Part shown: piece after piece, positions 1-64,000 of the stretch
Numbering within the stretch: position 1 is the first letter of the stretch
Layout: each line of letters begins with the position of its first letter
NCBI RefSeq assembly: GCF_018687785.1
Contig: NZ_LTBL01000001.1
Location: forward strand, 921,780 to 985,779
Length of the DNA stretch: 64,000 bases
Reading direction: 5' to 3'
From: Methanovulcanius yangii
Lineage (GTDB): Archaea > Halobacteriota > Methanomicrobia > Methanomicrobiales > Methanomicrobiaceae
Notes under the pieces: generated by a model
Told to the model about the DNA's origin: nothing
Database searches by the model: none
The model's input: the letters and a program-made list of their open reading frames with translations, nothing else
Program-made: the position numbers and the translations under genes

Positions 1-1
1 G

Positions 2-208
2 TGCAATTCATTCGTTGCGGTCGTCGGGCACCGGGATGTCCGTCTCCAGCATAAGATATACCACTACAAGCCACTGGGAAGCCTCCTTCAGGGAACACAG
101 CCCCCGACAGAAAACGAGATCCTCGAAGAGATCATCGCTGCAATCGAGACGGCACGGCGGGCAAACGCCCCGGACATCCTCGATTTCAATAAAATTCTGG
201 ATTATTAG
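2..208 (+). CDS. C-terminal end of an unidentified protein (cut by window edge)
   Basis: An open frame runs from the window edge to a TAG at 206-208 and encodes the last 68 residues of a protein. The codons are GC-rich and look coding. The piece contains a segment VVGHRDVRLQHKIYHYKPLG and then an acidic helix-rich tail (EILEEIIAAIETARRAN). I do not recognise the family. It converges on argF, whose stop lies 33 bp further on. The main doubt is identity, not coding status. Confidence 0.55.
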   Translation, partial: CNSFVAVVGHRDVRLQHKIYHYKPLGSLLQGTQPPTENEILEEIIAAIETARRANAPDILDFNKILDY

Positions 209-241
209 GAAAAAAAGGATTCTTTTGTGAGAATATCCCGC

Positions 242-1156
242 TTATCGTTCGAGCAGCAGTGACAGGAGTGCCTTCTGGGCGTGCAGCCGGTTCTCTGCCT
301 GATCAAAGACGACGCTCTTTTCGCCGTCGATGACGGCGGGAGATATCTCCTCGCCCCGGTGAGCCGGAAGGCAGTGCATGACAATCGCCCGGCCGGCCGC
401 CAGAGCAAGAAGCTCCTCATCCACACAGTAGCCCGCAAACGCCCTGAGCCGCTCTTCCTTCTCCGCCTCGTCACCCATCGATATCCACGTATCGGTATAG
501 ACGACATCGGCGCCCGTCACCGCCTCAGCAGGCGTTGCGCAGATGGTATAGGTGGCTCCGATGGCATCTGCCTTCGCGAGGACGGACGCATCAGGAGCAT
601 AGACCCCGCCGGGCGTTGCGACACGGATGTGGTAGCCGGCGAGAGCCGATGCGAGGATCAGGGAGTTGCAGACATTGTTGCCATCGCCGACCCATGCGAT
701 CTCGAGCCCCTCAAGAACCCCGAACTTCTCCCGCATCGTCATGACGTCCGCGAGAATCTGGCAGGGATGCTCGAGGTCGGAGAGGCCGTTGATGACGGGT
801 ATCGTTGCATGCTCTGCAAGCTCCATAACGGTTGCATGGCTCTTCGAGCGAATCATGACCGCGGAGAGATACCGTGAGAGGACCTTTGCGGTATCCTCTA
901 CAATCTCCCCCCTCCCGAGCTGCATGTCGTTCGGGTTTAAGAAGAGGGCATGCCCTCCCAGTTCGAACATGCCGACCTCAAAAGAGATTCTTGTTCGGGT
1001 CGACGCCTTCTCGAAGATCATGCCGAGTGTGTAGCGTTTTTCGAGGGAGTGGTCTTCGCCCCGTGCCCTCTGGTCCTTGAGGAGAAGGGCAAGGTCGATC
1101 ACCTGCACAAATTCGTCCGCCGTCAGATCCAAAATAGAGATGACATCCTTCTTCAT
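242..1156 (-). CDS. argF: Ornithine carbamoyltransferase
   Basis: This enzyme transfers the carbamoyl group of carbamoyl phosphate to ornithine, giving citrulline for arginine synthesis in the cytoplasm. At 304 residues it has the normal family length. The carbamoyl-phosphate motif STRTR is at 52-56, HPCQ at 130-133 and the ornithine-loop HCLP at 261-264. Its ATG overlaps the purD stop as ATGA (1153-1156), so it is the last gene of the operon carS-pyrE-purD-argF. Its substrate carbamoyl phosphate would come from carAB, encoded at 46.8-51.0 kb of this window. Confidence 0.97.
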
Positions 1157-2445
1157 CGGATCTCCCTCATGTGCTGCATGCGGCGCTCGAGCACCTTCCG
1201 GGTGCCGATGTCGGTGCGGTGCCTGACTGCACCGGTGACAGATGCGGCTGCCCGTTCGGCCTTCTCCTCGGCCTCTTCAAGGGTGTCGCCAAGACCAACG
1301 AAGGCAAGGGTCCGCGAGGTCTGCGTATAGAGGGCACCATTCTCCTCCGTGACATTTGCATAGTAGAGGACCGCATCCCCGTAGTTGCCGACGTCGATCC
1401 TCTCTCCTTTCTGCGGATTCCCGGGATAACCTTCGGGAACGAGATATTTGCAGACAGACGCCTTGTGCAGGAAGGAGACATCCTCCGCTGCAAGCGTGCC
1501 CTCCGCAATCTTCCTGACGATCACACCGAAGTCCGACGAGAGGAGGGTGAGAAGATTCATGGCCTCGGGATCTCCGAAGCGTGCATTGAATTCGATGACC
1601 ATGGGGCCGTTCGCGGTGACCATGAACTGACCGTATAAAAAGCCCTTATAGACGAGCCCCTCCGTCCGCATGGCAGCAAGCACCCCTTCCATGATAGCAA
1701 CCGCCTCTGCGTAATCATCCTCCGTCACAAAGGGCAGCATGTGATCCGGCATGGAGTATGATCCCATCCCGCCGGTATTGGGCCCTTCATCGCCCTCATA
1801 CGCGCGTTTGTGATCCTGGACGAGGGGCATGGGCACCACATGTTCGCCGTCGACGAAGGTCATCAGTGTAAACTCCTCACCGATGAGGCGTTCCTCAAGG
1901 ACCACCTCGCCGCCGATCTCACGGATGTACTCCTTTGCGCCTTCGACATCCACGTGCTCACCCATGATCTTAACACCTTTGCCGCCGGTCAGGCCGATCG
2001 GCTTGATGGCAAACTCCCGTCCGGACTCTTCGAGATAGGCACAGGCGGCATCGACATCATGGAACGCGGCAAATGCCGGACATCCGGGGATATCATGCTT
2101 CTTCATCAGGTTCCGGCAGAACTCTTTGTCGGTCTCGATACGGGCCGCCCCCCTGGCAGGACCGACACAGGCGATACCCTCGGATGCAAGGGCATCCGCA
2201 AGACCCGCCTCAAGGGGGGCTTCGGGCCCGACGACCGCATAACGAACGCCACATTCCCTTGCGAAAGCGACGACCGATGGGATATCGGTCTCACTGCAGA
2301 GAAAAATATCTTCAGAGAGTGCAGCTATGCCCGGATTTTTCCGGGACATCACAGAACAGATTGTAACACCACTGCTGCGGGAGAGTGCCTCAGTGAGAGC
2401 GTGCTCTCTGCCCCCTCCACCCACAACAAGAATCTTCATATCCAT
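1153..2445 (-). CDS. purD: Phosphoribosylamine--glycine ligase
   Basis: PurD (GAR synthetase) ligates glycine to phosphoribosylamine with ATP in de novo purine synthesis. The protein opens with [17 protein letters not shown], the N-terminal nucleotide-fold motif of PurD, and continues through an ATP-grasp fold ([14 protein letters not shown] and later [13 protein letters not shown]). The frame is open upstream of 2445, but that extension has no family similarity and would run into pyrE. The chosen ATG has AGGGAAG about seven bases upstream; an ATG two codons later (2439) is equally possible. Length is about 430 residues, as expected. It is followed by argF in a 4-bp overlap. Confidence 0.95.
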
Positions 2446-2476
2446 ATTTACTTCCCTGACTGCTAAAAGATTGTTA

Positions 2477-2986
2477 TCAGTCAAGTATCTCTGATATTCT
2501 GACAAGGGGTATCAGGGGGACGCCCACATCCTTCAGGGCAGCCTTCGCACCCTGTTCGCGGTCCACCACCGTGACCACGCCGACGACGGTAGCTCCCGCC
2601 TTCCGGAGCGTCTCTATCCCATAGAGGACGCTTCCACCGGATGTGGTCACGTCCTCGACCAGAAGTACCTTCTTCCCGGAGACATCGCCGATGATCATCT
2701 CCGAAAGGCCGTACCCCTTCCCGGCCTTGCGTATCACCGCATAGGGTTTCCCCGAGGAGAGGGCGGTCGCAACCGCGATCGGCACCGCGCCGACCGCGAC
2801 GCCTGCCACCACCTCAAATACGGCCGCGTCTGCGATGGCAGCACCGATTGCCCCGAGGAGACCCGGGTCGGTCGCTGCCGTCTTAATATCCACATAGTAG
2901 GTGCTTTTCGCACCAGAGGCGAGCGTAAAGTCGCCGAACCGGATGGCTCCTGACTCAATGAGAAGCTCCTGTATGCTGGTTACCAT
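2477..2986 (-). CDS. pyrE: Orotate phosphoribosyltransferase
   Basis: PyrE joins orotate to PRPP to make orotidine monophosphate in pyrimidine synthesis. The PRPP-binding signature is seen as [14 protein letters not shown], preceded by the YVDIKTA segment and the lysine-rich loop [10 protein letters not shown]. The start MVTSIQELL gives 169 residues, typical of archaeal PyrE; the longer open frame reads into carS. The ATG overlaps the end of carS by 7 bp (2980-2986), suggesting coupled translation. The other pyrimidine genes here, pyrC and carAB, lie elsewhere in the window. Confidence 0.96.
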
Positions 2987-3471
2987 GGTACATCCTTGAC
3001 TCCGATCAGATATCCGATAATATTTACGCCCCGATGAAGTAAAGGCGTAAGGATGAGTATCCACAGAGCGATGAGTGGAGTGATCGTCGCAAAGACCCAG
3101 TCCGCATCGAAGATGAGGAGAAGAACGAATGCTCCGGCGACGAGATCATACTGATCGGCGATGGGCCACTTCTCACCACGTTTCTTGTTCAGGCGCCGTT
3201 TGAAAAAACTCTTTCCAAGGTCACCGAGAAGGGCACCCGCCGCAAGGAGGATCACCGCAAGAGGGGTCAGGTACTGCCACCCGAAAACGGATTCAAGACC
3301 TATCTGGACAAATCCACATACAATGCCTGCGGCCGTACCACCGATAAGGCCCCGCCATGTCTTCCCATCCCCAAAGATCCGCCGGCCGTCACTCCAGAAT
3401 CTCCCACCGTCGATCGGGCGTCCGCCCCCGAAGACCGCCGCCGATGAGTTGGGAAGATATGCCGGAATCAT
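2980..3471 (-). CDS. carS: CDP-archaeol synthase
   Basis: CarS activates unsaturated archaetidic acid with CTP to CDP-archaeol, the precursor of all polar archaeal phospholipids; it is an integral membrane enzyme. The family motif YLPNSSAAVFGGGRPIDGG and the DGKTWRG loop are present, followed by several membrane helices and the DLGKSFFKRRLNKKRG cytoplasmic loop. The coordinates use the first canonical ATG. The same frame continues upstream to a TAG, and the extra residues LLSSLAIAFWI match the usual first helix of CarS, but they contain no ATG, GTG or TTG. The true start is probably an ATT at 3519-3517 with a G-rich run upstream, or a base error hides it. First gene of the carS-pyrE-purD-argF operon. 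Confidence 0.92.
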   Translation of the reverse strand: MIPAYLPNSSAAVFGGGRPIDGGRFWSDGRRIFGDGKTWRGLIGGTAAGIVCGFVQIGLESVFGWQYLTPLAVILLAAGALLGDLGKSFFKRRLNKKRGEKWPIADQYDLVAGAFVLLLIFDADWVFATITPLIALWILILTPLLHRGVNIIGYLIGVKDVPW

Positions 3472-3676
3472 TATCCAGAATGCAATAGCAAGGGAAGAGA
3501 GAAGCTCGGTAAACTGAATGGACTAAACCCCCAAGTACAGACTATTAGGAGTAGAGGAAAAGATTAAGGTATCGAATTATGGAGATAATTAGGAAATTGT
3601 TCCAAGAATAGATTTTATTACAATGATGAGATAATGGTGAGATAATTACGTTATCCTTTCCAGTATGTGGTGACCT

Positions 3677-5176
3677 ATGATACTAAAGCAAACAAATGGC
3701 CTGTGCCCGGTCTGCGGCAGAGTCCTTCCTGCCGATATAATAGAAGATAATGGGCAGATCTATATCAATCGTACATGTCCTGAACATGGGGCGTTCAGCC
3801 ATCTCTACTGGTCCGATGCGGAGATGTACAATAAATTCGATCTCTTCGAAAGTATCGGGCACGGGATCGAGAACCCTCAGTTCGAAGCAGCTGACGGATG
3901 TCCGCACGACTGCGGACTGTGCAGCAATCACAAATCCGGAACACTCCTTGCAAATATCGATCTAACCAACCGTTGCAATCTCGCATGCGATTTCTGTTTC
4001 GCAAACGCCCGTGCCTGCGGATATGTCTATGAGCCGTCCTTTGATGAGATCGTCGGCATGCTCCAGCTCCTCCGGGACCAGAAACCGGTTCCGGCCCCGG
4101 CCGTCCAGTTTTCCGGCGGAGAACCAACAATGCGGGAGGATCTCTTCGACATCATCCGCAAAGCCAGATCGATGGGATTTTCCCAGATCCAGATTGCAAC
4201 GAACGGTATCAAACTGGCACAGGATCCCGAGTATGCACGGGAGATGGAAGCTGCAGGAATCACTACCGTCTACCTCCACTTTGACGGGGTCACCCGGGAG
4301 ACGAACCATCTCATTAAGATCAGCAGAAAGGCTCTGGAGAACTGCCGCAAGGTAAAGCTCGGCATTGTCCTCGTCCCTACCGTTATTAACGGGCGCAATG
4401 ACCATGAAGTGGGAGATATCATCCGGTTTGCCGTGGAGAATGTCGATGTGGTCCGCGGGGTGAATTTCCAGCCGGTGGCCTTTACCGGTGCGGCGGACGA
4501 TGAAAATCTCGAACGTGAACGGGTCACCATCCCTGATCTTATGGCACGCATCGAAGACCAGACCGATGGCATCCTGAAGAAGGAATATTTCTATCCGGTC
4601 CCATGTGTCATCCCGTTCTCTGACCTGGTCGAGACCTACACCGGCGAACCGCAGGTACGATTCACCACTCACCAACACTGCGGTGCGGCAACCTATGGAT
4701 TCGTGACCGATGAGGGACTCATCCCCATCAATGAGATGGTTGACGTGGATGGATTCTTCCATGCCATCAACCAGATGAAGGACAAACTGAACCAGGACAA
4801 CGGCTCGATCAACAAATACGTGACACTCATGGAAGGGATAAATGAGATGCGCACGTCCCTGAAGAACGACAGGATGAGCAGCACCACACTCTTCTGGAAG
4901 ATCATCGCCCAGACCCTGGTGAAGCATGACTTCACCGCCCTTCGGGACTTCCACTGGAATGCACTCTTCATCGGGACCATGCACTTCATGGACAACTTCA
5001 ACTACGACACCGCACGCGTCCAGCGCTGTTGCATCCACTACGCAACCCCGGACGGGAAACTCATCCCGTTCTGCACCTACAATTCAGGCCCTGTCTACCG
5101 GGAGAAGGTCTGGAAGGACTACTCACAACCCATTGTCCAGAAAGACCCGATCGTCGATCCCGACACCATAGAATAA
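3677..5176 (+). CDS. tes: Radical SAM protein of the Tes (tetraether lipid synthase) / MJ0619 family
   Basis: A 499-residue radical SAM enzyme. The SAM cluster motif is C100-x3-C104-x2-C107 in the context DLTNRCNLACDFCFANA. It is preceded by a cysteine-rich N-terminal part: C10/C13 (CPVCG), C34, and C75/C79/C82 (GCPHDCGLC). A GGEPTMRED segment follows the cluster. This architecture is that of the MJ0619 family, first reported as a pterin methylase and later shown to be the tetraether synthase that joins archaeol chains into GDGT lipids. Assignment to Tes rather than a paralog is inference, helped by the divergently placed carS. GGTGA stands just before the ATG. A T-rich stretch follows the stop. 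Confidence 0.75.
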   Translation: MILKQTNGLCPVCGRVLPADIIEDNGQIYINRTCPEHGAFSHLYWSDAEMYNKFDLFESIGHGIENPQFEAADGCPHDCGLCSNHKSGTLLANIDLTNRCNLACDFCFANARACGYVYEPSFDEIVGMLQLLRDQKPVPAPAVQFSGGEPTMREDLFDIIRKARSMGFSQIQIATNGIKLAQDPEYAREMEAAGITTVYLHFDGVTRETNHLIKISRKALENCRKVKLGIVLVPTVINGRNDHEVGDIIRFAVENVDVVRGVNFQPVAFTGAADDENLERERVTIPDLMARIEDQTDGILKKEYFYPVPCVIPFSDLVETYTGEPQVRFTTHQHCGAATYGFVTDEGLIPINEMVDVDGFFHAINQMKDKLNQDNGSINKYVTLMEGINEMRTSLKNDRMSSTTLFWKIIAQTLVKHDFTALRDFHWNALFIGTMHFMDNFNYDTARVQRCCIHYATPDGKLIPFCTYNSGPVYREKVWKDYSQPIVQKDPIVDPDTIE

Positions 5177-5291
5177 TATCCACATCTTTTTTCCAGGGTA
5201 GTATCGGTTGATAGATATTCACCCCGGTGCAACACTTTGGAGAGGATGATCCCTTCTGCAGGACAGGGATTCCGATGCAAGGTGTGCAGTA

Positions 5292-6089
5292 ATGATACGG
5301 ATTGTCAGAAAACCAACGGATACACCGGGAGACGATTCGACCGGGATGGTTATCGCCGCACTTGAAGAGAGAAATGCAGATTTTGGTGAGCTCGACCTGA
5401 ATACCGTCGACCCGTTCTCCCACGAGATCGCCGGGGATATCATCTGGGTCTGCGGCATCCGGCAGGATCTCGTCCAGTTCGAGGTGATAAGCGCCCTTGC
5501 TCTCACAAACCGGGTCGTCAACAATCCCTCCGCCATCGCAGCATGCGCGAGCAAGGCCCAGACAACGGCCCGCATGATGCAGATGAAGGTCCCCACGCCC
5601 GACACCATTTTTACCGCCTCCCTCGACGATGCGGCGGCATTTCTGGGGAAGCACGGGACGGCGGTCTATAAGCCTCTCTACGGGTATGACGGGAACGGGA
5701 TCTTCCCGTTCACCGATGTGAGCGAACTCGGCGAAGCCCCGTACTATCTCCAGCAATATATTCACAACGACCGCGATTACCGGGTTTTTGTCATCGACGG
5801 AACCGCAGTTGGTGCGATTATGCGGACTTCGGACTCATTCGCCCATAATATCCACCAGGGCGGTTGCGGCATCGCCCTTGAGACCATACCGGAAGGGATG
5901 GCAAAGATCGCATCAGCGGCCGCACGCGCCATGGACATTGACTACTGCGGTGTCGACCTTCTCGACCACAACGGGTCATACACCGTACTCGAGGTCAACG
6001 GAACCCCCAACTGGCACTGCATGACCGCACCCATCCCGGAGCTTCTGGCAGACTACCTGATCCGGGAAAATGAGAAAATGAATCGATAA
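5292..6089 (+). CDS. RimK-like ATP-grasp ligase
   Basis: A 265-residue ATP-grasp protein of the RimK type, a family that adds glutamate or other amino acids to carboxyl groups at the cost of ATP. Visible are the N-terminal substrate domain (VVNNPSAIAACASKAQT), the ATP-binding strand TAVYKPLYGYDGNGI, DYRVFVIDG, and the metal-site end GVDLLDHNGSYTVLEVNGTPNW. Methanogen relatives include MptN (glutamate addition to tetrahydromethanopterin) and CofF (F420 tail). The sequence does not decide between these or another substrate. It follows the Tes-like gene by 115 bp on the same strand. AGGTGT precedes the ATG. Confidence 0.8.
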   Translation: MIRIVRKPTDTPGDDSTGMVIAALEERNADFGELDLNTVDPFSHEIAGDIIWVCGIRQDLVQFEVISALALTNRVVNNPSAIAACASKAQTTARMMQMKVPTPDTIFTASLDDAAAFLGKHGTAVYKPLYGYDGNGIFPFTDVSELGEAPYYLQQYIHNDRDYRVFVIDGTAVGAIMRTSDSFAHNIHQGGCGIALETIPEGMAKIASAAARAMDIDYCGVDLLDHNGSYTVLEVNGTPNWHCMTAPIPELLADYLIRENEKMNR

Positions 6090-6107
6090 AAAATGATGCT
6101 ATAATAA

Positions 6108-6401
6108 TCAGGATAAATAATCAATTTCTTTCTGCGTCTTCCGGGCAAGCTCATCCATCCTCGCGGAGATACGCTTGGATGCAGACGGCTCGGATTCAGC
6201 CATAATCTCTGCGATGTCCCTGCCGAGCACAAAGATGGCGTGTTTGTGCTCCATCTTGCTCTTATGCACCTGGCTGGGATCAATCTTCAGGGCATAGTAA
6301 TCGGAAAAATCGTACTCCGGATTTGCTGCCTCAAAACTGTCCTTGATCTCCGCCATGATCTTGTGAAGCTTTATCAGTTCTTCTTTATGCACTCCAACCA
6401 C
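6108..6401 (-). CDS. UPF0058 family protein
   Basis: A 97-residue soluble, helical, charged protein. The start HKEELIKLHKIMAEIKDSFE and the internal KMEHKHAIFVLGRDIAEIM are typical of the archaeal UPF0058 family, which has no established function. It converges on the RimK-like gene (19 bp between stops). No membrane segment or metal motif is seen. The start used is the only upstream ATG; the family usually begins at the His-Lys-Glu stretch. Confidence 0.8.
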   Translation of the reverse strand: MVGVHKEELIKLHKIMAEIKDSFEAANPEYDFSDYYALKIDPSQVHKSKMEHKHAIFVLGRDIAEIMAESEPSASKRISARMDELARKTQKEIDYLS

Positions 6402-6600
6402 TCCGCGACTTCACCATTTCGCTGCAGTACTATTGTTCATGAGTGATTGTTAAGCTATTGGAGAGGGTATCGGGAAAAGAAGAGGGTGATATGAACATTT
6501 CTCCCTGGAGCACCCTGATTCCCGAAGGCGGGGTGCCACCACCGACGGAAGAGAGAGCCTGCCGCTCCGTATGGGGGGGAAGGCATATTGGTTCCAGCGG

Positions 6601-7806
6601 TCAGCCGAATTTTAACAGGCTGATGGAGACCGGTTTTTTGACGATGTTCGTGAACTCCGGGGCGGCGATGAAGGCGATGTTTTCGGCGACTGCCTGATCG
6701 AGGAACTTCTGGTCCACGGGCCGGTCGATGACAATCCCGCGGATATCGCCGCCTGTCGCCTTCATGGCATCCTCGGCCAGCGCTGCGTCGGTTTCATCGA
6801 TCTGCACGCACTCGGCATCGAGGAACCGCACGATCCGCTGTCCACGGACCTGTGCCATATGCCAGCCAATCGAACCGGGTTTCTCCTCGCGTGGGGCCGA
6901 ACCCGCCCGTTCGACGGCGGTCTGCCGTGCCGCCTGTTCGGACTCGCTCAGGCGCTGGTGATAGACCTCCTCATTGATGGCCCCCTTCGCATCAAGGATA
7001 AACTCGATGGGCACCTTGTTGCGCAGCGGTTTTACGATCTCCTTTCGGGACATATCCTCCACGGAGAGCCCGCGGGGAGCGATGGCGACATAGTCGACAT
7101 CGGTAATCTGCACGAGTTCCTGGAGAATGAGATCCCCCCCGCGGTCCCCGTCGAAGAACGCAGTCGTCGTCTTTCTCTTGCAGAGATCGACGATCGTCGG
7201 TGGGATGTGGGTGCCTTCCACCGCAATCGCGTTTTTGATGCCGTACCGAAGGAGGTTGATCACATCCGCCCTGCCCTCGACGACGAGGATCGCATCCGAA
7301 TCCATCACATTCGGCCCTGCAGGGAGCCGCTCTTCGCCGATTTCCACGACTTTTTCGATGCGCGAGCATTCCCGCACCGCATCGAGGATGTCCGCTGTGT
7401 CGATCGTTCCTTCATCGAAGGACTCGATGAGGAGTTCCTTGGCCCGCTCCAGGATGTTCTGCCGTTTGGTGACCCTGATATCCTCGATACGTTCGGCAAC
7501 GAAGAAGGCGGTACACGGCCCGACACGTTCGATCGTCTCAAGAGATGCGGCAAGGATGGCTGTTTCCGCCTTGTCGAGGGACGATGCGATGTGAATGTCG
7601 CCCTTGGTAAGGCCCTTTCGCGCTTCGATGCGGACATCAATCCGACCTATCCTCCCGGACCTCTGCAGATCCCGCAGGTCCAGTTCATCGCCCAGAAGAC
7701 CTTCCGTCTGGCCGAATATGGCGCCGATCACATCAGACTTCTCCACCACCCCCTCTATATCGATTTTTATGTGAATGAGATACTTCGTGGTATCCTGTAA
7801 GTGCAT
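6601..7806 (-). CDS. dnaG: Archaeal DnaG-type primase
   Basis: An archaeal DnaG homologue of 401 residues. Members bind RNA, associate with the exosome and have primase activity. The Toprim domain is in the middle: AILVVEGRADVINLLRYG, then TTAFFDGDRGGD with the acidic metal ligands. The N-terminal part (KYLIHIKIDIEGVVEKSDVIGAIFGQTEG) is the archaeal-specific lead. The start MHLQDTTKY was chosen because GGAGGATT lies eight bases upstream and homologues begin here; the longer open frame has no support. A TATA-like run (TTTAAGTA on the minus strand, near 7895) precedes it. About 170 bp lie between it and UPF0058, without a convincing gene. Confidence 0.95.
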   Translation of the reverse strand: MHLQDTTKYLIHIKIDIEGVVEKSDVIGAIFGQTEGLLGDELDLRDLQRSGRIGRIDVRIEARKGLTKGDIHIASSLDKAETAILAASLETIERVGPCTAFFVAERIEDIRVTKRQNILERAKELLIESFDEGTIDTADILDAVRECSRIEKVVEIGEERLPAGPNVMDSDAILVVEGRADVINLLRYGIKNAIAVEGTHIPPTIVDLCKRKTTTAFFDGDRGGDLILQELVQITDVDYVAIAPRGLSVEDMSRKEIVKPLRNKVPIEFILDAKGAINEEVYHQRLSESEQAARQTAVERAGSAPREEKPGSIGWHMAQVRGQRIVRFLDAECVQIDETDAALAEDAMKATGGDIRGIVIDRPVDQKFLDQAVAENIAFIAAPEFTNIVKKPVSISLLKFG

Positions 7807-7994
7807 GTAATAATCCTCCAGATAGGAACATTGGTGCCATGGCATGGAAAACTCGTACGAATCCGTACATAGGCAAGGAATACTTGAACTCTTAATACTT
7901 AAACGAATGGAAATACCGGATACAAAACGGAACCATGGTTCACGGAACACGGGTGACCATGTCTGTCGACGAAATCCGACCGCACGGACCGGTT

Positions 7995-8309
7995 TCAGAG
8001 ACGCCCGGCCAGAAACGCTGCCATCCCCTCGGAAGTGCAGCCATTAATGCGTACGCGCTTTATCGTCGAGGTAGCACCGGACATAATTACGATATCGCTT
8101 TTTTTACAGCCTGTCTCTGATGCAATGAGTGCTATGATTGCCTTGTTTGCCCGTCCCTCGATGGCGGGCGCTTTTATCTGGATCTGAACGGCATTTCGCC
8201 ATTCATTAAATCCCGAAGGAAATCGCTCTTTCTTGCTTCCCGCCGAGACATCAATGGTCAGGATGACCGCGTCTCCATCGGCGGTTATTGCATCGTCAAT
8301 AGTGGCCAT
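7995..8309 (-). CDS. DUF167 / UPF0235 (YggU-like) family protein
   Basis: A small basic protein of about 104 residues. The family pattern is clear: VSAGSKKERFPSG, WRNAVQIQIKAPAIEGRANKAI, then a C-terminal IVIMSGATSTIKRVRI. The function of DUF167 proteins is unknown. The frame is open for 18 codons upstream, but family members start near MATIDDAI, so 8309 was chosen; no strong ribosome site is seen. It stands between dnaG and pyrC on the same strand, about 190 bp from each. Confidence 0.85.
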   Translation of the reverse strand: MATIDDAITADGDAVILTIDVSAGSKKERFPSGFNEWRNAVQIQIKAPAIEGRANKAIIALIASETGCKKSDIVIMSGATSTIKRVRINGCTSEGMAAFLAGRL

Positions 8310-8491
8310 AAGTAAGAGAAGGTTATGTTGCCCGGCATTAACAGCACAGATCATTCGTGGCATGTGCCGTCCGTCACCTGCTTAACCCATTGCCGGGCGG
8401 CCTGTCGCGCAATTGGGTTGTCCCATGGATCACTTCCAGGCTCTGCCAATCGATCACCCGGGGACCTATAAAAGCGCTATATCGGCATTAT

Positions 8492-9766
8492 TTATTCGTC
8501 CTGCGGACACTTATATCCTTGTCCCCTGACCCACTCGCCCGCACCGAAGGTGAATTCGCCCCCGTCATATACCATACGACCGTTACAGACGACGACCTCC
8601 GGAAAGACCCCGCTCATCCCTTCGTACGGCGTCCACCCCGCCCGGCTGTGCAGGCATTCGGCGGTGATGGGGATGGATTCCTTCGGATAAATGGCAATAT
8701 CGGCCGCTGCCCCCGACACAAGCCCCGGCGCAGGGATGCGGAGGATCTCCGCAGGGCGGCTCACCACCTTCTCCAGCACGGAAGCGAGGGCCACCCTTCC
8801 ATCGTAGACCGCGGCGAGCAGAAGGGGAACCATCGTCTCCACCCCCGGGAGCCCTGCGGGCGCTGCCTCGAACGGGCCGGACTTCTCCTCCACGGAGTGG
8901 GGGGCATGGTCCGATGCGATGACGGGTATCCGGTCCCAGAGAGCCCAGAGCTCCTTTCGTTCCTTCTCCGTGCGAATCGGGGGGTTCACCTTTCCGTGGG
9001 CATCCTCCCCGGCAAACATCTCCTGCGATAGAAAGAGATGGTGTGGCATCACCTCAAAGGAGGTGCAGGCCGCCCGGAACGATGCCGCCGATGAGAGGTG
9101 GCAGAAGTGCGACCGCTGTCCGGGAGAAAAGAGATCGCAGATGGACGAGACCGCTGCGGCCTCACCGCTTCCCGGACGGAGGTCGCTGTGCGTGGCAAGA
9201 GTGACGTCCCGTCCCTCTCTGACCTCCTCGCAATGGATGGTGACGAGGGCGTCCAGACGATGGAGTTCCTTGAAACAGCGTTTCAAATCTCCGCTTCCAA
9301 TCGCCTCACCGTAGCTCGATGCGGCGGCGAAAGTCTCCCCGAAGGCAAGTGCCCCCTCTTCGCGGAGGCCCGCGAGATCGGCATGGGGAGTGACGGCACC
9401 GTTGATGCCAAACCGGCAGAACGACCCCTCCCGCGCCTCGGCAACACGGTTCCGAAACGTCTCCCGGGTATCGAGGGGGGGGAGGGTATTGGGCTGGTCG
9501 ACCACCATGGTGACGCCTCCCGCAACAGCGCTTATCGTCCCGGTCGACCATGTCTCCTTATAAGCCTGCCGGGAACCCCCCCGCATATGAACATGCATGT
9601 CGATGGCGCCGGGGAGGCAGAGGTTTCCGCGTGCATCGATCGTCTGTTCGGCGCCCGTTCCTCCGGCCCCGACATGCACCACGCGCCCCTCGCAAATCGT
9701 AATGTCGACGATGCGACCTCCGGGGATGAGGGCGTTTCTAATGATCAGATCGGGAGATGCCGGCAT
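8492..9766 (-). CDS. pyrC: Dihydroorotase
   Basis: Dihydroorotase cyclises carbamoyl-aspartate to dihydroorotate, the third step of pyrimidine synthesis. The zinc motif DMHVH is at 56-60, followed by MRGG; the late signature IASDHAPHSVEEK is near residue 300, and GIPG-like GLPGVETM follows. At 424 residues it is a class I (amidohydrolase-type) enzyme. The protein ends with a short cysteine-containing tail. It is downstream of the DUF2156 gene on the same strand with 47 bp between them. Confidence 0.93.
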   Translation of the reverse strand: MPASPDLIIRNALIPGGRIVDITICEGRVVHVGAGGTGAEQTIDARGNLCLPGAIDMHVHMRGGSRQAYKETWSTGTISAVAGGVTMVVDQPNTLPPLDTRETFRNRVAEAREGSFCRFGINGAVTPHADLAGLREEGALAFGETFAAASSYGEAIGSGDLKRCFKELHRLDALVTIHCEEVREGRDVTLATHSDLRPGSGEAAAVSSICDLFSPGQRSHFCHLSSAASFRAACTSFEVMPHHLFLSQEMFAGEDAHGKVNPPIRTEKERKELWALWDRIPVIASDHAPHSVEEKSGPFEAAPAGLPGVETMVPLLLAAVYDGRVALASVLEKVVSRPAEILRIPAPGLVSGAAADIAIYPKESIPITAECLHSRAGWTPYEGMSGVFPEVVVCNGRMVYDGGEFTFGAGEWVRGQGYKCPQDE

Positions 9767-9813
9767 ACCACAACCTTGCGGCTGAAAGATGGAAAAGATT
9801 CCGGTAGCTCCGG

Positions 9814-10728
9814 TCAGAGGGCGGGCGGAATGTCTGTTCGGGCGACGGACCAGACCTCTGCGAAGTGGTGGGGATAATAGCGGAGTTTTGCCTCCCGGAG
9901 ACCGGCGATCCCGACGTCCGACTCCCGGTTGATGAAGGTGTTTTTGTACTTGTCACGGAGATACCGTGCCGTCTCCATATTGATGACCTTATAGTTACCC
10001 TCACAGTCGGGAAGTCCTTTCTCGAAATGAATGAGCGCCACATCGTCGTTGAGCCGGTCAAATATGGAGAGGGCGGAGATGCCGTCATCGACGATCACGA
10101 GAATCCCTTCCAGCCCAAGTTCGGCAAAGTTATCGATGCAGAAGAAAATCGCATTCTTCTCATGGGCGAGGACCTCACTCTCCTCGCAGTGCTTCCATTC
10201 GCACCACTTCTCCAGAAACCCGCGGACCTTGTCAATATTCCCCGGGCCGATCATCTCGATGTGGTAGTCACAGTTACGATTGAATTTATTGATGTGCCGC
10301 CGGATACGGACATACCGTTTCCCCGGCAGGTCGGCAAGATCATCGGTCAGGTAGACATAATCGAAGAAATCCCGATCAGCCCGAAGAGTGATGTCAGGAT
10401 AGAGGTGTGCAAACCAGTCCCTGCTGGCACGGTCGAAGATATAGAATGGGCGCTCTCCCCCCGTATCGCGTGCCAGGCGGAGGACGGCCGCGAGAAGATC
10501 CGGGTTACGGGGGCCGACCGGCGCATGAAAGAGCCGCTCACCCTCTATCTCTGCGGCGATGACGAGGTTGCCCTCGATAAAAGCATGGGAGTAATCCGAA
10601 TAACTCTTCCATGCAAGAAGGGTGGTAATATTATTTTCACTATGTAACTGGGGAAATTGCTGAAAATGGGCTTTAATCCGGTCCCTGACATCGAGGGTGA
10701 CCGGTTGAAAATCACTGAGGCTGAGCAT
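9814..10728 (-). CDS. DUF2156 (phosphatidylglycerol lysyltransferase C-terminal domain-like) protein
   Basis: A 304-residue soluble protein resembling the DUF2156 domain, a double-GNAT fold found in aminoacyl-phospholipid synthases and in stand-alone archaeal and bacterial proteins. Visible family traits are TTLLAWKSYSDYSHAFIEGN near the start, the RIRRHINKFNRNCDYHIE segment, and ALIHFEKGLPDCEGNYKVIN with READVGI-like RESDVGIAGLREAK at the end. It lacks the membrane domain of MprF, so lipid modification is uncertain. Its start overlaps the GNAT gene by 17 bp, so the two are probably translated together. Confidence 0.75.
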   Translation of the reverse strand: MLSLSDFQPVTLDVRDRIKAHFQQFPQLHSENNITTLLAWKSYSDYSHAFIEGNLVIAAEIEGERLFHAPVGPRNPDLLAAVLRLARDTGGERPFYIFDRASRDWFAHLYPDITLRADRDFFDYVYLTDDLADLPGKRYVRIRRHINKFNRNCDYHIEMIGPGNIDKVRGFLEKWCEWKHCEESEVLAHEKNAIFFCIDNFAELGLEGILVIVDDGISALSIFDRLNDDVALIHFEKGLPDCEGNYKVINMETARYLRDKYKNTFINRESDVGIAGLREAKLRYYPHHFAEVWSVARTDIPPAL

Positions 10729-11155
10729 GGTTTTTCTCCGTATCGTATTTCATCGGGATGTACTCCTCCATCCTCGAAAATCCAAGAGGGAGGTAAAAGG
10801 CCTCGGTCCCGGGTTCCCCGATGAGAGCAATCCACCCGATATCCGCTGCGAGGCATATATCGATGAGAACGCGTATGATTCCCTTGCCGATCCCTTGGCC
10901 GCGGCAGGCGGGGGCGACGACGACATCCTGGATATAGGCATCCGATATCCCGTCGGAGAGCACCCTCCCCATGCCAATCGCAGACCCTTCACGGTCTGTA
11001 GCAACGACAAAGGCGTAACTTCCGGCAATAATGGAAGGTATTAGTGCGGTATCAGCACCTTCGTCCCACCATCCGGCCACACGGTAAAGAGAGAGGATTT
11101 CCCCGGTATCCCATGACGAAACACGCCTGTAGGAAATTTCCGGAAGAAGAGTCAT
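10712..11155 (-). CDS. GNAT family N-acetyltransferase
   Basis: A 147-residue acetyltransferase. The acetyl-CoA loop is VVAPACRGQGIGKGI, preceded by the strand AYIQDVVV and followed by GTEAFYLPLGF, the usual fourth motif. The start MTLLPEIS is preceded by GGTGA at a normal distance; the open frame upstream is non-homologous. It overlaps the DUF2156 gene, itself a GNAT-related fold. The substrate is unknown. It lies 80 bp downstream of hypE on the same strand. Confidence 0.88.
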   Translation of the reverse strand: MTLLPEISYRRVSSWDTGEILSLYRVAGWWDEGADTALIPSIIAGSYAFVVATDREGSAIGMGRVLSDGISDAYIQDVVVAPACRGQGIGKGIIRVLIDICLAADIGWIALIGEPGTEAFYLPLGFSRMEEYIPMKYDTEKNHAQPQ

Positions 11156-11234
11156 TATTTTTTCACCAGCGGGAATACCCATAACATTGGGAACAGGTGA
11201 ATAAAAATTTTTGTGATAATAAAGGTTTGCTGTG

Positions 11235-12233
11235 TCAGCAGACCCGAGGGACAGGGTCACCGACCGGCGCTTCGATGAACCGTTCGCCCCCGATTGCCGT
11301 CTCCATGATGACGGACCTGCCTTCCACAACATAGCCGACGATCGTCGCATCCTTGCCGTATTTTGTTGTTTTGATGGCCGCAAGCACCGCCTCCGCATCC
11401 TCCTTCGGGACACCCATCACAACCTTGCCCTCGTTTGCCACATCGAGGGGATTGATGCCAAGCAGTTCGGAGGCGCTTCTCACGTTCCGCCGGATGGGGA
11501 GGGCTTCTTCCTCGATTCTGACCTGAACGGAGGACTTCTCCGCCATCTCGTTGATGGCGTTGGAAAACCCTCCCCTCGTGGGGTCCTTCATCGCATGGAT
11601 GGTGCCTGCGCCCATCGCCGCCTCCACGAGAGGCCAGACGGGGGCAACATCGGAGAGTATCTGGTCGCCGAGATCGAACCCTTCCCGGAACGTCATGATT
11701 GCAAGGCCATGGTCACCCAGCGTGCCGCTTACGATGATCGCATCGCCCGGCTGAAGCCCGCTGTCGCGGACCGGGCGTTCGGTGACGCCGATGCCTGCGG
11801 TATTGATGGCTATGCCATCGAGCGACCCGTGCTCGAGAACCTTCGTGTCGCCGGTGACAAGGGCAGCACCGCTCTCGCCGAGGGCCGCATCCATCGATGC
11901 GACGATACGCTCCAGGACGGGGATGTCGAATCCTTCTTCGATGAGCATCCCACAGGAGAGTGCGACGGGGCGGGCTCCCATCATCGCAAGATCATTGACG
12001 GTTCCGCAGACCGCAATGCGCCCGATATCTCCGCCGGGGAAGAAAAGGGGCTTTACCACATGGGAATCCGTGGTAAAGACAATCTGTTCGTCCCCTATGG
12101 GGATAACCGCACCATCATCAAGGGATTCAAGGCCGATGCCCCCCGCATTATTGTTCGTATATCGCGTCAGCGTTGCCCCAAGAAGTTCGGAAAAGACGGC
12201 GCCCCCTGCACCGTGCATCATATTGACTTTCAT
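11235..12233 (-). CDS. hypE: Hydrogenase maturation protein HypE
   Basis: HypE dehydrates a thiocarboxamide on its own C-terminal cysteine to make the cyanide ligands of [NiFe] hydrogenase. The protein has the AIR-synthase fold (DDGAVIPIGDEQIVFTTDSH, GTVNDLAMMGARP, KDPTRGGFSNAINE) and ends in PRVC, keeping the essential terminal cysteine. It is 332 residues long. It overlaps hypA by 4 bp, in the order hypC-hypA-hypE. The hydrogenase structural genes are not in the window. Confidence 0.97.
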   Translation of the reverse strand: MKVNMMHGAGGAVFSELLGATLTRYTNNNAGGIGLESLDDGAVIPIGDEQIVFTTDSHVVKPLFFPGGDIGRIAVCGTVNDLAMMGARPVALSCGMLIEEGFDIPVLERIVASMDAALGESGAALVTGDTKVLEHGSLDGIAINTAGIGVTERPVRDSGLQPGDAIIVSGTLGDHGLAIMTFREGFDLGDQILSDVAPVWPLVEAAMGAGTIHAMKDPTRGGFSNAINEMAEKSSVQVRIEEEALPIRRNVRSASELLGINPLDVANEGKVVMGVPKEDAEAVLAAIKTTKYGKDATIVGYVVEGRSVIMETAIGGERFIEAPVGDPVPRVC

Positions 12234-12571
12234 TCATCCTCGACTTCGATCTCAATATTGGTCACAAGAATCTCGCGGCCCTCGACGATCTCGGGCATGT
12301 TCCCGCACTGCGGGCAGACATACTTTTCAGAACCGGAATATCCGCACCGGCACTCGGACCGGACGGGAACCGTCGTCGTTTTGAGTTTTGCGCCCTTGAA
12401 GAGGCCGTCCTCTTCGCAGAGGGCTTCAAAAAGAAATTCTACCTGCTCGGGATTGATCATGCTGATCTCCCCCACATCCACATGAACGACCTTGACGAGT
12501 GTTGCCCCGTTGTCGGCCGCAGCACGCTTTGCCGTCGCATAGATGTCGTATGCAACAGTATACTCGTGCAT
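12230..12571 (-). CDS. hypA: Hydrogenase nickel-insertion protein HypA
   Basis: HypA delivers nickel to [NiFe] hydrogenase precursors. His2 of MHE, the nickel ligand, is present. The zinc ribbon is seen as CRCGYSGSEKYVCPQCG, although the first pair is C-x-C rather than C-x2-C. Length 113 residues. Its ATG shares one base with the hypC stop (TAATG), and its end overlaps hypE by 4 bp, so the three are one translational unit. Confidence 0.95.
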   Translation of the reverse strand: MHEYTVAYDIYATAKRAAADNGATLVKVVHVDVGEISMINPEQVEFLFEALCEEDGLFKGAKLKTTTVPVRSECRCGYSGSEKYVCPQCGNMPEIVEGREILVTNIEIEVEDE

Positions 12572-12795
12572 TATTCCTCCATCGCCGCGTAGACTTCAGC
12601 GAAGATCTTTCTGGTTTCGAGTGCCTCCTCACGCGAGAGTTTCTGGATGGCAAACCCTACGTGGACGAGAACAAATTCTCCCACCTCAACATCGACGAGA
12701 TCGAGCCTGACCTCCTGTCGGAGATCCCCGTAATCGACCACACCGATATTGCCGTCTTTGATTTCAAGCACTTCTGCCGGTACTGCGATGCACAT
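12571..12795 (-). CDS. hypC: Hydrogenase assembly chaperone HypC
   Basis: A 74-residue chaperone that carries the Fe(CN)2CO group to the hydrogenase large subunit. The N-terminal MCIAVPAEV with the essential Cys2 and the P-x-E/K pattern is intact, as is the beta-barrel strand VGEFVLVHVGFAIQKL. First gene of hypC-hypA-hypE. A tRNA-Ser gene on the same strand lies 55 bp upstream. Confidence 0.95.
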   Translation of the reverse strand: MCIAVPAEVLEIKDGNIGVVDYGDLRQEVRLDLVDVEVGEFVLVHVGFAIQKLSREEALETRKIFAEVYAAMEE

Positions 12796-12850
12796 GTTCT
12801 GTGGTCCCTCCCTGCCGCTTGTGATGAAGTGCAGGGAAAATTGAATTTGA

Positions 12851-12935
12851 CGCCGGGAAGGAGATTTGAACTCCTGAGGTGCCGAGCACCAGTGGCTTTC
12901 AAGGCCACCGCCTTCCCAGACTAGACTATCCCGGC
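12851..12935 (-). tRNA. tRNA-Ser (anticodon TGA)
   Basis: On the minus strand a full cloverleaf can be folded. The acceptor stem is GCCGGGA paired with TCCCGGC, with a G discriminator. The anticodon stem is GTGGC/GCCAC with loop CTTGAAA, giving anticodon TGA (codon UCA). A long variable arm (TGCTCGGCACCTC) is typical of serine tRNAs. The T-arm is AGGAG-TTCAAAT-CTCCT. No intron is seen and CCA is not encoded. Confidence 0.95.
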
Positions 12936-12974
12936 TCGTTACGTACTTTGCTGTTTCTGGTTAAAAAAGTGGTG

Positions 12975-14096
12975 TTATTTCCTATAGAGCAGATATCCGA
13001 GGATGATAAGGGCGGCAAGGGGAACGCATACCGGCACCGGAGTTTCCTCTGCCGCGCCACCGGGAACCGGGTCGTTGAACTGCGCCGCCACGCCGGTTGA
13101 CGCAGTGATCGCATCGGCATTCGTCGCGGTGACGGTAATGACGCCATCATCCCCTTCGGCCACGGGGTGCGCCTTCAGGTAAACCATGCCCCCGTCCGTT
13201 GCAATGGTGAAGGTCTCGGCAGCGACGCTGCCCGCCTCATCCACCTTGACAATCGCACCGTCCTCCTTCAGGTAATAGAGACGCCAGTCGATGCCCGTCG
13301 AGGTCGTGACTGTCAGCGTGCCGGGTTTCGTGTCAATCTCGAAATAGGCGGGGACGTCCCTCGATGCCTGGGCGCTTGCAGAGACCTTCGTTCCGGCGGA
13401 GGGAGGGGCCGTCGGCTGCGCCGTCGTTGCAATCGGCGTAGGGGTCACTACAGCTTCAAGGACAAAGGTGACCTGGGTGATGTAGCGTTCCTCGTTGTTT
13501 TTGAAGTCCGAAAACTGGACGTAATACCGCCCGGCGCTCTCGACGGGAACCGTCTCAGCGAAGTACCCGTTCTCATCGGTCCGGATATACAGGGGCCCGT
13601 ACACGGCATCGCCGTTCGGAGTATATGCAGTGATCTGCAGGCCGGGAGGAGCCTCCTCGGTCGTCACCCTGCCGGCGACATCGATGTACCCGCGGTATTC
13701 CTGGGTGGTTGGAGAAGAGATCACAATTTCACCAGACCGGTCGATCACCTTGAAGAGGACGGTTGTATCCGAGGAGGAACTGTAGGGATAGTTCTCGACA
13801 TTCTCATATATCTCAAACTTATAGGTTCCCGCCTCGAGCCCTGCAGTCGGGATCTCCGCATTCCAGACGCCGCCCTGCTGGATGACGATCGTTACCTGCC
13901 CGAGCTGGCGTGCCAGCGGTTGAACCTCGTAGAGGGTGAGCCAGGTACTGTATCCCGGAGGGAGCGTACTGGTCCCGTCCAGCTCGATGACCTGTCCGCG
14001 GTAGACCTCCTGGGGACAGTCACATTTTATCTCATAGGCCGCGGCCGATCCGATGCAGAGCAGAAGCAGCACCGTCACACACACGATCCTTTTCAT
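12975..14096 (-). CDS. Secreted surface protein with C-terminal membrane anchor
   Basis: About 373 residues. An N-terminal signal peptide (MKRIVCVTVLLLLCIGSAAA) is followed by beta-rich extracellular segments that look like two or three Ig-like or carboxypeptidase-regulatory-like repeats (YRGQVIELDGTS, EYRGYIDVAGRVT). A Thr/Pro linker (TPTPIATTAQPTAPPSAG) comes near residue 225. The end is TPVPVC followed by a hydrophobic stretch and YRK. The function is unknown; a cell-surface role is inferred. The longer frame from 14114 adds MIERRN. The start lies only 28 bp from the divergent raSEA start, so promoters overlap. The tail resembles that of the beta-propeller protein at 44.5 kb. Confidence 0.7.
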   Translation of the reverse strand: MKRIVCVTVLLLLCIGSAAAYEIKCDCPQEVYRGQVIELDGTSTLPPGYSTWLTLYEVQPLARQLGQVTIVIQQGGVWNAEIPTAGLEAGTYKFEIYENVENYPYSSSSDTTVLFKVIDRSGEIVISSPTTQEYRGYIDVAGRVTTEEAPPGLQITAYTPNGDAVYGPLYIRTDENGYFAETVPVESAGRYYVQFSDFKNNEERYITQVTFVLEAVVTPTPIATTAQPTAPPSAGTKVSASAQASRDVPAYFEIDTKPGTLTVTTSTGIDWRLYYLKEDGAIVKVDEAGSVAAETFTIATDGGMVYLKAHPVAEGDDGVITVTATNADAITASTGVAAQFNDPVPGGAAEETPVPVCVPLAALIILGYLLYRK

Positions 14097-14123
14097 ATTC
14101 CGACGTTCAATCATACTACACTA

Positions 14124-15110
14124 ATGATCTCTGACTCTACACAAAAACCTCTCGCATCCTGGCCGGGGACCGAGCGCTATGACGGCGAGGTGATCCCCTG
14201 TCTGACCGTCATCTTCCATACGACGGGGTGCACATGGAACCGGTGCCGGATGTGCGGATATAAGTTTGAGCGGACCAGGATTACGGATCGCAGGGAGAGG
14301 ATCCATGCACTCCAGGCACAGCTTAACTGGATTGTAGCACATCACCCCCCCGAATCATTCAGGATGGTCAAAATATTTACGTCAGGATCATTCTTCGACG
14401 AAGACGAGGTGCCGCACGAGGCACGGGAGGCGATTGCAGAGGCTTTCAAGGGAAAAATCGTCATCGCCGAGAGCAGGACGGAGCATGTCCGGCCGGAACC
14501 CGTCACCGCGTTCCGGGAGGGGATTGACGACGGATCCGGCACCTCGGCACTCTTTGTGGCAATGGGACTGGAGACCACGAATGACTTCATCCGCGAGAAG
14601 TGCATCGACAAGGGACATACCTTCGCCGATTTCATTGGTGCAGCGGGGATCGCACGTCAGGCCGGAGCAGGAGTCAAGACCTACCTGATGCTCAAACCGC
14701 TCTTCCTTACCGAGCGAGAGGCGGTTGACGACATGAAGCGCTCGATCGTCGAGGCGGCACCCTACTCCGATTTGATCTCCATGAACCTCTGCACAATCCA
14801 ACGGAGAACGGAGGTGGAGCGGTACTGGAAGCAGGGTGCATACCGCCCCCCTTATCTCTGGAGTGCGGTCGACATTCTCCTCTCGGCCGACTATTTCGTG
14901 CAGTCGGACCCGGTGGGGGGAGGCAAGATTCGCGGTCCGCACAACTGCGGCTCCTGCGACAGGGAGTTTGTCCGGGGGATCACGGAATACTCCCTTTCCG
15001 GTGACCGGGAGATACTGGAAGCCCTGATGGATACTTCATGCACCTGTAAAAATGAGTGGGAATATGTGCTTGCCCATGAAGAGCCCTGGTGCATGCCCCT
15101 GACCCGTTAA
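14124..15110 (+). CDS. raSEA: Archaeosine biosynthesis radical SAM protein RaSEA
   Basis: RaSEA works with the ArcS lysine transferase to convert preQ0-lysine at tRNA position 15 into archaeosine. The protein has 328 residues, with the unusual SAM cluster spacing C36-x4-C41-x2-C44 in TTGCTWNRCRMCGY, and a C-terminal cysteine set (NCGSCDREF, TSCTCKNEWE) typical of TIGR01210 proteins. The reading frame is open far upstream, but that part is antisense to the secreted-protein gene; ATG 14124 fits homologues. No arcS is visible in this window. Confidence 0.85.
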   Translation: MISDSTQKPLASWPGTERYDGEVIPCLTVIFHTTGCTWNRCRMCGYKFERTRITDRRERIHALQAQLNWIVAHHPPESFRMVKIFTSGSFFDEDEVPHEAREAIAEAFKGKIVIAESRTEHVRPEPVTAFREGIDDGSGTSALFVAMGLETTNDFIREKCIDKGHTFADFIGAAGIARQAGAGVKTYLMLKPLFLTEREAVDDMKRSIVEAAPYSDLISMNLCTIQRRTEVERYWKQGAYRPPYLWSAVDILLSADYFVQSDPVGGGKIRGPHNCGSCDREFVRGITEYSLSGDREILEALMDTSCTCKNEWEYVLAHEEPWCMPLTR

Positions 15111-15142
15111 AAAAACGGAAGGGGGAGAGAGGACGCCCCCTC

Positions 15143-16378
15143 TCACACTTCAAATTCGCGGAGATTATAGAGCTGTTTTGCAAGGAGCGGGAGGAATGCA
15201 CCGGCATCGCTCACCACGCCGATGGCCTGCATTGTCCCGCGATCCATGAGTTTGGTCACCGAGGCGGGATTGATGTCCACGCATATGGTCTTCACGTAGG
15301 ACGGGAGACAGTTGCCGACGGCGACAGAATGCAGGAGGGTGCCGATCATGATGACCATGTCGAGGTCCCGGAGGTGCTCCCGCATCATATCCTGCGCCTC
15401 GACCGCATCGGTGATCACATCGGGGAGCGGGCCGTCATCACGGATGGAACCGGCGAGAACATACGGGACGCCCTTCCTGACGCACTCGTACATGATGCCC
15501 TTCTGGATGATTCCCTGTTCTACGGCATCCTTAATCGAACCTGCACGAATGACCTCTGATATCGCATATATGTGATTTTTGTGTCCTCCCCGTGCGAGTG
15601 TTCCGGTATCGAGGTTCATCCCGAGCGATGTCCCGAAGAGGTTGTACTCGATGTCATGGGTCGCAAGGGCATTGCCCGCGAAGAGGGCGTCAACGTATCC
15701 CTCCCGGATGATCTCTGCAAGGGCAGGCGCGGCACGGGTGTGAATGATGGCAGGCCCGCCGACAATGCCAATCTTTCCGCCACGCTTCTTGAGTTCATGC
15801 ATCTCGAGGGCAATCTTTGCGATGACCGTTTCGCTCGGCCGCTCGGAGGAGACCGTCCCATGCATGAACTCAAAGGTGCTGACCTTGCGGGGGCGCTCTG
15901 GAGGGATGACGCGAACACCGTTTTCCCCGAGGACGACCGAATTGCCTTTTTTCAGCTTCGACATAGGGGTGCAGAGTGCCCGGGTCTCCTCCCGATCGAC
16001 GACGATCAGGCAGTCCATCTCGATGTTCTCCACTTCAAGCCAGTCACCGTCGTATTTGATCATCGTCGGGTGGTTGGTCGTCGAATAGAATCCCTTCGGT
16101 ACGACCCGGTCAGCTTCCGCCTCGGCGAGCCGGACATCCTCCATCTCCGTCAGGCGTGCCCCGAGGCGGTGCAGCACGCTGAGGATCTGTTCAAGGAGCT
16201 CCTCTTCGGGAGCGCTGATGATCAGCCGGGCGTAACTTGTATCCTGTTTCTTCTTTCCGACGTCAAAGGTCGTAATCTCGAAGTTTCCCCCCATCTCCAT
16301 GACGGCATCAAAGACGCTGGTCATGATGCCTGAATCGATGATATGGCCTTCGAGCTCTATCTCCCGCGCATATTCCAT
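15143..16378 (-). CDS. TIGR00300 family protein, probable archaeal ornithine cyclodeaminase
   Basis: A 411-residue protein matching the archaeal LOR/SDH-related family whose members convert ornithine to proline and ammonia. The N-terminal domain (REIELEGHIIDSGIM, then KKQDTSYARLIISAP) is the family ACT-like part; the C-terminal part shows the nucleotide-fold segments KIGIVGGPAIIHT, GNALATHDIEYNLFGTSLG and VDINPASVTKLMDRG. Start at MEYAREIE; the upstream extension is non-homologous. It could supply proline from the ornithine pool that argF also uses. Function is by family knowledge, not tested here. Confidence 0.78.
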   Translation of the reverse strand: MEYAREIELEGHIIDSGIMTSVFDAVMEMGGNFEITTFDVGKKKQDTSYARLIISAPEEELLEQILSVLHRLGARLTEMEDVRLAEAEADRVVPKGFYSTTNHPTMIKYDGDWLEVENIEMDCLIVVDREETRALCTPMSKLKKGNSVVLGENGVRVIPPERPRKVSTFEFMHGTVSSERPSETVIAKIALEMHELKKRGGKIGIVGGPAIIHTRAAPALAEIIREGYVDALFAGNALATHDIEYNLFGTSLGMNLDTGTLARGGHKNHIYAISEVIRAGSIKDAVEQGIIQKGIMYECVRKGVPYVLAGSIRDDGPLPDVITDAVEAQDMMREHLRDLDMVIMIGTLLHSVAVGNCLPSYVKTICVDINPASVTKLMDRGTMQAIGVVSDAGAFLPLLAKQLYNLREFEV

Positions 16379-16444
16379 TGTACAAATAATATGTATTTTA
16401 ATAGTGAAAAATTTGTCAGTCGGGACCACAGGGGACCATCCGCT

Positions 16445-17047
16445 TCAATCGTCCCGTCGGCCACAAAGGATACGCCCTGCTGCCATGAGATCCCTTTCGG
16501 TATTGATATTGAGGGCAAGCCGTTCGTCGTCGATGATGAGCTGGAGCTCTTCCTGTTCCTCTTCCAGATAGGCCCCGTGGAGGATGTTGAGGCCCGAAGG
16601 AACGGCTGGAGTGCCTGCGATCCCCATGCTGTACCCGGGCTGCGTTCCTGCCCGGTCAAATGCGGACAGAGGCACCCACACCGAGCAGGCGACCTTGCCG
16701 GACGCCCGGTAGGAGGCTTCAACCCTCCTGAGAATTTCCACCGAGATCCCAGGGAGATCGGCAACACAGGTAAAGAAGGGGTTCCCGAGTTCGAGGCATG
16801 CGGCACATTCGAGGATATCTTCGACGTACCCGTTCCCGCCGCCCCTGAAATAGGGAATGCCGGTTGCCCGACACCAGTTCTCGGTAAAGGGCACCCGCGA
16901 GGAGGTGATGACCGTGACCTTCGTACCGGCAGCGCTGAACGCATCCGTCACATGGGAGAGGAGCGGCTTACCGCAGAGCCGGACGAGGGGCTTTTCCCCC
17001 ATACCGAGGCGTGAACCGGCCCCCCCGGCGACGATCAGTGCATGCAC
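16445..17047 (-). CDS. cobY: GTP:adenosylcobinamide-phosphate guanylyltransferase
   Basis: CobY is the archaeal replacement of CobU for activating adenosylcobinamide phosphate with GTP in the nucleotide-loop assembly of cobamides. The nucleotidyltransferase motif is ALIVAGGAGSRLGMGEKPLV at the N-terminus, with FTCVADLPG as the metal-binding segment and a C-terminal NINTERDL. It is 200 residues long. The start overlaps the end of cobD by 13 bp, so cobD-cobY is one operon. Confidence 0.93.
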   Translation of the reverse strand: MHALIVAGGAGSRLGMGEKPLVRLCGKPLLSHVTDAFSAAGTKVTVITSSRVPFTENWCRATGIPYFRGGGNGYVEDILECAACLELGNPFFTCVADLPGISVEILRRVEASYRASGKVACSVWVPLSAFDRAGTQPGYSMGIAGTPAVPSGLNILHGAYLEEEQEELQLIIDDERLALNINTERDLMAAGRILCGRRDD

Positions 17048-18036
17048 CGGGCAAGCACCTCCACAAGACGCTCATTCTCCCCACGCGTCCGCACCGCAAC
17101 CCGTACCGCAAAGGGAAGGCCAAATGATGTGCAGTCCCTGACGAGGATCCCTTCACCGAGCAACCGTTCCTTGACGTCCGCCGCAGGAATCCTGCCGGTG
17201 GAAATGAGGATAAAATTCACGGATGACGGTTCGAATGATATGCCGAGTCGCTCAAACCGCTCCTGCATCCACTCCCGTTCCACCCGGATTGCCTCCCGGG
17301 AGGATATGAGCTGGTCCCTGTTCGCGAGGGCCTCGAGGGCATATGCCTCGGCGAAGGCGTTGACCGTCCACGGCGGACGTACCGCCTCCATCGCCGCCAC
17401 AAGATCAGGATCACCAACTCCATATCCGAACCTGATCCCCGGAACTGCATAGGCCTTGGTGAGCGAGCGCAAAACAAAGAGGGAGGGCGACCGCATGTCA
17501 ATCACACTCCGCGAGGGGTCGGCGAGATCGATGAATGCTTCGTCGACAAAGAGGATGCGCCCCACCTCCTCCGCTGAGGCAATTCGATCCAGAACCGCTT
17601 CGCGCTCCAGGAGAGCCCCTGTCGGATTGTTGGGGTTGCAGATAAATTCCGCCACCGCCCCGTCGCTCGCCGGGACGGAAATGCCCCCCGCAATTCTGAC
17701 CGACAGGTCATATTCACTGAATGTGGGCGGGAAAACGGCCACTTTGTCGCCGGGTGAGATCACCGTGTGGCAGAACGTCCTCATGATCTCGACCGACCCG
17801 TTTCCGAGGCAGATCATATCAGGGGAGCATCCTTCGATGCGCGCAATCTCCTCCTTCAGCCGGGGATACCGATCATCAGGATAGAAAGAAACCAGAGATT
17901 TATCCGGATTCCAGGAAAAAGAAGGCGGAAAAGGATTTAAATTCTGGCTGAAGTCCAGCAGTCCGTCCGTCGCACATCCCAACCGGATATGCCCCATTCC
18001 TCCGTGGTCGGCTCTCCTGATATCTGAAAATCTCAT
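17035..18036 (-). CDS. cobD: Threonine-phosphate decarboxylase-like PLP enzyme
   Basis: A class I/II aminotransferase-fold protein of 333 residues. The N-terminal DFSQNLNPFPPS, the substrate loop ICNPNNPTG, the strand ILFVDEAFIDL and the PLP lysine in LRSLTKAYAVPGIRFGYG are all seen. The family makes aminopropanol phosphate from threonine phosphate for the cobamide side chain. The alternative is a histidinol-phosphate aminotransferase, which looks very similar; overlap with cobY strongly favours the cobamide role. The start faces the cdrS-ftsZ operon across about 200 bp of AT-rich DNA. Confidence 0.88.
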   Translation of the reverse strand: MRFSDIRRADHGGMGHIRLGCATDGLLDFSQNLNPFPPSFSWNPDKSLVSFYPDDRYPRLKEEIARIEGCSPDMICLGNGSVEIMRTFCHTVISPGDKVAVFPPTFSEYDLSVRIAGGISVPASDGAVAEFICNPNNPTGALLEREAVLDRIASAEEVGRILFVDEAFIDLADPSRSVIDMRSPSLFVLRSLTKAYAVPGIRFGYGVGDPDLVAAMEAVRPPWTVNAFAEAYALEALANRDQLISSREAIRVEREWMQERFERLGISFEPSSVNFILISTGRIPAADVKERLLGEGILVRDCTSFGLPFAVRVAVRTRGENERLVEVLARCMH

Positions 18037-18113
18037 GATTTGTCCCTGTTTCTAATTTTTATTGAGTATACGTCGTTAAAACAATTTTCATAGTGCTACA
18101 GCCCCGATTCACA

Positions 18114-18222
18114 AAGTATATATAATGTGTTATGATATCATTTATTTGTCTGAAAAGAAGTCTGTCATAAAGGTGCTTTATGTCAGACAATTGACCGACA
18201 ATTAGCTGTCATATGTCAGACT
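18114..18222 (+). promoter_or_regulatory. Promoter and inverted-repeat operator array of the cdrS-ftsZ operon
   Basis: A TATA-like run (AGTATATATAATG) lies at about 18115-18127. Downstream is a near-perfect inverted repeat at 18160-18188: arms GTCTGTCATAAAG and CTTTATGTCAGAC with a 3-bp centre and one mismatch per arm. The inner blocks CTGTCAT and ATGTCAG occur again, back to back, at 18206-18219. TTGTCTG at 18146-18152 is a further inverted half-site of CAGACAA at 18184-18190. The array lies at or just after the expected transcription start, where a bound repressor would block the polymerase. Autoregulation by the RHH protein encoded next is inference. Confidence 0.6.
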
Positions 18223-18236
18223 CAGTGATTCACATG

Positions 18237-18413
18237 ATGGAACGTATTACAATCCGGTTACCCTCCCAGCAAGTCGCGATGCTAGAGAAATTCGTGGAAG
18301 CCGGGGAATACCCCACAGTGTCAGAAGCGGTGAGGCACGCAGTCAGGGAACTCATTGAGAAACACAGCGAGCGTGTACAGAAAGACAGCGAGCAAATCTC
18401 GTTCGAGGTTTAG
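18237..18413 (+). CDS. cdrS: Ribbon-helix-helix regulator, CdrS-like
   Basis: A 58-residue ribbon-helix-helix DNA-binding protein. The ribbon MERITIRLP is followed by helix A (SQQVAMLEKFVEAGE) and helix B (SEAVRHAVRELIEKH), the standard RHH layout. In haloarchaea a short RHH protein, CdrS, is encoded beside ftsZ2 and controls it; size, sequence style and position here match. The ATG at 18237 was chosen because homologues begin MER and GTGAT lies seven bases upstream; ATGs at 18234 and 18213 are in frame, but the latter falls inside the inverted-repeat array. The TAG is inside the ribosome site (TAGGAGTGA) of the next small gene. Confidence 0.85.
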   Translation: MERITIRLPSQQVAMLEKFVEAGEYPTVSEAVRHAVRELIEKHSERVQKDSEQISFEV

Positions 18414-18423
18414 GAGTGAAAGT

Positions 18424-18573
18424 ATGAATTCGTCATTGTATGAAGACTACAGTGGCCCCTACTGGGAAGATGTGATCATCAGAGGGTTACAAGACGTTTC
18501 CGAGTTATTGCAGTCAATCGATTGCCACTCTTATTCCGTACCCCGAAATTACGAAGAAATTTATCACCCTTAG
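18424..18573 (+). CDS. Small acidic protein of 49 residues between cdrS and ftsZ
   Basis: The ATG at 18424 is preceded by GGAGTGA five bases upstream, and the TAG at 18571-18573 is part of the ftsZ ribosome site (TAGGAGGT). This gives a three-gene chain of coupled translation. The protein is acidic and aromatic: [20 protein letters not shown], then an amphipathic helix ([12 protein letters not shown]) and a tyrosine-rich tail. I know no family. Its location suggests a role in division, but that is inference from context only. Confidence 0.65.
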
Positions 18574-18583
18574 GAGGTTTTGG

Positions 18584-19741
18584 ATGCAGACCATTATCAA
18601 TGAAGCTTTAAGGCATTCCGAACAGGAACGTCAGATGCAGAAGGACGTCATCGGTGACGATGATTTCGTCGGACAGCCACGCATTGTCATTGTCGGGTGC
18701 GGAGGCGCCGGCAACAACACGATCAACCGCCTCTACCATATGAAGGTAAAGGGCGCAGAGACCATTGCCGTCAACACCGACAAGCAGCACCTCGAGATGA
18801 TCCAGGCAGACAAGCGGGTCCTCGTGGGCAAATCCCTGACGAAGGGACTCGGGGCAGGTGGATTCCCCGATGTCGGCAAGCGTGCAGCAGAGATGGCACG
18901 GACCACCCTCGAGGGACTCCTCGCTGACGCAGACCTTGTCTTCGTCACCGCAGGAATGGGCGGCGGAACGGGAACCGGCGTCGCGCCGGTCGTGGCACAG
19001 ATCGCCAAGGAACAGGGCGCAATCGTCGTCGGAATGGTCAGCTATCCGTTCCAGGTTGAGAAAGCCCGCCTCCTCAGGGCCGAGGAAGGTCTCGAGGCTC
19101 TCGCAAATGCCGCGGATTCCGTCATCGTGCTCGACAATAACCGCCTGATGAACTTCGTCCCCAACCTGCCCCTCGGTCAGGCATTCTCCGTCATGGACCA
19201 GCTCATCGCCGAGACCGTCAAGGGTATCTCCGAAACGATCACCGAACCGTCGCTCATCAACATTGACTACGCAGATGTCCGCGCCATCATGAGCAAGGGC
19301 GGCGTTGCAGTGATGCTCGTCGGAGAGAGTAAACAGCAGAACAAGGCAGAGAATGTCGTCCACGAATGTCTGAACCATCCCCTCCTCGACATCGACTATC
19401 GTGGCGCAACCGGCAGCCTGATCCACATCACCGGAGGAAGCGACCTTACACTCCTCGAGGCCGAAGAGATTGCAAGCTCCCTCACCTACGAACTCGACGC
19501 CCATGCCGATGTCATCTGGGGCGCACGGGTCAACAAGGAATTCGAGGGCAAGGTCCGTGTCATGGCAATCATGACCGGCGTCAAGAGCGCACAGATCCTC
19601 GGTCAGAGATATGAGGTATCCTCTGCCGCACCCGCATCCCGGCCCTCAGGCCACAGCTACGGCCACAATATGATGAGGAGTTCCGGACCCCAGTACGCCC
19701 AGGAAAAGACCAGCGGCGGACTCATCGATTTCATCAGGTAA
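18584..19741 (+). CDS. ftsZ: Cell division protein FtsZ
   Basis: FtsZ is the tubulin-like GTPase that forms the division ring. The GTP-binding signature GGGTGTG is at 126-132, with [12 protein letters not shown] at 39-49 and NTDK at 64-67. The T7-loop residues appear as [11 protein letters not shown]. The C-terminus ends in a flexible Ser/Pro/Gly linker and the conserved tail GGLIDFIR. Length 385 residues. GGAGGT stands seven bases before the ATG. Co-transcription with cdrS and the 49-residue ORF is likely. Confidence 0.97.
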
Positions 19742-20160
19742 CTCACCTGGCGCATCATCCATCGTCAATACACCATCATTCGCCAAAATCCCCTGAAGCA
19801 CAAAATCCCCCCAAATGTCCCCGCAGTACGCGGATACAACCCACCAATATTTTTCAGGGGCGGCCGGAATCACCGGCCATACAAATCCAACTACACCCCC
19901 CTTCTGTTCGAAACACTTATTGCCAGAAAAATAGCAATATTATAGAAATTACTGTGGAATCTTTGCGATCTACAGGAAGGCGCCCAGGAGGTGCCTGCAG
20001 TACAGGGGTTGAACAGAATGAACAGCATGATGAACATTCCCAGACTCGCCGGGTCGGGCAAGATCTCTTCTGCTTTGGTTATTTCACGCACTCCCTTCAA
20101 TGCCAGTATTCCTGTATATCCGCATGATAGGATTCCTATCCATTTTAGGATTGGTAAAGC
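19742..20160 (+). other. Intergenic region after ftsZ with a perfect stem-loop
   Basis: About 420 bp without a gene I would call. A perfect hairpin (GGCCGG-AATCA-CCGGCC) lies at 19862-19878 but has no T-run after it. A second, slightly imperfect hairpin (AGGCGCC ... GGTGCCT) is at 19977-19995. AT-rich sequence around 19930-19950 may hold the promoter of the coiled-coil gene, which would then have a long 5' leader. The minus strand has an open frame with two hydrophobic stretches across 19950-20160, without a plausible start. Confidence 0.4.
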
Positions 20161-21024
20161 ATGTTGAACGAATTGATCGACAAACGAAAAAAGATCCTCA
20201 CGGATTCTGAACAGCATAAAAACAAAAGAAATGAGCTCAATGCTCTTGCAAGCACCTTTGCACGCGAGAGAAACCAGCTCAACGGGCAGACCCGGGAATT
20301 TGTTGACGAGGCCCAGAAAAATAAAGACCTCCGGGACCAGTCCAATGCAGAAGTTCAGCGCCTGAAGGATGAACGCAATGACCTCAACGAGAAGGCAAAC
20401 GTGCTTTTCGAGGAAATTGACGCGTACAAAAAGGAACACGGCGCAATCAACAACGCCCGCGGCATCAAGGAACTCCAGAAACAGATCGAAAAGCTCGAGA
20501 TGGACCAGCAGACCCGTGTGATGAACACGGAGAAGGAGCGGGAACTCATCGAGAAGATCAAACAGCTCAAACTCCAGATCAAAGAGCAGGAAGAGGAGCT
20601 GGAGCAGAACAAGGAGATTCACACCAAGCTTCAGGAAGCACGTGAATTCCGCCGGGCAGCATCCGATCTTCATGCAAAGGTCACCGAGATGGCAGAACTT
20701 GCCCAGAAGCACCACGACCTCATGGTCGAGTGCTATCGCAAGGCAGACAAGTCACGCGAGGCCGCTGACGAGGGACACAGAAAATTCGTCGAGGCGCAGG
20801 AAGCCGCAGATGCGGAACACAACCAGTTCATCGCCTGCCAGAAGGAGCTTCGCGACTACGACAAGGTGATCGGCGGTCTGCGCAAGAAGGGGAAGAAGAC
20901 AAAGGTCAACAAAGAGCAGAAGGCGGTCAGGAAGGAAGCCGAGGAAGTTTTCCAGCAGTTCAGGGCCGGAGAAAAACTTACCACCGACGATATCCTTCTC
21001 CTGCAGCGTGCAAAACTCATATAA
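20161..21024 (+). CDS. Archaeal coiled-coil protein (COG1340-like)
   Basis: A 287-residue, highly charged protein that is almost wholly alpha-helical. Long heptad stretches run from about residue 5 to 235 (for example LKDERNDLNEKANVLFEEID and ELIEKIKQLKLQIKEQEEEL). A basic segment GLRKKGKKTKVNKEQK comes near 245, and the end (AGEKLTTDDILLLQRAKL) resembles a short recruitment motif. This is the pattern of the uncharacterised archaeal COG1340 proteins. It is 52 bp upstream of the DUF373 membrane protein gene on the same strand. Confidence 0.8.
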   Translation: MLNELIDKRKKILTDSEQHKNKRNELNALASTFARERNQLNGQTREFVDEAQKNKDLRDQSNAEVQRLKDERNDLNEKANVLFEEIDAYKKEHGAINNARGIKELQKQIEKLEMDQQTRVMNTEKERELIEKIKQLKLQIKEQEEELEQNKEIHTKLQEAREFRRAASDLHAKVTEMAELAQKHHDLMVECYRKADKSREAADEGHRKFVEAQEAADAEHNQFIACQKELRDYDKVIGGLRKKGKKTKVNKEQKAVRKEAEEVFQQFRAGEKLTTDDILLLQRAKLI

Positions 21025-21029
21025 ACTCA

Positions 21030-21037
21030 TTTTTTTT
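21030..21037 (+). terminator. T8 tract after the coiled-coil gene
   Basis: Eight consecutive T residues begin six bases after the stop of the coiled-coil gene, the kind of U-rich tract that ends transcription in archaea. The next gene has its own AT-rich upstream sequence. Confidence 0.5.
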
Positions 21038-21076
21038 CCATTTTCAGCAAATATTTATAGAATCGAATAGATTTCT

Positions 21077-22228
21077 ATGATAATGTCGTCAGAGCGGACT
21101 CTGATCCTGTGTGTCGACCGGGACGATGATATCGGTTTCAAGGCCGGAGTCCAGAGCCCTGTCGTCGGCAGAGAGGCTTGTCTGGACACCGCAAACAGAC
21201 TCGGCCTCGTCGATCCGGAAGACTCTGATGTGAATGCCATTTTTCAGGCGATCAAAACCTACGACGCGCTCAAGGCCCGTGGCGAGGATGTGTGTATCGC
21301 CGTCCTCGCAGGAAACCATTATGATCTCATCAATGGCGACCGAAAGATTGCCGAAGAACTCCGAAAGGTCGTCTGGGATCTTGAAGCCGGCGAGTGCATT
21401 CTGGTTACGGACGGTGCAGAGGACGAGTACATCCTGCCTGTCATCCAGTCGAAGATCTCCGTCGCAAGCGTGCAGCGGGTGATAGTCAAGCAGATGCCGA
21501 ACCTCGAAGGCACCTATTACATCATCAAGAAGATCCTTGAAGACCCGAAGTATGCACGATCAATCCTGATACCCATCGGCCTTGCGATGCTTCTCTACGC
21601 CATCGGCAGCCTTCTGGGCAATCCCCAGCTTGCAATATTCATCGTGGTTGGTGTCCTCGGGATTTACCTGCTCTTCAAGGGCCTCGGCCTTGACGAATAC
21701 CTCAATTACACCTTCCGCGCTCTCCAGGAGTCCTTTGTCGGAGGACGGTTCTCGTTCTTCTGCTACATCGGCGCCATTTTCCTCAGCATCCTGGGAATCA
21801 TCATGGGACTTGCAAGCTTTCTTGAGTGGTACACTCCCGATGCAGGCATTTTCTTCCAGATCTCCTCCTTCATCTTCGGCGCCATCGGCTACCTCACCTT
21901 TGCCGTCATCGTCGCCTTCACGGGGAAGATCATCGACGTATCCCAAAATGACCCCCACATCCTGGCAAGGATAGTAGTAATCCCATTCTATCTGACCGCG
22001 CTTGCGGTGATTGCCTACGGAGCGTCAGTCTACGTCATCTCCCTCGGGGGGACCTACGACTTTCCTATCGCCGGGCTGGACGGAGTACGCATTCTGATGC
22101 TTACGACCGGCATCGCGCTTGTGATCGCGTTTCTCGGGATGTATGTTCAGAAAGCCATCGGTAAGATGGAGAAATACGCCATCCAGCCGAAGAGCGAAAA
22201 AAAGAAAGGCCTCCGGACAAAGGGATAA
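21077..22228 (+). CDS. DUF373 family integral membrane protein
   Basis: A 383-residue protein. The N-terminal half (1-155) is soluble: TLILCVDRDDDIGFKAGVQSP, then a domain with CIAVLAGNHYD and ILVTDGAEDEYILPVIQSK. From about residue 160 there are six hydrophobic helices and a lysine-rich cytoplasmic tail (KSEKKKGLRTKG). This is the archaeal DUF373 family; function unknown, though the conserved acidic patches in the soluble part suggest nucleotide or metal binding. The start could also be the second ATG at 21083. Followed by a C/T-rich terminator. Confidence 0.87.
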   Translation: MIMSSERTLILCVDRDDDIGFKAGVQSPVVGREACLDTANRLGLVDPEDSDVNAIFQAIKTYDALKARGEDVCIAVLAGNHYDLINGDRKIAEELRKVVWDLEAGECILVTDGAEDEYILPVIQSKISVASVQRVIVKQMPNLEGTYYIIKKILEDPKYARSILIPIGLAMLLYAIGSLLGNPQLAIFIVVGVLGIYLLFKGLGLDEYLNYTFRALQESFVGGRFSFFCYIGAIFLSILGIIMGLASFLEWYTPDAGIFFQISSFIFGAIGYLTFAVIVAFTGKIIDVSQNDPHILARIVVIPFYLTALAVIAYGASVYVISLGGTYDFPIAGLDGVRILMLTTGIALVIAFLGMYVQKAIGKMEKYAIQPKSEKKKGLRTKG

Positions 22229-22240
22229 TCCTCAGCCATT

Positions 22241-22255
22241 TTCCCCCCTTTTTTT
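22241..22255 (+). terminator. Pyrimidine tract after DUF373 gene
   Basis: A C6 run followed by T7 lies about 12 bases after the DUF373 stop, consistent with an archaeal intrinsic terminator. The following 190 bp hold nothing I can name. Confidence 0.45.
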
Positions 22256-22444
22256 CAATTAATCCCTGCCCCCCTGCGGATCGAATTACCATACCGAAGA
22301 GACCGCACCACGGCGATCGGTTGTATCATTGCACCGGAACACCCCGCAGGACAGCCCGCATACCGCTGTGATGTAAGGAGAAAGACAATACCTGCGGAAC
22401 ATGACCTCCCCTCATGCACAGGCTGCTTTGAGAAAAAGAATTGA

Positions 22445-22905
22445 TTAGGTTATCGAACCGAAAAAGCCCATGCCGGGCAACGTATCCGTATTGGCGTAGG
22501 TGCGCGTCATCTGCGGGGAGATCACCGTAATCTCCGGCACCTCAATCCCAAAGGTGTGCTCGGGGAACCAGTACGTCCCCCCCCATAATTCTGTGCAGCC
22601 GCGGGGATGGAAAGAGTCGCATGACCCATGTCCAGCTTCTGGAACTTTGCTCCCTCAAAGCCTGAGATGACAAGGAGTTTTTTCTTGAGATCAGAGGTCC
22701 CGAGCAGATGCACGAGAATGACTATCCCACCGTCAATATCATAATCCAAGGCGATGGTGGCCTGTTCGTCATCAAGATTGATGGTGGCGGAATTCACCGT
22801 GATATAGCTGAACTGGTTCGGCGGAGCTGCCACGGCGGGCAGCGCCATTGCACCAAGAATGAGCACTACCGCAAGAATAGCTCCATATTTCATAGTATTA
22901 CTCAT
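22445..22905 (-). pseudogene. Secreted small protein gene interrupted by a frameshift at a G8 tract
   Basis: From 22905 (or ATG 22893) the frame encodes a signal peptide (MKYGAILAVVLILGAMALPA) and a beta-rich domain ending in AAQNYGG. On the coding strand a run of eight G (22577-22584) follows. Beyond it the coding-like frame is a different one: TYWFPEHTFGIEVPEITVIS and on to GFFGSIT with a TAA at 22445. Reading straight through instead gives a low-complexity tail ending at 22522. One extra G or two fewer would restore a protein of about 150 residues. It may be a sequencing error, a true mutation or a phase-variable tract. Family unknown. Confidence 0.65.
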
Positions 22906-22980
22906 TGAATGAAAAAAAATAAATCCTTTATGGTCGTGCCATCGGATGCGTCCCCACACACATCCGCGGCAATTCCATTG

Positions 22981-23259
22981 TTACAGGTTGTTGTGTGACA
23001 GGAGAATTTCAATACTGGAGACATTGGTCTGACCGCTTTCAGTATCAATGATCTCCGTAGATGTAACGATCTCCTTCTTCGCAACATCCTCGAGGAACCT
23101 GTTCAGAGCAATCTCAGCGGTATCTACTGCACGAGAAATCGCTTTTCCCCTTGCTTTGATCGAAACCTCCTCTGCACCATTGTTAAACTGGGTGACAACT
23201 GCAAGAACGTAGTTCATGACTGGCTTGTTGCCGACGAAAACTGTGTTGTCTTTAATCAT
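22981..23259 (-). CDS. albA: Chromatin protein Alba
   Basis: Alba is a small dimeric DNA- and RNA-binding protein. The family opening [20 protein letters not shown] contains the lysine in GNKPV that contacts [23 protein letters not shown] is the second signature. Length 92 residues. The ATG at 23259 was chosen because GGAGAGGTGA lies just upstream; a GTG three codons earlier is too close to it. It follows asd by 15 bp. Confidence 0.96.
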
Positions 23260-23274
23260 TGTGTTCACCTCTCC

Positions 23275-24291
23275 TCATAGATACTTCTTCGATGCAATGA
23301 GTTCAGCATTCAGCACAGATGCTCCGGCCGCACCGCGGATGGTGTTGTGCCCCATCGCGACGTATCGAAGGCCCTCACGGACCCTCCCGACCGAGACGGT
23401 CATGCCGTCGCCACGGTTTCGGTCAAGCCGGGGCTGCGGGCGGTTCTCGGCGTCCAGATAGAGGACGGAGTGTGCAGGCTGATGCGGCAGTCCGGAGAAG
23501 GGAGCGCAGTAGGAAGAAAAGGCAGCAATGACCTCGTCGACCGTAGCGTCGATATCCGCCCAGATTGCCATGGTGTGCCCGTCGATGACCGGCACACGGT
23601 TACAGCTTGCACTGACTGTGAAGGATGCCGGAACTATCTCGGCACCATCAAACGAACCCATGATCTTCAGTGGCTCACTCTCCATCTTCTCCTCTTCGGA
23701 TCCGATGAACGGCACAACATTTTCGTAAATCGACATCGCCGCAATGCCTTCAAAGCCCGCCCCGGAGATTGCCTGCATGGTTGCAACCTTCACATCACGA
23801 AGCCCCATACTGCGTATGGGTTCGAGTGACATGCACAGGACAATCGTAGAACAGTTCGGATTTGCAACGATGAACCCGTCTTTTCCTGCATCCCTCTGGA
23901 CATCAATCAGACCGAGATGATCGTGATTTACTTCGGGAATGACGAGAGGAACATCCGGGTCCATTCGATGAGATGAAGCATTTGAACAGACACCGACACC
24001 GGCCTGTGCCGCGGCGCTCTCGATCTCCCCCGCTATGTTTGCCGGAAGGGCCGAGAATACCAGGTCCAGGTCTTTGATGCTTTCAACCGTTGTCGGTCGG
24101 ACGACGAGCTCTCCCGTCTCCTCAGGGAAGGGCACATCCAGACGCCAGTTGACGACATCCTTATACTTCTTTCCCGCACTCCGCTCCGAAGCGGTCAGCG
24201 TGGTAAGATTGAACCACGGATGACCAGCAAGAAGCTGTACAAAGCGTTGTCCAACTGCACCCGTAGCTCCGAGCACACCTACATTGATCAT
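23275..24291 (-). CDS. asd: Aspartate-semialdehyde dehydrogenase
   Basis: Asd reduces aspartyl phosphate to aspartate semialdehyde, the branch point to lysine, threonine and methionine. The NADP-binding motif GATGAVGQRF is at the N-terminus and the catalytic cysteine is C147 in NPNCST. The late histidine is in SCNRVPVIDGHT. 338 residues, with the archaeal/fungal-type sequence. It belongs to the run ThiN-S17e-dapA-dapB-ferredoxin-asd-alba on one strand. Confidence 0.96.
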   Translation of the reverse strand: MINVGVLGATGAVGQRFVQLLAGHPWFNLTTLTASERSAGKKYKDVVNWRLDVPFPEETGELVVRPTTVESIKDLDLVFSALPANIAGEIESAAAQAGVGVCSNASSHRMDPDVPLVIPEVNHDHLGLIDVQRDAGKDGFIVANPNCSTIVLCMSLEPIRSMGLRDVKVATMQAISGAGFEGIAAMSIYENVVPFIGSEEEKMESEPLKIMGSFDGAEIVPASFTVSASCNRVPVIDGHTMAIWADIDATVDEVIAAFSSYCAPFSGLPHQPAHSVLYLDAENRPQPRLDRNRGDGMTVSVGRVREGLRYVAMGHNTIRGAAGASVLNAELIASKKYL

Positions 24292-24334
24292 AGATGCTTT
24301 CTATTACCTCAAAAGGGATTATAAAAGATTTGGT

Positions 24335-24508
24335 TTATTCCATCCGGATTGCTTCAGCCGGACATTCGTCAACACAGGACTCACAGTCAACACACAGGTC
24401 AGCATCGACAACAGCAATACCATCATCCATCTCAATTGCAGCGGCGGGGCATACGTCGACACACGTTTCGCACCCGGTACATTTGTCTTTGTCTACAACA
24501 GCTACCAT
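24335..24508 (-). CDS. 2[4Fe-4S] ferredoxin
   Basis: A 57-residue electron carrier. Two cluster motifs are plain: CTGCETCVDVCP and CVDCESCVDECP, each C-x2-C-x2-C-x3-C-P. Start MVAVVDKDK at 24508, stop TAA at 24335. It sits between dapB and asd on the same strand. Its partner enzyme cannot be told from the sequence; placement in a lysine-synthesis operon may be incidental. Confidence 0.95.
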   Translation of the reverse strand: MVAVVDKDKCTGCETCVDVCPAAAIEMDDGIAVVDADLCVDCESCVDECPAEAIRME

Positions 24509-24571
24509 TTGTAACCTCTCTAATTTGATTAGAAGAGTGTAAAAAAATAGGTTTCGATTGGTTCTACCGGA

Positions 24572-25330
24572 TCAGAGAGACAGAACGTCGTCCATCGAAT
24601 AGATGCCCGGTGCTTTGCCCCCGACATATTGTGCGGCACGAATGACGCCATGGGCAAAGACTGCGCGATCATAGGCGCGGTGGGAGAGCTCTATTGTCTC
24701 GTGGTTGGCTGCAAAGAGAACAGTGTGATCCCCGACGATATCCCCGCCACGGACCACATGTACCCCAATTTCATCGGCACGTTCGGTGATGCCTTCCCTG
24801 CCGTAGAGTTTCTCACGGACTCCTGCCTCTTCCTCAATGATATTGAGGATCGTCTTTGCCGTTCCCGACGGGGCATCCTTCTTGTACCGGTGGTGCGCCT
24901 CGATGACCTCAATATCGTAATCGCCAAGCCGCCGTGCGGCCTCACGAACGAGCTTCCAGAAGATGTTCATCCCTACACTGAAGTTACTGGAGATGACCGC
25001 CGGCACCGAGCCTTCGATTGCGGCAGTTACCTCCTCCATCTGCGCCGGGGAAAACCCGGTGGTCCCGACGACGAGAGCAACACCATGCCGGGTTGCGGCA
25101 CGGATGTTCTCCACAGCAGCTGAGGCGATGGTGAAATCGATCATTACATCCGGCTGAACCCGCTCCAGAAAGGCATCGATCTCCGCAGCCGTGACAACCG
25201 GTTTTCCGAAGCTTTCGCCGCCCTTGATGTCGACCCCGCCGACAAACTCCAACCCATCCGCATCCTGCAGAAGACCGGCGATGGTCGTTCCCATGCGACC
25301 GAGGGCACCGCAGATAACCACCTTAGTCAT
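24572..25330 (-). CDS. dapB: 4-Hydroxy-tetrahydrodipicolinate reductase
   Basis: DapB reduces the DapA product with NAD(P)H on the diaminopimelate route to lysine. The nucleotide motif GALGRMG is at 8-14, VVGTTGFS in the middle, and the active-site block EAHHRYKKDAPSGTA after that. 252 residues. It overlaps the dapA end by 8 bp. Confidence 0.96.
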   Translation of the reverse strand: MTKVVICGALGRMGTTIAGLLQDADGLEFVGGVDIKGGESFGKPVVTAAEIDAFLERVQPDVMIDFTIASAAVENIRAATRHGVALVVGTTGFSPAQMEEVTAAIEGSVPAVISSNFSVGMNIFWKLVREAARRLGDYDIEVIEAHHRYKKDAPSGTAKTILNIIEEEAGVREKLYGREGITERADEIGVHVVRGGDIVGDHTVLFAANHETIELSHRAYDRAVFAHGVIRAAQYVGGKAPGIYSMDDVLSL

Positions 25331-26198
25331 AGCGGGAGAGCACCTCCTTCAGGAGGGCCGTCTTCTCTGCATCGAGATCATCCAGAGGCAGGCGAACCGG
25401 ACCTGCCGCCATACCGCATAGACCGACCGCCTTTTTGATGGGGATGGGGTTCGTGTCGATGAAGAGCGCCCGGAAGAGAGGCGAGAGAGCATAGTGGATG
25501 TCGCGAGCGGTCTCAAGGTCGCCCCGCAAGAATGCCTCCACCATCGCCACCATCTTAGCGGGCTGAATGTTTGCAGTCACCGCAATCGCTCCCGACCCAC
25601 CGAGAGCCATCACCGGCAGGGTCATGGCGTCATCGCCGGAAAGGACGGTAAATTCTTCATCCCGCGTCCCTTCGATGATCCGGGAAATCTGGGTGATGTC
25701 ACCGCTTGCCTCCTTCACCCCGACGATATTCGGATGCTCCGCCAGTTCGCAGATAATGTCAGGAGTCAGGTTCTGCCCTGTACGGGAGGGCACGTTGTAT
25801 ACGATAACCGGAACGCCGATATCGGCGAGCTGGGTGTAATGCTTGATGAGCCCCGAACGGTTCGGCTTGTTGTAATAGGGAGAAAGGACCAGAACTCCGT
25901 CCGCGCCCTGATCGTATGCCGAGCGGGTGAAGCGCAGTGCCTCGGCCGTGTTATTGGACCCCGTCCCGGCAATCACCGGGACCCGGCCCCCCACCGCATC
26001 AATCGTTGCACCGATGACAATCTCATGCTCCTCGAATGTCAGAGTCGCAGACTCACCGGTGGACCCACAGGGAACAACGCCGTGCACCCCGTTTTCAATA
26101 AGAAACTCAATATTTGTACGAAGACCGTCGAGGTTTAATCCCCGATCTGGCGTTTCATTAAAAGGAGTAATTAGTGCCGGAAAAATACCCTCAAACAT
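25323..26198 (-). CDS. dapA: 4-Hydroxy-tetrahydrodipicolinate synthase
   Basis: DapA condenses pyruvate with aspartate semialdehyde. The Schiff-base lysine is K162 in VGVKEASGD; Y134 in YNVPSRTG and the GSTGES loop near 45-50 are in place. 291 residues, normal length. It starts 8 bp after the ribosomal S17e gene and overlaps dapB, so lysine synthesis is tied to a ribosomal-protein transcript. Confidence 0.96.
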   Translation of the reverse strand: MFEGIFPALITPFNETPDRGLNLDGLRTNIEFLIENGVHGVVPCGSTGESATLTFEEHEIVIGATIDAVGGRVPVIAGTGSNNTAEALRFTRSAYDQGADGVLVLSPYYNKPNRSGLIKHYTQLADIGVPVIVYNVPSRTGQNLTPDIICELAEHPNIVGVKEASGDITQISRIIEGTRDEEFTVLSGDDAMTLPVMALGGSGAIAVTANIQPAKMVAMVEAFLRGDLETARDIHYALSPLFRALFIDTNPIPIKKAVGLCGMAAGPVRLPLDDLDAEKTALLKEVLSRYD

Positions 26199-26205
26199 GA
26201 GGATT

Positions 26206-26397
26206 TTATATATTCTTTCTCCTATTTACCTTTCGTGTGACACTTCCGGCTACACGGTTCCGAACACGCTTGCTCTCGATAACCGTTACCTCTGAGACAA
26301 CTCTCTTGTTCTCTTCAAAGTCGTTCGTAAACCGGTTTCCGTGCTTGGCCAGAAGCTCCTGGCTGAGTGCCTTGATATACGTTGGTTTGATTCCCAT
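26206..26397 (-). CDS. rps17e: Ribosomal protein S17e (eS17)
   Basis: A 63-residue basic small-subunit protein found in archaea and eukaryotes. The sequence MGIKPTYIKALSQELLAKHG and the segment FEENKRVV are characteristic. Upstream lies the ThiN-domain gene (11 bp gap) and downstream dapA (7 bp gap). Confidence 0.95.
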   Translation of the reverse strand: MGIKPTYIKALSQELLAKHGNRFTNDFEENKRVVSEVTVIESKRVRNRVAGSVTRKVNRRKNI

Positions 26398-26408
26398 GTT
26401 CTCTTCCC

Positions 26409-26960
26409 TTATTCGTTGGTATCTATAATGCGCTGTGAGAGCATAAGAATATTATGAACAACGACTTCCGGATCTTCGCCCAGAATCCGGATCATCGGCT
26501 CTTTTCCCACCGCACCCCTGTCATAAATCACATCGGGGACCTCATCCGTACAGCACTGCTCCACGCCCCAGTCCATCGTCCGGGTGCCCGGCGGTTCGCT
26601 CGTCCGGTCGAAGGAGCAGATATCAAACTTCATGTCCTCCGCAATAGCGACTGCCCCCTCCGAAAACCGGATATTTGCCGCAGACCTGATCTCCGGGTCG
26701 TGCCGCAGAGCGGTCAGGACGACGCGTGCGACATGACTGCTTGCACCGAAGGCGACCTCCCCGACAGCGTGTGGATGTCCTCTCAGCCGCACAATCCTCC
26801 CTTCGACTCCTGCAACATCAGCGGAATCGGTGGCATTGGGAAGAGCAAAGACAATATTCAGACCCACTTCGGGGACCAGTGACACGTCCATCGAGGAACA
26901 AATAGTCCTGACGGCATTCTCCAGATCATGGAGAACTGCCGCCCTTTCTTCCGCGCTCAT
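26409..26960 (-). CDS. Stand-alone ThiN (thiamine-phosphate synthase) domain protein
   Basis: A 183-residue protein matching the ThiN domain, which in archaea is often fused to ThiD or to a helix-turn-helix regulator and joins the pyrimidine and thiazole halves of thiamine. Family traits seen: VPEVGLNIVFALPNA, GEVAFGASSHVARVVLTAL, SAANIRFSE and DWGVEQC, then DVIYDRGAVGKEPMIRILG. Here no ThiD part is attached. A regulatory role, as in other separate ThiN proteins, cannot be excluded. Confidence 0.78.
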   Translation of the reverse strand: MSAEERAAVLHDLENAVRTICSSMDVSLVPEVGLNIVFALPNATDSADVAGVEGRIVRLRGHPHAVGEVAFGASSHVARVVLTALRHDPEIRSAANIRFSEGAVAIAEDMKFDICSFDRTSEPPGTRTMDWGVEQCCTDEVPDVIYDRGAVGKEPMIRILGEDPEVVVHNILMLSQRIIDTNE

Positions 26961-27051
26961 GATACCCCTACCTCTGCCTCTGAGATAATAAGAACTGCGC
27001 GGACAGCAGGACAGGGAATGGATAGTAATTTAGCCACCGGAATGCATAATA

Positions 27052-27234
27052 ATGCTCATGAACGTGGCAGCATACGATATTGCAACAGCCGTAGCAAGCA
27101 TCATCGTTTTTATTGTGGCGGTTCTGGCACTCCCGGCTGTCATGCCGGCGGCGTATGCCTACCTCACAGCAATAGTGATATTCATCATCAGCATGGGTGC
27201 AGGCGGCTACTTCATTGGGCAGCAGATTCGGTAG
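27052..27234 (+). CDS. Small two-helix membrane protein
   Basis: A 60-residue ORF with two hydrophobic helices (ATAVASIIVFIVAVLALPAV and AYLTAIVIFIISMGAGGYFI) and a short basic end (GQQIR). It has a TATA-like stretch (TAGTAATTTAG) about 25 bp upstream, so it may be leaderless. Its last 23 bp overlap the 3' end of priL on the other strand. No family recognised; coding is supported by the coherent membrane pattern and its otherwise empty locus. Confidence 0.5.
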   Translation: MLMNVAAYDIATAVASIIVFIVAVLALPAVMPAAYAYLTAIVIFIISMGAGGYFIGQQIR

Positions 27235-28243
27235 TCTCTTTTTTTCGGCCCTTCTTTTTTCGTTTGTAATAACTGAGCGGATGGGAAACATCCTTGCAGG
27301 TTGCATCGCGGTTCACGCAGAGACCGTAGGTCTTCAAGGTCTGGCAGCCGGGCGGAGTGTATTCGGTTCCGCCCCGCCCCGAGATATGTTCGACCTGGTA
27401 CATCGTCCGGCTGATATCAAAGTCCGGTGCCCGGGCGAAGACCTCCACAATCTGCGGTTCCTGCAGACCGATGGTATGGAGAAATGCCGTGAGGGAAAAC
27501 CGGGCGGTATGGGGAATATTCGTCCCTTCAGAGACTGCACGGATTATCGCCTCCATGCAGGGGGGATAGGACCCTTCGTCAACCTCTCCATACTGTTCCA
27601 GGATCTTCTCCTGGTAGGCGACGGATACACTGTCTGCATAGGGACGAAGGCGCATGGCAATTGATCCGGGGATGTCAAGAGGAAGCTGTGAGCGGATGAC
27701 AACCCGGATACGCTCCCGAAGCAGTTCGTCATATTCTCCGGCTAATATCCGCACCATCCCGTGACGTACGTCCCTGTTGACCAGCCGCCATTTGGCGTCT
27801 TTCATCGTCGCCACGAGCCCCACATAATCAATGACCCGCATCTCACCGGCATCGGAATCCAGACCAAACGATTGTGCAACATAACGTTTCTTCGCCGGCT
27901 CTTCCGTCTGGAGGAAATGGTAGGCTCGTTCCGCCTCGTACCGGGCGAGCCGGTCCATAATCATCCGGTCGTTGAGACAGGAGACGATCATCCGGGCGAC
28001 GGCATAGCTCAGGATTTCATCATCGATCGACTCGAATTCAGGCTGAAGAGTAAAATCTGTATACCCGAGGGAATCCTTGATTCTCTGTGCGGCATTCTCC
28101 TTTATTCTGACACCCACACCGGACTCCGAGCGTATGAGCGAGTCGAGCGGGATCTCCATCCTTGTGACAAATGTCTTTGTTTCTTTTAAAAAAGGGTATT
28201 TTGCGAGATCCTTTTTATCTAATCTGTTTTCGGATACGTGCAT
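27212..28243 (-). CDS. priL: DNA primase large subunit
   Basis: PriL pairs with the catalytic subunit PriS to make RNA/DNA primers. The four cysteines of the [4Fe-4S] domain can be picked out in the last third: YPPCMEAI, TPPGCQTL, YGLCVNRD and ATCKDV. The fold is helix-rich before that. 343 residues with a very basic tail (YYKRKKKGRKKE). The start overlaps the pcn stop by one base, so it is co-translated with PCNA. priS is not in the window. Confidence 0.93.
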   Translation of the reverse strand: MHVSENRLDKKDLAKYPFLKETKTFVTRMEIPLDSLIRSESGVGVRIKENAAQRIKDSLGYTDFTLQPEFESIDDEILSYAVARMIVSCLNDRMIMDRLARYEAERAYHFLQTEEPAKKRYVAQSFGLDSDAGEMRVIDYVGLVATMKDAKWRLVNRDVRHGMVRILAGEYDELLRERIRVVIRSQLPLDIPGSIAMRLRPYADSVSVAYQEKILEQYGEVDEGSYPPCMEAIIRAVSEGTNIPHTARFSLTAFLHTIGLQEPQIVEVFARAPDFDISRTMYQVEHISGRGGTEYTPPGCQTLKTYGLCVNRDATCKDVSHPLSYYKRKKKGRKKETTESAAQ

Positions 28244-28989
28244 CAGTCCGCCTCGATGCGGGGCGCAAGGAGGAATTCGACACGGCCATTGTCATCAGCA
28301 ATCCCAAACCTGAACTTGACCGGATGGTCGATGCCGATCTGGACTTCAACTTCATCAGCACGTCCCATGACCTTGCCCATGTCCTTGAGATAATCCAGGG
28401 AGAATAGGGATCGCGCTTCTGCAGGAATCAGGTCGATGAGTTCATCCTTACCGAGCTCTAGCCGGATGTGATCGGTGTCACCCTCCGCTTCCATATAGAA
28501 TGAGTTGGCCGTGGGATCCACCCCGAGTGCAATTTTATCAGAAACCACGGATGCAGCTTTAATTGCATCATTCAGCGCGGCACCGGATATTTTGATCTTT
28601 GCCGGAAGTTCTATTGACGGCATATTCGGCTCTTTGCGAATGGTGTTGACGTCAAGAAGGGTGAGCGAATACTTGTAACCGGAGAATACCATCTCCATCT
28701 TATGACCGTCATCAGGGAGGTCAAGTGAGAGTACATCCCCTTTTCCCATCATGCCGACGATGTTCTTCATTCTGGTGATGTCTATCCCCAGTTCGCTGGC
28801 CGTTGCAATGAACGATGAGAAAGCGCCCTCGTCGAGCTCGAGCGAGATCATCGCAACGTTTGCCGTATCGACCGCACGGGTGCGGATTCCCTGTTCACTG
28901 ATATTCAGTCTGCATTCGGTCACCATTGCCGCAATAACATCAATGGTCTCCCGAAATGTGTCGGTATCAATTGTTGCCTTTAACATCAT
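28243..28989 (-). CDS. pcn: DNA polymerase sliding clamp PCNA
   Basis: A 248-residue ring-forming clamp. The start LKATIDTDTFRETIDVIAAM, the interdomain-connector region and the C-terminal RFGIADDNGRVEFLLAPRIE are typical of archaeal PCNA. The first two codons are both ATG. It is the promoter-proximal gene of pcn-priL; the 97-bp AT-rich gap to rlmE carries divergent promoters (TTTTTTAATAATATG). Confidence 0.96.
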   Translation of the reverse strand: MMLKATIDTDTFRETIDVIAAMVTECRLNISEQGIRTRAVDTANVAMISLELDEGAFSSFIATASELGIDITRMKNIVGMMGKGDVLSLDLPDDGHKMEMVFSGYKYSLTLLDVNTIRKEPNMPSIELPAKIKISGAALNDAIKAASVVSDKIALGVDPTANSFYMEAEGDTDHIRLELGKDELIDLIPAEARSLFSLDYLKDMGKVMGRADEVEVQIGIDHPVKFRFGIADDNGRVEFLLAPRIEAD

Positions 28990-29086
28990 TACCCCTTTAC
29001 AAACTCTCTTATAAATTATACAAGCATATTTTTTAATAATATGTGGTTTTTGCCCGGACCATCATTCCGGGCAGGAGATTATTTGA

Positions 29087-29683
29087 ATGGGTTCACAGTG
29101 GGGAGCAGACAGATTTTATAAAAAGGCGGTATCCGAGGGCTATCGTTCACGTGCAGCGTACAAACTCCGCGATATTCAGAACAGGTTCAATATCATCAGG
29201 AGCGATGATAATATCATCGACCTTGGCGCGGCACCCGGAAGCTGGATGCAGGTCCTTCGGGAACTGACGGCCGGCAAGATCATCGGCATTGATCTCAACC
29301 CCATCGCATCCATCGAGGGCACACAGGCAATCACCGGGGACTTTACCACTGATGCCGTCCAGCAGAAGATTACTTCGATGGTCCATGAAGTGAATGTGGT
29401 CGTCTGTGATGCCTCGCCAAAACTGTCCGGGCAGAAGAGCTATGATCAGGCCCGGGCAGTCGCCCTCTCCGAAGAAGCGCTCCTTTTCGCCATTAAAGTG
29501 CTCAAACCCGGTGGAAATTTCGTCGTGAAGTCATTCCAGGGTGAGATGTTCAATGAGCTTCTTGAACTCGCCCGGGAGAATTTTTACTCCGTGAGAGTAT
29601 ATCGCTCCCGCGCTGCACGCAGGGGGAGTTCGGAAGCGTACATCATTGCAAAGAATTTCAAGGGGATAACCAATGTTGCTTGA
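29087..29683 (+). CDS. rlmE: 23S rRNA (uridine-2'-O-) methyltransferase, RlmE/FtsJ family
   Basis: A SAM-dependent 2'-O-ribose methyltransferase. The opening WGADRFYKKAVSEGYRSRAAYKL carries the first catalytic lysine; SAM motif I is IIDLGAAPGSW; the catalytic Asp is in VVVCDASPKLSG, the second Lys in FVVKSFQGE, and the Glu in SSEAYIIAK. 198 residues. It overlaps moaA by 11 bp. The rRNA target is taken from the family, not proven; tRNA is possible in archaea. Confidence 0.9.
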   Translation: MGSQWGADRFYKKAVSEGYRSRAAYKLRDIQNRFNIIRSDDNIIDLGAAPGSWMQVLRELTAGKIIGIDLNPIASIEGTQAITGDFTTDAVQQKITSMVHEVNVVVCDASPKLSGQKSYDQARAVALSEEALLFAIKVLKPGGNFVVKSFQGEMFNELLELARENFYSVRVYRSRAARRGSSEAYIIAKNFKGITNVA

Positions 29684-30554
29684 AGACACCTACGGCCGCA
29701 AGATAACCAATCTCAGAATCAGCCTCACCCCACGGTGCAACCTCCGGTGCTTTTACTGCCATTCTGAGGGGGAATGCAACCCTGACGACGAGATGTCCCT
29801 GGAGGAGATCGGACAGATCCTGAAGACAGCCCGCCACTTCGGCATGAAGTCGGTAAAACTGACCGGCGGGGAGCCACTGATGAGAACGGACCTCTGCGAG
29901 ATCGTCTCCCTCATCCCTGAAGAGATGGAGTCTTCCCTGACGACGAACGGGACCCTTCTCGCCCGCAAGGCGGATGAGCTGAAGGAGGCGGGACTCTCCA
30001 GGGTAAACATCAGCCTGGACACACTTTCCCGGGAGCGGTACAAGGAGATTACCGGGCGGGATCTCCTCCCCCAGGTACTGGCCGGAATCGATGCGGCTCT
30101 TGAATACGGGCTGACACCTGTCAAACTCAACGTGGTGATCCTCGGAGATGTCAATGACGATGAGATCGACGACTTCGTCGCCTTTGCAAAAGATCGGGAT
30201 CACCTCATTCTTCAGTTCATCGAACTGATGGAGGATTTCAGGAACTGCCCGTATCACAAAGACCTTCGTCCGATGGAAGAGGAACTGTCACGGACATCGA
30301 AGACGATCATCACCCGGCGGATGCACCACCGGAAGAAATACTGTCTCGACGGTGCGGAGATTGAAATCGTGCGGCCCCAGCATAACACGGAATTCTGCGC
30401 CCATTGCAACCGCCTGAGAGTGACCTCCGATGGAAAACTCAAGCCCTGTCTTCTGAGAAATGACAATCATGTGGATATCAGGGGGAAAAACGACGAGGAA
30501 ATGAAGGAACTATTCAAAGAGGCAGTTCTTCGACGAGAGCCCTTTTACTCCTGA
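29673..30554 (+). CDS. moaA: GTP 3',8-cyclase MoaA
   Basis: MoaA opens molybdopterin synthesis by rearranging GTP. The SAM cluster is C22-x3-C26-x2-C29 (TPRCNLRCFYCH), KLTGGEPLMR binds SAM, and the second cluster cysteines are in EFCAHCNRLRVTSDGKLKPC. 293 residues, the short archaeal form. The pterin it makes would carry tungsten or molybdenum, which fits the tupABC transporter at 39-42 kb. Confidence 0.93.
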   Translation: MLLEDTYGRKITNLRISLTPRCNLRCFYCHSEGECNPDDEMSLEEIGQILKTARHFGMKSVKLTGGEPLMRTDLCEIVSLIPEEMESSLTTNGTLLARKADELKEAGLSRVNISLDTLSRERYKEITGRDLLPQVLAGIDAALEYGLTPVKLNVVILGDVNDDEIDDFVAFAKDRDHLILQFIELMEDFRNCPYHKDLRPMEEELSRTSKTIITRRMHHRKKYCLDGAEIEIVRPQHNTEFCAHCNRLRVTSDGKLKPCLLRNDNHVDIRGKNDEEMKELFKEAVLRREPFYS

Positions 30555-30651
30555 TCTGCCATCAGGATTTCTTCATCCCTTCCCATTCCGACCCCGGTTT
30601 TTATGCAATTTCCAAACAGTTATTGTACTGTATTGAACACTTACAGAGTAT

Positions 30652-31158
30652 ATGTTGGAAAAAAACGAATATGCTCCGGCAATGGAAAAACTCTATAACA
30701 AGTCACTCATGCTGGAAACACCGTCCGACTTTCATCCGATTCTGAAATTTTATTTTCTCGATGCAATTGCACACATCGATTATACCATCTGCATCCTCTC
30801 GTTCAACATTCTCTCCCCACGCAATATGATGAACATGGAGTACATGCGGTGGAGAATCGACCAGGAGAAACTCGATGACCGGAATATCTTCCCCGGATTC
30901 ATCAACTGGCTGAAAGCGGAACACCCGGAAAACTTCGAGCGTCTCCCCACCATCTGGAAGGAGATCTACGACACCGACAGCGAGGCAGGCTACCGCTCAT
31001 TCAGGATTGCCCTGAAGCAGGTGGAGAGGCAGCCGCTGCCGCCGCAGTTCTTCCTGAAGGTCGTCGATGAGATGTATGACAAAAACTTCCTGAAGAGCCT
31101 GTACAAGGATGGCTCCCTCGGCAAACTCATCGAGAGCTACCGGGCCACCCTCAGCTGA
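30652..31158 (+). CDS. Conserved-looking hypothetical protein
   Basis: A 168-residue soluble, helix-rich protein. It has aromatic-rich segments (HPILKFYFLDAIAHIDYTIC and MEYMRWRIDQEKLDDRNIFP) but no motif I know. It ends 2 bp before the M20 peptidase gene, suggesting one transcript. A TATA-like element is not obvious; the upstream 97 bp are AT-rich. I cannot assign a function. Confidence 0.75.
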   Translation: MLEKNEYAPAMEKLYNKSLMLETPSDFHPILKFYFLDAIAHIDYTICILSFNILSPRNMMNMEYMRWRIDQEKLDDRNIFPGFINWLKAEHPENFERLPTIWKEIYDTDSEAGYRSFRIALKQVERQPLPPQFFLKVVDEMYDKNFLKSLYKDGSLGKLIESYRATLS

Positions 31159-31160
31159 TT

Positions 31161-32333
31161 ATGGATACGGCACAAATCTGTTCCGACCTGGTGAGGATCC
31201 GGTCGGAAAACCCCCCCGGTGACACCACCGATGCAGCAGAATATATCCGGGAGCTTCTTGCTTCACTGGGCCTGCCGGTGGAGATGGTGAGGGGCCCCGA
31301 TGGCCATTGGAATGTGCTCGCAGGGGACCGGTCTCAACCCCTTCTCTTTTCGGGACATCTTGATGTGGTTCCTGCGCGGGAGAACCACTGGATTCATCCG
31401 CCATTTTCCGGGTACAATGACGGGGAACATATCTGGGGACGCGGCGCCACCGACATGAAAGGCGGATGCGCTGCCATGATTGCCGCAGCCGCGAGGCATA
31501 TCGACGCCGGAAAGGAATGCCCGGTCCACTTTGCCTTTGTATGCGACGAGGAGACAGGGGGCAGATATGGCATACGGCTGCTCCTGCGAAAGAAGCTCCT
31601 CTCCCCCTGTGACTGTCTGATTGCCGAGCCCACCCCCCATCTGAGCCCCTCCATCGGGCAGAAGGGCCTGCTTCGGCTGGATCTGTCATTCAAAGGGATT
31701 CCGGGTCACGGGTCGCTCTACCCGTATGAAGGGAAGAGTGCCGTGGAAGAGGCCGCCCGGTTTGTGACCTGGCTCAGGGAACTGAATGCTCGGGAATACC
31801 CCGTCGATCAGGAACTCCGTGTCCTCATTGACAACACCACCGCGTCCCTCTCCGCCATCTTCTCCCTCCCCGACGCGGGAAAGGTCCTCCGCAGAATCAG
31901 CTATAACCCCGGAACCATCCACGGCGGAACCGGCGTCAATGTCGTCGCAGAGGAGTGCACACTCCAGCTTGACCTGCGGCTGCCATGGGGCATCAGTCCG
32001 GAGACGGTGACGGAGGAGATCCGCCAACAGGCACAGGGTGCCGAAATAGATGTGGTATCGTCCTGCACCGCAAATTTGACGCATACGGATTCGACCATAG
32101 TGAGGATACTCTCCAGCGAGATCAAAAAGGAATACGGCGCACCTGTACGCCCAATCATCCAGTGGGCGGCAAGTGATGCACGGTTCCTCCGGAGTGCAGG
32201 GTTCCACGTTGTCGATTACGGGCCGGGGGACGTGACCACCCTGCACGCCCGTGATGAGAGGGTTTCAACAACCCAGCTCACCGCAGCATCAAGGATCTTT
32301 GAGGGAGTCATCGGTGCCTATGCACGATTGTAG
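31161..32333 (+). CDS. M20 family metallopeptidase / deacylase (DapE/ArgE-like)
   Basis: A zinc-dependent amidohydrolase of 390 residues. The first metal histidine and aspartate are in LFSGHLDVVP, the second in WGRGATDMKGG, and the catalytic glutamate pair in VCDEETGG. A dimerisation domain (GIPGHGSLYPYEGKSAVE) follows. Candidate substrates are acyl-diaminopimelate, acetyl-ornithine or dipeptides; the sequence does not choose. It follows the 168-residue gene by 2 bp. Confidence 0.85.
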   Translation: MDTAQICSDLVRIRSENPPGDTTDAAEYIRELLASLGLPVEMVRGPDGHWNVLAGDRSQPLLFSGHLDVVPARENHWIHPPFSGYNDGEHIWGRGATDMKGGCAAMIAAAARHIDAGKECPVHFAFVCDEETGGRYGIRLLLRKKLLSPCDCLIAEPTPHLSPSIGQKGLLRLDLSFKGIPGHGSLYPYEGKSAVEEAARFVTWLRELNAREYPVDQELRVLIDNTTASLSAIFSLPDAGKVLRRISYNPGTIHGGTGVNVVAEECTLQLDLRLPWGISPETVTEEIRQQAQGAEIDVVSSCTANLTHTDSTIVRILSSEIKKEYGAPVRPIIQWAASDARFLRSAGFHVVDYGPGDVTTLHARDERVSTTQLTAASRIFEGVIGAYARL

Positions 32334-32404
32334 GGAAAACGGCGCCCCTTTCCCGCAGAGAAAGGGAAAAACATTTTTATATCGCTGTCAATAACGCAGT
32401 ACAA

Positions 32405-33043
32405 ATGACGCGGAATATCGTAACATTGGCCATCGTCATCCTGACCGTCGCCGCACTGACATGTGCAGGATGCACCGAGATAGAGGCCGGGGGGACCGAG
32501 GGGAGTGCCGGCCAGGGAGGAGCGGGGACGACACCGACCGCTACCCCCCAGTGGGTGGAGCAGGCAACCCCGATAAAGCCGGCGAGTGTCCCGACCGGCA
32601 ATCCGACCGCAGCAACACCGACAGCAGAACCAACACCAGCCTACACGGAAGTGTATCATGAGACACACTACCTGTTGTATGACTCGGTTCCTCTCGAGTT
32701 CGATCTCGTCAAACCGCCTATGGTGATCGAATATGTCATCCGCCCGGACATGATCGAATACAAGCAGGAGGTCTACAGCAGCTACGGGGATAAGGACAAG
32801 ATCACGGTGACCAAGAGCTATGCGAACCAGAATGCAGAACTCCTGGTGGAGATCTATGATCTGGACACGATGGAAGTCATCGAATCCGAGGAGTATCTTA
32901 CATTCCCGGTGAACGACGATGGGGAACTCGAGGATGACATCACCCTTTATTACCCCGGCAACTACCATGTCGAATTCACCGGAGGATTCGTTGAGGTTGA
33001 CATTATCATCAGTGTCCCGCAGGCCAACCTGGACACCGCCTGA
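32405..33043 (+). CDS. Putative lipoprotein
   Basis: A 212-residue exported protein. The signal (TLAIVILTVAALTCAGC) ends in a lipobox-like TCAGC, so the cysteine at about residue 23 may be lipid-anchored. A low-complexity Thr/Pro/Gly linker spans about 28-80 (including TPTAEPTPAYTEVYHE), and the rest is a beta-rich domain with VYSSYGDKDKITVTKSYANQ. Function unknown. A T8 terminator lies 14 bp after the stop. Confidence 0.78.
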   Translation: MTRNIVTLAIVILTVAALTCAGCTEIEAGGTEGSAGQGGAGTTPTATPQWVEQATPIKPASVPTGNPTAATPTAEPTPAYTEVYHETHYLLYDSVPLEFDLVKPPMVIEYVIRPDMIEYKQEVYSSYGDKDKITVTKSYANQNAELLVEIYDLDTMEVIESEEYLTFPVNDDGELEDDITLYYPGNYHVEFTGGFVEVDIIISVPQANLDTA

Positions 33044-33056
33044 TCCCTCTCTTATC

Positions 33057-33064
33057 TTTTTTTT
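33057..33064 (+). terminator. T8 tract after lipoprotein gene
   Basis: CTCTCTTATC followed by eight T residues, beginning 14 bases after the lipoprotein stop; consistent with an archaeal U-rich terminator. Confidence 0.5.
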
Positions 33065-33146
33065 GCACCCGATTTTCCTTCTGCCCGACAATTCAATATG
33101 CGAAGGGTTTTAACCCCCAACCGCAAATATATGCAGGCACAGTCCG

Positions 33147-33218
33147 GTCCCGGTAGGGTAGTGGATATCCTAGAAGCCTGCGGAGCTTTTGACCCGGGTT
33201 CAAGTCCCGGCCGGGGCG
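33147..33218 (+). tRNA. tRNA-Arg (anticodon GCG)
   Basis: The acceptor stem GTCCCGG pairs with CCGGGGC (one G-T wobble), with a G discriminator. The anticodon stem is GAAGC/GCTTT with loop CTGCGGA, giving anticodon GCG for CGC and CGU codons. The T-arm is CCGGG-TTCAAGT-CCCGG, the variable loop has four bases and the D-loop holds GG. No intron. Confidence 0.92.
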
Positions 33219-33357
33219 TGTTTTCTTTTTCGTCATTCTTCGCGAGTTCTTACTTTTGTTCCAATCGACGTCAGGTATCCGCGGTGTGCGATGAAATCCC
33301 AGCGATAACCCGGGAGATGAACATCCGGGCACAGGGAGAAGAACGGGGGATTTACCT

Positions 33358-33406
33358 GCGTTACAAAAAGTAACTATATATCCGATTCTGCGTAACATTT
33401 GGTAAC
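33358..33406 (+). promoter_or_regulatory. Promoter flanked by two 17-bp operator-like repeats
   Basis: Two related 17-mers, GCGTTACAAAAAGTAAC (33358-33374) and GCGTAACATTTGGTAAC (33390-33406), lie exactly 32 bp apart. The first is an inverted repeat GTTAC-N5-GTAAC. Between them is the TATA-like CTATATATCC (33374-33383). The second copy touches the ATG at 33407, and the TATA-to-ATG distance (about 27 bp) predicts a leaderless mRNA. A protein bound at both sites would cover the promoter. Confidence 0.6.
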
Positions 33407-33586
33407 ATGTCTCAGGTAATCCGCATACAGGAAGATGCACGGGATATTGCCCTCAAATATGGCCCGAACATCAGCGAAGGCATCCGGGTGATGGAGCGCA
33501 CCATCAGGCGGCAGAAGGGGAGTATCGATATCGAGGATATCCGGACAGTCATCCGGGAAGAGCTCGAATCCTTCGGGAGATACTAG
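33407..33586 (+). CDS. Small ribbon-helix-helix-like protein
   Basis: A 59-residue protein. The opening MSQVIRIQEDARDIALKYGP resembles an RHH ribbon and first helix, and NISEGIRVMERTIRRQ the second helix; a charged C-terminal helix (IRTVIREELESFGRY) follows. This is the layout of antitoxin-type and autoregulatory RHH proteins. The ATG follows directly after the second promoter repeat. It ends 3 bp before the next gene, a phosphoesterase. RHH identity is inferred from pattern, not from a database match. Confidence 0.65.
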   Translation: MSQVIRIQEDARDIALKYGPNISEGIRVMERTIRRQKGSIDIEDIRTVIREELESFGRY

Positions 33587-33589
33587 ACG

Positions 33590-34849
33590 GTGGCACCCAC
33601 GATATATACGCTACATCTCCGGTTTCCCACCGCCGCATGGAAGACTGCCGACCGGTGCAGGGAGTTTGCATCGGCCTTCGGATTGGGATGCAGAGAGAGT
33701 CTGGAGGAGATTCCTCTCCCGTTCACAATCAGGGATGATAGGGAGGATGAAGCCCGTTTCAGGGATGCATTGGCAGAAATATTCGCATCTGCGGGGCCGC
33801 TCCGGGGCATCCTGAAGGGGTGGGGTCTGCGCAGGACACTCCTGAAACGGCATGTCGCCATCGAACTGCTGCAGAGCGGTGAACTTGCCAATTGCATCGA
33901 AAGAATACTCGCCCTCCAGGAGACCTCCCCTGTACCACCCCCCGTGCACCTGTCGGCGGACATCTGTGAACTTCGCCCGTCAGGCGGATATTATACCCTT
34001 GCAGAGAGTCTGGGACTCCCCCTTACCACGATCGACAGGATTTTCAGAACATTCCTCCGGCCCGCAGCAAAAACCACAGGGCATGCACGCCCGCTCCTTT
34101 TACCGGTGGAGATCACCATGATTCGGGTGTGCAGGAACGGACAGACGTGGAAACTCTACGACCTGGCACTGGGCAGATGGATGGAACCAAAGGAGGAAGG
34201 GGCTGCAGAATATCTGGCAGACTCTTGCAGACATCTGCGGAAGGCACGGCGATACGAGACGGCTCTGCAGCCCTTCGGGACGCCGGAAGAGACGGATGAA
34301 GATGGGGCCGCCCTTGTTGCCGACCTGCATCTTGGGCATACGGGGGTTATTGACTACTACTCCCGGCCATTCCCGTCCGGCGCAACCAATGAGATGGATG
34401 AGGTGCTGATTGGCAACTGGAACGCATCCATCGGTCCTGCGCAGCATATCTACCACCTCGGCGATCTGACCTATAAGGCGGATACAGGGGCAAACCTCGC
34501 CTACCAAAAGAGATTGAACGGGAGGATTACGTGGATACGCGGCAACCATGACATCTGTCTCCCGGGCTCGGAGGATCAGGCGATTATCAGTTACGACGAC
34601 ACCCGGTTCCTGCTCATCCACAACCCGAAGCACGTCCCCGAGGGGTGGGACGGATGGGTCGTTCACGGCCATACCCACAACAACCGCCTCGCCGAGTATC
34701 CGTTCTTTTCGGGAGAGAGAAAGACCATCAACGTGAGTGTGGAGGTCACGGGGTACCACCCGGTCCCCCTCTCAGAGATCGCAGCTCTTATACGCCAATA
34801 CGAGGCGGGCACCATTACCGGCGACCTCCTCCTCCGGGACGATGGCTGA
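33590..34849 (+). CDS. Two-domain protein with C-terminal calcineurin-like metallophosphoesterase
   Basis: A 419-residue protein with a GTG start. The C-terminal domain (about 240-419) has all metallophosphoesterase blocks: ADLHLGH, HLGDLTY, IRGNHD, LLIHNPKH and VVHGHTHNN. The N-terminal domain (1-235) begins IYTLHLRFPTAAWK and ends LPVEITMIRVCRNGQTWKLY, which recalls the 2'-5' RNA ligase-like (2H) fold, but the paired HxT motifs are not clear (PLPFTI in place of the first; HLSADI as a possible second). Substrate unknown; nucleic-acid or nucleotide ends are plausible. It follows the RHH gene by 3 bp, so the two are probably co-expressed. Confidence 0.8.
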   Translation: MAPTIYTLHLRFPTAAWKTADRCREFASAFGLGCRESLEEIPLPFTIRDDREDEARFRDALAEIFASAGPLRGILKGWGLRRTLLKRHVAIELLQSGELANCIERILALQETSPVPPPVHLSADICELRPSGGYYTLAESLGLPLTTIDRIFRTFLRPAAKTTGHARPLLLPVEITMIRVCRNGQTWKLYDLALGRWMEPKEEGAAEYLADSCRHLRKARRYETALQPFGTPEETDEDGAALVADLHLGHTGVIDYYSRPFPSGATNEMDEVLIGNWNASIGPAQHIYHLGDLTYKADTGANLAYQKRLNGRITWIRGNHDICLPGSEDQAIISYDDTRFLLIHNPKHVPEGWDGWVVHGHTHNNRLAEYPFFSGERKTINVSVEVTGYHPVPLSEIAALIRQYEAGTITGDLLLRDDG

Positions 34850-34900
34850 AGAGAACGAAAACCATTTTGCGCCATCACTCCTTGTTTTCATCTGACGCAT

Positions 34901-36952
34901 ATGAATGAGGAGACACTTCTGAACGAGACGGAAGGGTATGCACTTCTGCAATGGTACGGGATTCCCATTCCCCGCCACATACTCGCGGCAACCCCTGAAG
35001 AGGCGGCAGCGGCCGCTCAATCAATCGGCTTTCCTGTCGTCCTGAAGATCGTCTCCCCCGACATCATCCACAAGAGCGACGCAGGAGGAGTGGTGACCGG
35101 GATCACTGATGCAGAGATGGTTCGGCAGAGCTTCGACGGAATTCTCGCTGCGGCGGATAAATTCCGTCCCGGGTGCCGCATCACCGGCATCATCGTCGAG
35201 GAGGAACTCCCCGGGACCGGCATCGAACTTCTGATCGGCGGAAAACGCGACCCCACCTTCGGGCCGGTCCTCACCTTCGGGATTGGGGGAGTTATGGTGG
35301 AGCTCTTACAGGACGTTTCGATGCGGATTCTTCCTGCACGTGAGGGGGAACTATCCTCCATGATCCGGGAAATTCACGGATATCCCCTCCTTGAGGGGTA
35401 CCGGGGCCGGCCTGCCATGGATGTCCCCGCTCTCGAAGAAGTCATTGGCGCGGCGGCACGCCTCTTCGTGGAGGAGCCGGAGATCCATGAATTCGACATC
35501 AATCCGTTCATCCTGTACGAAGAGGGGGGGTGCGCCGTTGACGCCCGCTTCATCCGGGGGACTCACGCAGCACAGCCACATAAGGAAGCGCACATATCAC
35601 CGGAAGTCGATTTTTTCTCTCTTTCCACCATCGCCCTGGTGGGAGCCTCCACCGACCCCACAAAACTCGGCTACGCGATATTTCGCAACCTCCTGAGCTT
35701 CGAGGGGACCATCTATCCGGTCAACGTGAAAGGGGAGGAGGTGCTGGGTCATCCCATCTACCCCTCGCTCTCCGCACTCCCCCAGCGGCCCGATGCGGTT
35801 ATCATCGCAGTGCCGGCCCGCCATGTCCCGTCCGTGATGGAAGAGGCAGGATCCCTCGGGGTGCGCCTTGCGATCATCATCACCGCAGGATTCCGGGAGA
35901 CGGGGGACAACGGTGCTGCACTGGAACGGGAGGTATGTTCCATCGCACAGCGTCACGGCATGCGATTCACCGGGCCAAATGCCCTTGGGGTGATGGTTCC
36001 CCGGCTCAGCCTGAACGCGACCTTCGACCCGAAGCTCCCTCGTCACGGCCACATCGCATTCCTCTCGCAGAGCGGGGCCATCATCACCACCACCGTCGAC
36101 TGGAGCCTTGCGGAGGAAGTCGGCCTCTCCATGGTCATCTCCGTCGGCAACCAGGCGGACCTCACGTTCGAGGATTACCTGATGATCGCCGCTGCAGATG
36201 ACCAGACAAAGGCGATCATCCTTTATGTGGAGGAGATTCTGGACGGCCCCCAGTTCATGGAATTTGCCGGCAGAGTTTCGGGAACAAAGCCCATCATTGC
36301 CCTGAAAGCCGGAAAATCGGCGATCGGCAGTCAGGCGGCATCGTCGCACACCGGATCCCTTGCAGGAAGCTATGAAGTCTATGAAGCTGCCTTCCGGCAG
36401 GCAGGGATCATCCCTGCGGGTTCCCTCAGGGAGGCCTTCGGGGTGGCAGGGCTCCTCGCCTCCGAAGGATACCCAGCCGGCAACCGCGCGGTCATCGTCT
36501 CGAGTGCGGGAGGATTTGCCGTTCTCTCCTCCGATTATGCGGAGGAGTGGGGCATTGAGATCATCACGCTTTCGGATGGACTTCGCACGCGCCTTGACGC
36601 TTTCATGCCGCCGGGGTGGAGCGGGAGAAACCCGATCGACATGATCGGCGATGCAGGCGTCGGACGGTATGCCAGAACCTTCGATGCGCTCATCCGCCAC
36701 CAGGACGAATGGGACATCGCCTTCGTGATTTCGGTGCCGAGCACCTCGGTCGATGCGGGCGATTTGGCAAACGAGATCGTGCGCTTCTCCCGGGACACCC
36801 ACAAGACCGTCGTCGGCTGCCTGCTGGGAGGAGAGAGCATGCTTGCAGGGGTCCGGATCCTCAGGGGGGCCCATATCCCCAACTTCGGCGAGATCAGGGA
36901 TGCATTCGTCGCAGTGGGAACGGCAATAAAGAAAAATGGACAGGGACAATGA
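34901..36952 (+). CDS. Acetate--CoA ligase (ADP-forming), fused beta-alpha subunits
   Basis: A 683-residue NDP-forming acyl-CoA synthetase that interconverts acyl-CoA + ADP + Pi and acid + CoA + ATP. Residues 1-230 are the ATP-grasp (beta) part: VVLKIVSPDIIHKSDAGGVV and FDINPFILYEEG. From about 240 come the CoA-binding domain (TIALVGASTDPTKLGYAIFR) and the ligase domains, with the phospho-histidine in SSHTGSLAG near 480. The beta part precedes the alpha part, whereas many fused relatives have alpha first. The usual GPNC loop reads GPNALG here. Acid specificity is not readable from sequence. Confidence 0.9.
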   Translation: MNEETLLNETEGYALLQWYGIPIPRHILAATPEEAAAAAQSIGFPVVLKIVSPDIIHKSDAGGVVTGITDAEMVRQSFDGILAAADKFRPGCRITGIIVEEELPGTGIELLIGGKRDPTFGPVLTFGIGGVMVELLQDVSMRILPAREGELSSMIREIHGYPLLEGYRGRPAMDVPALEEVIGAAARLFVEEPEIHEFDINPFILYEEGGCAVDARFIRGTHAAQPHKEAHISPEVDFFSLSTIALVGASTDPTKLGYAIFRNLLSFEGTIYPVNVKGEEVLGHPIYPSLSALPQRPDAVIIAVPARHVPSVMEEAGSLGVRLAIIITAGFRETGDNGAALEREVCSIAQRHGMRFTGPNALGVMVPRLSLNATFDPKLPRHGHIAFLSQSGAIITTTVDWSLAEEVGLSMVISVGNQADLTFEDYLMIAAADDQTKAIILYVEEILDGPQFMEFAGRVSGTKPIIALKAGKSAIGSQAASSHTGSLAGSYEVYEAAFRQAGIIPAGSLREAFGVAGLLASEGYPAGNRAVIVSSAGGFAVLSSDYAEEWGIEIITLSDGLRTRLDAFMPPGWSGRNPIDMIGDAGVGRYARTFDALIRHQDEWDIAFVISVPSTSVDAGDLANEIVRFSRDTHKTVVGCLLGGESMLAGVRILRGAHIPNFGEIRDAFVAVGTAIKKNGQGQ

Positions 36953-37026
36953 GTCATCCCGTGAGTGATAGAAAATTGGAAAATTCTGTAAAGGAGGAAA
37001 ACACCCCCCATATTCTCCATTTTTTG

Positions 37027-37410
37027 TTAAAAACCGTTCTGGAACTCCTCAAACACCCCATTCCCGGCAGCCCGGAATGCACGGGTTACGTTTCCGGGCC
37101 CGAGTTTTATTCCACCGAAGACACGTGCGATCACCAGCATGTGGCGGTCACATTCCTTTGAGCGCAGAATCTCAAGGAGGGCCATACCCGGCCGCCCCAC
37201 CTCGCCGTCGTTCTTCCACTCCTCCCGGAGCGCCCCCTGCCCGTCAATGAAACGCACGGCAGAACAGATATGGTCTGCATTCCGGTACTTCCTCCTGACA
37301 TCTGCAGTTATGTCCGCCATATCCTCCGGCCCCTTGATCTCATAGAGATACGCGTAAAAACGTGATTTTTTCACCTCGTACCGTATTGCAGAGAGTTCGT
37401 TCACCGCCAA
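37027..37410 (-). CDS. YigZ / IMPACT N-terminal-like (UPF0029) protein
   Basis: A 127-residue protein with the UPF0029 signature: EVKKSRFYAYLYEI near the start, ADHICSAVRF, NDGEVGRPGMALLEIL and ARVFGGIKLGPGNVTRAF. The family is conserved in all domains; eukaryotic IMPACT binds GCN1, but no biochemical role is settled in archaea. It lacks the extra C-terminal domain of bacterial YigZ. Its start overlaps the upstream ATPase gene by 10 bp. Confidence 0.88.
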   Translation of the reverse strand: MAVNELSAIRYEVKKSRFYAYLYEIKGPEDMADITADVRRKYRNADHICSAVRFIDGQGALREEWKNDGEVGRPGMALLEILRSKECDRHMLVIARVFGGIKLGPGNVTRAFRAAGNGVFEEFQNGF

Positions 37411-39140
37411 TCCCCCCTTCCGGACGGGTGGCCGGTGTGGACCTTCAGGGTGCGCAGGCGGTTCATGGCCATCGCCAGTTCGTGCGGCCGGAAGAGCGCC
37501 ATGTTGCCGGGAGAACCGGGGGAGAGGGAGTCCAGGCCTCCTGCAGCGATGTCATCCATCACCGCACGGACAACCTCGCAGACCGTATGTTCGCCGTCCA
37601 TATAGCGCACCGCATACCAGAGGGCGGCGCCGACGGCCCGGGTCTGACTGGAGGAGACAAGCTGTTCGGCAGAGCTTAGATCGATGGAATAGACGCCGAA
37701 CTCAATAGCTGAACGGTCACGAACCGCGATCTTCACCTCCCGCCTCCCCTTGCGGGGAGAGATACTCCCGCCGTCGGGATACCTCCGACCCGGTCGCCCG
37801 AACGATAGCCCGCCTTCCGGCCGACGCCCATTCCGGTGCCTGTCCGCAATGGACCGGGCCTCCTGCGTCCTCTCCTCCGGAACATACTCATCCATGCAGA
37901 CGACCGTATCCGCAACATCAAAGTAGTCTCCCGAACCCCCTATGACAAGGATCGTCGATATCCCATACTCGCGATAGAGCTGGCCCACCTTATCAATGAA
38001 CGGCGTGATCGGCTCCTTCTCCTTTACCACCATCTCCTGCATTCTGTGATCACGGATCATGAAGTTCGTCGCCGAGGTATCCTCGTCAATGAGAAGCACG
38101 CGAGCGCCGCTTTCCATGGCTTCTATGATATTTGCAGCCTGCGAGGTGCTCCCTGAGGCATCCTCCGTCCTGAAGGCGGTCGTCGTCCGGCCCAGCGGAA
38201 GTATCCCGATGAAGGCGGAGATGTCCACCCCCTCGATACGGCGGCCGTCCTCCGACCGGATCTTCACTGCATCGGCGTCGGTCACCACGTATTCACGGCC
38301 GTCTCCGGGGACATGGTTGTAGACTCCCCGTTCCATGGCGTTCAGGAGCGTGGATTTGCCGTGATACCCTCCGCCTACGATCAGGGTAACCCCCCTCCGA
38401 ATGCCCATGCCGGATATCCTGCCCCGGTTCGGAGTCTCAAGGGTGACCCGCATTGAGGGCGGGGAGGAGAATGAAACGACCTTGCCATCATCCATCCGGC
38501 GGTCGTCGATGCCGCTTCTCCGGGGGAGGATGGCACCGTCGGCGACGAACGCGACCAGCCCCCGGCCACTGAGCTGCGACCTGAGGGCGTCTGCATCCTC
38601 GCAGACATCGCAATGGAGGCAGATATCCTCGGGATCATGAGCACTGAAGAATAGCGAACGTTTCACGATGGCTGGAATCTCGCGGAAGAAAATATCCTCC
38701 GCCACCCGCCCGGCGATCCGTCTCCCGAATGCGGGAAGACCCACGACGAATCGTGCCTCGACTCTTCCGTCACGGATGATGACGGAGGTCCGGTCCAGCA
38801 CCTCCTGACCCGGCGCATCAATCGCGATGATGCCGCTCTTCCCGCTCCCCTTTCCATGTCCGGACCGGCCGACGCAGGCATCGGCGAACCGCCGCGTGAG
38901 ATAATCGGCAAGGGCGATGGTCCGGCTGGCGCCCCTGAAGAATGCCGCGGGGAACCCCGCCGTCTCCGGCGATATCATCACCCGGACGCGTGAAGGAGCG
39001 GCAAACGGGTCCCCCTGCACATGGTCGATACACAGTGTATATTCCGCACCCCGGTATACTCCCCTGATGTCCTTGTAGGCCCCATATCCTCTACCGTCAA
39101 TACGGCTCAGGATGGAGCGGAGATCGCCTTCTGACTGCAT
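37401..39140 (-). CDS. ABC-ATPase domain protein (COG3044)
   Basis: A 579-residue predicted ATPase of the stand-alone ABC class. The N-terminal part (GYGAYKDIRGVYRGAEYTLC) is the family-specific domain. The Walker A is LIVGGGYHGKSTLLNAME, Walker B is ARVLLIDEDTSATNFMIRD, and STSQAANI near 335 is the signature-like region. The C-terminus (from about 480) is family-specific. Not a transporter: no membrane partner is seen. Function unknown; some relatives are linked to RNA or DNA metabolism. Co-transcribed with the YigZ-like gene. Confidence 0.87.
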   Translation of the reverse strand: MQSEGDLRSILSRIDGRGYGAYKDIRGVYRGAEYTLCIDHVQGDPFAAPSRVRVMISPETAGFPAAFFRGASRTIALADYLTRRFADACVGRSGHGKGSGKSGIIAIDAPGQEVLDRTSVIIRDGRVEARFVVGLPAFGRRIAGRVAEDIFFREIPAIVKRSLFFSAHDPEDICLHCDVCEDADALRSQLSGRGLVAFVADGAILPRRSGIDDRRMDDGKVVSFSSPPSMRVTLETPNRGRISGMGIRRGVTLIVGGGYHGKSTLLNAMERGVYNHVPGDGREYVVTDADAVKIRSEDGRRIEGVDISAFIGILPLGRTTTAFRTEDASGSTSQAANIIEAMESGARVLLIDEDTSATNFMIRDHRMQEMVVKEKEPITPFIDKVGQLYREYGISTILVIGGSGDYFDVADTVVCMDEYVPEERTQEARSIADRHRNGRRPEGGLSFGRPGRRYPDGGSISPRKGRREVKIAVRDRSAIEFGVYSIDLSSAEQLVSSSQTRAVGAALWYAVRYMDGEHTVCEVVRAVMDDIAAGGLDSLSPGSPGNMALFRPHELAMAMNRLRTLKVHTGHPSGRGDWR

Positions 39141-39212
39141 GAATTGGTGGACTCCTACGTATCTTTCTCATCTACAGCCGGAAAAAAGGATTGGGGGAGT
39201 GGGTGGGCCGGC

Positions 39213-40295
39213 TCATCCGTCCATCACATGCACGGATCCGGCATTGAAGGCGACCCGGACATTCATCCCCGGTTGTAGGTCGACCCGTGCGGCGAACCGC
39301 CAGGACACCACCAGGACAATATCGATTCCGCAATCAATGGTGACATGGTTCTGGGGCCCCACCATTTCGATGGACTTCACCACCCCATCAAGATGGTTGG
39401 CAAGGGGAGAGCGGGCAATATGTTCTTCCGACATATGCAGGCGGATATCCTCGGTTCGTAGGCACCAGGAAATTTTACTCCCGATCGGGCGGTCGGTGAC
39501 GGCAAGGATCTCAGCCGTTCCCGCGATGATCGTTGCCACTCCATCCTCACTCCGTGTTATCTCGCCGTCGAAGATGTTCTCGAAGCCGATAAAGTAGGCG
39601 ACATCCCGGTTGTTCGGCGACGTAAAGACATCTTTCGGGGTGCCGATCTGGATGAAGGTCCCCCCCATCATCACTGCAATACGGTCGCCGAGCCGTTGCC
39701 CCTGGAACATGTCATGGGTGGAGAGGACGATGGTCGCATTATAGGTATCGCGGATGGAAAAGATCAGCTCTTCCAGGATTCCTGTTGTTACCGGGTCGAG
39801 ATCGGAGGTCGGCTCGTCCATCAGGATGATGTCCGGCTGCGTCACGATGGTCCGGGCAAAGGCGACCCTGTGCTTTTCCCCCCCGGAGAGCGTGCGGGCA
39901 TCCTGCTCCCCATAGCCATCAAGCCGCATATCATGGAGGGCCTGCGTCACCCGGCGGTGGACCTCCTCTTTTGAGAGGTCCCGGAACCGAAGACCATAGG
40001 CAACATTTTCGTAGACCGATCCCCGGAAGATAGCCGGATCCTGGAACACCATGCCGATCCTGCGGCGCACCTGCTGCTGTTCCCTGTCGGAAAGCGTCGT
40101 AATATCCGTCCCCTCCAGCAGTATCCTCCCTGCTGTGGGGATGTCGAGAAGATCGATGAGCCGGAGGATGGTCGATTTCCCCTGACCCGACGGGCCGATG
40201 ATCACGAATATCTCACCTTTGCGAACCTCGGCATCAAGGCCACGTATGACTTCTTTTTCACCAAAGGACTTGCGAAGTCCCTCAATCCTGAGCAT
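39213..40295 (-). CDS. tupC: Tungstate/molybdate ABC transporter ATPase
   Basis: A 360-residue importer ATPase. Walker A is IGPSGQGKST, the signature TLSGGEKHRVAFART, Walker B IILMDEPTSDLDP, and the switch His is in VLSTHDM. The C-terminal part (from about 290) is a TOBE-type regulatory domain that may bind the oxyanion. It follows tupB with a 1-bp gap. Tungstate is favoured over phosphate because of the TupA-type binding protein. Confidence 0.92.
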   Translation of the reverse strand: MLRIEGLRKSFGEKEVIRGLDAEVRKGEIFVIIGPSGQGKSTILRLIDLLDIPTAGRILLEGTDITTLSDREQQQVRRRIGMVFQDPAIFRGSVYENVAYGLRFRDLSKEEVHRRVTQALHDMRLDGYGEQDARTLSGGEKHRVAFARTIVTQPDIILMDEPTSDLDPVTTGILEELIFSIRDTYNATIVLSTHDMFQGQRLGDRIAVMMGGTFIQIGTPKDVFTSPNNRDVAYFIGFENIFDGEITRSEDGVATIIAGTAEILAVTDRPIGSKISWCLRTEDIRLHMSEEHIARSPLANHLDGVVKSIEMVGPQNHVTIDCGIDIVLVVSWRFAARVDLQPGMNVRVAFNAGSVHVMDG

Positions 40296-40296
40296 G

Positions 40297-40989
40297 TCAG
40301 TCAGCCTCCCTGCGGATCGAGGTCATGACGAAGTTGACTACCAATGCGATAAAGAGCAGGATGATGCCGAGGGCCATAGAGAATTCAATATTTCCCATCG
40401 ACGTCTCCAGTGCGATGGACGTGGTCAGAACCCGCGTATATCCCCTGATGTTGCCACCTATGATGATTGCAGCGCCGACTTCCGAGATTGCCCTGCCGAA
40501 TGCCATGGCGACGGTCGCATAGACGACGAACCGGATCTCCTTGAGAATCGAGGCCATGAACTGAAAATAGTTCGCCCCGAGTGAGATGATGGTATCCTTG
40601 ATCACGGGGTCCATCGCGACCAGAGCAGAATAGGTGAGGCCGATGATGATGGGGATAACAAGAATCGTCTGTCCGATGATCATGGCAGTCGGTGAGAAGA
40701 GGAGGCCTAAGAACCCGAACGGCCCCTGCCGTGATAACATGAGAAAGACCACCAGACCAATGAGCACGGTGGGGAGGGCATAGAGCGTATGTACCAGGTT
40801 AATGATCGTTCGCTTCCCGGGAAAGGTCCGGAATGCCAAAAACAGCGCAATCGGAATTGATATGATCGATGCGATGAGGGTCGCGGACAGGGTAATGTAG
40901 ATGCTTCGAAATGCCACCTCATACACATCGGGGTCGAATGTGACGATCAGGTGAATTGCCGTCAGAAACCCCTCTACAATCTCGTACAC
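40297..40989 (-). CDS. tupB: Tungstate ABC transporter permease
   Basis: A 230-residue membrane protein with five or six hydrophobic helices and the cytoplasmic coupling segment SLGANYFQFMASILKEIRF, the EAA-like loop that contacts the ATPase. The sequence GRAISEVGAAIIIGGNIRGYTRV is typical of the TupB/WtpB group. It lies between tupA and tupC on one strand. Confidence 0.92.
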   Translation of the reverse strand: MYEIVEGFLTAIHLIVTFDPDVYEVAFRSIYITLSATLIASIISIPIALFLAFRTFPGKRTIINLVHTLYALPTVLIGLVVFLMLSRQGPFGFLGLLFSPTAMIIGQTILVIPIIIGLTYSALVAMDPVIKDTIISLGANYFQFMASILKEIRFVVYATVAMAFGRAISEVGAAIIIGGNIRGYTRVLTTSIALETSMGNIEFSMALGIILLFIALVVNFVMTSIRREAD

Positions 40990-41052
40990 CTGTCACCTCT
41001 GTATGGGACTATAAGGACGGAAGAAGAAAAAAATGTAATGGGGCCCTCCCAA

Positions 41053-42015
41053 TCAGGGGATGGGCGATTCGGCTTCTTCCTGGGAGACGCCCAGAATCTC
41101 ATAGTTCCCGAGCGAGGGGAAGAAGAGAGGCTGGCCATATTCCTCGACACCAAATTCTGCAATAACCTGCTGTGTTTCAGGAGTGATCAGGAAGTTGATC
41201 CATTCCTTTGCCATCTCAGAGTTGACGTAGGAGTATTTTTCCGGATTGATCATCATCGCACCGTAGATGTTCAGGAGAACGTCTCCTTCATCGACAACGG
41301 GCACGAGGTCGATATCTCCCTTATACGCGAGGTACGTACCTGAGTCGGAGACAGTATATGCCTGGAATTCATTTGCCATCTGCAGGGTTGCGCCCATGCC
41401 CTGGCCTCCTTCGACATACCATTCGCCCGAACCAACGACTTCGGTGTCATAGTCATAGCCGGCACTTGCCCAGATTGCCTTCTCCTTTGCATGCGTTCCG
41501 GAGCTGTCACCACGGGAAACCATCACTACATCAGGATTGGTCTGCGCCTGCTCCATGATTGTTACGAAGGCATCTTCAGGAGTCATCCCCGCAATGCCCG
41601 CAGGATCGGACTCGGGACCTACAATCATGAAGTAGTTGTAGGCAAAGACCCGGCGGTTGATACCGTAACCGTTGTCCATGAAGAGGTCTTCACGTGCGCG
41701 GTCATGAACCATCAGCACATCGACGTCTCCGCGTTCACCATATTCAAGGGCCTTGCCGGTCCCCGCGGCGATGATCTGGAGAGTAACATCATGATCTTTC
41801 TCGAACCGGTCCTTGAGATCTTCAAGGAGTCCGGTGTTGTCGAGACTCGTCGTCGTCGCGATCTTCAGAAACTCGGGGGTGGCGACAGGCGTGGTCTCCG
41901 TGGGAGCGACCGTCGTCGCCGTCGGGGTGTCCGTACCACCATCGGAAGTACACCCGCACATAAAGACTGCTGCAATCACCAGGAGTGCTGCAAGCACGAT
42001 TTTTTTGTTCACCAT
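41053..42015 (-). CDS. tupA: Tungstate-binding lipoprotein
   Basis: The solute-binding protein of the transporter, about 320 residues. The signal ends in a lipobox MCGC, followed by a Thr/Pro linker. The oxyanion-site motif TTTSLDNTGLL, diagnostic of TupA, is near residue 55, and SRGDSSGTHAKE forms the second ligand loop. The start MVNKKIVL was chosen over an upstream in-frame ATG (42024). A TATA-like AATATGATATATTC and a set of AATTG inverted repeats lie upstream. Confidence 0.93.
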   Translation of the reverse strand: MVNKKIVLAALLVIAAVFMCGCTSDGGTDTPTATTVAPTETTPVATPEFLKIATTTSLDNTGLLEDLKDRFEKDHDVTLQIIAAGTGKALEYGERGDVDVLMVHDRAREDLFMDNGYGINRRVFAYNYFMIVGPESDPAGIAGMTPEDAFVTIMEQAQTNPDVVMVSRGDSSGTHAKEKAIWASAGYDYDTEVVGSGEWYVEGGQGMGATLQMANEFQAYTVSDSGTYLAYKGDIDLVPVVDEGDVLLNIYGAMMINPEKYSYVNSEMAKEWINFLITPETQQVIAEFGVEEYGQPLFFPSLGNYEILGVSQEEAESPIP

Positions 42016-42094
42016 AATATCCAAGGCACATTATGGTACAATGAATATATCATATTAACTGTATTTTTTGCCCTTATGAGTATTAGTCAATCAT

Positions 42095-42128
42095 AATTGT
42101 TGAACAATTACCAATTGATGTACAATTG
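42095..42128 (-). promoter_or_regulatory. Inverted repeats upstream of tupA
   Basis: A perfect 15-bp palindrome AATTGTT-G-AACAATT (42095-42109) is followed by CAATTG-N5-CAATTG (42112-42128). They lie about 80-110 bp upstream of the tupA ATG and upstream of its TATA-like run, a place suited to an activator or to a metal-oxyanion regulator. No regulator gene is adjacent, so the binding protein is unknown. Confidence 0.45.
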
Positions 42129-42176
42129 CAAATCTAATTAAAAAAAAGATAACGGCCCCTCGGCCGCTTTCGGGGA

Positions 42177-42653
42177 CTATAAATTCTTCAGGGCGACGAT
42201 GTCGGTCACGCCGGTCAGCTTCCAGATATTGGATCGCTCTTCATCCGCGATGGACTCGACAGGCTCTGCCGGGCTGTGCCCGAGGGCTGCAAGGACATTG
42301 TTCGAGAGTTTGTGGGTGCGGATCATGTCGATAAACATGTTACGGACCTTCTTTTTTGTTATGGCATCCTCTTCCTGCACCAGTCTTCCCTGCATCGTCA
42401 CGAAATTGTAGCAGGACATGTCCTGTGAGAAACGTTCCACTTCAACGGATACGTACGGGCTTTTTGAGAACAGGTTGTTTTTTCTCCCGTATTTGGTTGA
42501 GAGGAAATAGAGAAAATTCCCGTCAAATACGTACATGAACGGTGCGATATAGGGATATTTCTCCCCCTGAAATGCAATCCGGGAAATATATCCATCGCGA
42601 ATCAGGGCATCATATTCTTCTTTTTCCATGTGCGGAATCTTTACAATCTCCAT
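42177..42653 (-). CDS. Pyridoxamine 5'-phosphate oxidase-like flavoprotein
   Basis: A 158-residue split-barrel FMN-binding protein of the NimA/PPOX type. Typical pieces are YISRIAFQGEKYPYIAPFMYVF, FLYFLSTKYGRKNNLF with the basic FMN-phosphate ligands, and YNFVTMQGRLVQEE. Members bind FMN or F420-related cofactors, and the substrate cannot be told. It reads toward tupA and is separated from it by the inverted-repeat region. Confidence 0.83.
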   Translation of the reverse strand: MEIVKIPHMEKEEYDALIRDGYISRIAFQGEKYPYIAPFMYVFDGNFLYFLSTKYGRKNNLFSKSPYVSVEVERFSQDMSCYNFVTMQGRLVQEEDAITKKKVRNMFIDMIRTHKLSNNVLAALGHSPAEPVESIADEERSNIWKLTGVTDIVALKNL

Positions 42654-42828
42654 AATTCCTACTCCGATATCAACCCATTACCAGTAGAATGTAATAAATA
42701 TTGCTTCTCTGGATTTTTGGGATTTGCACGGCGATATTTACGAACAGGCCGATGGATATGGCACCCGCAAAACGCATATGTAGTTCCCTGCCGTATTGAT
42801 GAACAAGAGAGGATTCGGGAGAAAACTA

Positions 42829-44448
42829 ATGAGTACAGTCTACATTATCGGCCATAAAAAACCGGATACGGACAGTATCTGCAGTGCAATGGGGTATGCG
42901 GATTATCTGGCCATGACCGCACCGGGCATGTACGCTCCTGCACGATGCGGCGAGATCAATCCGGAGACGTCCTTCGCCCTGAAGACCTTCCGGCGAAGCC
43001 CTCCCGAATATGTTGAGAGTGTGGCGCCCAGTGTCTCCGATATGCCCTTCAAGTATACGGTCAGCGCCCTTGCCGACACGCCAACCATCGATGTAGCCGA
43101 CCAGATGATCCAGCATGATCTCCGCAATATGCCGCTCACTGACGATGAGGGCCGTTTCCTCGGGATCATGAGTGAGCATGGACTTGCAAGGACATATGTC
43201 ACCCGGCATACCATCGAACCGCTCTCCTTTGCCCCCATCAAACTTGAGACCCTCGAACGTATTTTGGAAGCCACAATCATCGTCCCGTCCGATGACCTTC
43301 TGGAGGGGAAGGTGTACATCGCCATCGATGCCCTCCATGTCACCCTCTCGCGCCTCACCGAACGCGACATCGCCATCGTGGGCGACAACGAACCGTCACA
43401 GCTCGCACTGATCTCCGCAGGCATTGCCGCCCTCATCATTGCCGACGGCGCACCGGTCGGCGGCCGCGTCATCCAGAGTGCACGGGAGCGCGAGGTCGCA
43501 ATCCTTGCTACGGACCTCGATGCCTTCGGCGTTGGAAAGATGATCAATCTCTCGCTCCCTGCCCGCAATGTAATGGCGACCGACGTACCGACGGTAACAA
43601 TGGATACCTCCATCGAATATGCAAAGCATGCGGTCACCGACTCCCGGTACAGGACGGCCTGCATCGTCGGGGAGAACAATACCTATCTCGGAATGCTCTC
43701 CCGCAATACCTTTCTGGAAGAGGTCCAGAAACAGGTCATCCTGGTGGATCACAACGAGTATACCCAGGCGGTGGACGGTATCGAGACCGCCGAGATCATC
43801 GAGATCATCGACCACCACAGGATAGGAGCGATGACCACTCTCAAACCGATCAAATTCCTCAACGATCCCGTCGGGTCCACCTCCACCATCATTGCCCACA
43901 AATTCATGGAGAGCGGAAAGACACCGGAATGGTCGACGGCGGGCATCCTCCTCTCGGGTATTCTCTCGGACACCATGGTCCTGCGCCTCTCCACCACCAT
44001 GCCGGCGGATCACGAGGCGGTGACGTTTCTCGCAGATATCGTTGACATGGACCCCATTGCCTACGGGACAGAACTCATCGAAAAAGGGATGGACATGACA
44101 GGAGTCTCGATCGCCGATCAGCTCCTCGCGGATATGAAGGCATACGAACTCTTCGGCCGCCATGTTCTCATCTCGCAGGTGATGGTGCCCACCTTTGATT
44201 TCTGCCTCCAGAATACCACTGATATCCGCCGGGAGATGGATAAAATTCAGCATTCATCGCTCCCCGACCTCTACCTTGCGATGTATACGAGCGTCTTCGA
44301 AAATGCCAGTATGATCTATGCCCAGGCAAAGGATCACCTCCTTCTCGAACAGCTGGGACTTGGGGAACCGCCCGTCAGAATGGAGGGGGTCATGTCAAGA
44401 AAGAATGACTTCATACCGAAAATCGGCTCCCTCCTGAAAAATATTTAA
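42829..44448 (+). CDS. Manganese-dependent inorganic pyrophosphatase with CBS and DRTGG domains
   Basis: A family II pyrophosphatase of 539 residues. The DHH-type metal motifs are IGHKKPDTDSI at the start, LVDHNEYTQA and IIDHHRIGAM in the middle; the DHHA2 part follows with GILLSGILSDTMVLR. Two CBS domains (about 65-130 and 245-305) bracket a DRTGG-like domain, so adenine nucleotides probably tune the activity. The chosen ATG has GGGAGAAA upstream and fits homologues; the open frame is longer. It converges on the PEGA protein gene with a T8 tract between. Confidence 0.9.
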   Translation: MSTVYIIGHKKPDTDSICSAMGYADYLAMTAPGMYAPARCGEINPETSFALKTFRRSPPEYVESVAPSVSDMPFKYTVSALADTPTIDVADQMIQHDLRNMPLTDDEGRFLGIMSEHGLARTYVTRHTIEPLSFAPIKLETLERILEATIIVPSDDLLEGKVYIAIDALHVTLSRLTERDIAIVGDNEPSQLALISAGIAALIIADGAPVGGRVIQSAREREVAILATDLDAFGVGKMINLSLPARNVMATDVPTVTMDTSIEYAKHAVTDSRYRTACIVGENNTYLGMLSRNTFLEEVQKQVILVDHNEYTQAVDGIETAEIIEIIDHHRIGAMTTLKPIKFLNDPVGSTSTIIAHKFMESGKTPEWSTAGILLSGILSDTMVLRLSTTMPADHEAVTFLADIVDMDPIAYGTELIEKGMDMTGVSIADQLLADMKAYELFGRHVLISQVMVPTFDFCLQNTTDIRREMDKIQHSSLPDLYLAMYTSVFENASMIYAQAKDHLLLEQLGLGEPPVRMEGVMSRKNDFIPKIGSLLKNI

Positions 44449-44456
44449 TTTTTTTT
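44449..44456 (+). terminator. T8 tract between convergent genes
   Basis: Eight T residues directly after the pyrophosphatase stop. They reach the stop codon of the facing gene, so the terminator serves the plus-strand transcript. Confidence 0.5.
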
Positions 44457-45786
44457 AATTCTTTTTCCTGTGGCACATGGCAAAGCCGACGATGCCAAGG
44501 GCAAGAATAATGCCCATCATGCAGACAGGTGCTGGTGTCGGTGTCGCCAGAGGACTCAGGTCCGGTGCTATTGCAACCGTCTCCCCTTCGATGACCGTGA
44601 CCGAACTCTGCCAGTCGGCGTACCCGTCAAGGCGCACGAGAAGGGTATGGGAGCCAGCCGCAATAGTGAGGTCCACCGGCGTTATCCCTTCCATCTGGTT
44701 GTCGACATAGACCGTCGCACCGGCTGGTGCCGACCCGACGGAGAGAATTCCCACCCCGGCGGGGAGGGACGTCGGCTCTGGTTCGGGTGTCGCCGTCGGC
44801 ACATATGGCGTCGGCATCACGGGCGCGGGAAGGGAATAGACATACAGGTTTCCGTCGGAGGATGCCGCCGCAAGGCGTGTGCCGTCGCCGGAGAGGGAGA
44901 CCCCGTTCACGGCACTCGAGGCCGCCCGCTTGGCAATCGCCATGACGTTGTTGTCATAGACGGAGGCGATGTTGTCATTCTGCGCAAGGGCATAGTAGGC
45001 GCCCATGCGGGCCGCCGAGACATCGTTCACCTTTGATGACGGTGCAATCTTCTTGATCTGGTTCCCGTTGAAATCATAGACATAGGCATACGCATCGTTG
45101 CCGCCGGCGATCAGGCTCTCCCCATCGGGGGAGATGTCAACACCAAATACCTGCCCGTCGATCTTCTGATACCAGAGCCGTTCACCGTTACTGTCGAAGA
45201 CATTGATGACGAAGTCACGGGTTCCGGCAACAACGTAGCTGCCATCTTCCGAGATGCTCGTTGACAGCACCCACCCGGAGGTACGGAACTTCCACACCTC
45301 GTTTCCGGCATCGTCAAAGAGATACAGGTACCCGTCGCTGCATGCAACGGCTATGCGCGAGCCATCAGCGGTGATCGCCACATCATTCACCGTCCCGCCG
45401 AATGATTCGGACCAGAGGAGGATTCCTGTCCCATCATAGACACACAGATCCCCTTTCTCTGTACCCGCAGCCACATACTCCGCTCCTGATGAGACCGCAA
45501 CCCCCCAGACCGGGGAGCCTGCATCACGCCCCCAGAGACGTTCACCCTCGATGGTGAAGAGCATCACCTGGGAATTATAGGTCCCCGTCGCAACATACAT
45601 CCCGTCCTGCGAGATGTCGCAGTCATAAAAATTCGTCCCTGCGGTATACTGCCATTCGAGCTCGGCACCCTGTGATGCCCCTGCGGCGCTCACACAGGAT
45701 ATGAACGCCACCCCGAGGATGGCGCATAAAAGGAGTGCCGTTCTTCCAGACTGCGGCCATCCGGCCGCCACATTGTTCGCTCCCAT
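44455..45786 (-). CDS. Secreted beta-propeller protein with PEGA domain and C-terminal anchor
   Basis: A 443-residue surface protein. A signal peptide (ALLLCAILGVAFISC) leads into a WD40/PQQ-like propeller of about seven blades, recognised by repeats such as GVAVSSGAEYVAAGTEKGDL and GVDISPDGESLIAGGNDAYA. A Pro/Thr linker comes near 320 and a PEGA domain after it (GSAPAGATVYVDNQMEGITP, HTLLVRLDGY). The end is TPAPVC, a hydrophobic helix and HRKKN. Ligand unknown. Its tail resembles that of the secreted protein at 13 kb. Confidence 0.87.
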   Translation of the reverse strand: MGANNVAAGWPQSGRTALLLCAILGVAFISCVSAAGASQGAELEWQYTAGTNFYDCDISQDGMYVATGTYNSQVMLFTIEGERLWGRDAGSPVWGVAVSSGAEYVAAGTEKGDLCVYDGTGILLWSESFGGTVNDVAITADGSRIAVACSDGYLYLFDDAGNEVWKFRTSGWVLSTSISEDGSYVVAGTRDFVINVFDSNGERLWYQKIDGQVFGVDISPDGESLIAGGNDAYAYVYDFNGNQIKKIAPSSKVNDVSAARMGAYYALAQNDNIASVYDNNVMAIAKRAASSAVNGVSLSGDGTRLAAASSDGNLYVYSLPAPVMPTPYVPTATPEPEPTSLPAGVGILSVGSAPAGATVYVDNQMEGITPVDLTIAAGSHTLLVRLDGYADWQSSVTVIEGETVAIAPDLSPLATPTPAPVCMMGIILALGIVGFAMCHRKKN

Positions 45787-45866
45787 ATAGGTCTCCCTGC
45801 CGTTGTGGACAGATAAAGAGACCTTTGTTGTATGGATATTTAAAAAACTGGTATATACGGATTCAT

Positions 45867-46787
45867 TCAGTCGGCAATGTACACCATGCCATCACCGCTC
45901 ACTCCGATAAGCCCTTCGGCCACCAGTACCCGGATGATCGCCCCCGTCCTTCCCTCCTCATCAGCGACCTCAACGATGAGGGCGTCATGTTTCGTTGGCC
46001 CCCTATCCAGCAGGATGCGGAGGATCATGCCCCGGATCTGCCGGGCAGACCCCTCGAAGGCAGACTGGCGTTTGTACGCCGTGCTGCGAAGATTGGGATT
46101 AATTACCTTTCGCTTCAGCATCGCACCGTAGTCCATGAGGGCATAATACCATTCCCGCGGATTCATCCAGTCGAGAGCACGCCTCACGAGCGGGAGGATC
46201 TCCGCATCGGTGACGCCTTCCCTGCCCTGGAAGAAGAAATGGATGAAGACCCGCCGGATATTCGTCTCGATGAAGACAACCGGAGCATTGTAGGCAAATG
46301 CCGCAACCGATGCGGCGGTCGCGGGACCGAGGCCGGGGAGCGTATTCAGGGTCGAAACATCAGCCGGCAGGACACCGTCGAACTCTGAGACTATTCGTTC
46401 TGCAGCCTCCTTCATCAGTTTTGCCCGCCGGTTGTATCCCATCCCCTGCCAGACCCGGAGGATATCCTCCAGCGGGGCACGGGCCAGAGAGTGAAAATCG
46501 GGAAAGGCCGCGATAAATTCAGGGTACTTCGTCCGTACCCGTTCCACCTGTGTCTGCTGGAGCATCACCTCGGATACATAGATATGATAGGGGTCCGAAG
46601 TCTCCCGCCATGGCATCGGCCGGGCAGAGGCGTGATAATAATCCCAGATGATGGTCTTGAAGAGGGCGATTGAACGATCGTCCGGCCCCCGTTTCTTCAG
46701 CAGGGAAAAAAAAGCTGGTTCCGGGTCTTGGCCCGGACCCTGCTGTTTTTTGGAGGGCATAATTTCTGTCTGATGCCTGCCGCTCAC
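45867..46787 (-). CDS. MutY-like HhH-GPD DNA glycosylase lacking the FeS cluster
   Basis: A 306-residue adenine-glycosylase-like protein. The MutY opening PMPWRETSDPYHIYVSEVMLQQTQ with the catalytic Glu, the WQGMGYNRRAKL loop and the helix-hairpin-helix TLPGLGPATAASVAAF are all there. In place of the usual Asp in the LDGNVxRV stretch it reads IETNIRRV, and the four-cysteine cluster loop after MDYGAM is absent. The C-terminus looks like a winged helix instead. The GTG start overlaps the carB stop (GTGA), so it rides on the carA-carB operon; ATG 46760 is an alternative start. Confidence 0.85.
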   Translation of the reverse strand: MSGRHQTEIMPSKKQQGPGQDPEPAFFSLLKKRGPDDRSIALFKTIIWDYYHASARPMPWRETSDPYHIYVSEVMLQQTQVERVRTKYPEFIAAFPDFHSLARAPLEDILRVWQGMGYNRRAKLMKEAAERIVSEFDGVLPADVSTLNTLPGLGPATAASVAAFAYNAPVVFIETNIRRVFIHFFFQGREGVTDAEILPLVRRALDWMNPREWYYALMDYGAMLKRKVINPNLRSTAYKRQSAFEGSARQIRGMILRILLDRGPTKHDALIVEVADEEGRTGAIIRVLVAEGLIGVSGDGMVYIAD

Positions 46788-49700
46788 CGGTGGTAATGCG
46801 ACAGCGGTTCGATGGTGATCTGATCCTTTTTGAGGCTTACGATCGCCTGGGTGGCTGCATACGCCGCCTGCATCGTCGTGATATACGGAATGTTGTAATC
46901 GAGGGCGGCCCGCATGATCTTCATATGATCCATCCGCGAGTATTTGCCGGTGGGAGCATTGATGATGAGGCTGAGCTCTCCGCGGCGCATCAGGTCAATG
47001 ACATTCGGTGATCCTTCCTGCACCTTTCTGACAAGGTTTGCAGTAATTCCTTCCTCTTCAAGGCGGTCGACCGTGCCTTCGGTTCCGTATATCGTCAGCC
47101 CCTGATCCCGAAGCTGACGGGCAATGGCTATCACGTCATCCTTGTGCGCATCACCGACAGAGATGAAGACATCCCCTTCAAGCGGGATCTCGTTGTCTGC
47201 CGATATGCTTGCCTTGTAGAAGGCACGCCCAAAGTCGTAGTCGATGCCCATGACCTCTCCGGTGGACTTCATCTCGGGTCCCAGAACGATGTCCACACCA
47301 GGGAGTTTGTTGAACGGGAGAAGGACTTCCTTGACAGCGACATGGCTGATCTGCGGTTCACTCACGCCGAGATCGCGTATCTTCATGCCAAGCATCGCCT
47401 TCGCTGCAATCTTTGCAAGTGGCATGCCGGTTGCCTTCGAGACGAACGGAACGGTCCGGCTTGCCCGGGGATTTGCCTCCAGCACATACACGACTCCGTC
47501 CTTGACCGCATACTGGATGTTGATGAGACCCACCACACCAATACCGAGGGCGAGTTTCTTCGTGTACTCACGGACGGTGTCGATGATAGCGGGGGCGAGG
47601 GACTGCGGAGGTATTACACAGGCAGAATCACCCGAGTGGACACCCGCTTCCTCGATATGCTCCATGATGCCACCGATGAGGACGTCGTCACCGTCACAGA
47701 CGGCATCGACGTCGATCTCAATGGCGTTCTGGAGGAACGAATCGATGAGGACGGGATGTTCGCGGCTGACCCTGACCGCCTCCTTGATGTAGGTCTGAAG
47801 CTCCACCTCGTCATGGACGAGCTCCATTGCCCTCCCGCCGAGGACATAGGACGGACGGACCAGAAGCGGGAATCCGATCCGCTCGGCTATCCGCATTGCC
47901 TCTTCCTCGGAATAGGCAGAGCTGTTCGCAGGAGACGGGATGTCCAGTTTTATCAGCAGCTGGCTGAACCGGTCACGGTCTTCTGCAAGGTCCATGGCAT
48001 TCGGGGCTGTGCCGAGAATCTTCGTCGACAGGCCGTACTCCCCCATGGCCCTCTCGAGGGGCATCGCCAGATTGACGGAGTTCTGTCCGCCGAACTGGAC
48101 CATGACACCGCTGTAGGCATCCGATCGGAGAATATTGACGACGTCTTCCAGTTGCATTGGTTCAAAGAAGAGCCGGTCGGACGTATCATAATCGGTGGAG
48201 ACCGTCTCCGGGTTGTTGTTGACGATGTGGACCTCTACCCCTTCCTCCCTGAGGGCCTTGACGGCATGGACCGTACAGTAATCGAACTCGATTCCCTGAC
48301 CTATCCGGATTGGGCCGGAACCGAGGATGAGCACCTTGTCTTTCGTGTCCTGCACAACCTCGGTCTCGTCCTCCCATGTCGAGTAGAAGTAGGGTGTTGT
48401 TGCAGGGAACTCCGCAGCGCAGGTGTCCACCATCTTGTACGACGGAAGCGGGGCAAGACCGGAGATATGTTCTTCGGAAACCCCGGAGAGGGTGCTGATC
48501 TCCTTCGTTGAAAAACCAAACCGTTTCGCCGCGATGATCAGGTCATCGCTGACCGGACCGTTGACAAGCGCCGTCTCCATCTCCACGATATGCTTCATCT
48601 TCTCCAGGAAAAAGGGAGAGATGAAGGTGAGTTCTGAGACTTCCCCGACGGTGAATCCCTCGCGGAATGCATCAAATATGCAACCAAACCGCTCATCGGT
48701 CGGATTTGCCAGAAGCATCCGGATCTCGGACTTTGAGGTGTGGCGGTTGATGTCCGTATCGAGCGACCGCATCGCCTTCATGAATGCCTCTTCCAGTGTC
48801 CGCCCGATGGCCATGACCTCTCCCGTCGACTTCATTGCTGTGGTCAGTGTCCGGTCGGCATTCGGGAACTTGTCAAACGGCCACCGCGGGACCTTTACGA
48901 CGACATAGTCGATAGCCGGTTCAAACGACGCAGGCGTGCACCCGGTAACAGTGTTCATGATCTCGTCGAGGCGCATGCCGATGGCGATCTTTGCCGCCAC
49001 GCGGGCGATCGGATACCCCGTCGCCTTCGATGCAAGAGCGGATGACCGCGAAACACGGGGGTTTACCTCGATGACCCGGTAATCGCCGTCCTTATAGGCG
49101 AGCTGGACATTGCATCCGCCCTGTACGTCAAGCGCACGGATGATCTTCAGGGAGGCGCTGCGGAGTTTCTGGAACTCGTCGTCCCGCAGGGTGAGAATCG
49201 GGGCAACGACGATACTCTCGCCGGTGTGAATGCCCATTGCATCCACATTTTCCATGCCACATATGATGATGCAGGTATCGGCCGCATCGCGCATCACCTC
49301 GAACTCGATCTCCTTCCAGCCGATGACGCTCTCCTCGATGAGGACCTGGTGAATCCTGGAGCGCTGGAGACCTATCTCGACGATTCTCCGAAGTTCTTCG
49401 GGAGTATGGGCAACACCCCCTCCCGCCCCACCGAGGGTATAGGCAGGACGGATGATCGCCGGAAGTCCGACCTCCTCAAGTGCCCGGTCGATCTGCTCCA
49501 TGTCATTGAGGATCATGCTCCGCGGGACTGGCTCTCCGATCTCCTCCATCAGATCACGGAACTTTTCACGATCTTCCCCACGGTAGATTGCCTCAAGGGG
49601 AGTGCCCAGAATTTCCACGCCATCAAGTGCGCCCATCTCGGCAAGCTCTGCAGTCATATTCAGCCCGGTCTGACCACCCATGCCGGAGAGAATGCCCTGC

Positions 49701-49948
49701 GGTTTCTCCTTCTGGATGATCTTTGCGATAATGTCGGACTTGATGGGCTCGACATATATCACGTCGGCCATCTCGGGGTCGGTCTGGATCGTCGCCGGAT
49801 TGGAATTGACCAGAACGACCTCGACACCCTCCTCACGGAGTGCCCGGCATGCCTGCGACCCGGAAAAGTCAAATTCTGCGGCCTGCCCAATCTGAATAGG
49901 GCCCGAACCTATCAGAAGCACTTTTTTTAGATCCTCTCGTCGCGGCAT
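46784..49948 (-). CDS. carB: Carbamoyl-phosphate synthase large subunit
   Basis: The 1054-residue synthetase makes carbamoyl phosphate from bicarbonate, ammonia and two ATP for arginine and pyrimidine synthesis. Two ATP-grasp halves are visible: the first starts KVLLIGSGPIQIGQAAEFD, the second KVLILGSGPIRIGQGIEFDY near 545. A C-terminal MGS-like regulatory domain follows from about 925 (VFISVGDAHKDDVIAIARQL). It starts one base before the end of carA and is followed by the MutY-like gene. Confidence 0.98.
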   Translation of the reverse strand: MPRREDLKKVLLIGSGPIQIGQAAEFDFSGSQACRALREEGVEVVLVNSNPATIQTDPEMADVIYVEPIKSDIIAKIIQKEKPQGILSGMGGQTGLNMTAELAEMGALDGVEILGTPLEAIYRGEDREKFRDLMEEIGEPVPRSMILNDMEQIDRALEEVGLPAIIRPAYTLGGAGGGVAHTPEELRRIVEIGLQRSRIHQVLIEESVIGWKEIEFEVMRDAADTCIIICGMENVDAMGIHTGESIVVAPILTLRDDEFQKLRSASLKIIRALDVQGGCNVQLAYKDGDYRVIEVNPRVSRSSALASKATGYPIARVAAKIAIGMRLDEIMNTVTGCTPASFEPAIDYVVVKVPRWPFDKFPNADRTLTTAMKSTGEVMAIGRTLEEAFMKAMRSLDTDINRHTSKSEIRMLLANPTDERFGCIFDAFREGFTVGEVSELTFISPFFLEKMKHIVEMETALVNGPVSDDLIIAAKRFGFSTKEISTLSGVSEEHISGLAPLPSYKMVDTCAAEFPATTPYFYSTWEDETEVVQDTKDKVLILGSGPIRIGQGIEFDYCTVHAVKALREEGVEVHIVNNNPETVSTDYDTSDRLFFEPMQLEDVVNILRSDAYSGVMVQFGGQNSVNLAMPLERAMGEYGLSTKILGTAPNAMDLAEDRDRFSQLLIKLDIPSPANSSAYSEEEAMRIAERIGFPLLVRPSYVLGGRAMELVHDEVELQTYIKEAVRVSREHPVLIDSFLQNAIEIDVDAVCDGDDVLIGGIMEHIEEAGVHSGDSACVIPPQSLAPAIIDTVREYTKKLALGIGVVGLINIQYAVKDGVVYVLEANPRASRTVPFVSKATGMPLAKIAAKAMLGMKIRDLGVSEPQISHVAVKEVLLPFNKLPGVDIVLGPEMKSTGEVMGIDYDFGRAFYKASISADNEIPLEGDVFISVGDAHKDDVIAIARQLRDQGLTIYGTEGTVDRLEEEGITANLVRKVQEGSPNVIDLMRRGELSLIINAPTGKYSRMDHMKIMRAALDYNIPYITTMQAAYAATQAIVSLKKDQITIEPLSHYHR

Positions 49949-51003
49949 CAGGGTATCCTCCTGTAGAATGTATCGAAGATCACCCGTTCCGTATCATGCG
50001 GCCCGGCGTGGGCTTCGGGGTGGAACTGCACGGTGTAGAGGTTCAGATCCTTCGAGTAGAACCCCTCGACCGTCCCGTCATTGACATTGGTGAAGTAAAT
50101 TTCACATTTTTCGGGGAGCGTGTCCCCATCGACGGCGAACCCATGGTTCTGGGTGGTGATGTAGATCTTTCCGTGCACGTCCTTTACCGGCTGGTTCGAA
50201 CCCCGGTGACCGAATTTCATCTTGTAGGTCTCTGCACCCACGGCAAGAGCCGCCACCTGGTTCCCCATGCATATGCCGAAGACCGGGATGGTTCCCAGCA
50301 TATCCTGGACACACCTGATTGCTCCCGTGGCGTGGACGGGGTCCCCCGGCCCGTTTGTGACGAAAAGCGCCTCTGGCTTCACAGCCTCGATTTCATCCGC
50401 CGTTGCATCGTGCGGGAATATATAGAGGTCAGCACCCCTGCGGTGCAGACTCCGTGCGATATTCTTCTTTATCCCGAGATCGATGATGGCGATACGTTTC
50501 CCCGTGCCGGGGATACGGTATGGCGCCCTACATGATACCTCGGGTATCAGGTCGAGGTCGGATATCGGACGCTGGTTGCGGGCACACTCCACGGCATATT
50601 CACCGTTGTCGTCACCGACAACAAGGGCGGCCCTCAGCGTACCATCCACGCGCGTTTTGATCGTCAGCCGCCGGGTATCGACACCGGCGATGCCAAGGAG
50701 ACCATGCTCCTCAAAATAGTCACCGACCGACGGCCTGGCTTCGGGTACTGCACAGAGTTCGCGGACCACACACCCCTTTGCGTGAATCCCCGGACTCTGG
50801 AAATTTTTCTCATCGACCCCGTAATTACCGATAAGCGGATAGGTGAACATGAGAATCTGACCCCGGTAGCTGGGGTCACTCAAGGCCTCCATATATCCGC
50901 CCATCTGGGTCGTGAATACGAGTTCTCCGGCGCAGGAACCTTCCACACCGAATCCCTCTCCTATAATATATTCACCATTTTCCAGACCCAGGACTGCCTT
51001 CAT
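49948..51003 (-). CDS. carA: Carbamoyl-phosphate synthase small subunit
   Basis: The glutaminase subunit, 351 residues. The N-terminal CPSase domain starts KAVLGLENGEYIIGEGFGVEG; the class I amidotransferase domain has the nucleophile in FGICMGNQ and the His-Glu pair in FHPEAHAGP. It feeds ammonia to CarB. A divergent thioredoxin-like gene lies 151 bp upstream, so the gap contains both promoters. Confidence 0.97.
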   Translation of the reverse strand: MKAVLGLENGEYIIGEGFGVEGSCAGELVFTTQMGGYMEALSDPSYRGQILMFTYPLIGNYGVDEKNFQSPGIHAKGCVVRELCAVPEARPSVGDYFEEHGLLGIAGVDTRRLTIKTRVDGTLRAALVVGDDNGEYAVECARNQRPISDLDLIPEVSCRAPYRIPGTGKRIAIIDLGIKKNIARSLHRRGADLYIFPHDATADEIEAVKPEALFVTNGPGDPVHATGAIRCVQDMLGTIPVFGICMGNQVAALAVGAETYKMKFGHRGSNQPVKDVHGKIYITTQNHGFAVDGDTLPEKCEIYFTNVNDGTVEGFYSKDLNLYTVQFHPEAHAGPHDTERVIFDTFYRRIP

Positions 51004-51154
51004 TGAATTACCATACTCAATGTGTCCGGGCCCTTATTAATAACTTGGAATGTTCTTACCCGACCTCTTTTCAGGGGACGTTGAAGGATCATCCGATCGG
51101 ACTGAATTGTCCATTTCGACATTTCCTAATATTCCCTGCGTCAACCATTATGCA

Positions 51155-51496
51155 ATGACAGATCATGTCCTGATGGAGATTGTCGGGTTCACCGACAGCC
51201 CCTGCGGTCCGTTTCCATGCGATGACACCCGGACCTGTGAACTGGAACGGTGCGCACCGAGTGAGAACCTTGAGAAGGCATACTCTGCCCTGCAGACGGA
51301 GATTGCAAAGGAATATGGTGACCGGGTCGAGATGAAACTGACCTGGCTCGATGATGAGGTTCCCAATTATATTATGGATATCGTTGAAGAACACCAGCCG
51401 CCGCTCCCCATCATTCTCATCAACGGGAAACTCGCTCCCATCGGCCGGATCTCACTGCCCCTGATCCGTGAAGCGCTCAATGCCGAACTGGACTGA
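51155..51496 (+). CDS. Thioredoxin-fold protein with a PCGPFPC motif
   Basis: A 113-residue protein. After a first strand (LMEIVGFTDSPC) comes the cysteine set PCGPFPCDDTRTCELERC, then a helix, a strand (VEMKLTWLD), and the cis-proline-type segment PPLPIILINGKLAPIGRISL. This order is that of thioredoxin-like folds, with C-x4-C in place of C-x2-C. A redox or metal role is likely, but no named family is recognised. The open frame extends 35 codons upstream; MTDHV was chosen because similarity to the fold begins there. Confidence 0.7.
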   Translation: MTDHVLMEIVGFTDSPCGPFPCDDTRTCELERCAPSENLEKAYSALQTEIAKEYGDRVEMKLTWLDDEVPNYIMDIVEEHQPPLPIILINGKLAPIGRISLPLIREALNAELD

Positions 51497-51722
51497 ATCG
51501 TTTCTGCGGCAGGCCTGCATCTTCTATTTTTTACCTATAGCTGGCTCATTGCCATGTTCATGTTCTTCTGACACCTTGTTCGAACATGCAGGATTCAGCG
51601 GTGTCGACTCCAAGAGACAGATGGCCCGGCAGGATTTTCCAGCAGATACCGTCCCCGGCAGGATCAAAAGTATGAAGGCATGTTGAGCAAGAGGAAGATT
51701 TGGATATTCGGGAGGACAAAAC

Positions 51723-51797
51723 ATGGAATCCCGGGATCATAACAAGAATCAGATCCCATACATCGGCTACATCCATCTCCGGGTAGGCCGGAAATGA
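51723..51797 (+). CDS. Possible 24-residue leader peptide upstream of the RFAP synthase fusion
   Basis: Within the 307-bp gap after the thioredoxin-like gene, an ATG at 51723 follows a good ribosome site (GGGAGGAC, five bases away). It encodes a basic peptide starting MESRDHNKNQIP and stops at TGA 51795-51797, 6 bp before the next start. The ribosome site of the big gene (GAGGA) overlaps the stop. It may couple or tune translation of the next gene, or be chance. The rest of the gap shows nothing. Confidence 0.3.
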   Translation: MESRDHNKNQIPYIGYIHLRVGRK

Positions 51798-51803
51798 GGA
51801 CTT

Positions 51804-53357
51804 ATGGCATCATTCAAAATCACGAGTAAACTCAGGGAACTGGAATCACAGGTCGGAACCCTCTCGCCCATGCAGAAGATCCTTCTCGGCACGGACGGGT
51901 CGGTGACGACTCTACTTGAAAATGCCCTTGGATGTGAGGTGACGGTAAACACACTCTTCCAGGAGGTTGTGCCTGCGGATGAACGTGTTGCGTCATCGCT
52001 TGGTATCCGCACAGGAGAGCAGATCAACCACCGAATTATCACGCTCAATGATCGGGAGACGGGGAAGGCACTCCTGTATGCCGTGTCCGACACCCCGCTT
52101 TCCCGTCTGGACCCTTCGTTTCGCGATGACCTCATGCAGGCCGACATTCCCATTGGGAGGATCATGCAGAAGCATCATCTCGAGGCACGCCGTGAACTGA
52201 AGGAGGTACGAGCGTGCAGGGCTGATCCAGCCATCAGCGGCATCCTTGGAATATTCCGCCATGAACCACTCCTCTCACGCAAATACCATATCATCACCGG
52301 AGGAAAACCGCTCATTGCCATACGGGAGACCTTTCCCTACAGTAACTTTACCGATGAAAGCCGGGTGATCGTAGAGACTCCGTCACGGATTCACATGGGG
52401 CTCATCGACATGAACGGGAGCGCAGGAAGGGTCGACGGAGGGATCGGCCTCGCCATCGAAGACCCGGCCATCGTCATCGAGGCGAAAAGAGGCAGTGAAC
52501 TACGGGTGTGGTCGGATGAACAGAACACAAAGAATGCGGAACGGGTTAAACGGACGGCTGAGATAATTCTTGCCAGGCTGGGCGTCAGTGAAGGTGCTGA
52601 TATCATGCTCCACCACAGCTATTCCGGCCATATCGGTCTGGGAAGCGGCACCCAGCTCGATCTCGCCACGGCCCGTGCACTCTATGGGCTGTTTCGACCC
52701 GGCACGATCACCGTCCGGGAGATCGCGGCACTCACCGGGAGGGGAGGAACATCGGGGATCGGAACCGCGGCATTTGAGGCGGGGGGATTCATCATCGACG
52801 GGGGGCATAGCTTCGGCCCTCTGGGGGATAAGTCCGAGTTCAGGCCATCATCTGCCTCATCAGGGATAAAACCGGCACCGGTGCTCTTCAGGCACCCTTT
52901 CCCCGAAGACTGGCAGATTCTCCTGGCCATCCCGGACATACCCGAGGGCGCAAGTGGAAAAACCGAATCGGACATCTTTCGGACGCACTGCCCGGTTCCC
53001 ATCGGCGACGTCCGGGCGCTTTGTCATACGGTTCTCATGCAGATGCTCCCGGCTATCATTGAAAAGGATCTCGATCTCTTCGGATGCGCCGTGAACACAA
53101 TCCAGGAATACGGGTTCAAGCAGGTCGAACACCGCCTCCAGCCGCCCCTCATTCAGGACCTCATCGCAGCGCTCCGGACTACTGAAGCTGCAGGGGTCGG
53201 ACTGAGCTCCTTTGGTCCGACGGTGTATGCAATCGGTGACAACGGGATGCAGGACGCAGGAAGATGTGCCGAAGACGTCATGGCGAAGACGGGCGGAGGA
53301 CGGGTCATTCTTACCCGGGCACAGAACAGGGGAGCGGAGATCAGGGCCGCCCCATGA
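51804..53357 (+). CDS. mptG: Chorismate lyase-like (DUF98) domain fused to beta-RFAP synthase
   Basis: A 517-residue fusion. Residues 187-517 are beta-ribofuranosylaminobenzene (or hydroxybenzene) 5'-phosphate synthase, a GHMP-fold enzyme of methanopterin synthesis: TPSRIHMGLIDMNGSAGRVD, then SGHIGLGSGTQLDLATARAL, GRGGTSGIGTAAFEAGGFI and SSFGPTVYAI. Residues 1-185 match the DUF98 family of chorismate pyruvate-lyases (TDGSVTTLLENALGCEV, then ADIPIGRIM and KPLIAIRETFPYS). The first domain would make 4-hydroxybenzoate, and the second would use it. GAGGA precedes the ATG. The domain pairing is read from sequence; channelling is inference. Confidence 0.88.
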   Translation: MASFKITSKLRELESQVGTLSPMQKILLGTDGSVTTLLENALGCEVTVNTLFQEVVPADERVASSLGIRTGEQINHRIITLNDRETGKALLYAVSDTPLSRLDPSFRDDLMQADIPIGRIMQKHHLEARRELKEVRACRADPAISGILGIFRHEPLLSRKYHIITGGKPLIAIRETFPYSNFTDESRVIVETPSRIHMGLIDMNGSAGRVDGGIGLAIEDPAIVIEAKRGSELRVWSDEQNTKNAERVKRTAEIILARLGVSEGADIMLHHSYSGHIGLGSGTQLDLATARALYGLFRPGTITVREIAALTGRGGTSGIGTAAFEAGGFIIDGGHSFGPLGDKSEFRPSSASSGIKPAPVLFRHPFPEDWQILLAIPDIPEGASGKTESDIFRTHCPVPIGDVRALCHTVLMQMLPAIIEKDLDLFGCAVNTIQEYGFKQVEHRLQPPLIQDLIAALRTTEAAGVGLSSFGPTVYAIGDNGMQDAGRCAEDVMAKTGGGRVILTRAQNRGAEIRAAP

Positions 53358-53570
53358 GGATTTTCGGGAAAATTTCATTTTTTGTATAAGAGCAGGTTTT
53401 GACGAATAGAGAGCTTACGGACATAGAAGGCAGAGAAGAACTATTTCCCAGCGGGAGCCGGTCGGAACAGTGGGTTTCATTACGACAGGAGACTGCCGTA
53501 ATAAAAGTAATTCATATAACCCGGATTCCGTCAGAAAAACAATATTTCTTTGGACCTGAACACTTGATGA

Positions 53571-53685
53571 TTTATTTTTTCATGACTCGTACCAGCTGGA
53601 AATTTATTTTTTCATGACTGGCAACAGCTGGAAATTTATTTTTTCATGACTGGGAACAGCTTGAAAAAATTTATTTTTTCATGAC
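53571..53685. repeat. Tandem repeat copying the ilvD 3' end
   Basis: The block TTTATTTTTTCATGAC occurs four times, at 53571, 53603, 53635 and 53670 (spacing 32, 32 and 35 bp). The last copy contains the final codons and stop of ilvD on the minus strand. The first three units also share CAGCTGGAAA or a close variant. On the plus strand each unit gives a TTTATTTTTT tract, a likely series of terminators for the RFAP-synthase transcript. The part 53358-53570 has one further T6 run just after that gene and nothing else I can name. Confidence 0.8.
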
Positions 53686-55317
53686 CGCGCCGCGGTCCGC
53701 CTGGTCCACCATTCTCGAGTACCGGAGGAGGACCCCTTCAAGCGATCTCCCGGGGGCCTGCCACGCTGCCCGCCTCCGTTCCAGTTCTTCCCCGCCGACG
53801 AGAAGGTCCAGACGTTGTGCGTTCAGGTCGATGGATATCTGATCCCCTTCCTCGACGAGTGCAATCGGTCCGCCCACGGCAGCCTCCGGCGCAACATGCC
53901 CAATGCATGGGCCCCGTGTCCCGCCTGAGAACCTCCCGTCGGTGATCAACGCAACGCGGGTCATCCCCCTTCCCATGATGGCGGAGGTGGGGGAGAGCAT
54001 CTCCGGCATGCCCGGGGCACCTGCAGGTCCTTCATACCGGATGACGATGACATCCCCTTCCCGGATGCGGTCAGAGAGGATCGCATCCATGGCACTCTTT
54101 TCAGAATCAAAGACCCGTGCAGGACCGATATGTGTCCACATGGTGTCACTCACGGCCCCCGCCTTTATGACGCTCCCTGAAGGGGCCAGACTCCCTTTCA
54201 GAATTTTTAGACCGCCCGCCGTATGCACCGGATCCTCCAGCGGCCGGATGACGGAGGCGTCAATTACGGACACCGACCCGGCAATATCGCGGACATCCTT
54301 TCCAGAGGTGGTCGGGGCATTCTCAAGGTGGGGAAGGAGACGGTGGAAGACTGCCGGGATGCCACCCGCATAATAGAGCGTCTCCATCGAGTGCGGGCCG
54401 CCGGGCTGCATGTGGCAGATATGGGGCACGGCATCCCCGATCTCATTGAAGTCCCCGAGTGTCAAAGGTACCGACGCCTCTTCGGCGATGGCCATCAGGT
54501 GAAGGACGGTATTGGTGGACCCGCCAAGTGCCATGTCCACGCGCACTGCATTGCGCATGCTCGCCCGGGTGATGATATCACGTGGCCGTACACCGTCCCG
54601 TACCAGGGAGACCACCCGCTCTCCGCTCTCCCGGGCAATGGCAAGTTTTTCCGCATGCACGGCTGGAATTGCCGCACACCGGGGAAGCGACATTCCGAGT
54701 GCCTCGGTCATGCAGGCCATGGTATTTGCGGTGTAGAGACCCTGGCAGCTCCCGCATCCCGGCATTGCGCACTTTTCGAGCTCGCGAAGTTCCTCATCGC
54801 TCATGACGCCCGCGGACACCTTCCCGACCCCTTCAAAGACATCGATGAGGGAGAGGTCCTTTCCGCCGCAGTGCCCGGAGAGCATCGGGCCGCCGGTGAC
54901 CACGATTGTAGGGATATTGCACCGGGCTGCCGCCATCAGCATACCCGGGACGATCTTGTCGCAGGTGCAGAGGCAGACAAGCCCGTCGAAGCGGTGGGCC
55001 TGCACCATAAGTTCAACCGAGTCGGCGATGGTCTCGCGGGAGGGAAGCGAGTAGCGCATACCCTCATGACCCATTGCAATGCCATCACAGATACCTATGG
55101 TATTGAATTCGAAGGGAACGCCTCCGCCGGCTGAAATCCCCTCGCGAACACGCTCGGCAAGCTGGCGGAGGTGTGTGTGCCCCGGAACAACAGTATTCCA
55201 GGAATTTGCTATGCCAATGAACGGCAGATCCATCTCCCGGTCAGTCACTCCGAGTGCCCTCAGGAGTGAACGGTTCGGAGCCCGGGTATACCCCTTTTTT
55301 ACCTCATCGCTGCGCAT
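53671..55317 (-). CDS. ilvD: Dihydroxy-acid dehydratase
   Basis: IlvD dehydrates dihydroxy acids to the keto acids of valine, isoleucine and leucine. The FeS-cluster cysteines are in [10 protein letters not shown] and [15 protein letters not shown], and the later [19 protein letters not shown] block is intact. 548 residues. The tail ends AVMKK; its last bases form the fourth copy of the tandem repeat described above. It is divergent from the ROK gene (89 bp). Confidence 0.97.
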
Positions 55318-55406
55318 GGATGTTCATACCATCATGAACGGGAAACGATAAAAAAGGACGGTCAAATATCTACAAACAATAAATATCCCCCATACGAGAG
55401 AGAACG

Positions 55407-56381
55407 ATGAATGAGAAGACGCGTGCTTATGATGTGATCGCAGTCGATATCGGCGCAACTCATCTGCGCACTGCAAGGATTTCGGCATCCGGGACCCTCC
55501 ATGACCTAAAAAGGCAGAACCTTTGCACAACCTGCCGGTCAGCAGAGGAGATCACCCGGTCGGTGGTGACGGCAGTCGGGGAACTTCTTGGAATGGGGAG
55601 GGACTCTCCGGCAACAGCCATAGGCATTGCCGCAGCAGGCCCCTTAAATTCTGGTTTCGGGGCGATTGTCGGGAGCCCAAACATGCCGTATGCCCGCATA
55701 GATCTCACCGACCCGCTCCAGGAGGCAGTCGGGCTGCCGGTGTACCTCCTGAACGACTGCACCGCCGGAGCCCTTGGTGAGACGTCGTTCGGCCCCTTCA
55801 GGGAGGCGGCCGACCTTGTGTATATCACAATGTCGACCGGCATCGGCGCGGGAGTGATTGCCGGGGGACACCCCATGACCGGCAACAACGGAAATGCGGC
55901 AGAAGTCGGCCACATGTGTGTGGATACGACCTTCCACCTCCCCTGTGGGTGCGGGGGGCGGGGCCACTGGGAGGCATACGCCTCTGGGACGGGTATTCCC
56001 CCGTTTTTCAGGAGATGGTGTGACACTCACCTTCCCGGACGGTTTGTAGATGATTATCCCTCATCAGCCCCGGCGGTCTTCGAAGCTGTGCGGGATAGCC
56101 AGGAACTGGAGGGATTTCTGGACGCCCTTGCGGTCGTCAACGGGAGAGGGCTATCAAACGTGATAGCAGCCTTCGAACCCGAACATATCGTCCTTGACGG
56201 TCCACTCATCCGCGAACACGCCGACCTGCTTCTGGGGCCGATGCTGGATGCAACCGACCGCTACCTTACACTCCCAACGGTGACTGTCAGTACCATGGAA
56301 GGATTCTCGCCCCTCTTCGGTGCGGCGGCATTTGCCCTGAAAAAAAGTGGATTATTCAGTAATATGCATGGCACCCTCTGA
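55407..56381 (+). CDS. ROK family sugar kinase or regulator-like protein
   Basis: A 324-residue ROK protein. The phosphate-binding start VIAVDIGATHLRTARI, the catalytic-loop NDCTAGALGE, STGIGAGVIAGG and the zinc motif CGCGGRGHWEAYASG are all present. No helix-turn-helix is attached, so a sugar (glucokinase-like) kinase is favoured. Its last 30 bp overlap the 3' end of cobA on the other strand. Confidence 0.88.
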   Translation: MNEKTRAYDVIAVDIGATHLRTARISASGTLHDLKRQNLCTTCRSAEEITRSVVTAVGELLGMGRDSPATAIGIAAAGPLNSGFGAIVGSPNMPYARIDLTDPLQEAVGLPVYLLNDCTAGALGETSFGPFREAADLVYITMSTGIGAGVIAGGHPMTGNNGNAAEVGHMCVDTTFHLPCGCGGRGHWEAYASGTGIPPFFRRWCDTHLPGRFVDDYPSSAPAVFEAVRDSQELEGFLDALAVVNGRGLSNVIAAFEPEHIVLDGPLIREHADLLLGPMLDATDRYLTLPTVTVSTMEGFSPLFGAAAFALKKSGLFSNMHGTL

Positions 56382-57110
56382 ACCGTCACGATAGAGGGTG
56401 ACGACCTCGCCGATGACGATGATCGCAGGCGGGCGCACGCCCACGGCAGTGGCCTTTTCCGCTATGTCGGTAAGCGTCCCAAGGGTGACGCGCTGGTCCA
56501 CCCGCATGCCTCGTTCGATGATCGCAACCGGCTTTGCCGCATCCATCCCGCCGTCCATCAGGGCGGCCGTGATCTGCGGGAGGTTTTTGACCCCCATGAG
56601 AATGACGAGCGTTCCGGGAGACTTTGCAAGCCACCGCCAGTTGAGGGCCGACTCCTCCTTCGTCGGATCTTCATGACCGGTCAGCATGGTTACCTGACTT
56701 GCCCACTTCCGGTGGGTCACCGGGATGCCGACACATTCGGGCACCGCAATGGCGCTCGTAATGCCGGGGACCACCTCGACCGGGATGCCGTGCTCGCGCA
56801 TCGTCTCCATCTCTTCGCCGCCCCGGCCGAAGAGGAACGAGTCGCCTCCCTTGAGACGGACAACACGCTTGCCTTCCTTCGCATATTTCACCATAAGGTC
56901 TTCAATTTCATTCTGCTCCAGCGTGTGCCTGCTGCCGTACTTGCCGACGTCAATCTTCTCAGCTGTTGTCGGGAGGGATGAGAGGACCTCCTCGCCGGGA
57001 AGCTGGTCGAATAATATGACATCCGCCGCCTCGAGCACCTCTTGTGCCCGCATCGCCATCAGTCCCAGGCCGCCGGGGCCGGAACCTACCAGGTATACTT
57101 TTCCTGTCAT
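56352..57110 (-). CDS. cobA: Uroporphyrinogen-III C-methyltransferase
   Basis: A 252-residue SAM-dependent enzyme that methylates uroporphyrinogen III twice to precorrin-2, the branch to siroheme, cobamides and F430. The signature LVGSGPGGLGLMAMRAQEVL, RLKGGDSFLFGRGGEE and PGITSAIAVPECVGIPVTHR are present. Last gene of the tetrapyrrole operon; it abuts hemC directly. Confidence 0.95.
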   Translation of the reverse strand: MTGKVYLVGSGPGGLGLMAMRAQEVLEAADVILFDQLPGEEVLSSLPTTAEKIDVGKYGSRHTLEQNEIEDLMVKYAKEGKRVVRLKGGDSFLFGRGGEEMETMREHGIPVEVVPGITSAIAVPECVGIPVTHRKWASQVTMLTGHEDPTKEESALNWRWLAKSPGTLVILMGVKNLPQITAALMDGGMDAAKPVAIIERGMRVDQRVTLGTLTDIAEKATAVGVRPPAIIVIGEVVTLYRDGSEGAMHITE

Positions 57111-57989
57111 TTACACACCCAGTGTCAGTCGTGCGTCTTCGATCAGATCATAGGCAATCGAACGGAGTTTCTGCCCGATCAGCCGCCCTTCGAAGACCGA
57201 ATCACCATTGTCCTCTATCCGTTCCCAGCGTGTCCCGTCAAGCGAGAGGACTTCTGCTATCAGGAACCCTTCACTGCAGTAAACGCCCTGTGGTGTAAAA
57301 CACCCGCCACCAATCTCCTCCATCACCGCCCGTTCCACCTCGACGTCCCGCCGTGTCACCGGATCGTCCAACATGCGCATCGGTTCGATGATGTCGGGAT
57401 CATCCCGCGCCACGACCGCAATCGTCCCCTGGTTCGGGGAGGGGACAAACCACTGCGGGAGAAGCCGTGTCCCCGGAAGATCCATACCCAGCCGCTGCAT
57501 GCCCGCCTCGGCAAGAACTATGGCATCGTACTGCCTTTCGTCGAGCTTGCGAAGACGGGTATCCACGTTCCCCCGAAGCTCCTTCACCTCGACATCGAGA
57601 CTGCTGCGAAGGAGCTGTGCCTTTCGTCGGGTGCTCGATGTCCCCACCACCTTCACCTCCTCGAGGGGACAGGTGTGGACGAGGAAATCCGCCGGCGAGT
57701 CGCGCTTCAGGATGGCACAGGTCGAAAGCCCTTCCGGGCGTTTTGCCGGGATGTCCTTCATGCTATGGACGGCAAAGTCAACTCTGCCGTCGAGAATCGC
57801 ATCGTCCAGAGCACGGACAAAGATCCCCTGCCCGCCGACCTTGTGCATCGGGACCCCTGTCCTGTCATCCCCGACAGTGCCGATTGTGACAACCTCCGTT
57901 GTGATGCCCCGTTCCTCGAGCATCATACAGACGGTGTCGGTCTGGGCCATCGCAAGTCGTGACCCACGGGTGCCGACCTTCAGAGGCAT
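57111..57989 (-). CDS. hemC: Hydroxymethylbilane synthase
   Basis: HemC polymerises four porphobilinogens. The opening [13 protein letters not shown], the mid segment [11 protein letters not shown] and the cofactor cysteine in [12 protein letters not shown] are seen. 292 residues. Overlaps hemL by 10 bp and abuts cobA. Confidence 0.96.
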
Positions 57990-59221
57990 GTGGTGTAGGC
58001 TCCGGCAATTGTCTCCATGTCACTGTCCGAGTGGGCTATGGAGATGAAGTTCGTCTCATACTGCGACGGAGGGAGGAATACGCCTGCGGCAAGCATCTTC
58101 TTCCAGAAAGCGCCGAAACGGGCCGTATCACTCTCCTTTGCCTCGACGTAATTGGTCGGCGGGGTATCGCGGAAGTAGAGCTTGAACATCGAGCCGAGCC
58201 GGACAAAGGAGTCACGGTATGGTGCCGGAAGCGATTCCCCGAGGGCGCGGGTCTTGTCGTCCATCGCATCATAGACCTCCCTATGCCCGGTAAGATAGTC
58301 CAAAGTTGCCGCACCTGCCGCGAGCGAGAGGGGATTTCCGGAGAAGGTCCCCGCCTGGTAGACCGGACCTGCGGGGGCGACCATCTCCATGATCTCCCGC
58401 CTGCCGGCGAAACAGCCGATGGGAAGGCCGCCACCGATGATCTTTCCCAGCGTGGTGAGGTCAGGCCGGATGTCGTACTTCACCTGAGCACCCCCGATAC
58501 CAAGGCGGTAGCCGGTGATCACTTCATCGAAGATGAGGAGGACATCATGCTCCTCCGTGATGGCCCGGACCTCCTTCAGGTAGTCCTTCTCCGGAAGGAT
58601 GGTGCCGATGTTCCCCAGCACCGGTTCGAGGATGAAAGCGGCGATATCGTCGTTCTTCTCGAGGAGGGCGCTGAGGGCTTCGGTATCGTTATACGGAACC
58701 TGGGCCGTGTGGGCGACGACGTCCTCTATGACGCCTGCCGAGTCCGGCACTCCCATCGTCGTCGCACCGGAACCCGCCTTGATGAGCACCCCGTCGTGAG
58801 CGCCGTGGAATCCGCCTTCGATTTTGATGATGTCCTTTTTGCCGGTGTACCCACGGGCAAGGCGAATGGCCGCCATGGTTGCCTCCGAGCCGCTCGAGAC
58901 GAAGCGGACCATATCAACAGATGGGTGATCCGCGATGATGCGCCGGGCAAGCTTCAGTTCCCGCTCCGAAGGGGTCCCGTAGAGCCAGCCCGACGCCAGT
59001 TGCCCTTCGATTGCCTCCCGGACCGCCTGGTGGGCGTGTCCCATGATCATCGGGCCATATCCGAGACAACAGTCAATCAGTTCGGCATCGTCTTCCGTTA
59101 CCAACCGGGACCCGCGGGCCGACCGCGTATAAAAGGGGTACGGCCTGATGGCACGGACGGGGCTTGATACGCCGCCGGGCATGAGTCCCTTTGCTTCATT
59201 GAAAAAAACTTCACTCTTCAT
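57980..59221 (-). CDS. hemL: Glutamate-1-semialdehyde 2,1-aminomutase
   Basis: HemL converts glutamate semialdehyde to 5-aminolevulinate. PLP-site pieces are [32 protein letters not shown] and the lysine in [16 protein letters not shown]. 413 residues. It overlaps hemB (11 bp) and hemC (10 bp). Confidence 0.97.
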
Positions 59222-60194
59222 CGTTCATCCACCGCGCTGCATCCTCTGCAAAATAGGTAATGATAAGGTTGGCCCCTGCACGTTTGATGCAGATCAGACT
59301 CTCCATTGCGACCGCCTTCTCATCGATCCATCCGTTGGCCGCTGCCGCCTTGATCATGGCATATTCGCCGCTCACCTGATAGGCCGCGACCGGCAGGCCG
59401 ATGGTGGCTACGTTTGCGATGACATCCAGATACATTCCCGCGGGTTTGACCATCAGGATGTCGGCACTCTCCTTTGCATCGGTCTCCGATTCGAGATAAG
59501 CCTCCCGGGCGTTGGCGGGAGACATCTGATAGGTCGTGCGGTCCCCGAACGAAAATCCGGAGTCTGCCGCATCACGAAACGGCCCGTAGAGGGCGCTTGC
59601 AAACTTCGTGGAGTACGACATAATAGGAATGTCCTCATACCCTCCGCAGTCGAGCTCCTCGCGGATGGCCATCACCATACCGTCCAGCATGCAGGAAGGG
59701 GCGACCATGTCTGCACCCGCCTGCGCATGGGAGAGGGCGATGCGTGCCATCAGTTCCAGCGAGGGGTCGTTCAGGAGGTCCGGCCCGCATGGGGTGTCCC
59801 CAACGATCCCACAGTGTCCGTGGTCCGTGTACTCGCAGGCACAGACATCGGTGATGATGACCATCGCAGGAAAGTCGTTTTTCAGCGTCCGGACGGTCCG
59901 CTGGATGATCCCGTCGGGATTCCACGCTTCGGTCGCCTCGGCGTCCTTTGCAGCGGGAATGCCAAAAAGAATCACCGCCCGGATACCAAGGTCGTACAAT
60001 GAACGGACATGGTTCGCCACATCCTCCAGGGAATGGCGGAACTGGCCGGGCATGGACGTAATCGGCACGGGTGCGCTGATGGTCTCGTCCACGAATATCG
60101 GGGCTATCAAATCGTTCCTGGTGAGCACAGTCTCCCTGAAGAGGGGCTGAAGGGCTCGTGTTCTCAGGCGTCGTAGGCGTCTTTCGGGAAACAT
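59211..60194 (-). CDS. hemB: Porphobilinogen synthase
   Basis: HemB condenses two 5-aminolevulinates. The zinc-site cysteines are in [15 protein letters not shown], and the two Schiff-base lysines in [16 protein letters not shown] and [12 protein letters not shown]. About 327 residues from [11 protein letters not shown]; the open frame goes further but into non-homologous sequence. The start lies 31 bp inside the end of hemA, the longest overlap in the operon. Confidence 0.96.
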
Positions 60195-61447
60195 ACTTTT
60201 TCTCCTTTTGTGATGGCACGGACAAGGGTCTGGGCATACTCGATTTCGCCGCATTCTGCACTTGAACGGACCGAATAGGTGGCGTCGAGGAGGAGCTTTT
60301 TTGCAAGAACGCGGGAGAGGTCGTCCAGGACCTCCGACGGGTCGGCCGTCCCCCCTTTCAGACGTGCGGCGGCACGATCCCGTTCCCGCACGCGGATGGC
60401 CTCCGCCCAGGTATGGAGTTCTGCGAGAACAGCATTTGCAGCAGTACGGTTGAAGAGGGAGATGAACTGCTCCAGTTCCGCATCCAGATAGGCGGTTGCC
60501 TCGGCAGCCTCCATCTTCCTGTTGTTCATATTATTTTCACTCACCATCTTCAGGTCATCGATGGTAAAGAGATGAACCCCGTCGATGTCGCCCACCTCCT
60601 CCTCCACGTCGCGGGGTTGCGCGATGTCAACGATGATGAGAGGTTTGGGGGAGTTGTCCAGCGGCCAGACTCTCTCCTCCATCGCACGGCAGACGGCATC
60701 CTTCTTGATGATGGGGTGGGGAGCGGCGGTGCAGGATATGATGACATCCGCAAGCGGTGCATACCGGTAGAGGTCATCCATGCGGACCGCCTTGCCGCCA
60801 ACCTTGCGCGCGAGCGAGACGGCCCGTTCGAATGTCCGGTTGGTGACATAGATGGCGGTGAGGTCGCGGGCCGCAAGCGCCTGGGTCACCAGCGTCCCCA
60901 TCTCACCGCCGCCGACGACGAGGATATGCCTCCCGTTCAGTGTGCCAAGGCACTCCTCGGCAAGTTCGACGGCGGCCGACCCGATGGATACGGCCCCCTT
61001 GTTGATATTTGTCCTTTTGCGGACCTCGACTCCCACATGCACCGCCTTGGTGACACAGAGGTCGACGATGGGACTGCATGCACCCGTCTGCTGGGAGAGG
61101 GAGAGGGCTCCTTTCATCTGGCCGAGAATCTGGTCTTCCCCGACGACCATGGAGTCCATGCCCGCCGCAAGCTCGAGCATGTGCATGAGTGCGCTGCGGC
61201 CTTCGAGGGTCCAGAACCCTGTCCGCCCCCGGGTCTCGAGAAATGCCGCAAGGGTTGCTGCATCGCCGTCGACCATCAGCTCAATCCGGTTGCAGGTCTG
61301 CAGAACAAGCGCCCCGCGGAACCATTCCCGTGCTTCTTCAAGGAGACGCACCTCGTCGTCGAACCTGAAGGCTTCGATATCCGCAATCTTCGCGCTGTGA
61401 TGGTTGATTCCCGCGCAGGCCACCTGCGTGAATAATTCCCCGGTCAT
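60164..61447 (-). CDS. hemA: Glutamyl-tRNA reductase
   Basis: HemA reduces glutamyl-tRNA to glutamate semialdehyde, the first step of tetrapyrrole synthesis. The catalytic cysteine is C52 in LQTCNRIEL; EDQILGQ and the NADPH motif VVGGGEMG follow. 427 residues with the C-terminal dimerisation helix. Overlaps the precorrin-2 dehydrogenase gene by 4 bp and hemB by 31 bp. Confidence 0.97.
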   Translation of the reverse strand: MTGELFTQVACAGINHHSAKIADIEAFRFDDEVRLLEEAREWFRGALVLQTCNRIELMVDGDAATLAAFLETRGRTGFWTLEGRSALMHMLELAAGMDSMVVGEDQILGQMKGALSLSQQTGACSPIVDLCVTKAVHVGVEVRKRTNINKGAVSIGSAAVELAEECLGTLNGRHILVVGGGEMGTLVTQALAARDLTAIYVTNRTFERAVSLARKVGGKAVRMDDLYRYAPLADVIISCTAAPHPIIKKDAVCRAMEERVWPLDNSPKPLIIVDIAQPRDVEEEVGDIDGVHLFTIDDLKMVSENNMNNRKMEAAEATAYLDAELEQFISLFNRTAANAVLAELHTWAEAIRVRERDRAAARLKGGTADPSEVLDDLSRVLAKKLLLDATYSVRSSAECGEIEYAQTLVRAITKGEKVCFPKDAYDA

Positions 61448-62067
61448 GGGCAGTACTTCCTCAGTGCCAGTTCCACTGCCCCGGGGACTCCCTGCCCCAG
61501 GGCGCTCTGAATTTCGCGGTCTTCGAGAACCGCGGTAAGTATCCTTGCCCGCTCTTCCTGATCGGCAACCCGTCCCTTCAGGTCAGCGCGCAGGGCATGC
61601 TGGAGGGCAATCATGTCATCAAGATCGAAGAACTCCTCCTCGATTCGTTCCCTGACATACCGTGATACCGCGGGACTCTTCCCCATCGTGGTTATTGCAA
61701 TACAATACTCCTTGCCGCGCACCATTGCAGGAATGATGACATCCCCCGGCACCCCATGGGCATTGTTGCAGGATATCCCTTCTTTGCGGCAGAGGGCGAC
61801 AAGACGGTTGTTTACTCCCTCATCGGAAGTCGCGGCAATGACAAGGGCGCTTCCCCGTACATATGAGCCGAGCAGATCATCCGGGGCTGCGGCAAGATCA
61901 ATATTCACACGCTCAACATCCATCCCCGACAGTGAGGGGTGGAACGATCTGCTGAGAACCACCACATCGCATTCTCCTTCAAAATATGCCGCTTTGCGTG
62001 CACCGACCGCTCCTCCGCCTGCAATTACGACACGGCGGCCACGCAGGTCATGCACGAGGGGGATCAT
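61444..62067 (-). CDS. Precorrin-2 dehydrogenase / siroheme synthase N-terminal-like protein
   Basis: An NAD-dependent dehydrogenase of the CysG N-terminal/Met8 type that converts precorrin-2 to sirohydrochlorin; some members also insert iron. The opening MIPLVHDLRGRRVVIAGGGA carries the nucleotide motif; SCNNAHGVPGDVIIPAMV and TTMGKSPAVSRYVRERIE match the family. 207 residues from MIPL, where homologues begin; ATG 62100 would add 11 residues. First gene of the operon leading to cobA. Confidence 0.9.
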   Translation of the reverse strand: MIPLVHDLRGRRVVIAGGGAVGARKAAYFEGECDVVVLSRSFHPSLSGMDVERVNIDLAAAPDDLLGSYVRGSALVIAATSDEGVNNRLVALCRKEGISCNNAHGVPGDVIIPAMVRGKEYCIAITTMGKSPAVSRYVRERIEEEFFDLDDMIALQHALRADLKGRVADQEERARILTAVLEDREIQSALGQGVPGAVELALRKYCP

Positions 62068-62282
62068 ACAAACAGGATTGGTTTTTTTAACAATTAACAT
62101 TGCTATCCCGCATTTTGCTTACCGATGCACCATCCGCGCCATCTCCCCAAAACAGGGTCGGAATTCCGCCCGGGAAAGGGAAAAATCGAACGATTTAAAA
62201 GGGAGGAAATACGGCCCGGATTTCCAATTCAAAACCATTATATTGCAGAAGTGTGAATATTGTAGAGCACTGTTTCAGACAG

Positions 62283-62354
62283 GCGCCGATAGTGTAGTGG
62301 TTATCACTAGGCGTTGCCAACGCCTAAACCCGGGTTCGAGTCCCGGTCGGCGCA
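62283..62354 (+). tRNA. tRNA-Gly (anticodon GCC)
   Basis: Acceptor stem GCGCCGA pairs with TCGGCGC, A discriminator. Anticodon stem AGGCG/CGCCT with loop TTGCCAA, giving GCC. T-arm CCGGG-TTCGAGT-CCCGG. No intron. It marks the border between GC-rich core genes and the AT-rich segment that fills the rest of the window. Confidence 0.95.
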
Positions 62355-62622
62355 CTTAAATTTTGATTATTTTTTGTGCTGATTCGTTTCGCCACATATT
62401 TTCCTTCCAATACCTCTCTAATTTGGTGACGATGTTGCTTCTATTTAGAAAAGAGGGCTCAAATTTTTGCACAATCATTTGTTCTCATGTCACGCGCGCT
62501 TCGAACTAGTATATATATTTTACTCACAACACGTTGCAAAAATCACACTTACTATAATAAAGTTCCCCAATAATTTCGTTAAAAATCGATATTTTTTTAT
62601 ACAGAAGATCAAACCCACTTTT
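62355..62622 (+). other. AT-rich gap with promoter elements
   Basis: 268 bp of low-GC sequence between tRNA-Gly and the zinc-ribbon gene. It holds a strong TATA-like run (TAGTATATATATTTTA, about 62507-62522) and a second one (ATATTTTTTTATAC) some 25 bp before the ATG at 62623, which would give a leaderless transcript. No ORF of coding character is seen. Confidence 0.4.
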
Positions 62623-62796
62623 ATGGCAAAAGGTTTCTGTGCATCTTGTGGCAAAGAAATAGGTGGTCTGTTCCAACCCGGGGGGTACCAGTGCCCCTCG
62701 TGTAAAAAAATCTATTGTGCTGAATGCGCCCCTCAAAGAGGAATGCTCATCAAAGACCCCTATTGCCCTACTTGTGGGGTAAAATTAGCTAAGTGA
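62623..62796 (+). CDS. Small double zinc-ribbon protein
   Basis: A 57-residue protein with four CxxC-type pairs: CASCG, CPSC, CAEC and CPTCG. These can bind two zinc ions. A Gly-rich loop (GGLFQPGGYQ) and a basic end (KLAK) are present. No enzymatic domain. Its TGA overlaps the GTG of the next gene. Function unknown; it is probably an accessory of the PH/LemA pair that follows. Confidence 0.75.
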   Translation: MAKGFCASCGKEIGGLFQPGGYQCPSCKKIYCAECAPQRGMLIKDPYCPTCGVKLAK

Positions 62797-63146
62797 GAAT
62801 TATGCCGATTATATCTCCTGATGAAATAACAATTCTCGAGAGGAAAGCAACTTATGAGGGGGGAGGCGGCGTAAAAATTCCAGGTACAAAAACTGGAACA
62901 ATTTATCTAACTGATAAAAGGTTCATATTTGAGTATTCAGACGGTCTAATTTCAAAAAGAACATTCACCCCATTAGATATTTCGGTTTCACAAATTAGAA
63001 ATGTTAATGGAGAAGGAATGATAGCCAAAAAATTGGTTGTTGAATTCGAAAAAAATGGTGGTGCTACGGGGAGGGTCAAATTTTCTACGAATGGTGTAGA
63101 TGAATGGATTAAAGAAATTCAGGTGTGTATTTTTGATAAAAACTAA
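62793..63146 (+). CDS. PH-like domain protein
   Basis: A 117-residue protein resembling bacterial PH/GRAM-type domains: ATYEGGGGVKIPGTKTGTIYLTDKRFIF, then the strand-rich ISVSQIRNVNGEGMI, and a C-terminal helix (VDEWIKEIQVCIF). Such domains often sit at membranes. The GTG start gives a GTGA overlap with the zinc-ribbon gene; ATG 62802 is possible. Codon use is AT-rich, unlike the rest of the window. Confidence 0.65.
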   Translation: MRIMPIISPDEITILERKATYEGGGGVKIPGTKTGTIYLTDKRFIFEYSDGLISKRTFTPLDISVSQIRNVNGEGMIAKKLVVEFEKNGGATGRVKFSTNGVDEWIKEIQVCIFDKN

Positions 63147-63187
63147 TTTCCTTTTTATTAAATTATTCAACCTTAGGACGACAATTC

Positions 63188-63844
63188 ATGTTAGTAGGAC
63201 AAAATATATATTATAAATTCATTTTATATTTTGTTATTATAACTATTACAGCATTTATTTTATTTATTTTTACATACTGGACAATTATCCTTTGGTGTTT
63301 TGCGGCAACACTCTTTTCTCTTCTAATAATTTACATAATTTATTGGGCAATAATTGCTTATAATAAATTTATTCGACTTAAAAATATTTCTGAGGAGATG
63401 TTAAACCAAATCTCTGTAGCAATGAAATTTCGTTTAGACACACTCGAACAATTAATAAATTCTGTGAAATCGTATTATAATTTTGAGATAAATACACAAA
63501 TTAAGGTTACAAAACTGAGATCAAATTCTTTCAATAAAGCAATTAATTCAAAAAATATTCAGCAATTTGAGCAAAATTCGTCATTGCTATTAGGAAATGT
63601 ATTTGCACTAATGGAAAATTATCCGGAATTAAAAGCATCAGAAACAGTCCTTCTATTAATGAATAACATAACGGCGGTTGAGAAGGATATTGCGAATTAT
63701 CGCTATAAATACAATATTATTTCAAGAGAATTTAATACATTGTTAGATACAATTCCTTCAAATTTCATAGGCGTGGCATTTAAATTTGAAAAATTGGATT
63801 ATTTGCAATTTAGTGAGAGAATAAACATTGTCCCAAAAATGTGA
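63188..63844 (+). CDS. LemA-like membrane protein
   Basis: A 218-residue protein. Two N-terminal hydrophobic helices (about 8-30 and 33-57) lead into YNKFIRLKNISEEMLNQISV, a run that matches the LemA opening (YN...R...W.QI.V). LemA landmarks continue with NYPELKASE, then DIANYRYKYNIISREFNTLL and IPSNFIGVAFKFEKLDYLQF. LemA proteins are membrane-bound, helical and of unknown function. The extra first helix is unusual. AT-rich coding as in the two preceding genes. The last 156 bp of the window show no gene. Confidence 0.78.
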   Translation: MLVGQNIYYKFILYFVIITITAFILFIFTYWTIILWCFAATLFSLLIIYIIYWAIIAYNKFIRLKNISEEMLNQISVAMKFRLDTLEQLINSVKSYYNFEINTQIKVTKLRSNSFNKAINSKNIQQFEQNSSLLLGNVFALMENYPELKASETVLLLMNNITAVEKDIANYRYKYNIISREFNTLLDTIPSNFIGVAFKFEKLDYLQFSERINIVPKM

Positions 63845-64000
63845 TACTTCCGCTCACCTTTATAAAATTATTTAGTTATATAAATGCCCTAACTGCATAA
63901 TATTTCTCTTTAAGTTTAAAATAAAGGGAAACATTGTTAGAATTTTTCATATTATAAATAAAACAGATTTTGTCCCCTCTTTCCATAAGCAAGTAAGTTA

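Follow-up and report, generated by a model that had tools for sequence, protein, structure and literature searches.

A probable lineage-restricted microprotein gene between cdrS and ftsZ in three genera of Methanomicrobiaceae

The 49-codon open reading frame (ORF) located on the forward strand between cdrS and ftsZ (18424–18573) in the 64,000-nucleotide stretch of DNA analysed here (the window) is, judging from its sequence and from its counterparts in related genomes, almost certainly protein-coding and translated. By a slight preference, it is best explained as a real, lineage-restricted third gene of the cdrS-ftsZ2 operon, the product of which would be a helical partner of FtsZ2 or CdrS. 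The microprotein is not general: of nine related genera, only three have retained it. The known accessory factors of archaeal FtsZ are few in number. A selected small gene that is present in some lineages and absent in their sisters offers a natural with/without comparison, with a concrete target in the culturable Methanogenium species. It is also an example of how annotation rules for short ORFs could overlook a gene that belongs to a core operon.

Organization of the cdrS-ftsZ locus

The ORF, read directly from the sequence, starts with the ATG at 18424 and ends with the TAG at 18571–18573, and constitutes the middle cistron of three genes on the same strand. The upstream gene, cdrS (18213–18413 with the start assigned by the ORF finder), encodes a ribbon-helix-helix (RHH) regulator (RHH_1, PF01402; E 1e-6, 28.9 bits versus a cut-off of 20.5), and the haloarchaeal NCBIfam CdrS model NF058555 scores 65.7 bits on its product, below the cut-off of 100. 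The downstream gene, ftsZ (18584–19741), encodes a protein of 385 residues with Tubulin and FtsZ_C domains (TIGR00065, 413 bits), which is of the FtsZ2 type by its locus beside cdrS. A second full FtsZ is encoded elsewhere in the same genome. On the 3' side of ftsZ, the same strand also carries genes for a DUF7121 protein and a DUF373 protein (20161–21024, 21077–22228).

Both junctions of the ORF are tight. The initial annotation had described a ribosome site overlapping the cdrS stop and a stop overlapping the ftsZ ribosome site, and both descriptions are exact. The sequence AGGAGTGA runs from the cdrS TAG (18411–18413) towards the microprotein ATG, so that the AGGAG of the microprotein ribosome site (18412–18416, followed by TGA up to 18419) overlaps that stop, while the microprotein TAG runs into the AGGAGG (18572–18577) located upstream of the ftsZ ATG at 18584. 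The two gaps measure 10 nt each. A leader of the TAGG-purine type, 10–17 nt long, precedes the ORF in all 12 orthologues. The overlap of ribosome site and cdrS stop (TAGGAGG...ATG) is, however, the usual cdrS-ftsZ junction of the order and nothing special to this locus.

The cdrS-ftsZ2 pair has been studied in haloarchaea. According to the accessible part of the study of Halobacterium salinarum and Haloferax volcanii, an RHH cdrS is followed directly by ftsZ in one transcript, and the pair is a widely conserved archaeal division locus that is also conserved in Methanomicrobia (PMC7439475). By its locus, the window pair corresponds to the one studied there, since it holds an RHH cdrS followed by ftsZ on the same strand (PMC7439475), an adjacency found order-wide and interrupted here by one small gene. 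Unlike the haloarchaeal locus, the window holds a 49-residue gene between both partners; the only extra gene mentioned in that part of the haloarchaeal study is cdrL, which is confined to Halobacteria (PMC7439475). A protein encoded between cdrS and ftsZ was not reported in the literature searched, which did not extend to subscription papers or preprints.

Evidence for a protein-coding gene

The ORF by itself is only mildly unusual. When the 170-nt gap was shuffled with its dinucleotide composition preserved, 317 of 20000 shuffles (about 1.6%) contained an ATG-initiated ORF of at least 49 codons starting within the first 20 nt, which is what could be said in favour of an open frame that arose by chance within a conserved spacer or RNA element. 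It is the conservation across genomes that raises the ORF above chance. The ten ORFs from genus g1 (the window's own genus) and genus g5 (Methanogenium) align over 46 codons with no indel and no stop, whereas the leader between the cdrS stop and the microprotein ATG varies in length. Pooled dN/dS amounts to 0.08 within g1 and 0.31 within g5, and the variable columns in g1 number 2, 1, and 9 at the first, second, and third codon positions, respectively.

The comparison of reading frames points in the same direction. Among the ten ORFs, the true frame has a pN/pS of 0.38 and no stops, while the values for the two alternative frames are 1.09 (15 stops) and 1.31 (29 stops). Pooled sequence pairs are not independent, and the neutral simulation, which handles pairs alike, was run along the fitted tree with the real sequences as the start. 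It gave a mean of 0.82 (s.d. 0.16), with none of 2000 runs as constrained as the real ORFs and a single stop-free outcome in 2000. In g1 alone, where changes are few, 6 of 2000 neutral runs were as low. This pattern of substitutions indicates that the peptide is under purifying selection at the protein level.

The conserved reading frame, the synonymous excess, and the lack of indels refute a chance frame unless all assemblies are wrong in the same way. An RNA element in the spacer fares no better, because the third positions are free to change, and no match was found in the Rfam search. We therefore regard either origin as hardly credible. The claim of a real microprotein made in the initial annotation is, on the contrary, strongly supported by the orthologues in the same place, the dN/dS values, the frame comparison, and the neutral simulation. 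Nor is the peptide sequence free, as would be expected of a leader or relay peptide.

Distribution and evolutionary history

A tblastn search with the peptide detected it with E < 1e-9 in 10 of the 60 genomes searched (including its own), all within two genera. A profile search extended to 232 genomes of the order yielded 13 matches at E ≤ 0.01, of which 12 lie in the family at the cdrS-ftsZ gap, while the thirteenth is weak (E 0.003) and falls inside a frame of 283 residues. Carriers amount to 12 of the 28 family genomes and comprise all members of three genera: g1 (3/3, two of them MAGs), g5 (7/7), and g9 (2/2). Among the family non-carriers, where 15 of 16 gaps were read (G026, for which the search used at this step gave no ftsZ match, was left out), 12 genomes have a spacer of 54–131 nt without the peptide and three, those of g7, have a gap of 10 nt. 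In the ORF-less spacers, the longest ATG frame closed inside the gap has, read by eye, about 22 codons. Across the five remaining families of the order, 39 of 39 cdrS-ftsZ gaps measure 1–28 nt, and two more measure 10 and 11 nt (G060 and G096 are left out of this count); all 41 measured genomes have no room for the ORF. Thus, the conserved, stop-free peptide that was to be looked for in orthologous gaps holds for three genera, but most gaps of the order contain no such ORF or leave no gap for it.

When 392 genomes of the phylum were searched, all matches outside the family were weak (best E 0.0019), and nothing credible turned up beyond the order. Seven loci considered as distant homologues (L072 and L151–L156) were rejected, as they have neither cdrS nor an FtsZ motif nearby and most matches lie inside longer frames; six further weak matches of that search fell outside this inspection. 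The viral contigs searched gave no match, and no family matching the peptide was found in Pfam, NCBIfam, PHROGs, PADLOC, or PDB.

A tree built from EF-2 and FtsZ places the g9 pair as the earliest branch of the family, followed by g7, which has no gap, and then by the remaining genera, among which g1 and g5 form fully supported sister groups. Although the C-terminal half of the g9 peptides is different, a WE(D/E)LICRGLQDV core is retained in them, opposite its 12-residue counterpart in the window peptide. When each g9 peptide is compared with the window peptide, none of 2000 shuffles scores as high. The comparison with g5 peptides is weaker, as shuffles reach the score in 296 and 128 of 2000 cases for G017 and in 2 and 3 of 2000 for G006. 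A frame break was observed in both ftsZ and EF-2 of the g5 genome G027 (L140), and these breaks are probably sequencing errors in the assembly.

Monophyly of the three carrier genera is rejected by EF-2 (AU 8e-7) and by EF-2 plus FtsZ (AU 2e-4), whereas FtsZ alone does not reject a carrier clade (AU 0.21). Because of this disagreement, two histories come into consideration: either the gene is as old as the family, was lost in g7, and was replaced by a non-coding spacer elsewhere, or it moved by transfer of the operon. Decayed copies of the gene in the ORF-less spacers were also considered and rejected, since DNA alignment to the 12 ORFs compared with shuffles gave nothing convincing in any of the 12 spacers; even for the best one (G014), 14 of 200 shuffles reach its alignment score.

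Candidate roles of the peptide and control of the operon

A division role for the peptide is a candidate suggested by its position. Of the division-related function proposed in the initial annotation, the location in the operon stands, while neither sequence, nor structure, nor family membership ties the peptide to FtsZ. In particular, searches of Pfam, NCBIfam, PHROGs, and PDB revealed no resemblance of the peptide to known FtsZ partners, and a comparison with the FtsZ N-terminus was negative. This last comparison followed a likeness seen by eye, and the idea that the peptide copies the N-terminal helix of FtsZ was rejected (hhalign probability 0.7%; the score is reached by 820, 264, and 243 of 1000 shuffles).

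The gene content of the family narrows this role further. FtsZ is found in 28 of 28 family genomes, with two matches above the cut-off in most of them, and SepF in 27 of 28, the miss being a genome that is 76% complete (G005). These counts rule out that the peptide replaces SepF or a lost FtsZ. Moreover, close relatives that possess both FtsZ proteins and SepF lack the peptide, which excludes it as a core division factor. In the MAG G002, extra low-scoring FtsZ-like fragments were observed (contig C6, 7946–10372), perhaps as a result of contamination (4% reported).

Taken together, the location of the gene, its short junctions, and the selection on the peptide suggest a small protein produced in step with CdrS and FtsZ2. 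In all 12 carriers, the gap between cdrS and the microprotein gene measures 10–17 nt. The 3' end of the microprotein gene differs between lineages, yet in 11 of 12 carriers it remains at the start of ftsZ: the distance to ftsZ is +10 nt in g1 and G020, and +1 nt in G011 and G027, while the exception is G015, with +21 nt. In the five other g5 genomes (L028–L031 and L034), the microprotein frame enters ftsZ by 17 nt in another frame, so that the genes overlap.

According to the accessible part of the work of Huber et al., reinitiation in H. volcanii and E. coli declines sharply as the distance grows, with hardly any left at about 20 nt, and complex subunits make up 45.2% of the H. volcanii gene pairs at −8 to +10 nt versus 5.6% of those at more than 20 nt, an 8.1-fold enrichment (PMC10666635). 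The pairs of our locus may be likened to these termination-reinitiation pairs for their short distance and common strand (PMC10666635). However, the +10-nt gaps of g1, provided with ribosome sites, lie at the edge of the coupling range shown in that part, whereas the g5 members overlap ftsZ by 17 nt or stop 1 nt before it (PMC10666635). E. coli pairs at +9 to +12 nt are described there as initiating independently (PMC10666635), and independent initiation may likewise apply to a gap of 10 nt that is provided with a ribosome site. Given the short junctions and the enrichment for complex subunits, the most likely role of the peptide is that of a partner of CdrS or FtsZ, although this is no proof. 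We would give a partnership with one of these two proteins about an even chance, with FtsZ2 taking about two thirds of it.

The same junctions could be read in another way, in which translation of the ORF serves solely to bring ribosomes over the cdrS-ftsZ spacer and the peptide itself has no job. The carriers do bridge the spacer with coupling-like junctions, coupling in H. volcanii fades by about 20 nt (PMC10666635), and the peptide C-terminus is loose, with a variable end point. However, purifying selection at the amino-acid level, as indicated by the dN/dS values given above, is unexpected for a mere relay, and 12 family genomes tolerate an unbridged spacer of 54–131 nt, which makes this reading quite improbable.

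A real small protein with a job unrelated to division, hitch-hiking in a strong and regulated operon, deserves more weight, but is still unlikely. The presence of the gene is patchy, with three genera carrying the peptide while others with the same division set do not, and no sequence link connects it with division proteins. Against this, the gene occupies the same place between the same two genes across the deepest split of the family, and the search of 232 genomes of the order revealed no credible copy at any other place.

For the preferred reading, that of a partner of FtsZ2 or CdrS, the following mechanism can be proposed. A probable promoter and the operator-like array, both seen in the sequence, lie upstream of cdrS, and ribosomes could pass from cdrS to the microprotein gene and on to ftsZ through the overlaps of stops and ribosome sites. 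CdrS, the microprotein, and FtsZ2 would consequently be made in step, and the acidic helical peptide would act as a stoichiometric partner, binding FtsZ2 as the first choice or CdrS as the second, and thereby tuning ring assembly or the CdrS regulator. More tentatively, the peptide might be a dedicated archaeal FtsZ2 regulator that binds in fixed proportion and tunes ring assembly, originating at the base of the family, with several losses or replacements. If the peptide binds FtsZ, a model would be MciZ from Bacillus subtilis, described as a 40-residue inhibitor that caps FtsZ and is produced during sporulation under the control of sigma-E (PMC5045927). Like MciZ, the microprotein is a single very small protein of similar size; unlike it, it is encoded inside the ftsZ operon.

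The predicted structure of the peptide is simple. Two AlphaFold runs, one with the single sequence and the other with a six-sequence alignment (A3), returned one helix spanning residues 12–31 or 12–35 with loose ends; the block means of pLDDT over residues 11–30 are 79–89, and the whole-model confidence is low (pTM 0.38 and 0.36). These models suggest a central helix, about 20 residues long, flanked by flexible ends rich in tyrosine. In the ten peptides from g1 and g5, this helix is amphipathic, with at most 51 of 2000 shuffles reaching its moment, and in the two from g9 it is not (moments of 0.10 and 0.09). Net charge is acidic in all 12 peptides, ranging from −1 to −7.

Upstream of cdrS, a probable TATA box of the operon, TATATATAA, is located at 18117–18125, and in 18 of 21 genomes a TATA-like match is found at a distance of 114–128 nt upstream of the conserved cdrS start. 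Between this box and cdrS, an array of TGTCAGACA/TGTCTGACA-type half-sites in exact 11-bp steps (18146–18221) is a candidate operator of the operon. All 39 genomes examined, which represent all six families of the order, have from one to five TGTCAGACA-type sites (with up to one mismatch) in the 150-nt region preceding the conserved cdrS start, versus a shuffle expectation of 0.02–0.10. In 21 genomes, GACA/TGTC half-sites are separated by 11, 22, 33, and 44 nt in 25, 29, 28, and 8 pairs, respectively, compared with at most 0.1 pairs in shuffles for each of these distances. The array resembles an operator to which RHH dimers would bind cooperatively, with one dimer per helical turn. CdrS would be the obvious candidate to bind it, and the operator may thus be autoregulatory. 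An array with this 11-bp period is without mention for the haloarchaeal locus in the accessible part of that study (PMC7439475).

A 21-nt tandem pattern of the array (with up to one mismatch) had no match in the window's own genome, even at this locus, and is too strict to be informative. Two second-ftsZ loci, scanned whole since the gene start was not located, held only one scattered site. Finally, ATG 18213, with which the longest cdrS ORF begins, lies within the operator-like array, and annotation of this longer form may be wrong, because the conserved start MERITIRLP is found at ATG 18237.

Follow-up and report, generated by a model that had tools for sequence, protein, structure and literature searches.

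A chorismate-lyase-like domain fused to beta-RFAP synthase in archaea and its predicted role in the aryl branch of methanopterin biosynthesis

The source of the phenyl ring of methanopterin in archaea is disputed: it is traced either to chorismate or to an intermediate that precedes it in aromatic biosynthesis. The form in which the ring is used, p-aminobenzoate or 4-hydroxybenzoate, is disputed as well. Work by Porat et al. in 2006 on Methanococcus maripaludis (cited in PMC8305020) reportedly belongs to the debate on the origin of the ring. A gene of Methanovulcanius yangii, found in a stretch of 64,000 nucleotides that was analysed as a whole (the window), raises the question of whether a single polypeptide can both make the aromatic acid and commit it to this cofactor. 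The gene encodes a chorismate-lyase-like domain followed by a beta-RFAP synthase (RFAPS; Table 1). We put at about 0.85 the probability that its product is bifunctional and catalyses the first two committed steps towards the aryl-ribitol half of methanopterin. The N-terminal domain would convert chorismate to 4-hydroxybenzoate with removal of pyruvate, and the C-terminal domain would join 4-hydroxybenzoate to PRPP to give beta-ribofuranosyl-hydroxybenzene 5'-phosphate (RFAP-type), with loss of CO2 and pyrophosphate. We infer both reactions and the identity of the substrate, while the domains, their catalytic residues, the linkage of the genes and the presence of chorismate synthase are observed.

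The frame begins with ATG, and its start is not in doubt because a stop lies two codons upstream (open frame of 519 aa). Pfam assigns the N-terminal part to PF01947, the Rv2949c-like family formerly known as DUF98, with 79.3 bits against a curated cut-off of 22, in a match that covers almost the full profile (positions 1-143 of 149). The C-terminal part matches the NCBIfam beta-RFA-P synthase equivalog NF040726 over the full model (positions 2-327 of 327; E 6e-119, 396.9 bits, cut-off 328), and Pfam places GHMP-kinase N and C domains in this half. The first-pass annotation had seen the domains of both enzymes in one polypeptide, with a limit near residue 185 judged by eye. These matches above the cut-offs, and fold matches to AF1396 and ForT, bear out the first claim, and the domain search puts the boundary at 180-188. 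The cyanobacterial chorismate lyase equivalog NF037993 stays below its cut-off (27-31 bits against 175), and by this comparison the N-terminal domain appears as a relative of those lyases outside their subfamily. In the genome that contains the window PF01947 matches once and TIGR00144 twice; the second TIGR00144 match (73 bits) is a distant paralog at another locus. Upstream of the fusion lies a 148-aa frame (51050-51496, +) that has no Pfam or NCBIfam match; its end resembles, by eye, a thioredoxin-like tail.

Table 1. Features of the fusion gene, with positions in the window, and genomes of the same order in which both halves are missing.
Feature	Position	Strand	Basis
Fusion gene, DUF98/Rv2949c-like chorismate-lyase-like domain and beta-RFAP synthase, 517 aa	51804..53357	+	Open frame; Pfam and NCBIfam matches; AlphaFold2 model, pTM 0.87
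Chorismate-lyase-like domain, residues 28-179	51885..52340	+	PF01947 E 3.9e-22; 2NWI by sequence E 6e-37, by fold TM 0.94
R77, aligned with E. coli UbiC Arg76 (77 counting Met)	52032..52034	+	hhalign; R in 174/174
E175, aligned with UbiC Glu155 (156 counting Met)	52326..52328	+	hhalign; E in 177/178
Junction, residues 180-188	52341..52367	+	Secondary structure of the AlphaFold2 model; constant 19-residue spacing
Beta-RFAP synthase domain (GHMP-kinase fold), residues 189-513	52368..53342	+	NF040726 397 bits; ForT 6YQQ E 3.5e-30 (sequence alignment); fold TM 0.88-0.89
R195, equivalent of ForT Arg19 (PRPP phosphates)	52386..52388	+	ForT alignment, PMC8183095, conservation
H276, phosphate-binding turn, equivalent of ForT His99	52629..52631	+	ForT alignment, PMC8183095, conservation
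R313-G-G-T-S317, equivalent of ForT Arg135/Thr138/Ser139	52740..52754	+	ForT alignment, PMC8183095, conservation
E388, equivalent of ForT general base Glu211	52965..52967	+	ForT alignment, PMC9832568; invariant in the aligned set
Genomes without both halves: G103, G109, G111, G114, G119, G120, G121, G157			
Genomes without both halves, continued: G147, G088, G047, G050, G080, G024, G043 and others			

The whole chain was modelled by AlphaFold2 with 26 fused proteins (pLDDT 89.6, pTM 0.87), and Foldseek matched the N-terminal part of the model to AF1396 (PDB 2NWI, a DUF98 protein; TM 0.94, 1.6 A) and the C-terminal part to ForT (TM 0.88-0.89). ForT binds PRPP through Arg19, His99, Arg135, Thr138 and Ser139 (PMC8183095) and uses Glu211 as general base (PMC9832568). 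In the alignment, R195, H276, R313, T316, S317 and E388 of the fusion protein correspond to these ligands and to the base, and all are conserved.

The fusion reaches far beyond one genome, in age as well as in distribution. GTDB genomes that carry it belong to Methanomicrobiales, the order of the window, to Methanotrichaceae (Methanothrix/Methanosaeta) and to Methanoliparia (Methanolliviera, Methanoliparum). DUF98 occurs in 158 of 232 genomes of the order, nearly always in a frame of 500-600 aa that also holds RFAPS. Chance or an assembly artefact as the source of the fusion is ruled out by its occurrence in more than 100 independent genomes with constant spacing. Five genomes (G098, G137, G172, G097 and G083) of the order have DUF98 matches that seem unfused, but these reach the contig end and represent truncated fusions. 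Other families of the phylum encode DUF98 on its own, in a gene of about 160-200 aa. One family (f7; L200-L203) has RFAPS followed by DUF98 as neighbours on one strand, the opposite order to that of the fusion, with gene ends that overlap or nearly touch (overlapping frames in L200). The in-frame stops of DUF98 in another family (f10) are probably the genes' own, since the matches reach profile positions 146-147. A single origin of the fusion is rejected by neither domain tree (p-AU 0.32 and 0.65), and in the RFAPS tree the fused forms of Methanotrichaceae (f22) and of the window's order make up one supported group. At ten loci, inspected by eye and with a few Pfam checks, no conserved neighbours tied to methanopterin were recognised. 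Two Methanotrichaceae loci (L124, L133) have a prephenate dehydratase gene (PF00800) closely upstream of the fusion, on the opposite strand.

Presence and absence link the two halves beyond the fused form. Among 394 genomes of the phylum, 206 of the 209 with DUF98 also have canonical RFAPS, 52 of the 258 with RFAPS are without DUF98, and 133 have neither; this is a manual tally in which an E of 1e-80 or better was required for RFAPS to count as present. Fisher's test gives p ~1e-56 for the association, a figure overstated by the relatedness of the genomes. The first-pass annotation had taken the fusion as support for a route from chorismate. That route is supported for lineages with DUF98; it is not the only source, and the lyase is not universally needed, because many archaea have RFAPS without DUF98.

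Within the window's order, 33 of 135 good genomes are without DUF98, and 27 of these are also without canonical RFAPS (hand count). The other six make up one genus (f3 g17; L210-L213, L037) with a stand-alone canonical RFAPS of different ancestry, outside the order's fused group in the tree; judged from that tree, a gene from outside seems to have replaced the fused one, rather than a lyase domain having been lost. Two genomes of the order have DUF98 without RFAPS. In one (G070) a contig ends close to the frame, and in the other (G189:C1, about 817500-818100; L204:4037-4564, -) the RFAPS half is gone and a DUF98 remnant of 175 aa ends in ...FIEKQLS, with Lys at the position of E175. A dedicated pair predicts that the lyase decays once the synthase is lost, and a sequencing error in this one genome could produce the same picture. 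Both DUF98 and canonical RFAPS are absent from many genomes of the order that are complete or nearly so (Table 1), yet these genomes keep mptD (PF04038) in all cases tested and chorismate synthase in those tested. They pose a new puzzle, namely how methanopterin is supplied in complete Methanomicrobiales genomes that have mptD and neither enzyme. A distant RFAPS paralog in the window's own genome (G000:C1:465590-466516; L003) was considered as an alternative RFAPS and rejected: it has HGFET where RGGTS is expected, scores 88 bits where the cut-off is 328, and turned up in 21 of the 22 genomes examined in the order, both with and without the fusion.

The first-pass annotation had suggested that the intermediate passes directly from one enzyme to the other. 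The junction invites this stronger form of the bifunctional reading, in which a channel or tight relay between the fused domains would keep 4-hydroxybenzoate inside the protein. In the confident two-domain model the last lyase strand (168-178) leads almost directly into the first synthase strand (187-200) with no flexible linker, and the spacing from E175 to R195 is exactly 19 residues in 105 of 110 distinct fused proteins, a near-invariance that suggests coupling under selection. UbiC retains its product strongly, and a coupled partner could relieve that retention. However, the constant spacing may only reflect one fusion event, given the tree tests, and separate genes work in many archaea, so the fusion is not needed for the chemistry. 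A dedicated enzyme whose two sites are rigidly coupled, so that the lyase would relay 4-hydroxybenzoate to the PRPP-dependent synthase, is a less likely reading; the coupling would then be under selection, and Methanomicrobiales would keep or lose both halves as a unit. The model would fit such a relay, which on balance we consider doubtful. If it were true, a scarce methanopterin precursor would be committed before leaking.

Whether the N-terminal domain is catalytic at all has to be weighed against its overall shape. A fold search with this domain alone puts 2NWI at the top, followed by UTRA effector domains, whereas UbiC does not appear before rank 50; the chorismate lyase 1JD3 is matched with E 9.9e-6 and TM 0.63, and this match and that to 2NWI place the domain in the UbiC/DUF98 superfamily fold. 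Pfam also reports a UTRA match (E 3.7e-7). Both results would suit a non-catalytic, UTRA-like sensor of 4-hydroxybenzoate or chorismate that regulates the synthase. The fold by itself would not tell a lyase from a sensor, whereas the residues do; because the overall fold is nearer to UTRA than to UbiC, the case for catalysis rests on these residues and on the characterised Rv2949c. When 24 DUF98 domains, fused and stand-alone, were aligned with hhalign to E. coli UbiC from MG1655, a weak match (E 0.003 for one pair, probability 10%) set R77 and E175 against Arg76 and Glu155 (mature numbering), which we take to be the catalytic residues of UbiC. Both are kept: the Arg is present in every DUF98 sequence having that column, and the sole exception at the Glu is the decaying remnant in the genome without the synthase half (G189). 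They are kept even in stand-alone DUF98 relatives, which have no attached enzyme to regulate. The first-pass annotation had named two findings that would overturn its reading, a missing DUF98 match in the N-terminal half and loss of the catalytic Arg and Glu, and neither was seen. PF01947 moreover scores far above UTRA, and no helix-turn-helix (GntR-type DNA-binding) domain, as in a UTRA regulator, was found in the fusion protein with Pfam or NCBIfam. The family member Rv2949c is described as forming p-hydroxybenzoic acid in mycobacteria (PMC7205293). A sensor is on these grounds improbable, and a catalytic N-terminal domain is preferred.

The choice of substrate depends on what the genome can make. 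Chorismate synthase is present in the window's genome (E 2e-125), and a profile search detected no Chorismate_bind (TrpE/PabB) protein in this 96% complete assembly, which is suggestive of an inability to make p-aminobenzoate from chorismate. No more than one Chorismate_bind locus, which could be TrpE, was seen in any of the other genomes tested. Together, chorismate synthase and the missing TrpE/PabB homologue favour 4-hydroxybenzoate over p-aminobenzoate as the substrate. In a passage of PMC8183095 that cites White 2011, the enzyme of the C-terminal half is named after its hydroxybenzene product. Although published assays of that enzyme used p-aminobenzoate (PMC6787355), an N-terminal domain that acts on aminodeoxychorismate and feeds p-aminobenzoate to the synthase is highly improbable, since the window's genome shows no Chorismate_bind protein to make aminodeoxychorismate, the single locus elsewhere could be TrpE, and the Pfam family takes its name from chorismate pyruvate-lyases. 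Methanovulcanius yangii may itself be a tryptophan auxotroph, or the missing TrpE/PabB may reflect an assembly gap.

The succession of two steps proposed in the first-pass annotation thus gains backing from homology, active-site residues, the fusion itself, adjacency of the genes elsewhere and co-occurrence. The fusion is real and conserved, and it is probably a bifunctional enzyme assembled from two known families. In the literature searched, which left most subscription journals outside its scope, no paper was found that describes the fusion or links a chorismate lyase with methanopterin; domain databases probably already list this architecture. The joining of the lyase to the first committed enzyme in three archaeal lineages is a direct genetic argument for the conversion of chorismate to 4-hydroxybenzoate there, and DUF98 is likely the first gene of the methanopterin aryl branch in those lineages. 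The fusion makes the disputed source of the aryl part easy to test, and the protein might serve as a target for blocking methanogenesis.

Each half has known relatives. Among the closest to the lyase domain is AF1396 from Archaeoglobus fulgidus, which shares 44% identity and the same catalytic positions in addition to the fold, but which is a stand-alone domain in its structure. DUF98 is likewise stand-alone, and not adjoining RFAPS, in the surveyed genomes of family f9. UbiC from E. coli and Rv2949c from M. tuberculosis, the source of the PF01947 family name, share the superfamily fold and the aligned catalytic Arg and Glu, although the sequence similarity of UbiC to the N-terminal domain is marginal. 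These bacterial lyases feed ubiquinone or phenolic glycolipids rather than methanopterin. The C-terminal half is an equivalog-level match to the beta-RFAP synthases MTH0830, MJ1427 and AF2089, from which the fusion differs in that a lyase domain precedes the synthase; to our knowledge, the beta-RFAP synthases studied so far are single-domain proteins. ForT (PDB 6YQQ, 8AP0), an enzyme of formycin synthesis, shares the fold, the PRPP-site residues and the type of reaction, a decarboxylative C-C bond formation. It has no lyase domain, however, and its aromatic acid is a pyrazole dicarboxylate, with ForT Ser21, which holds the second carboxylate, replaced by His197 in the fusion protein.
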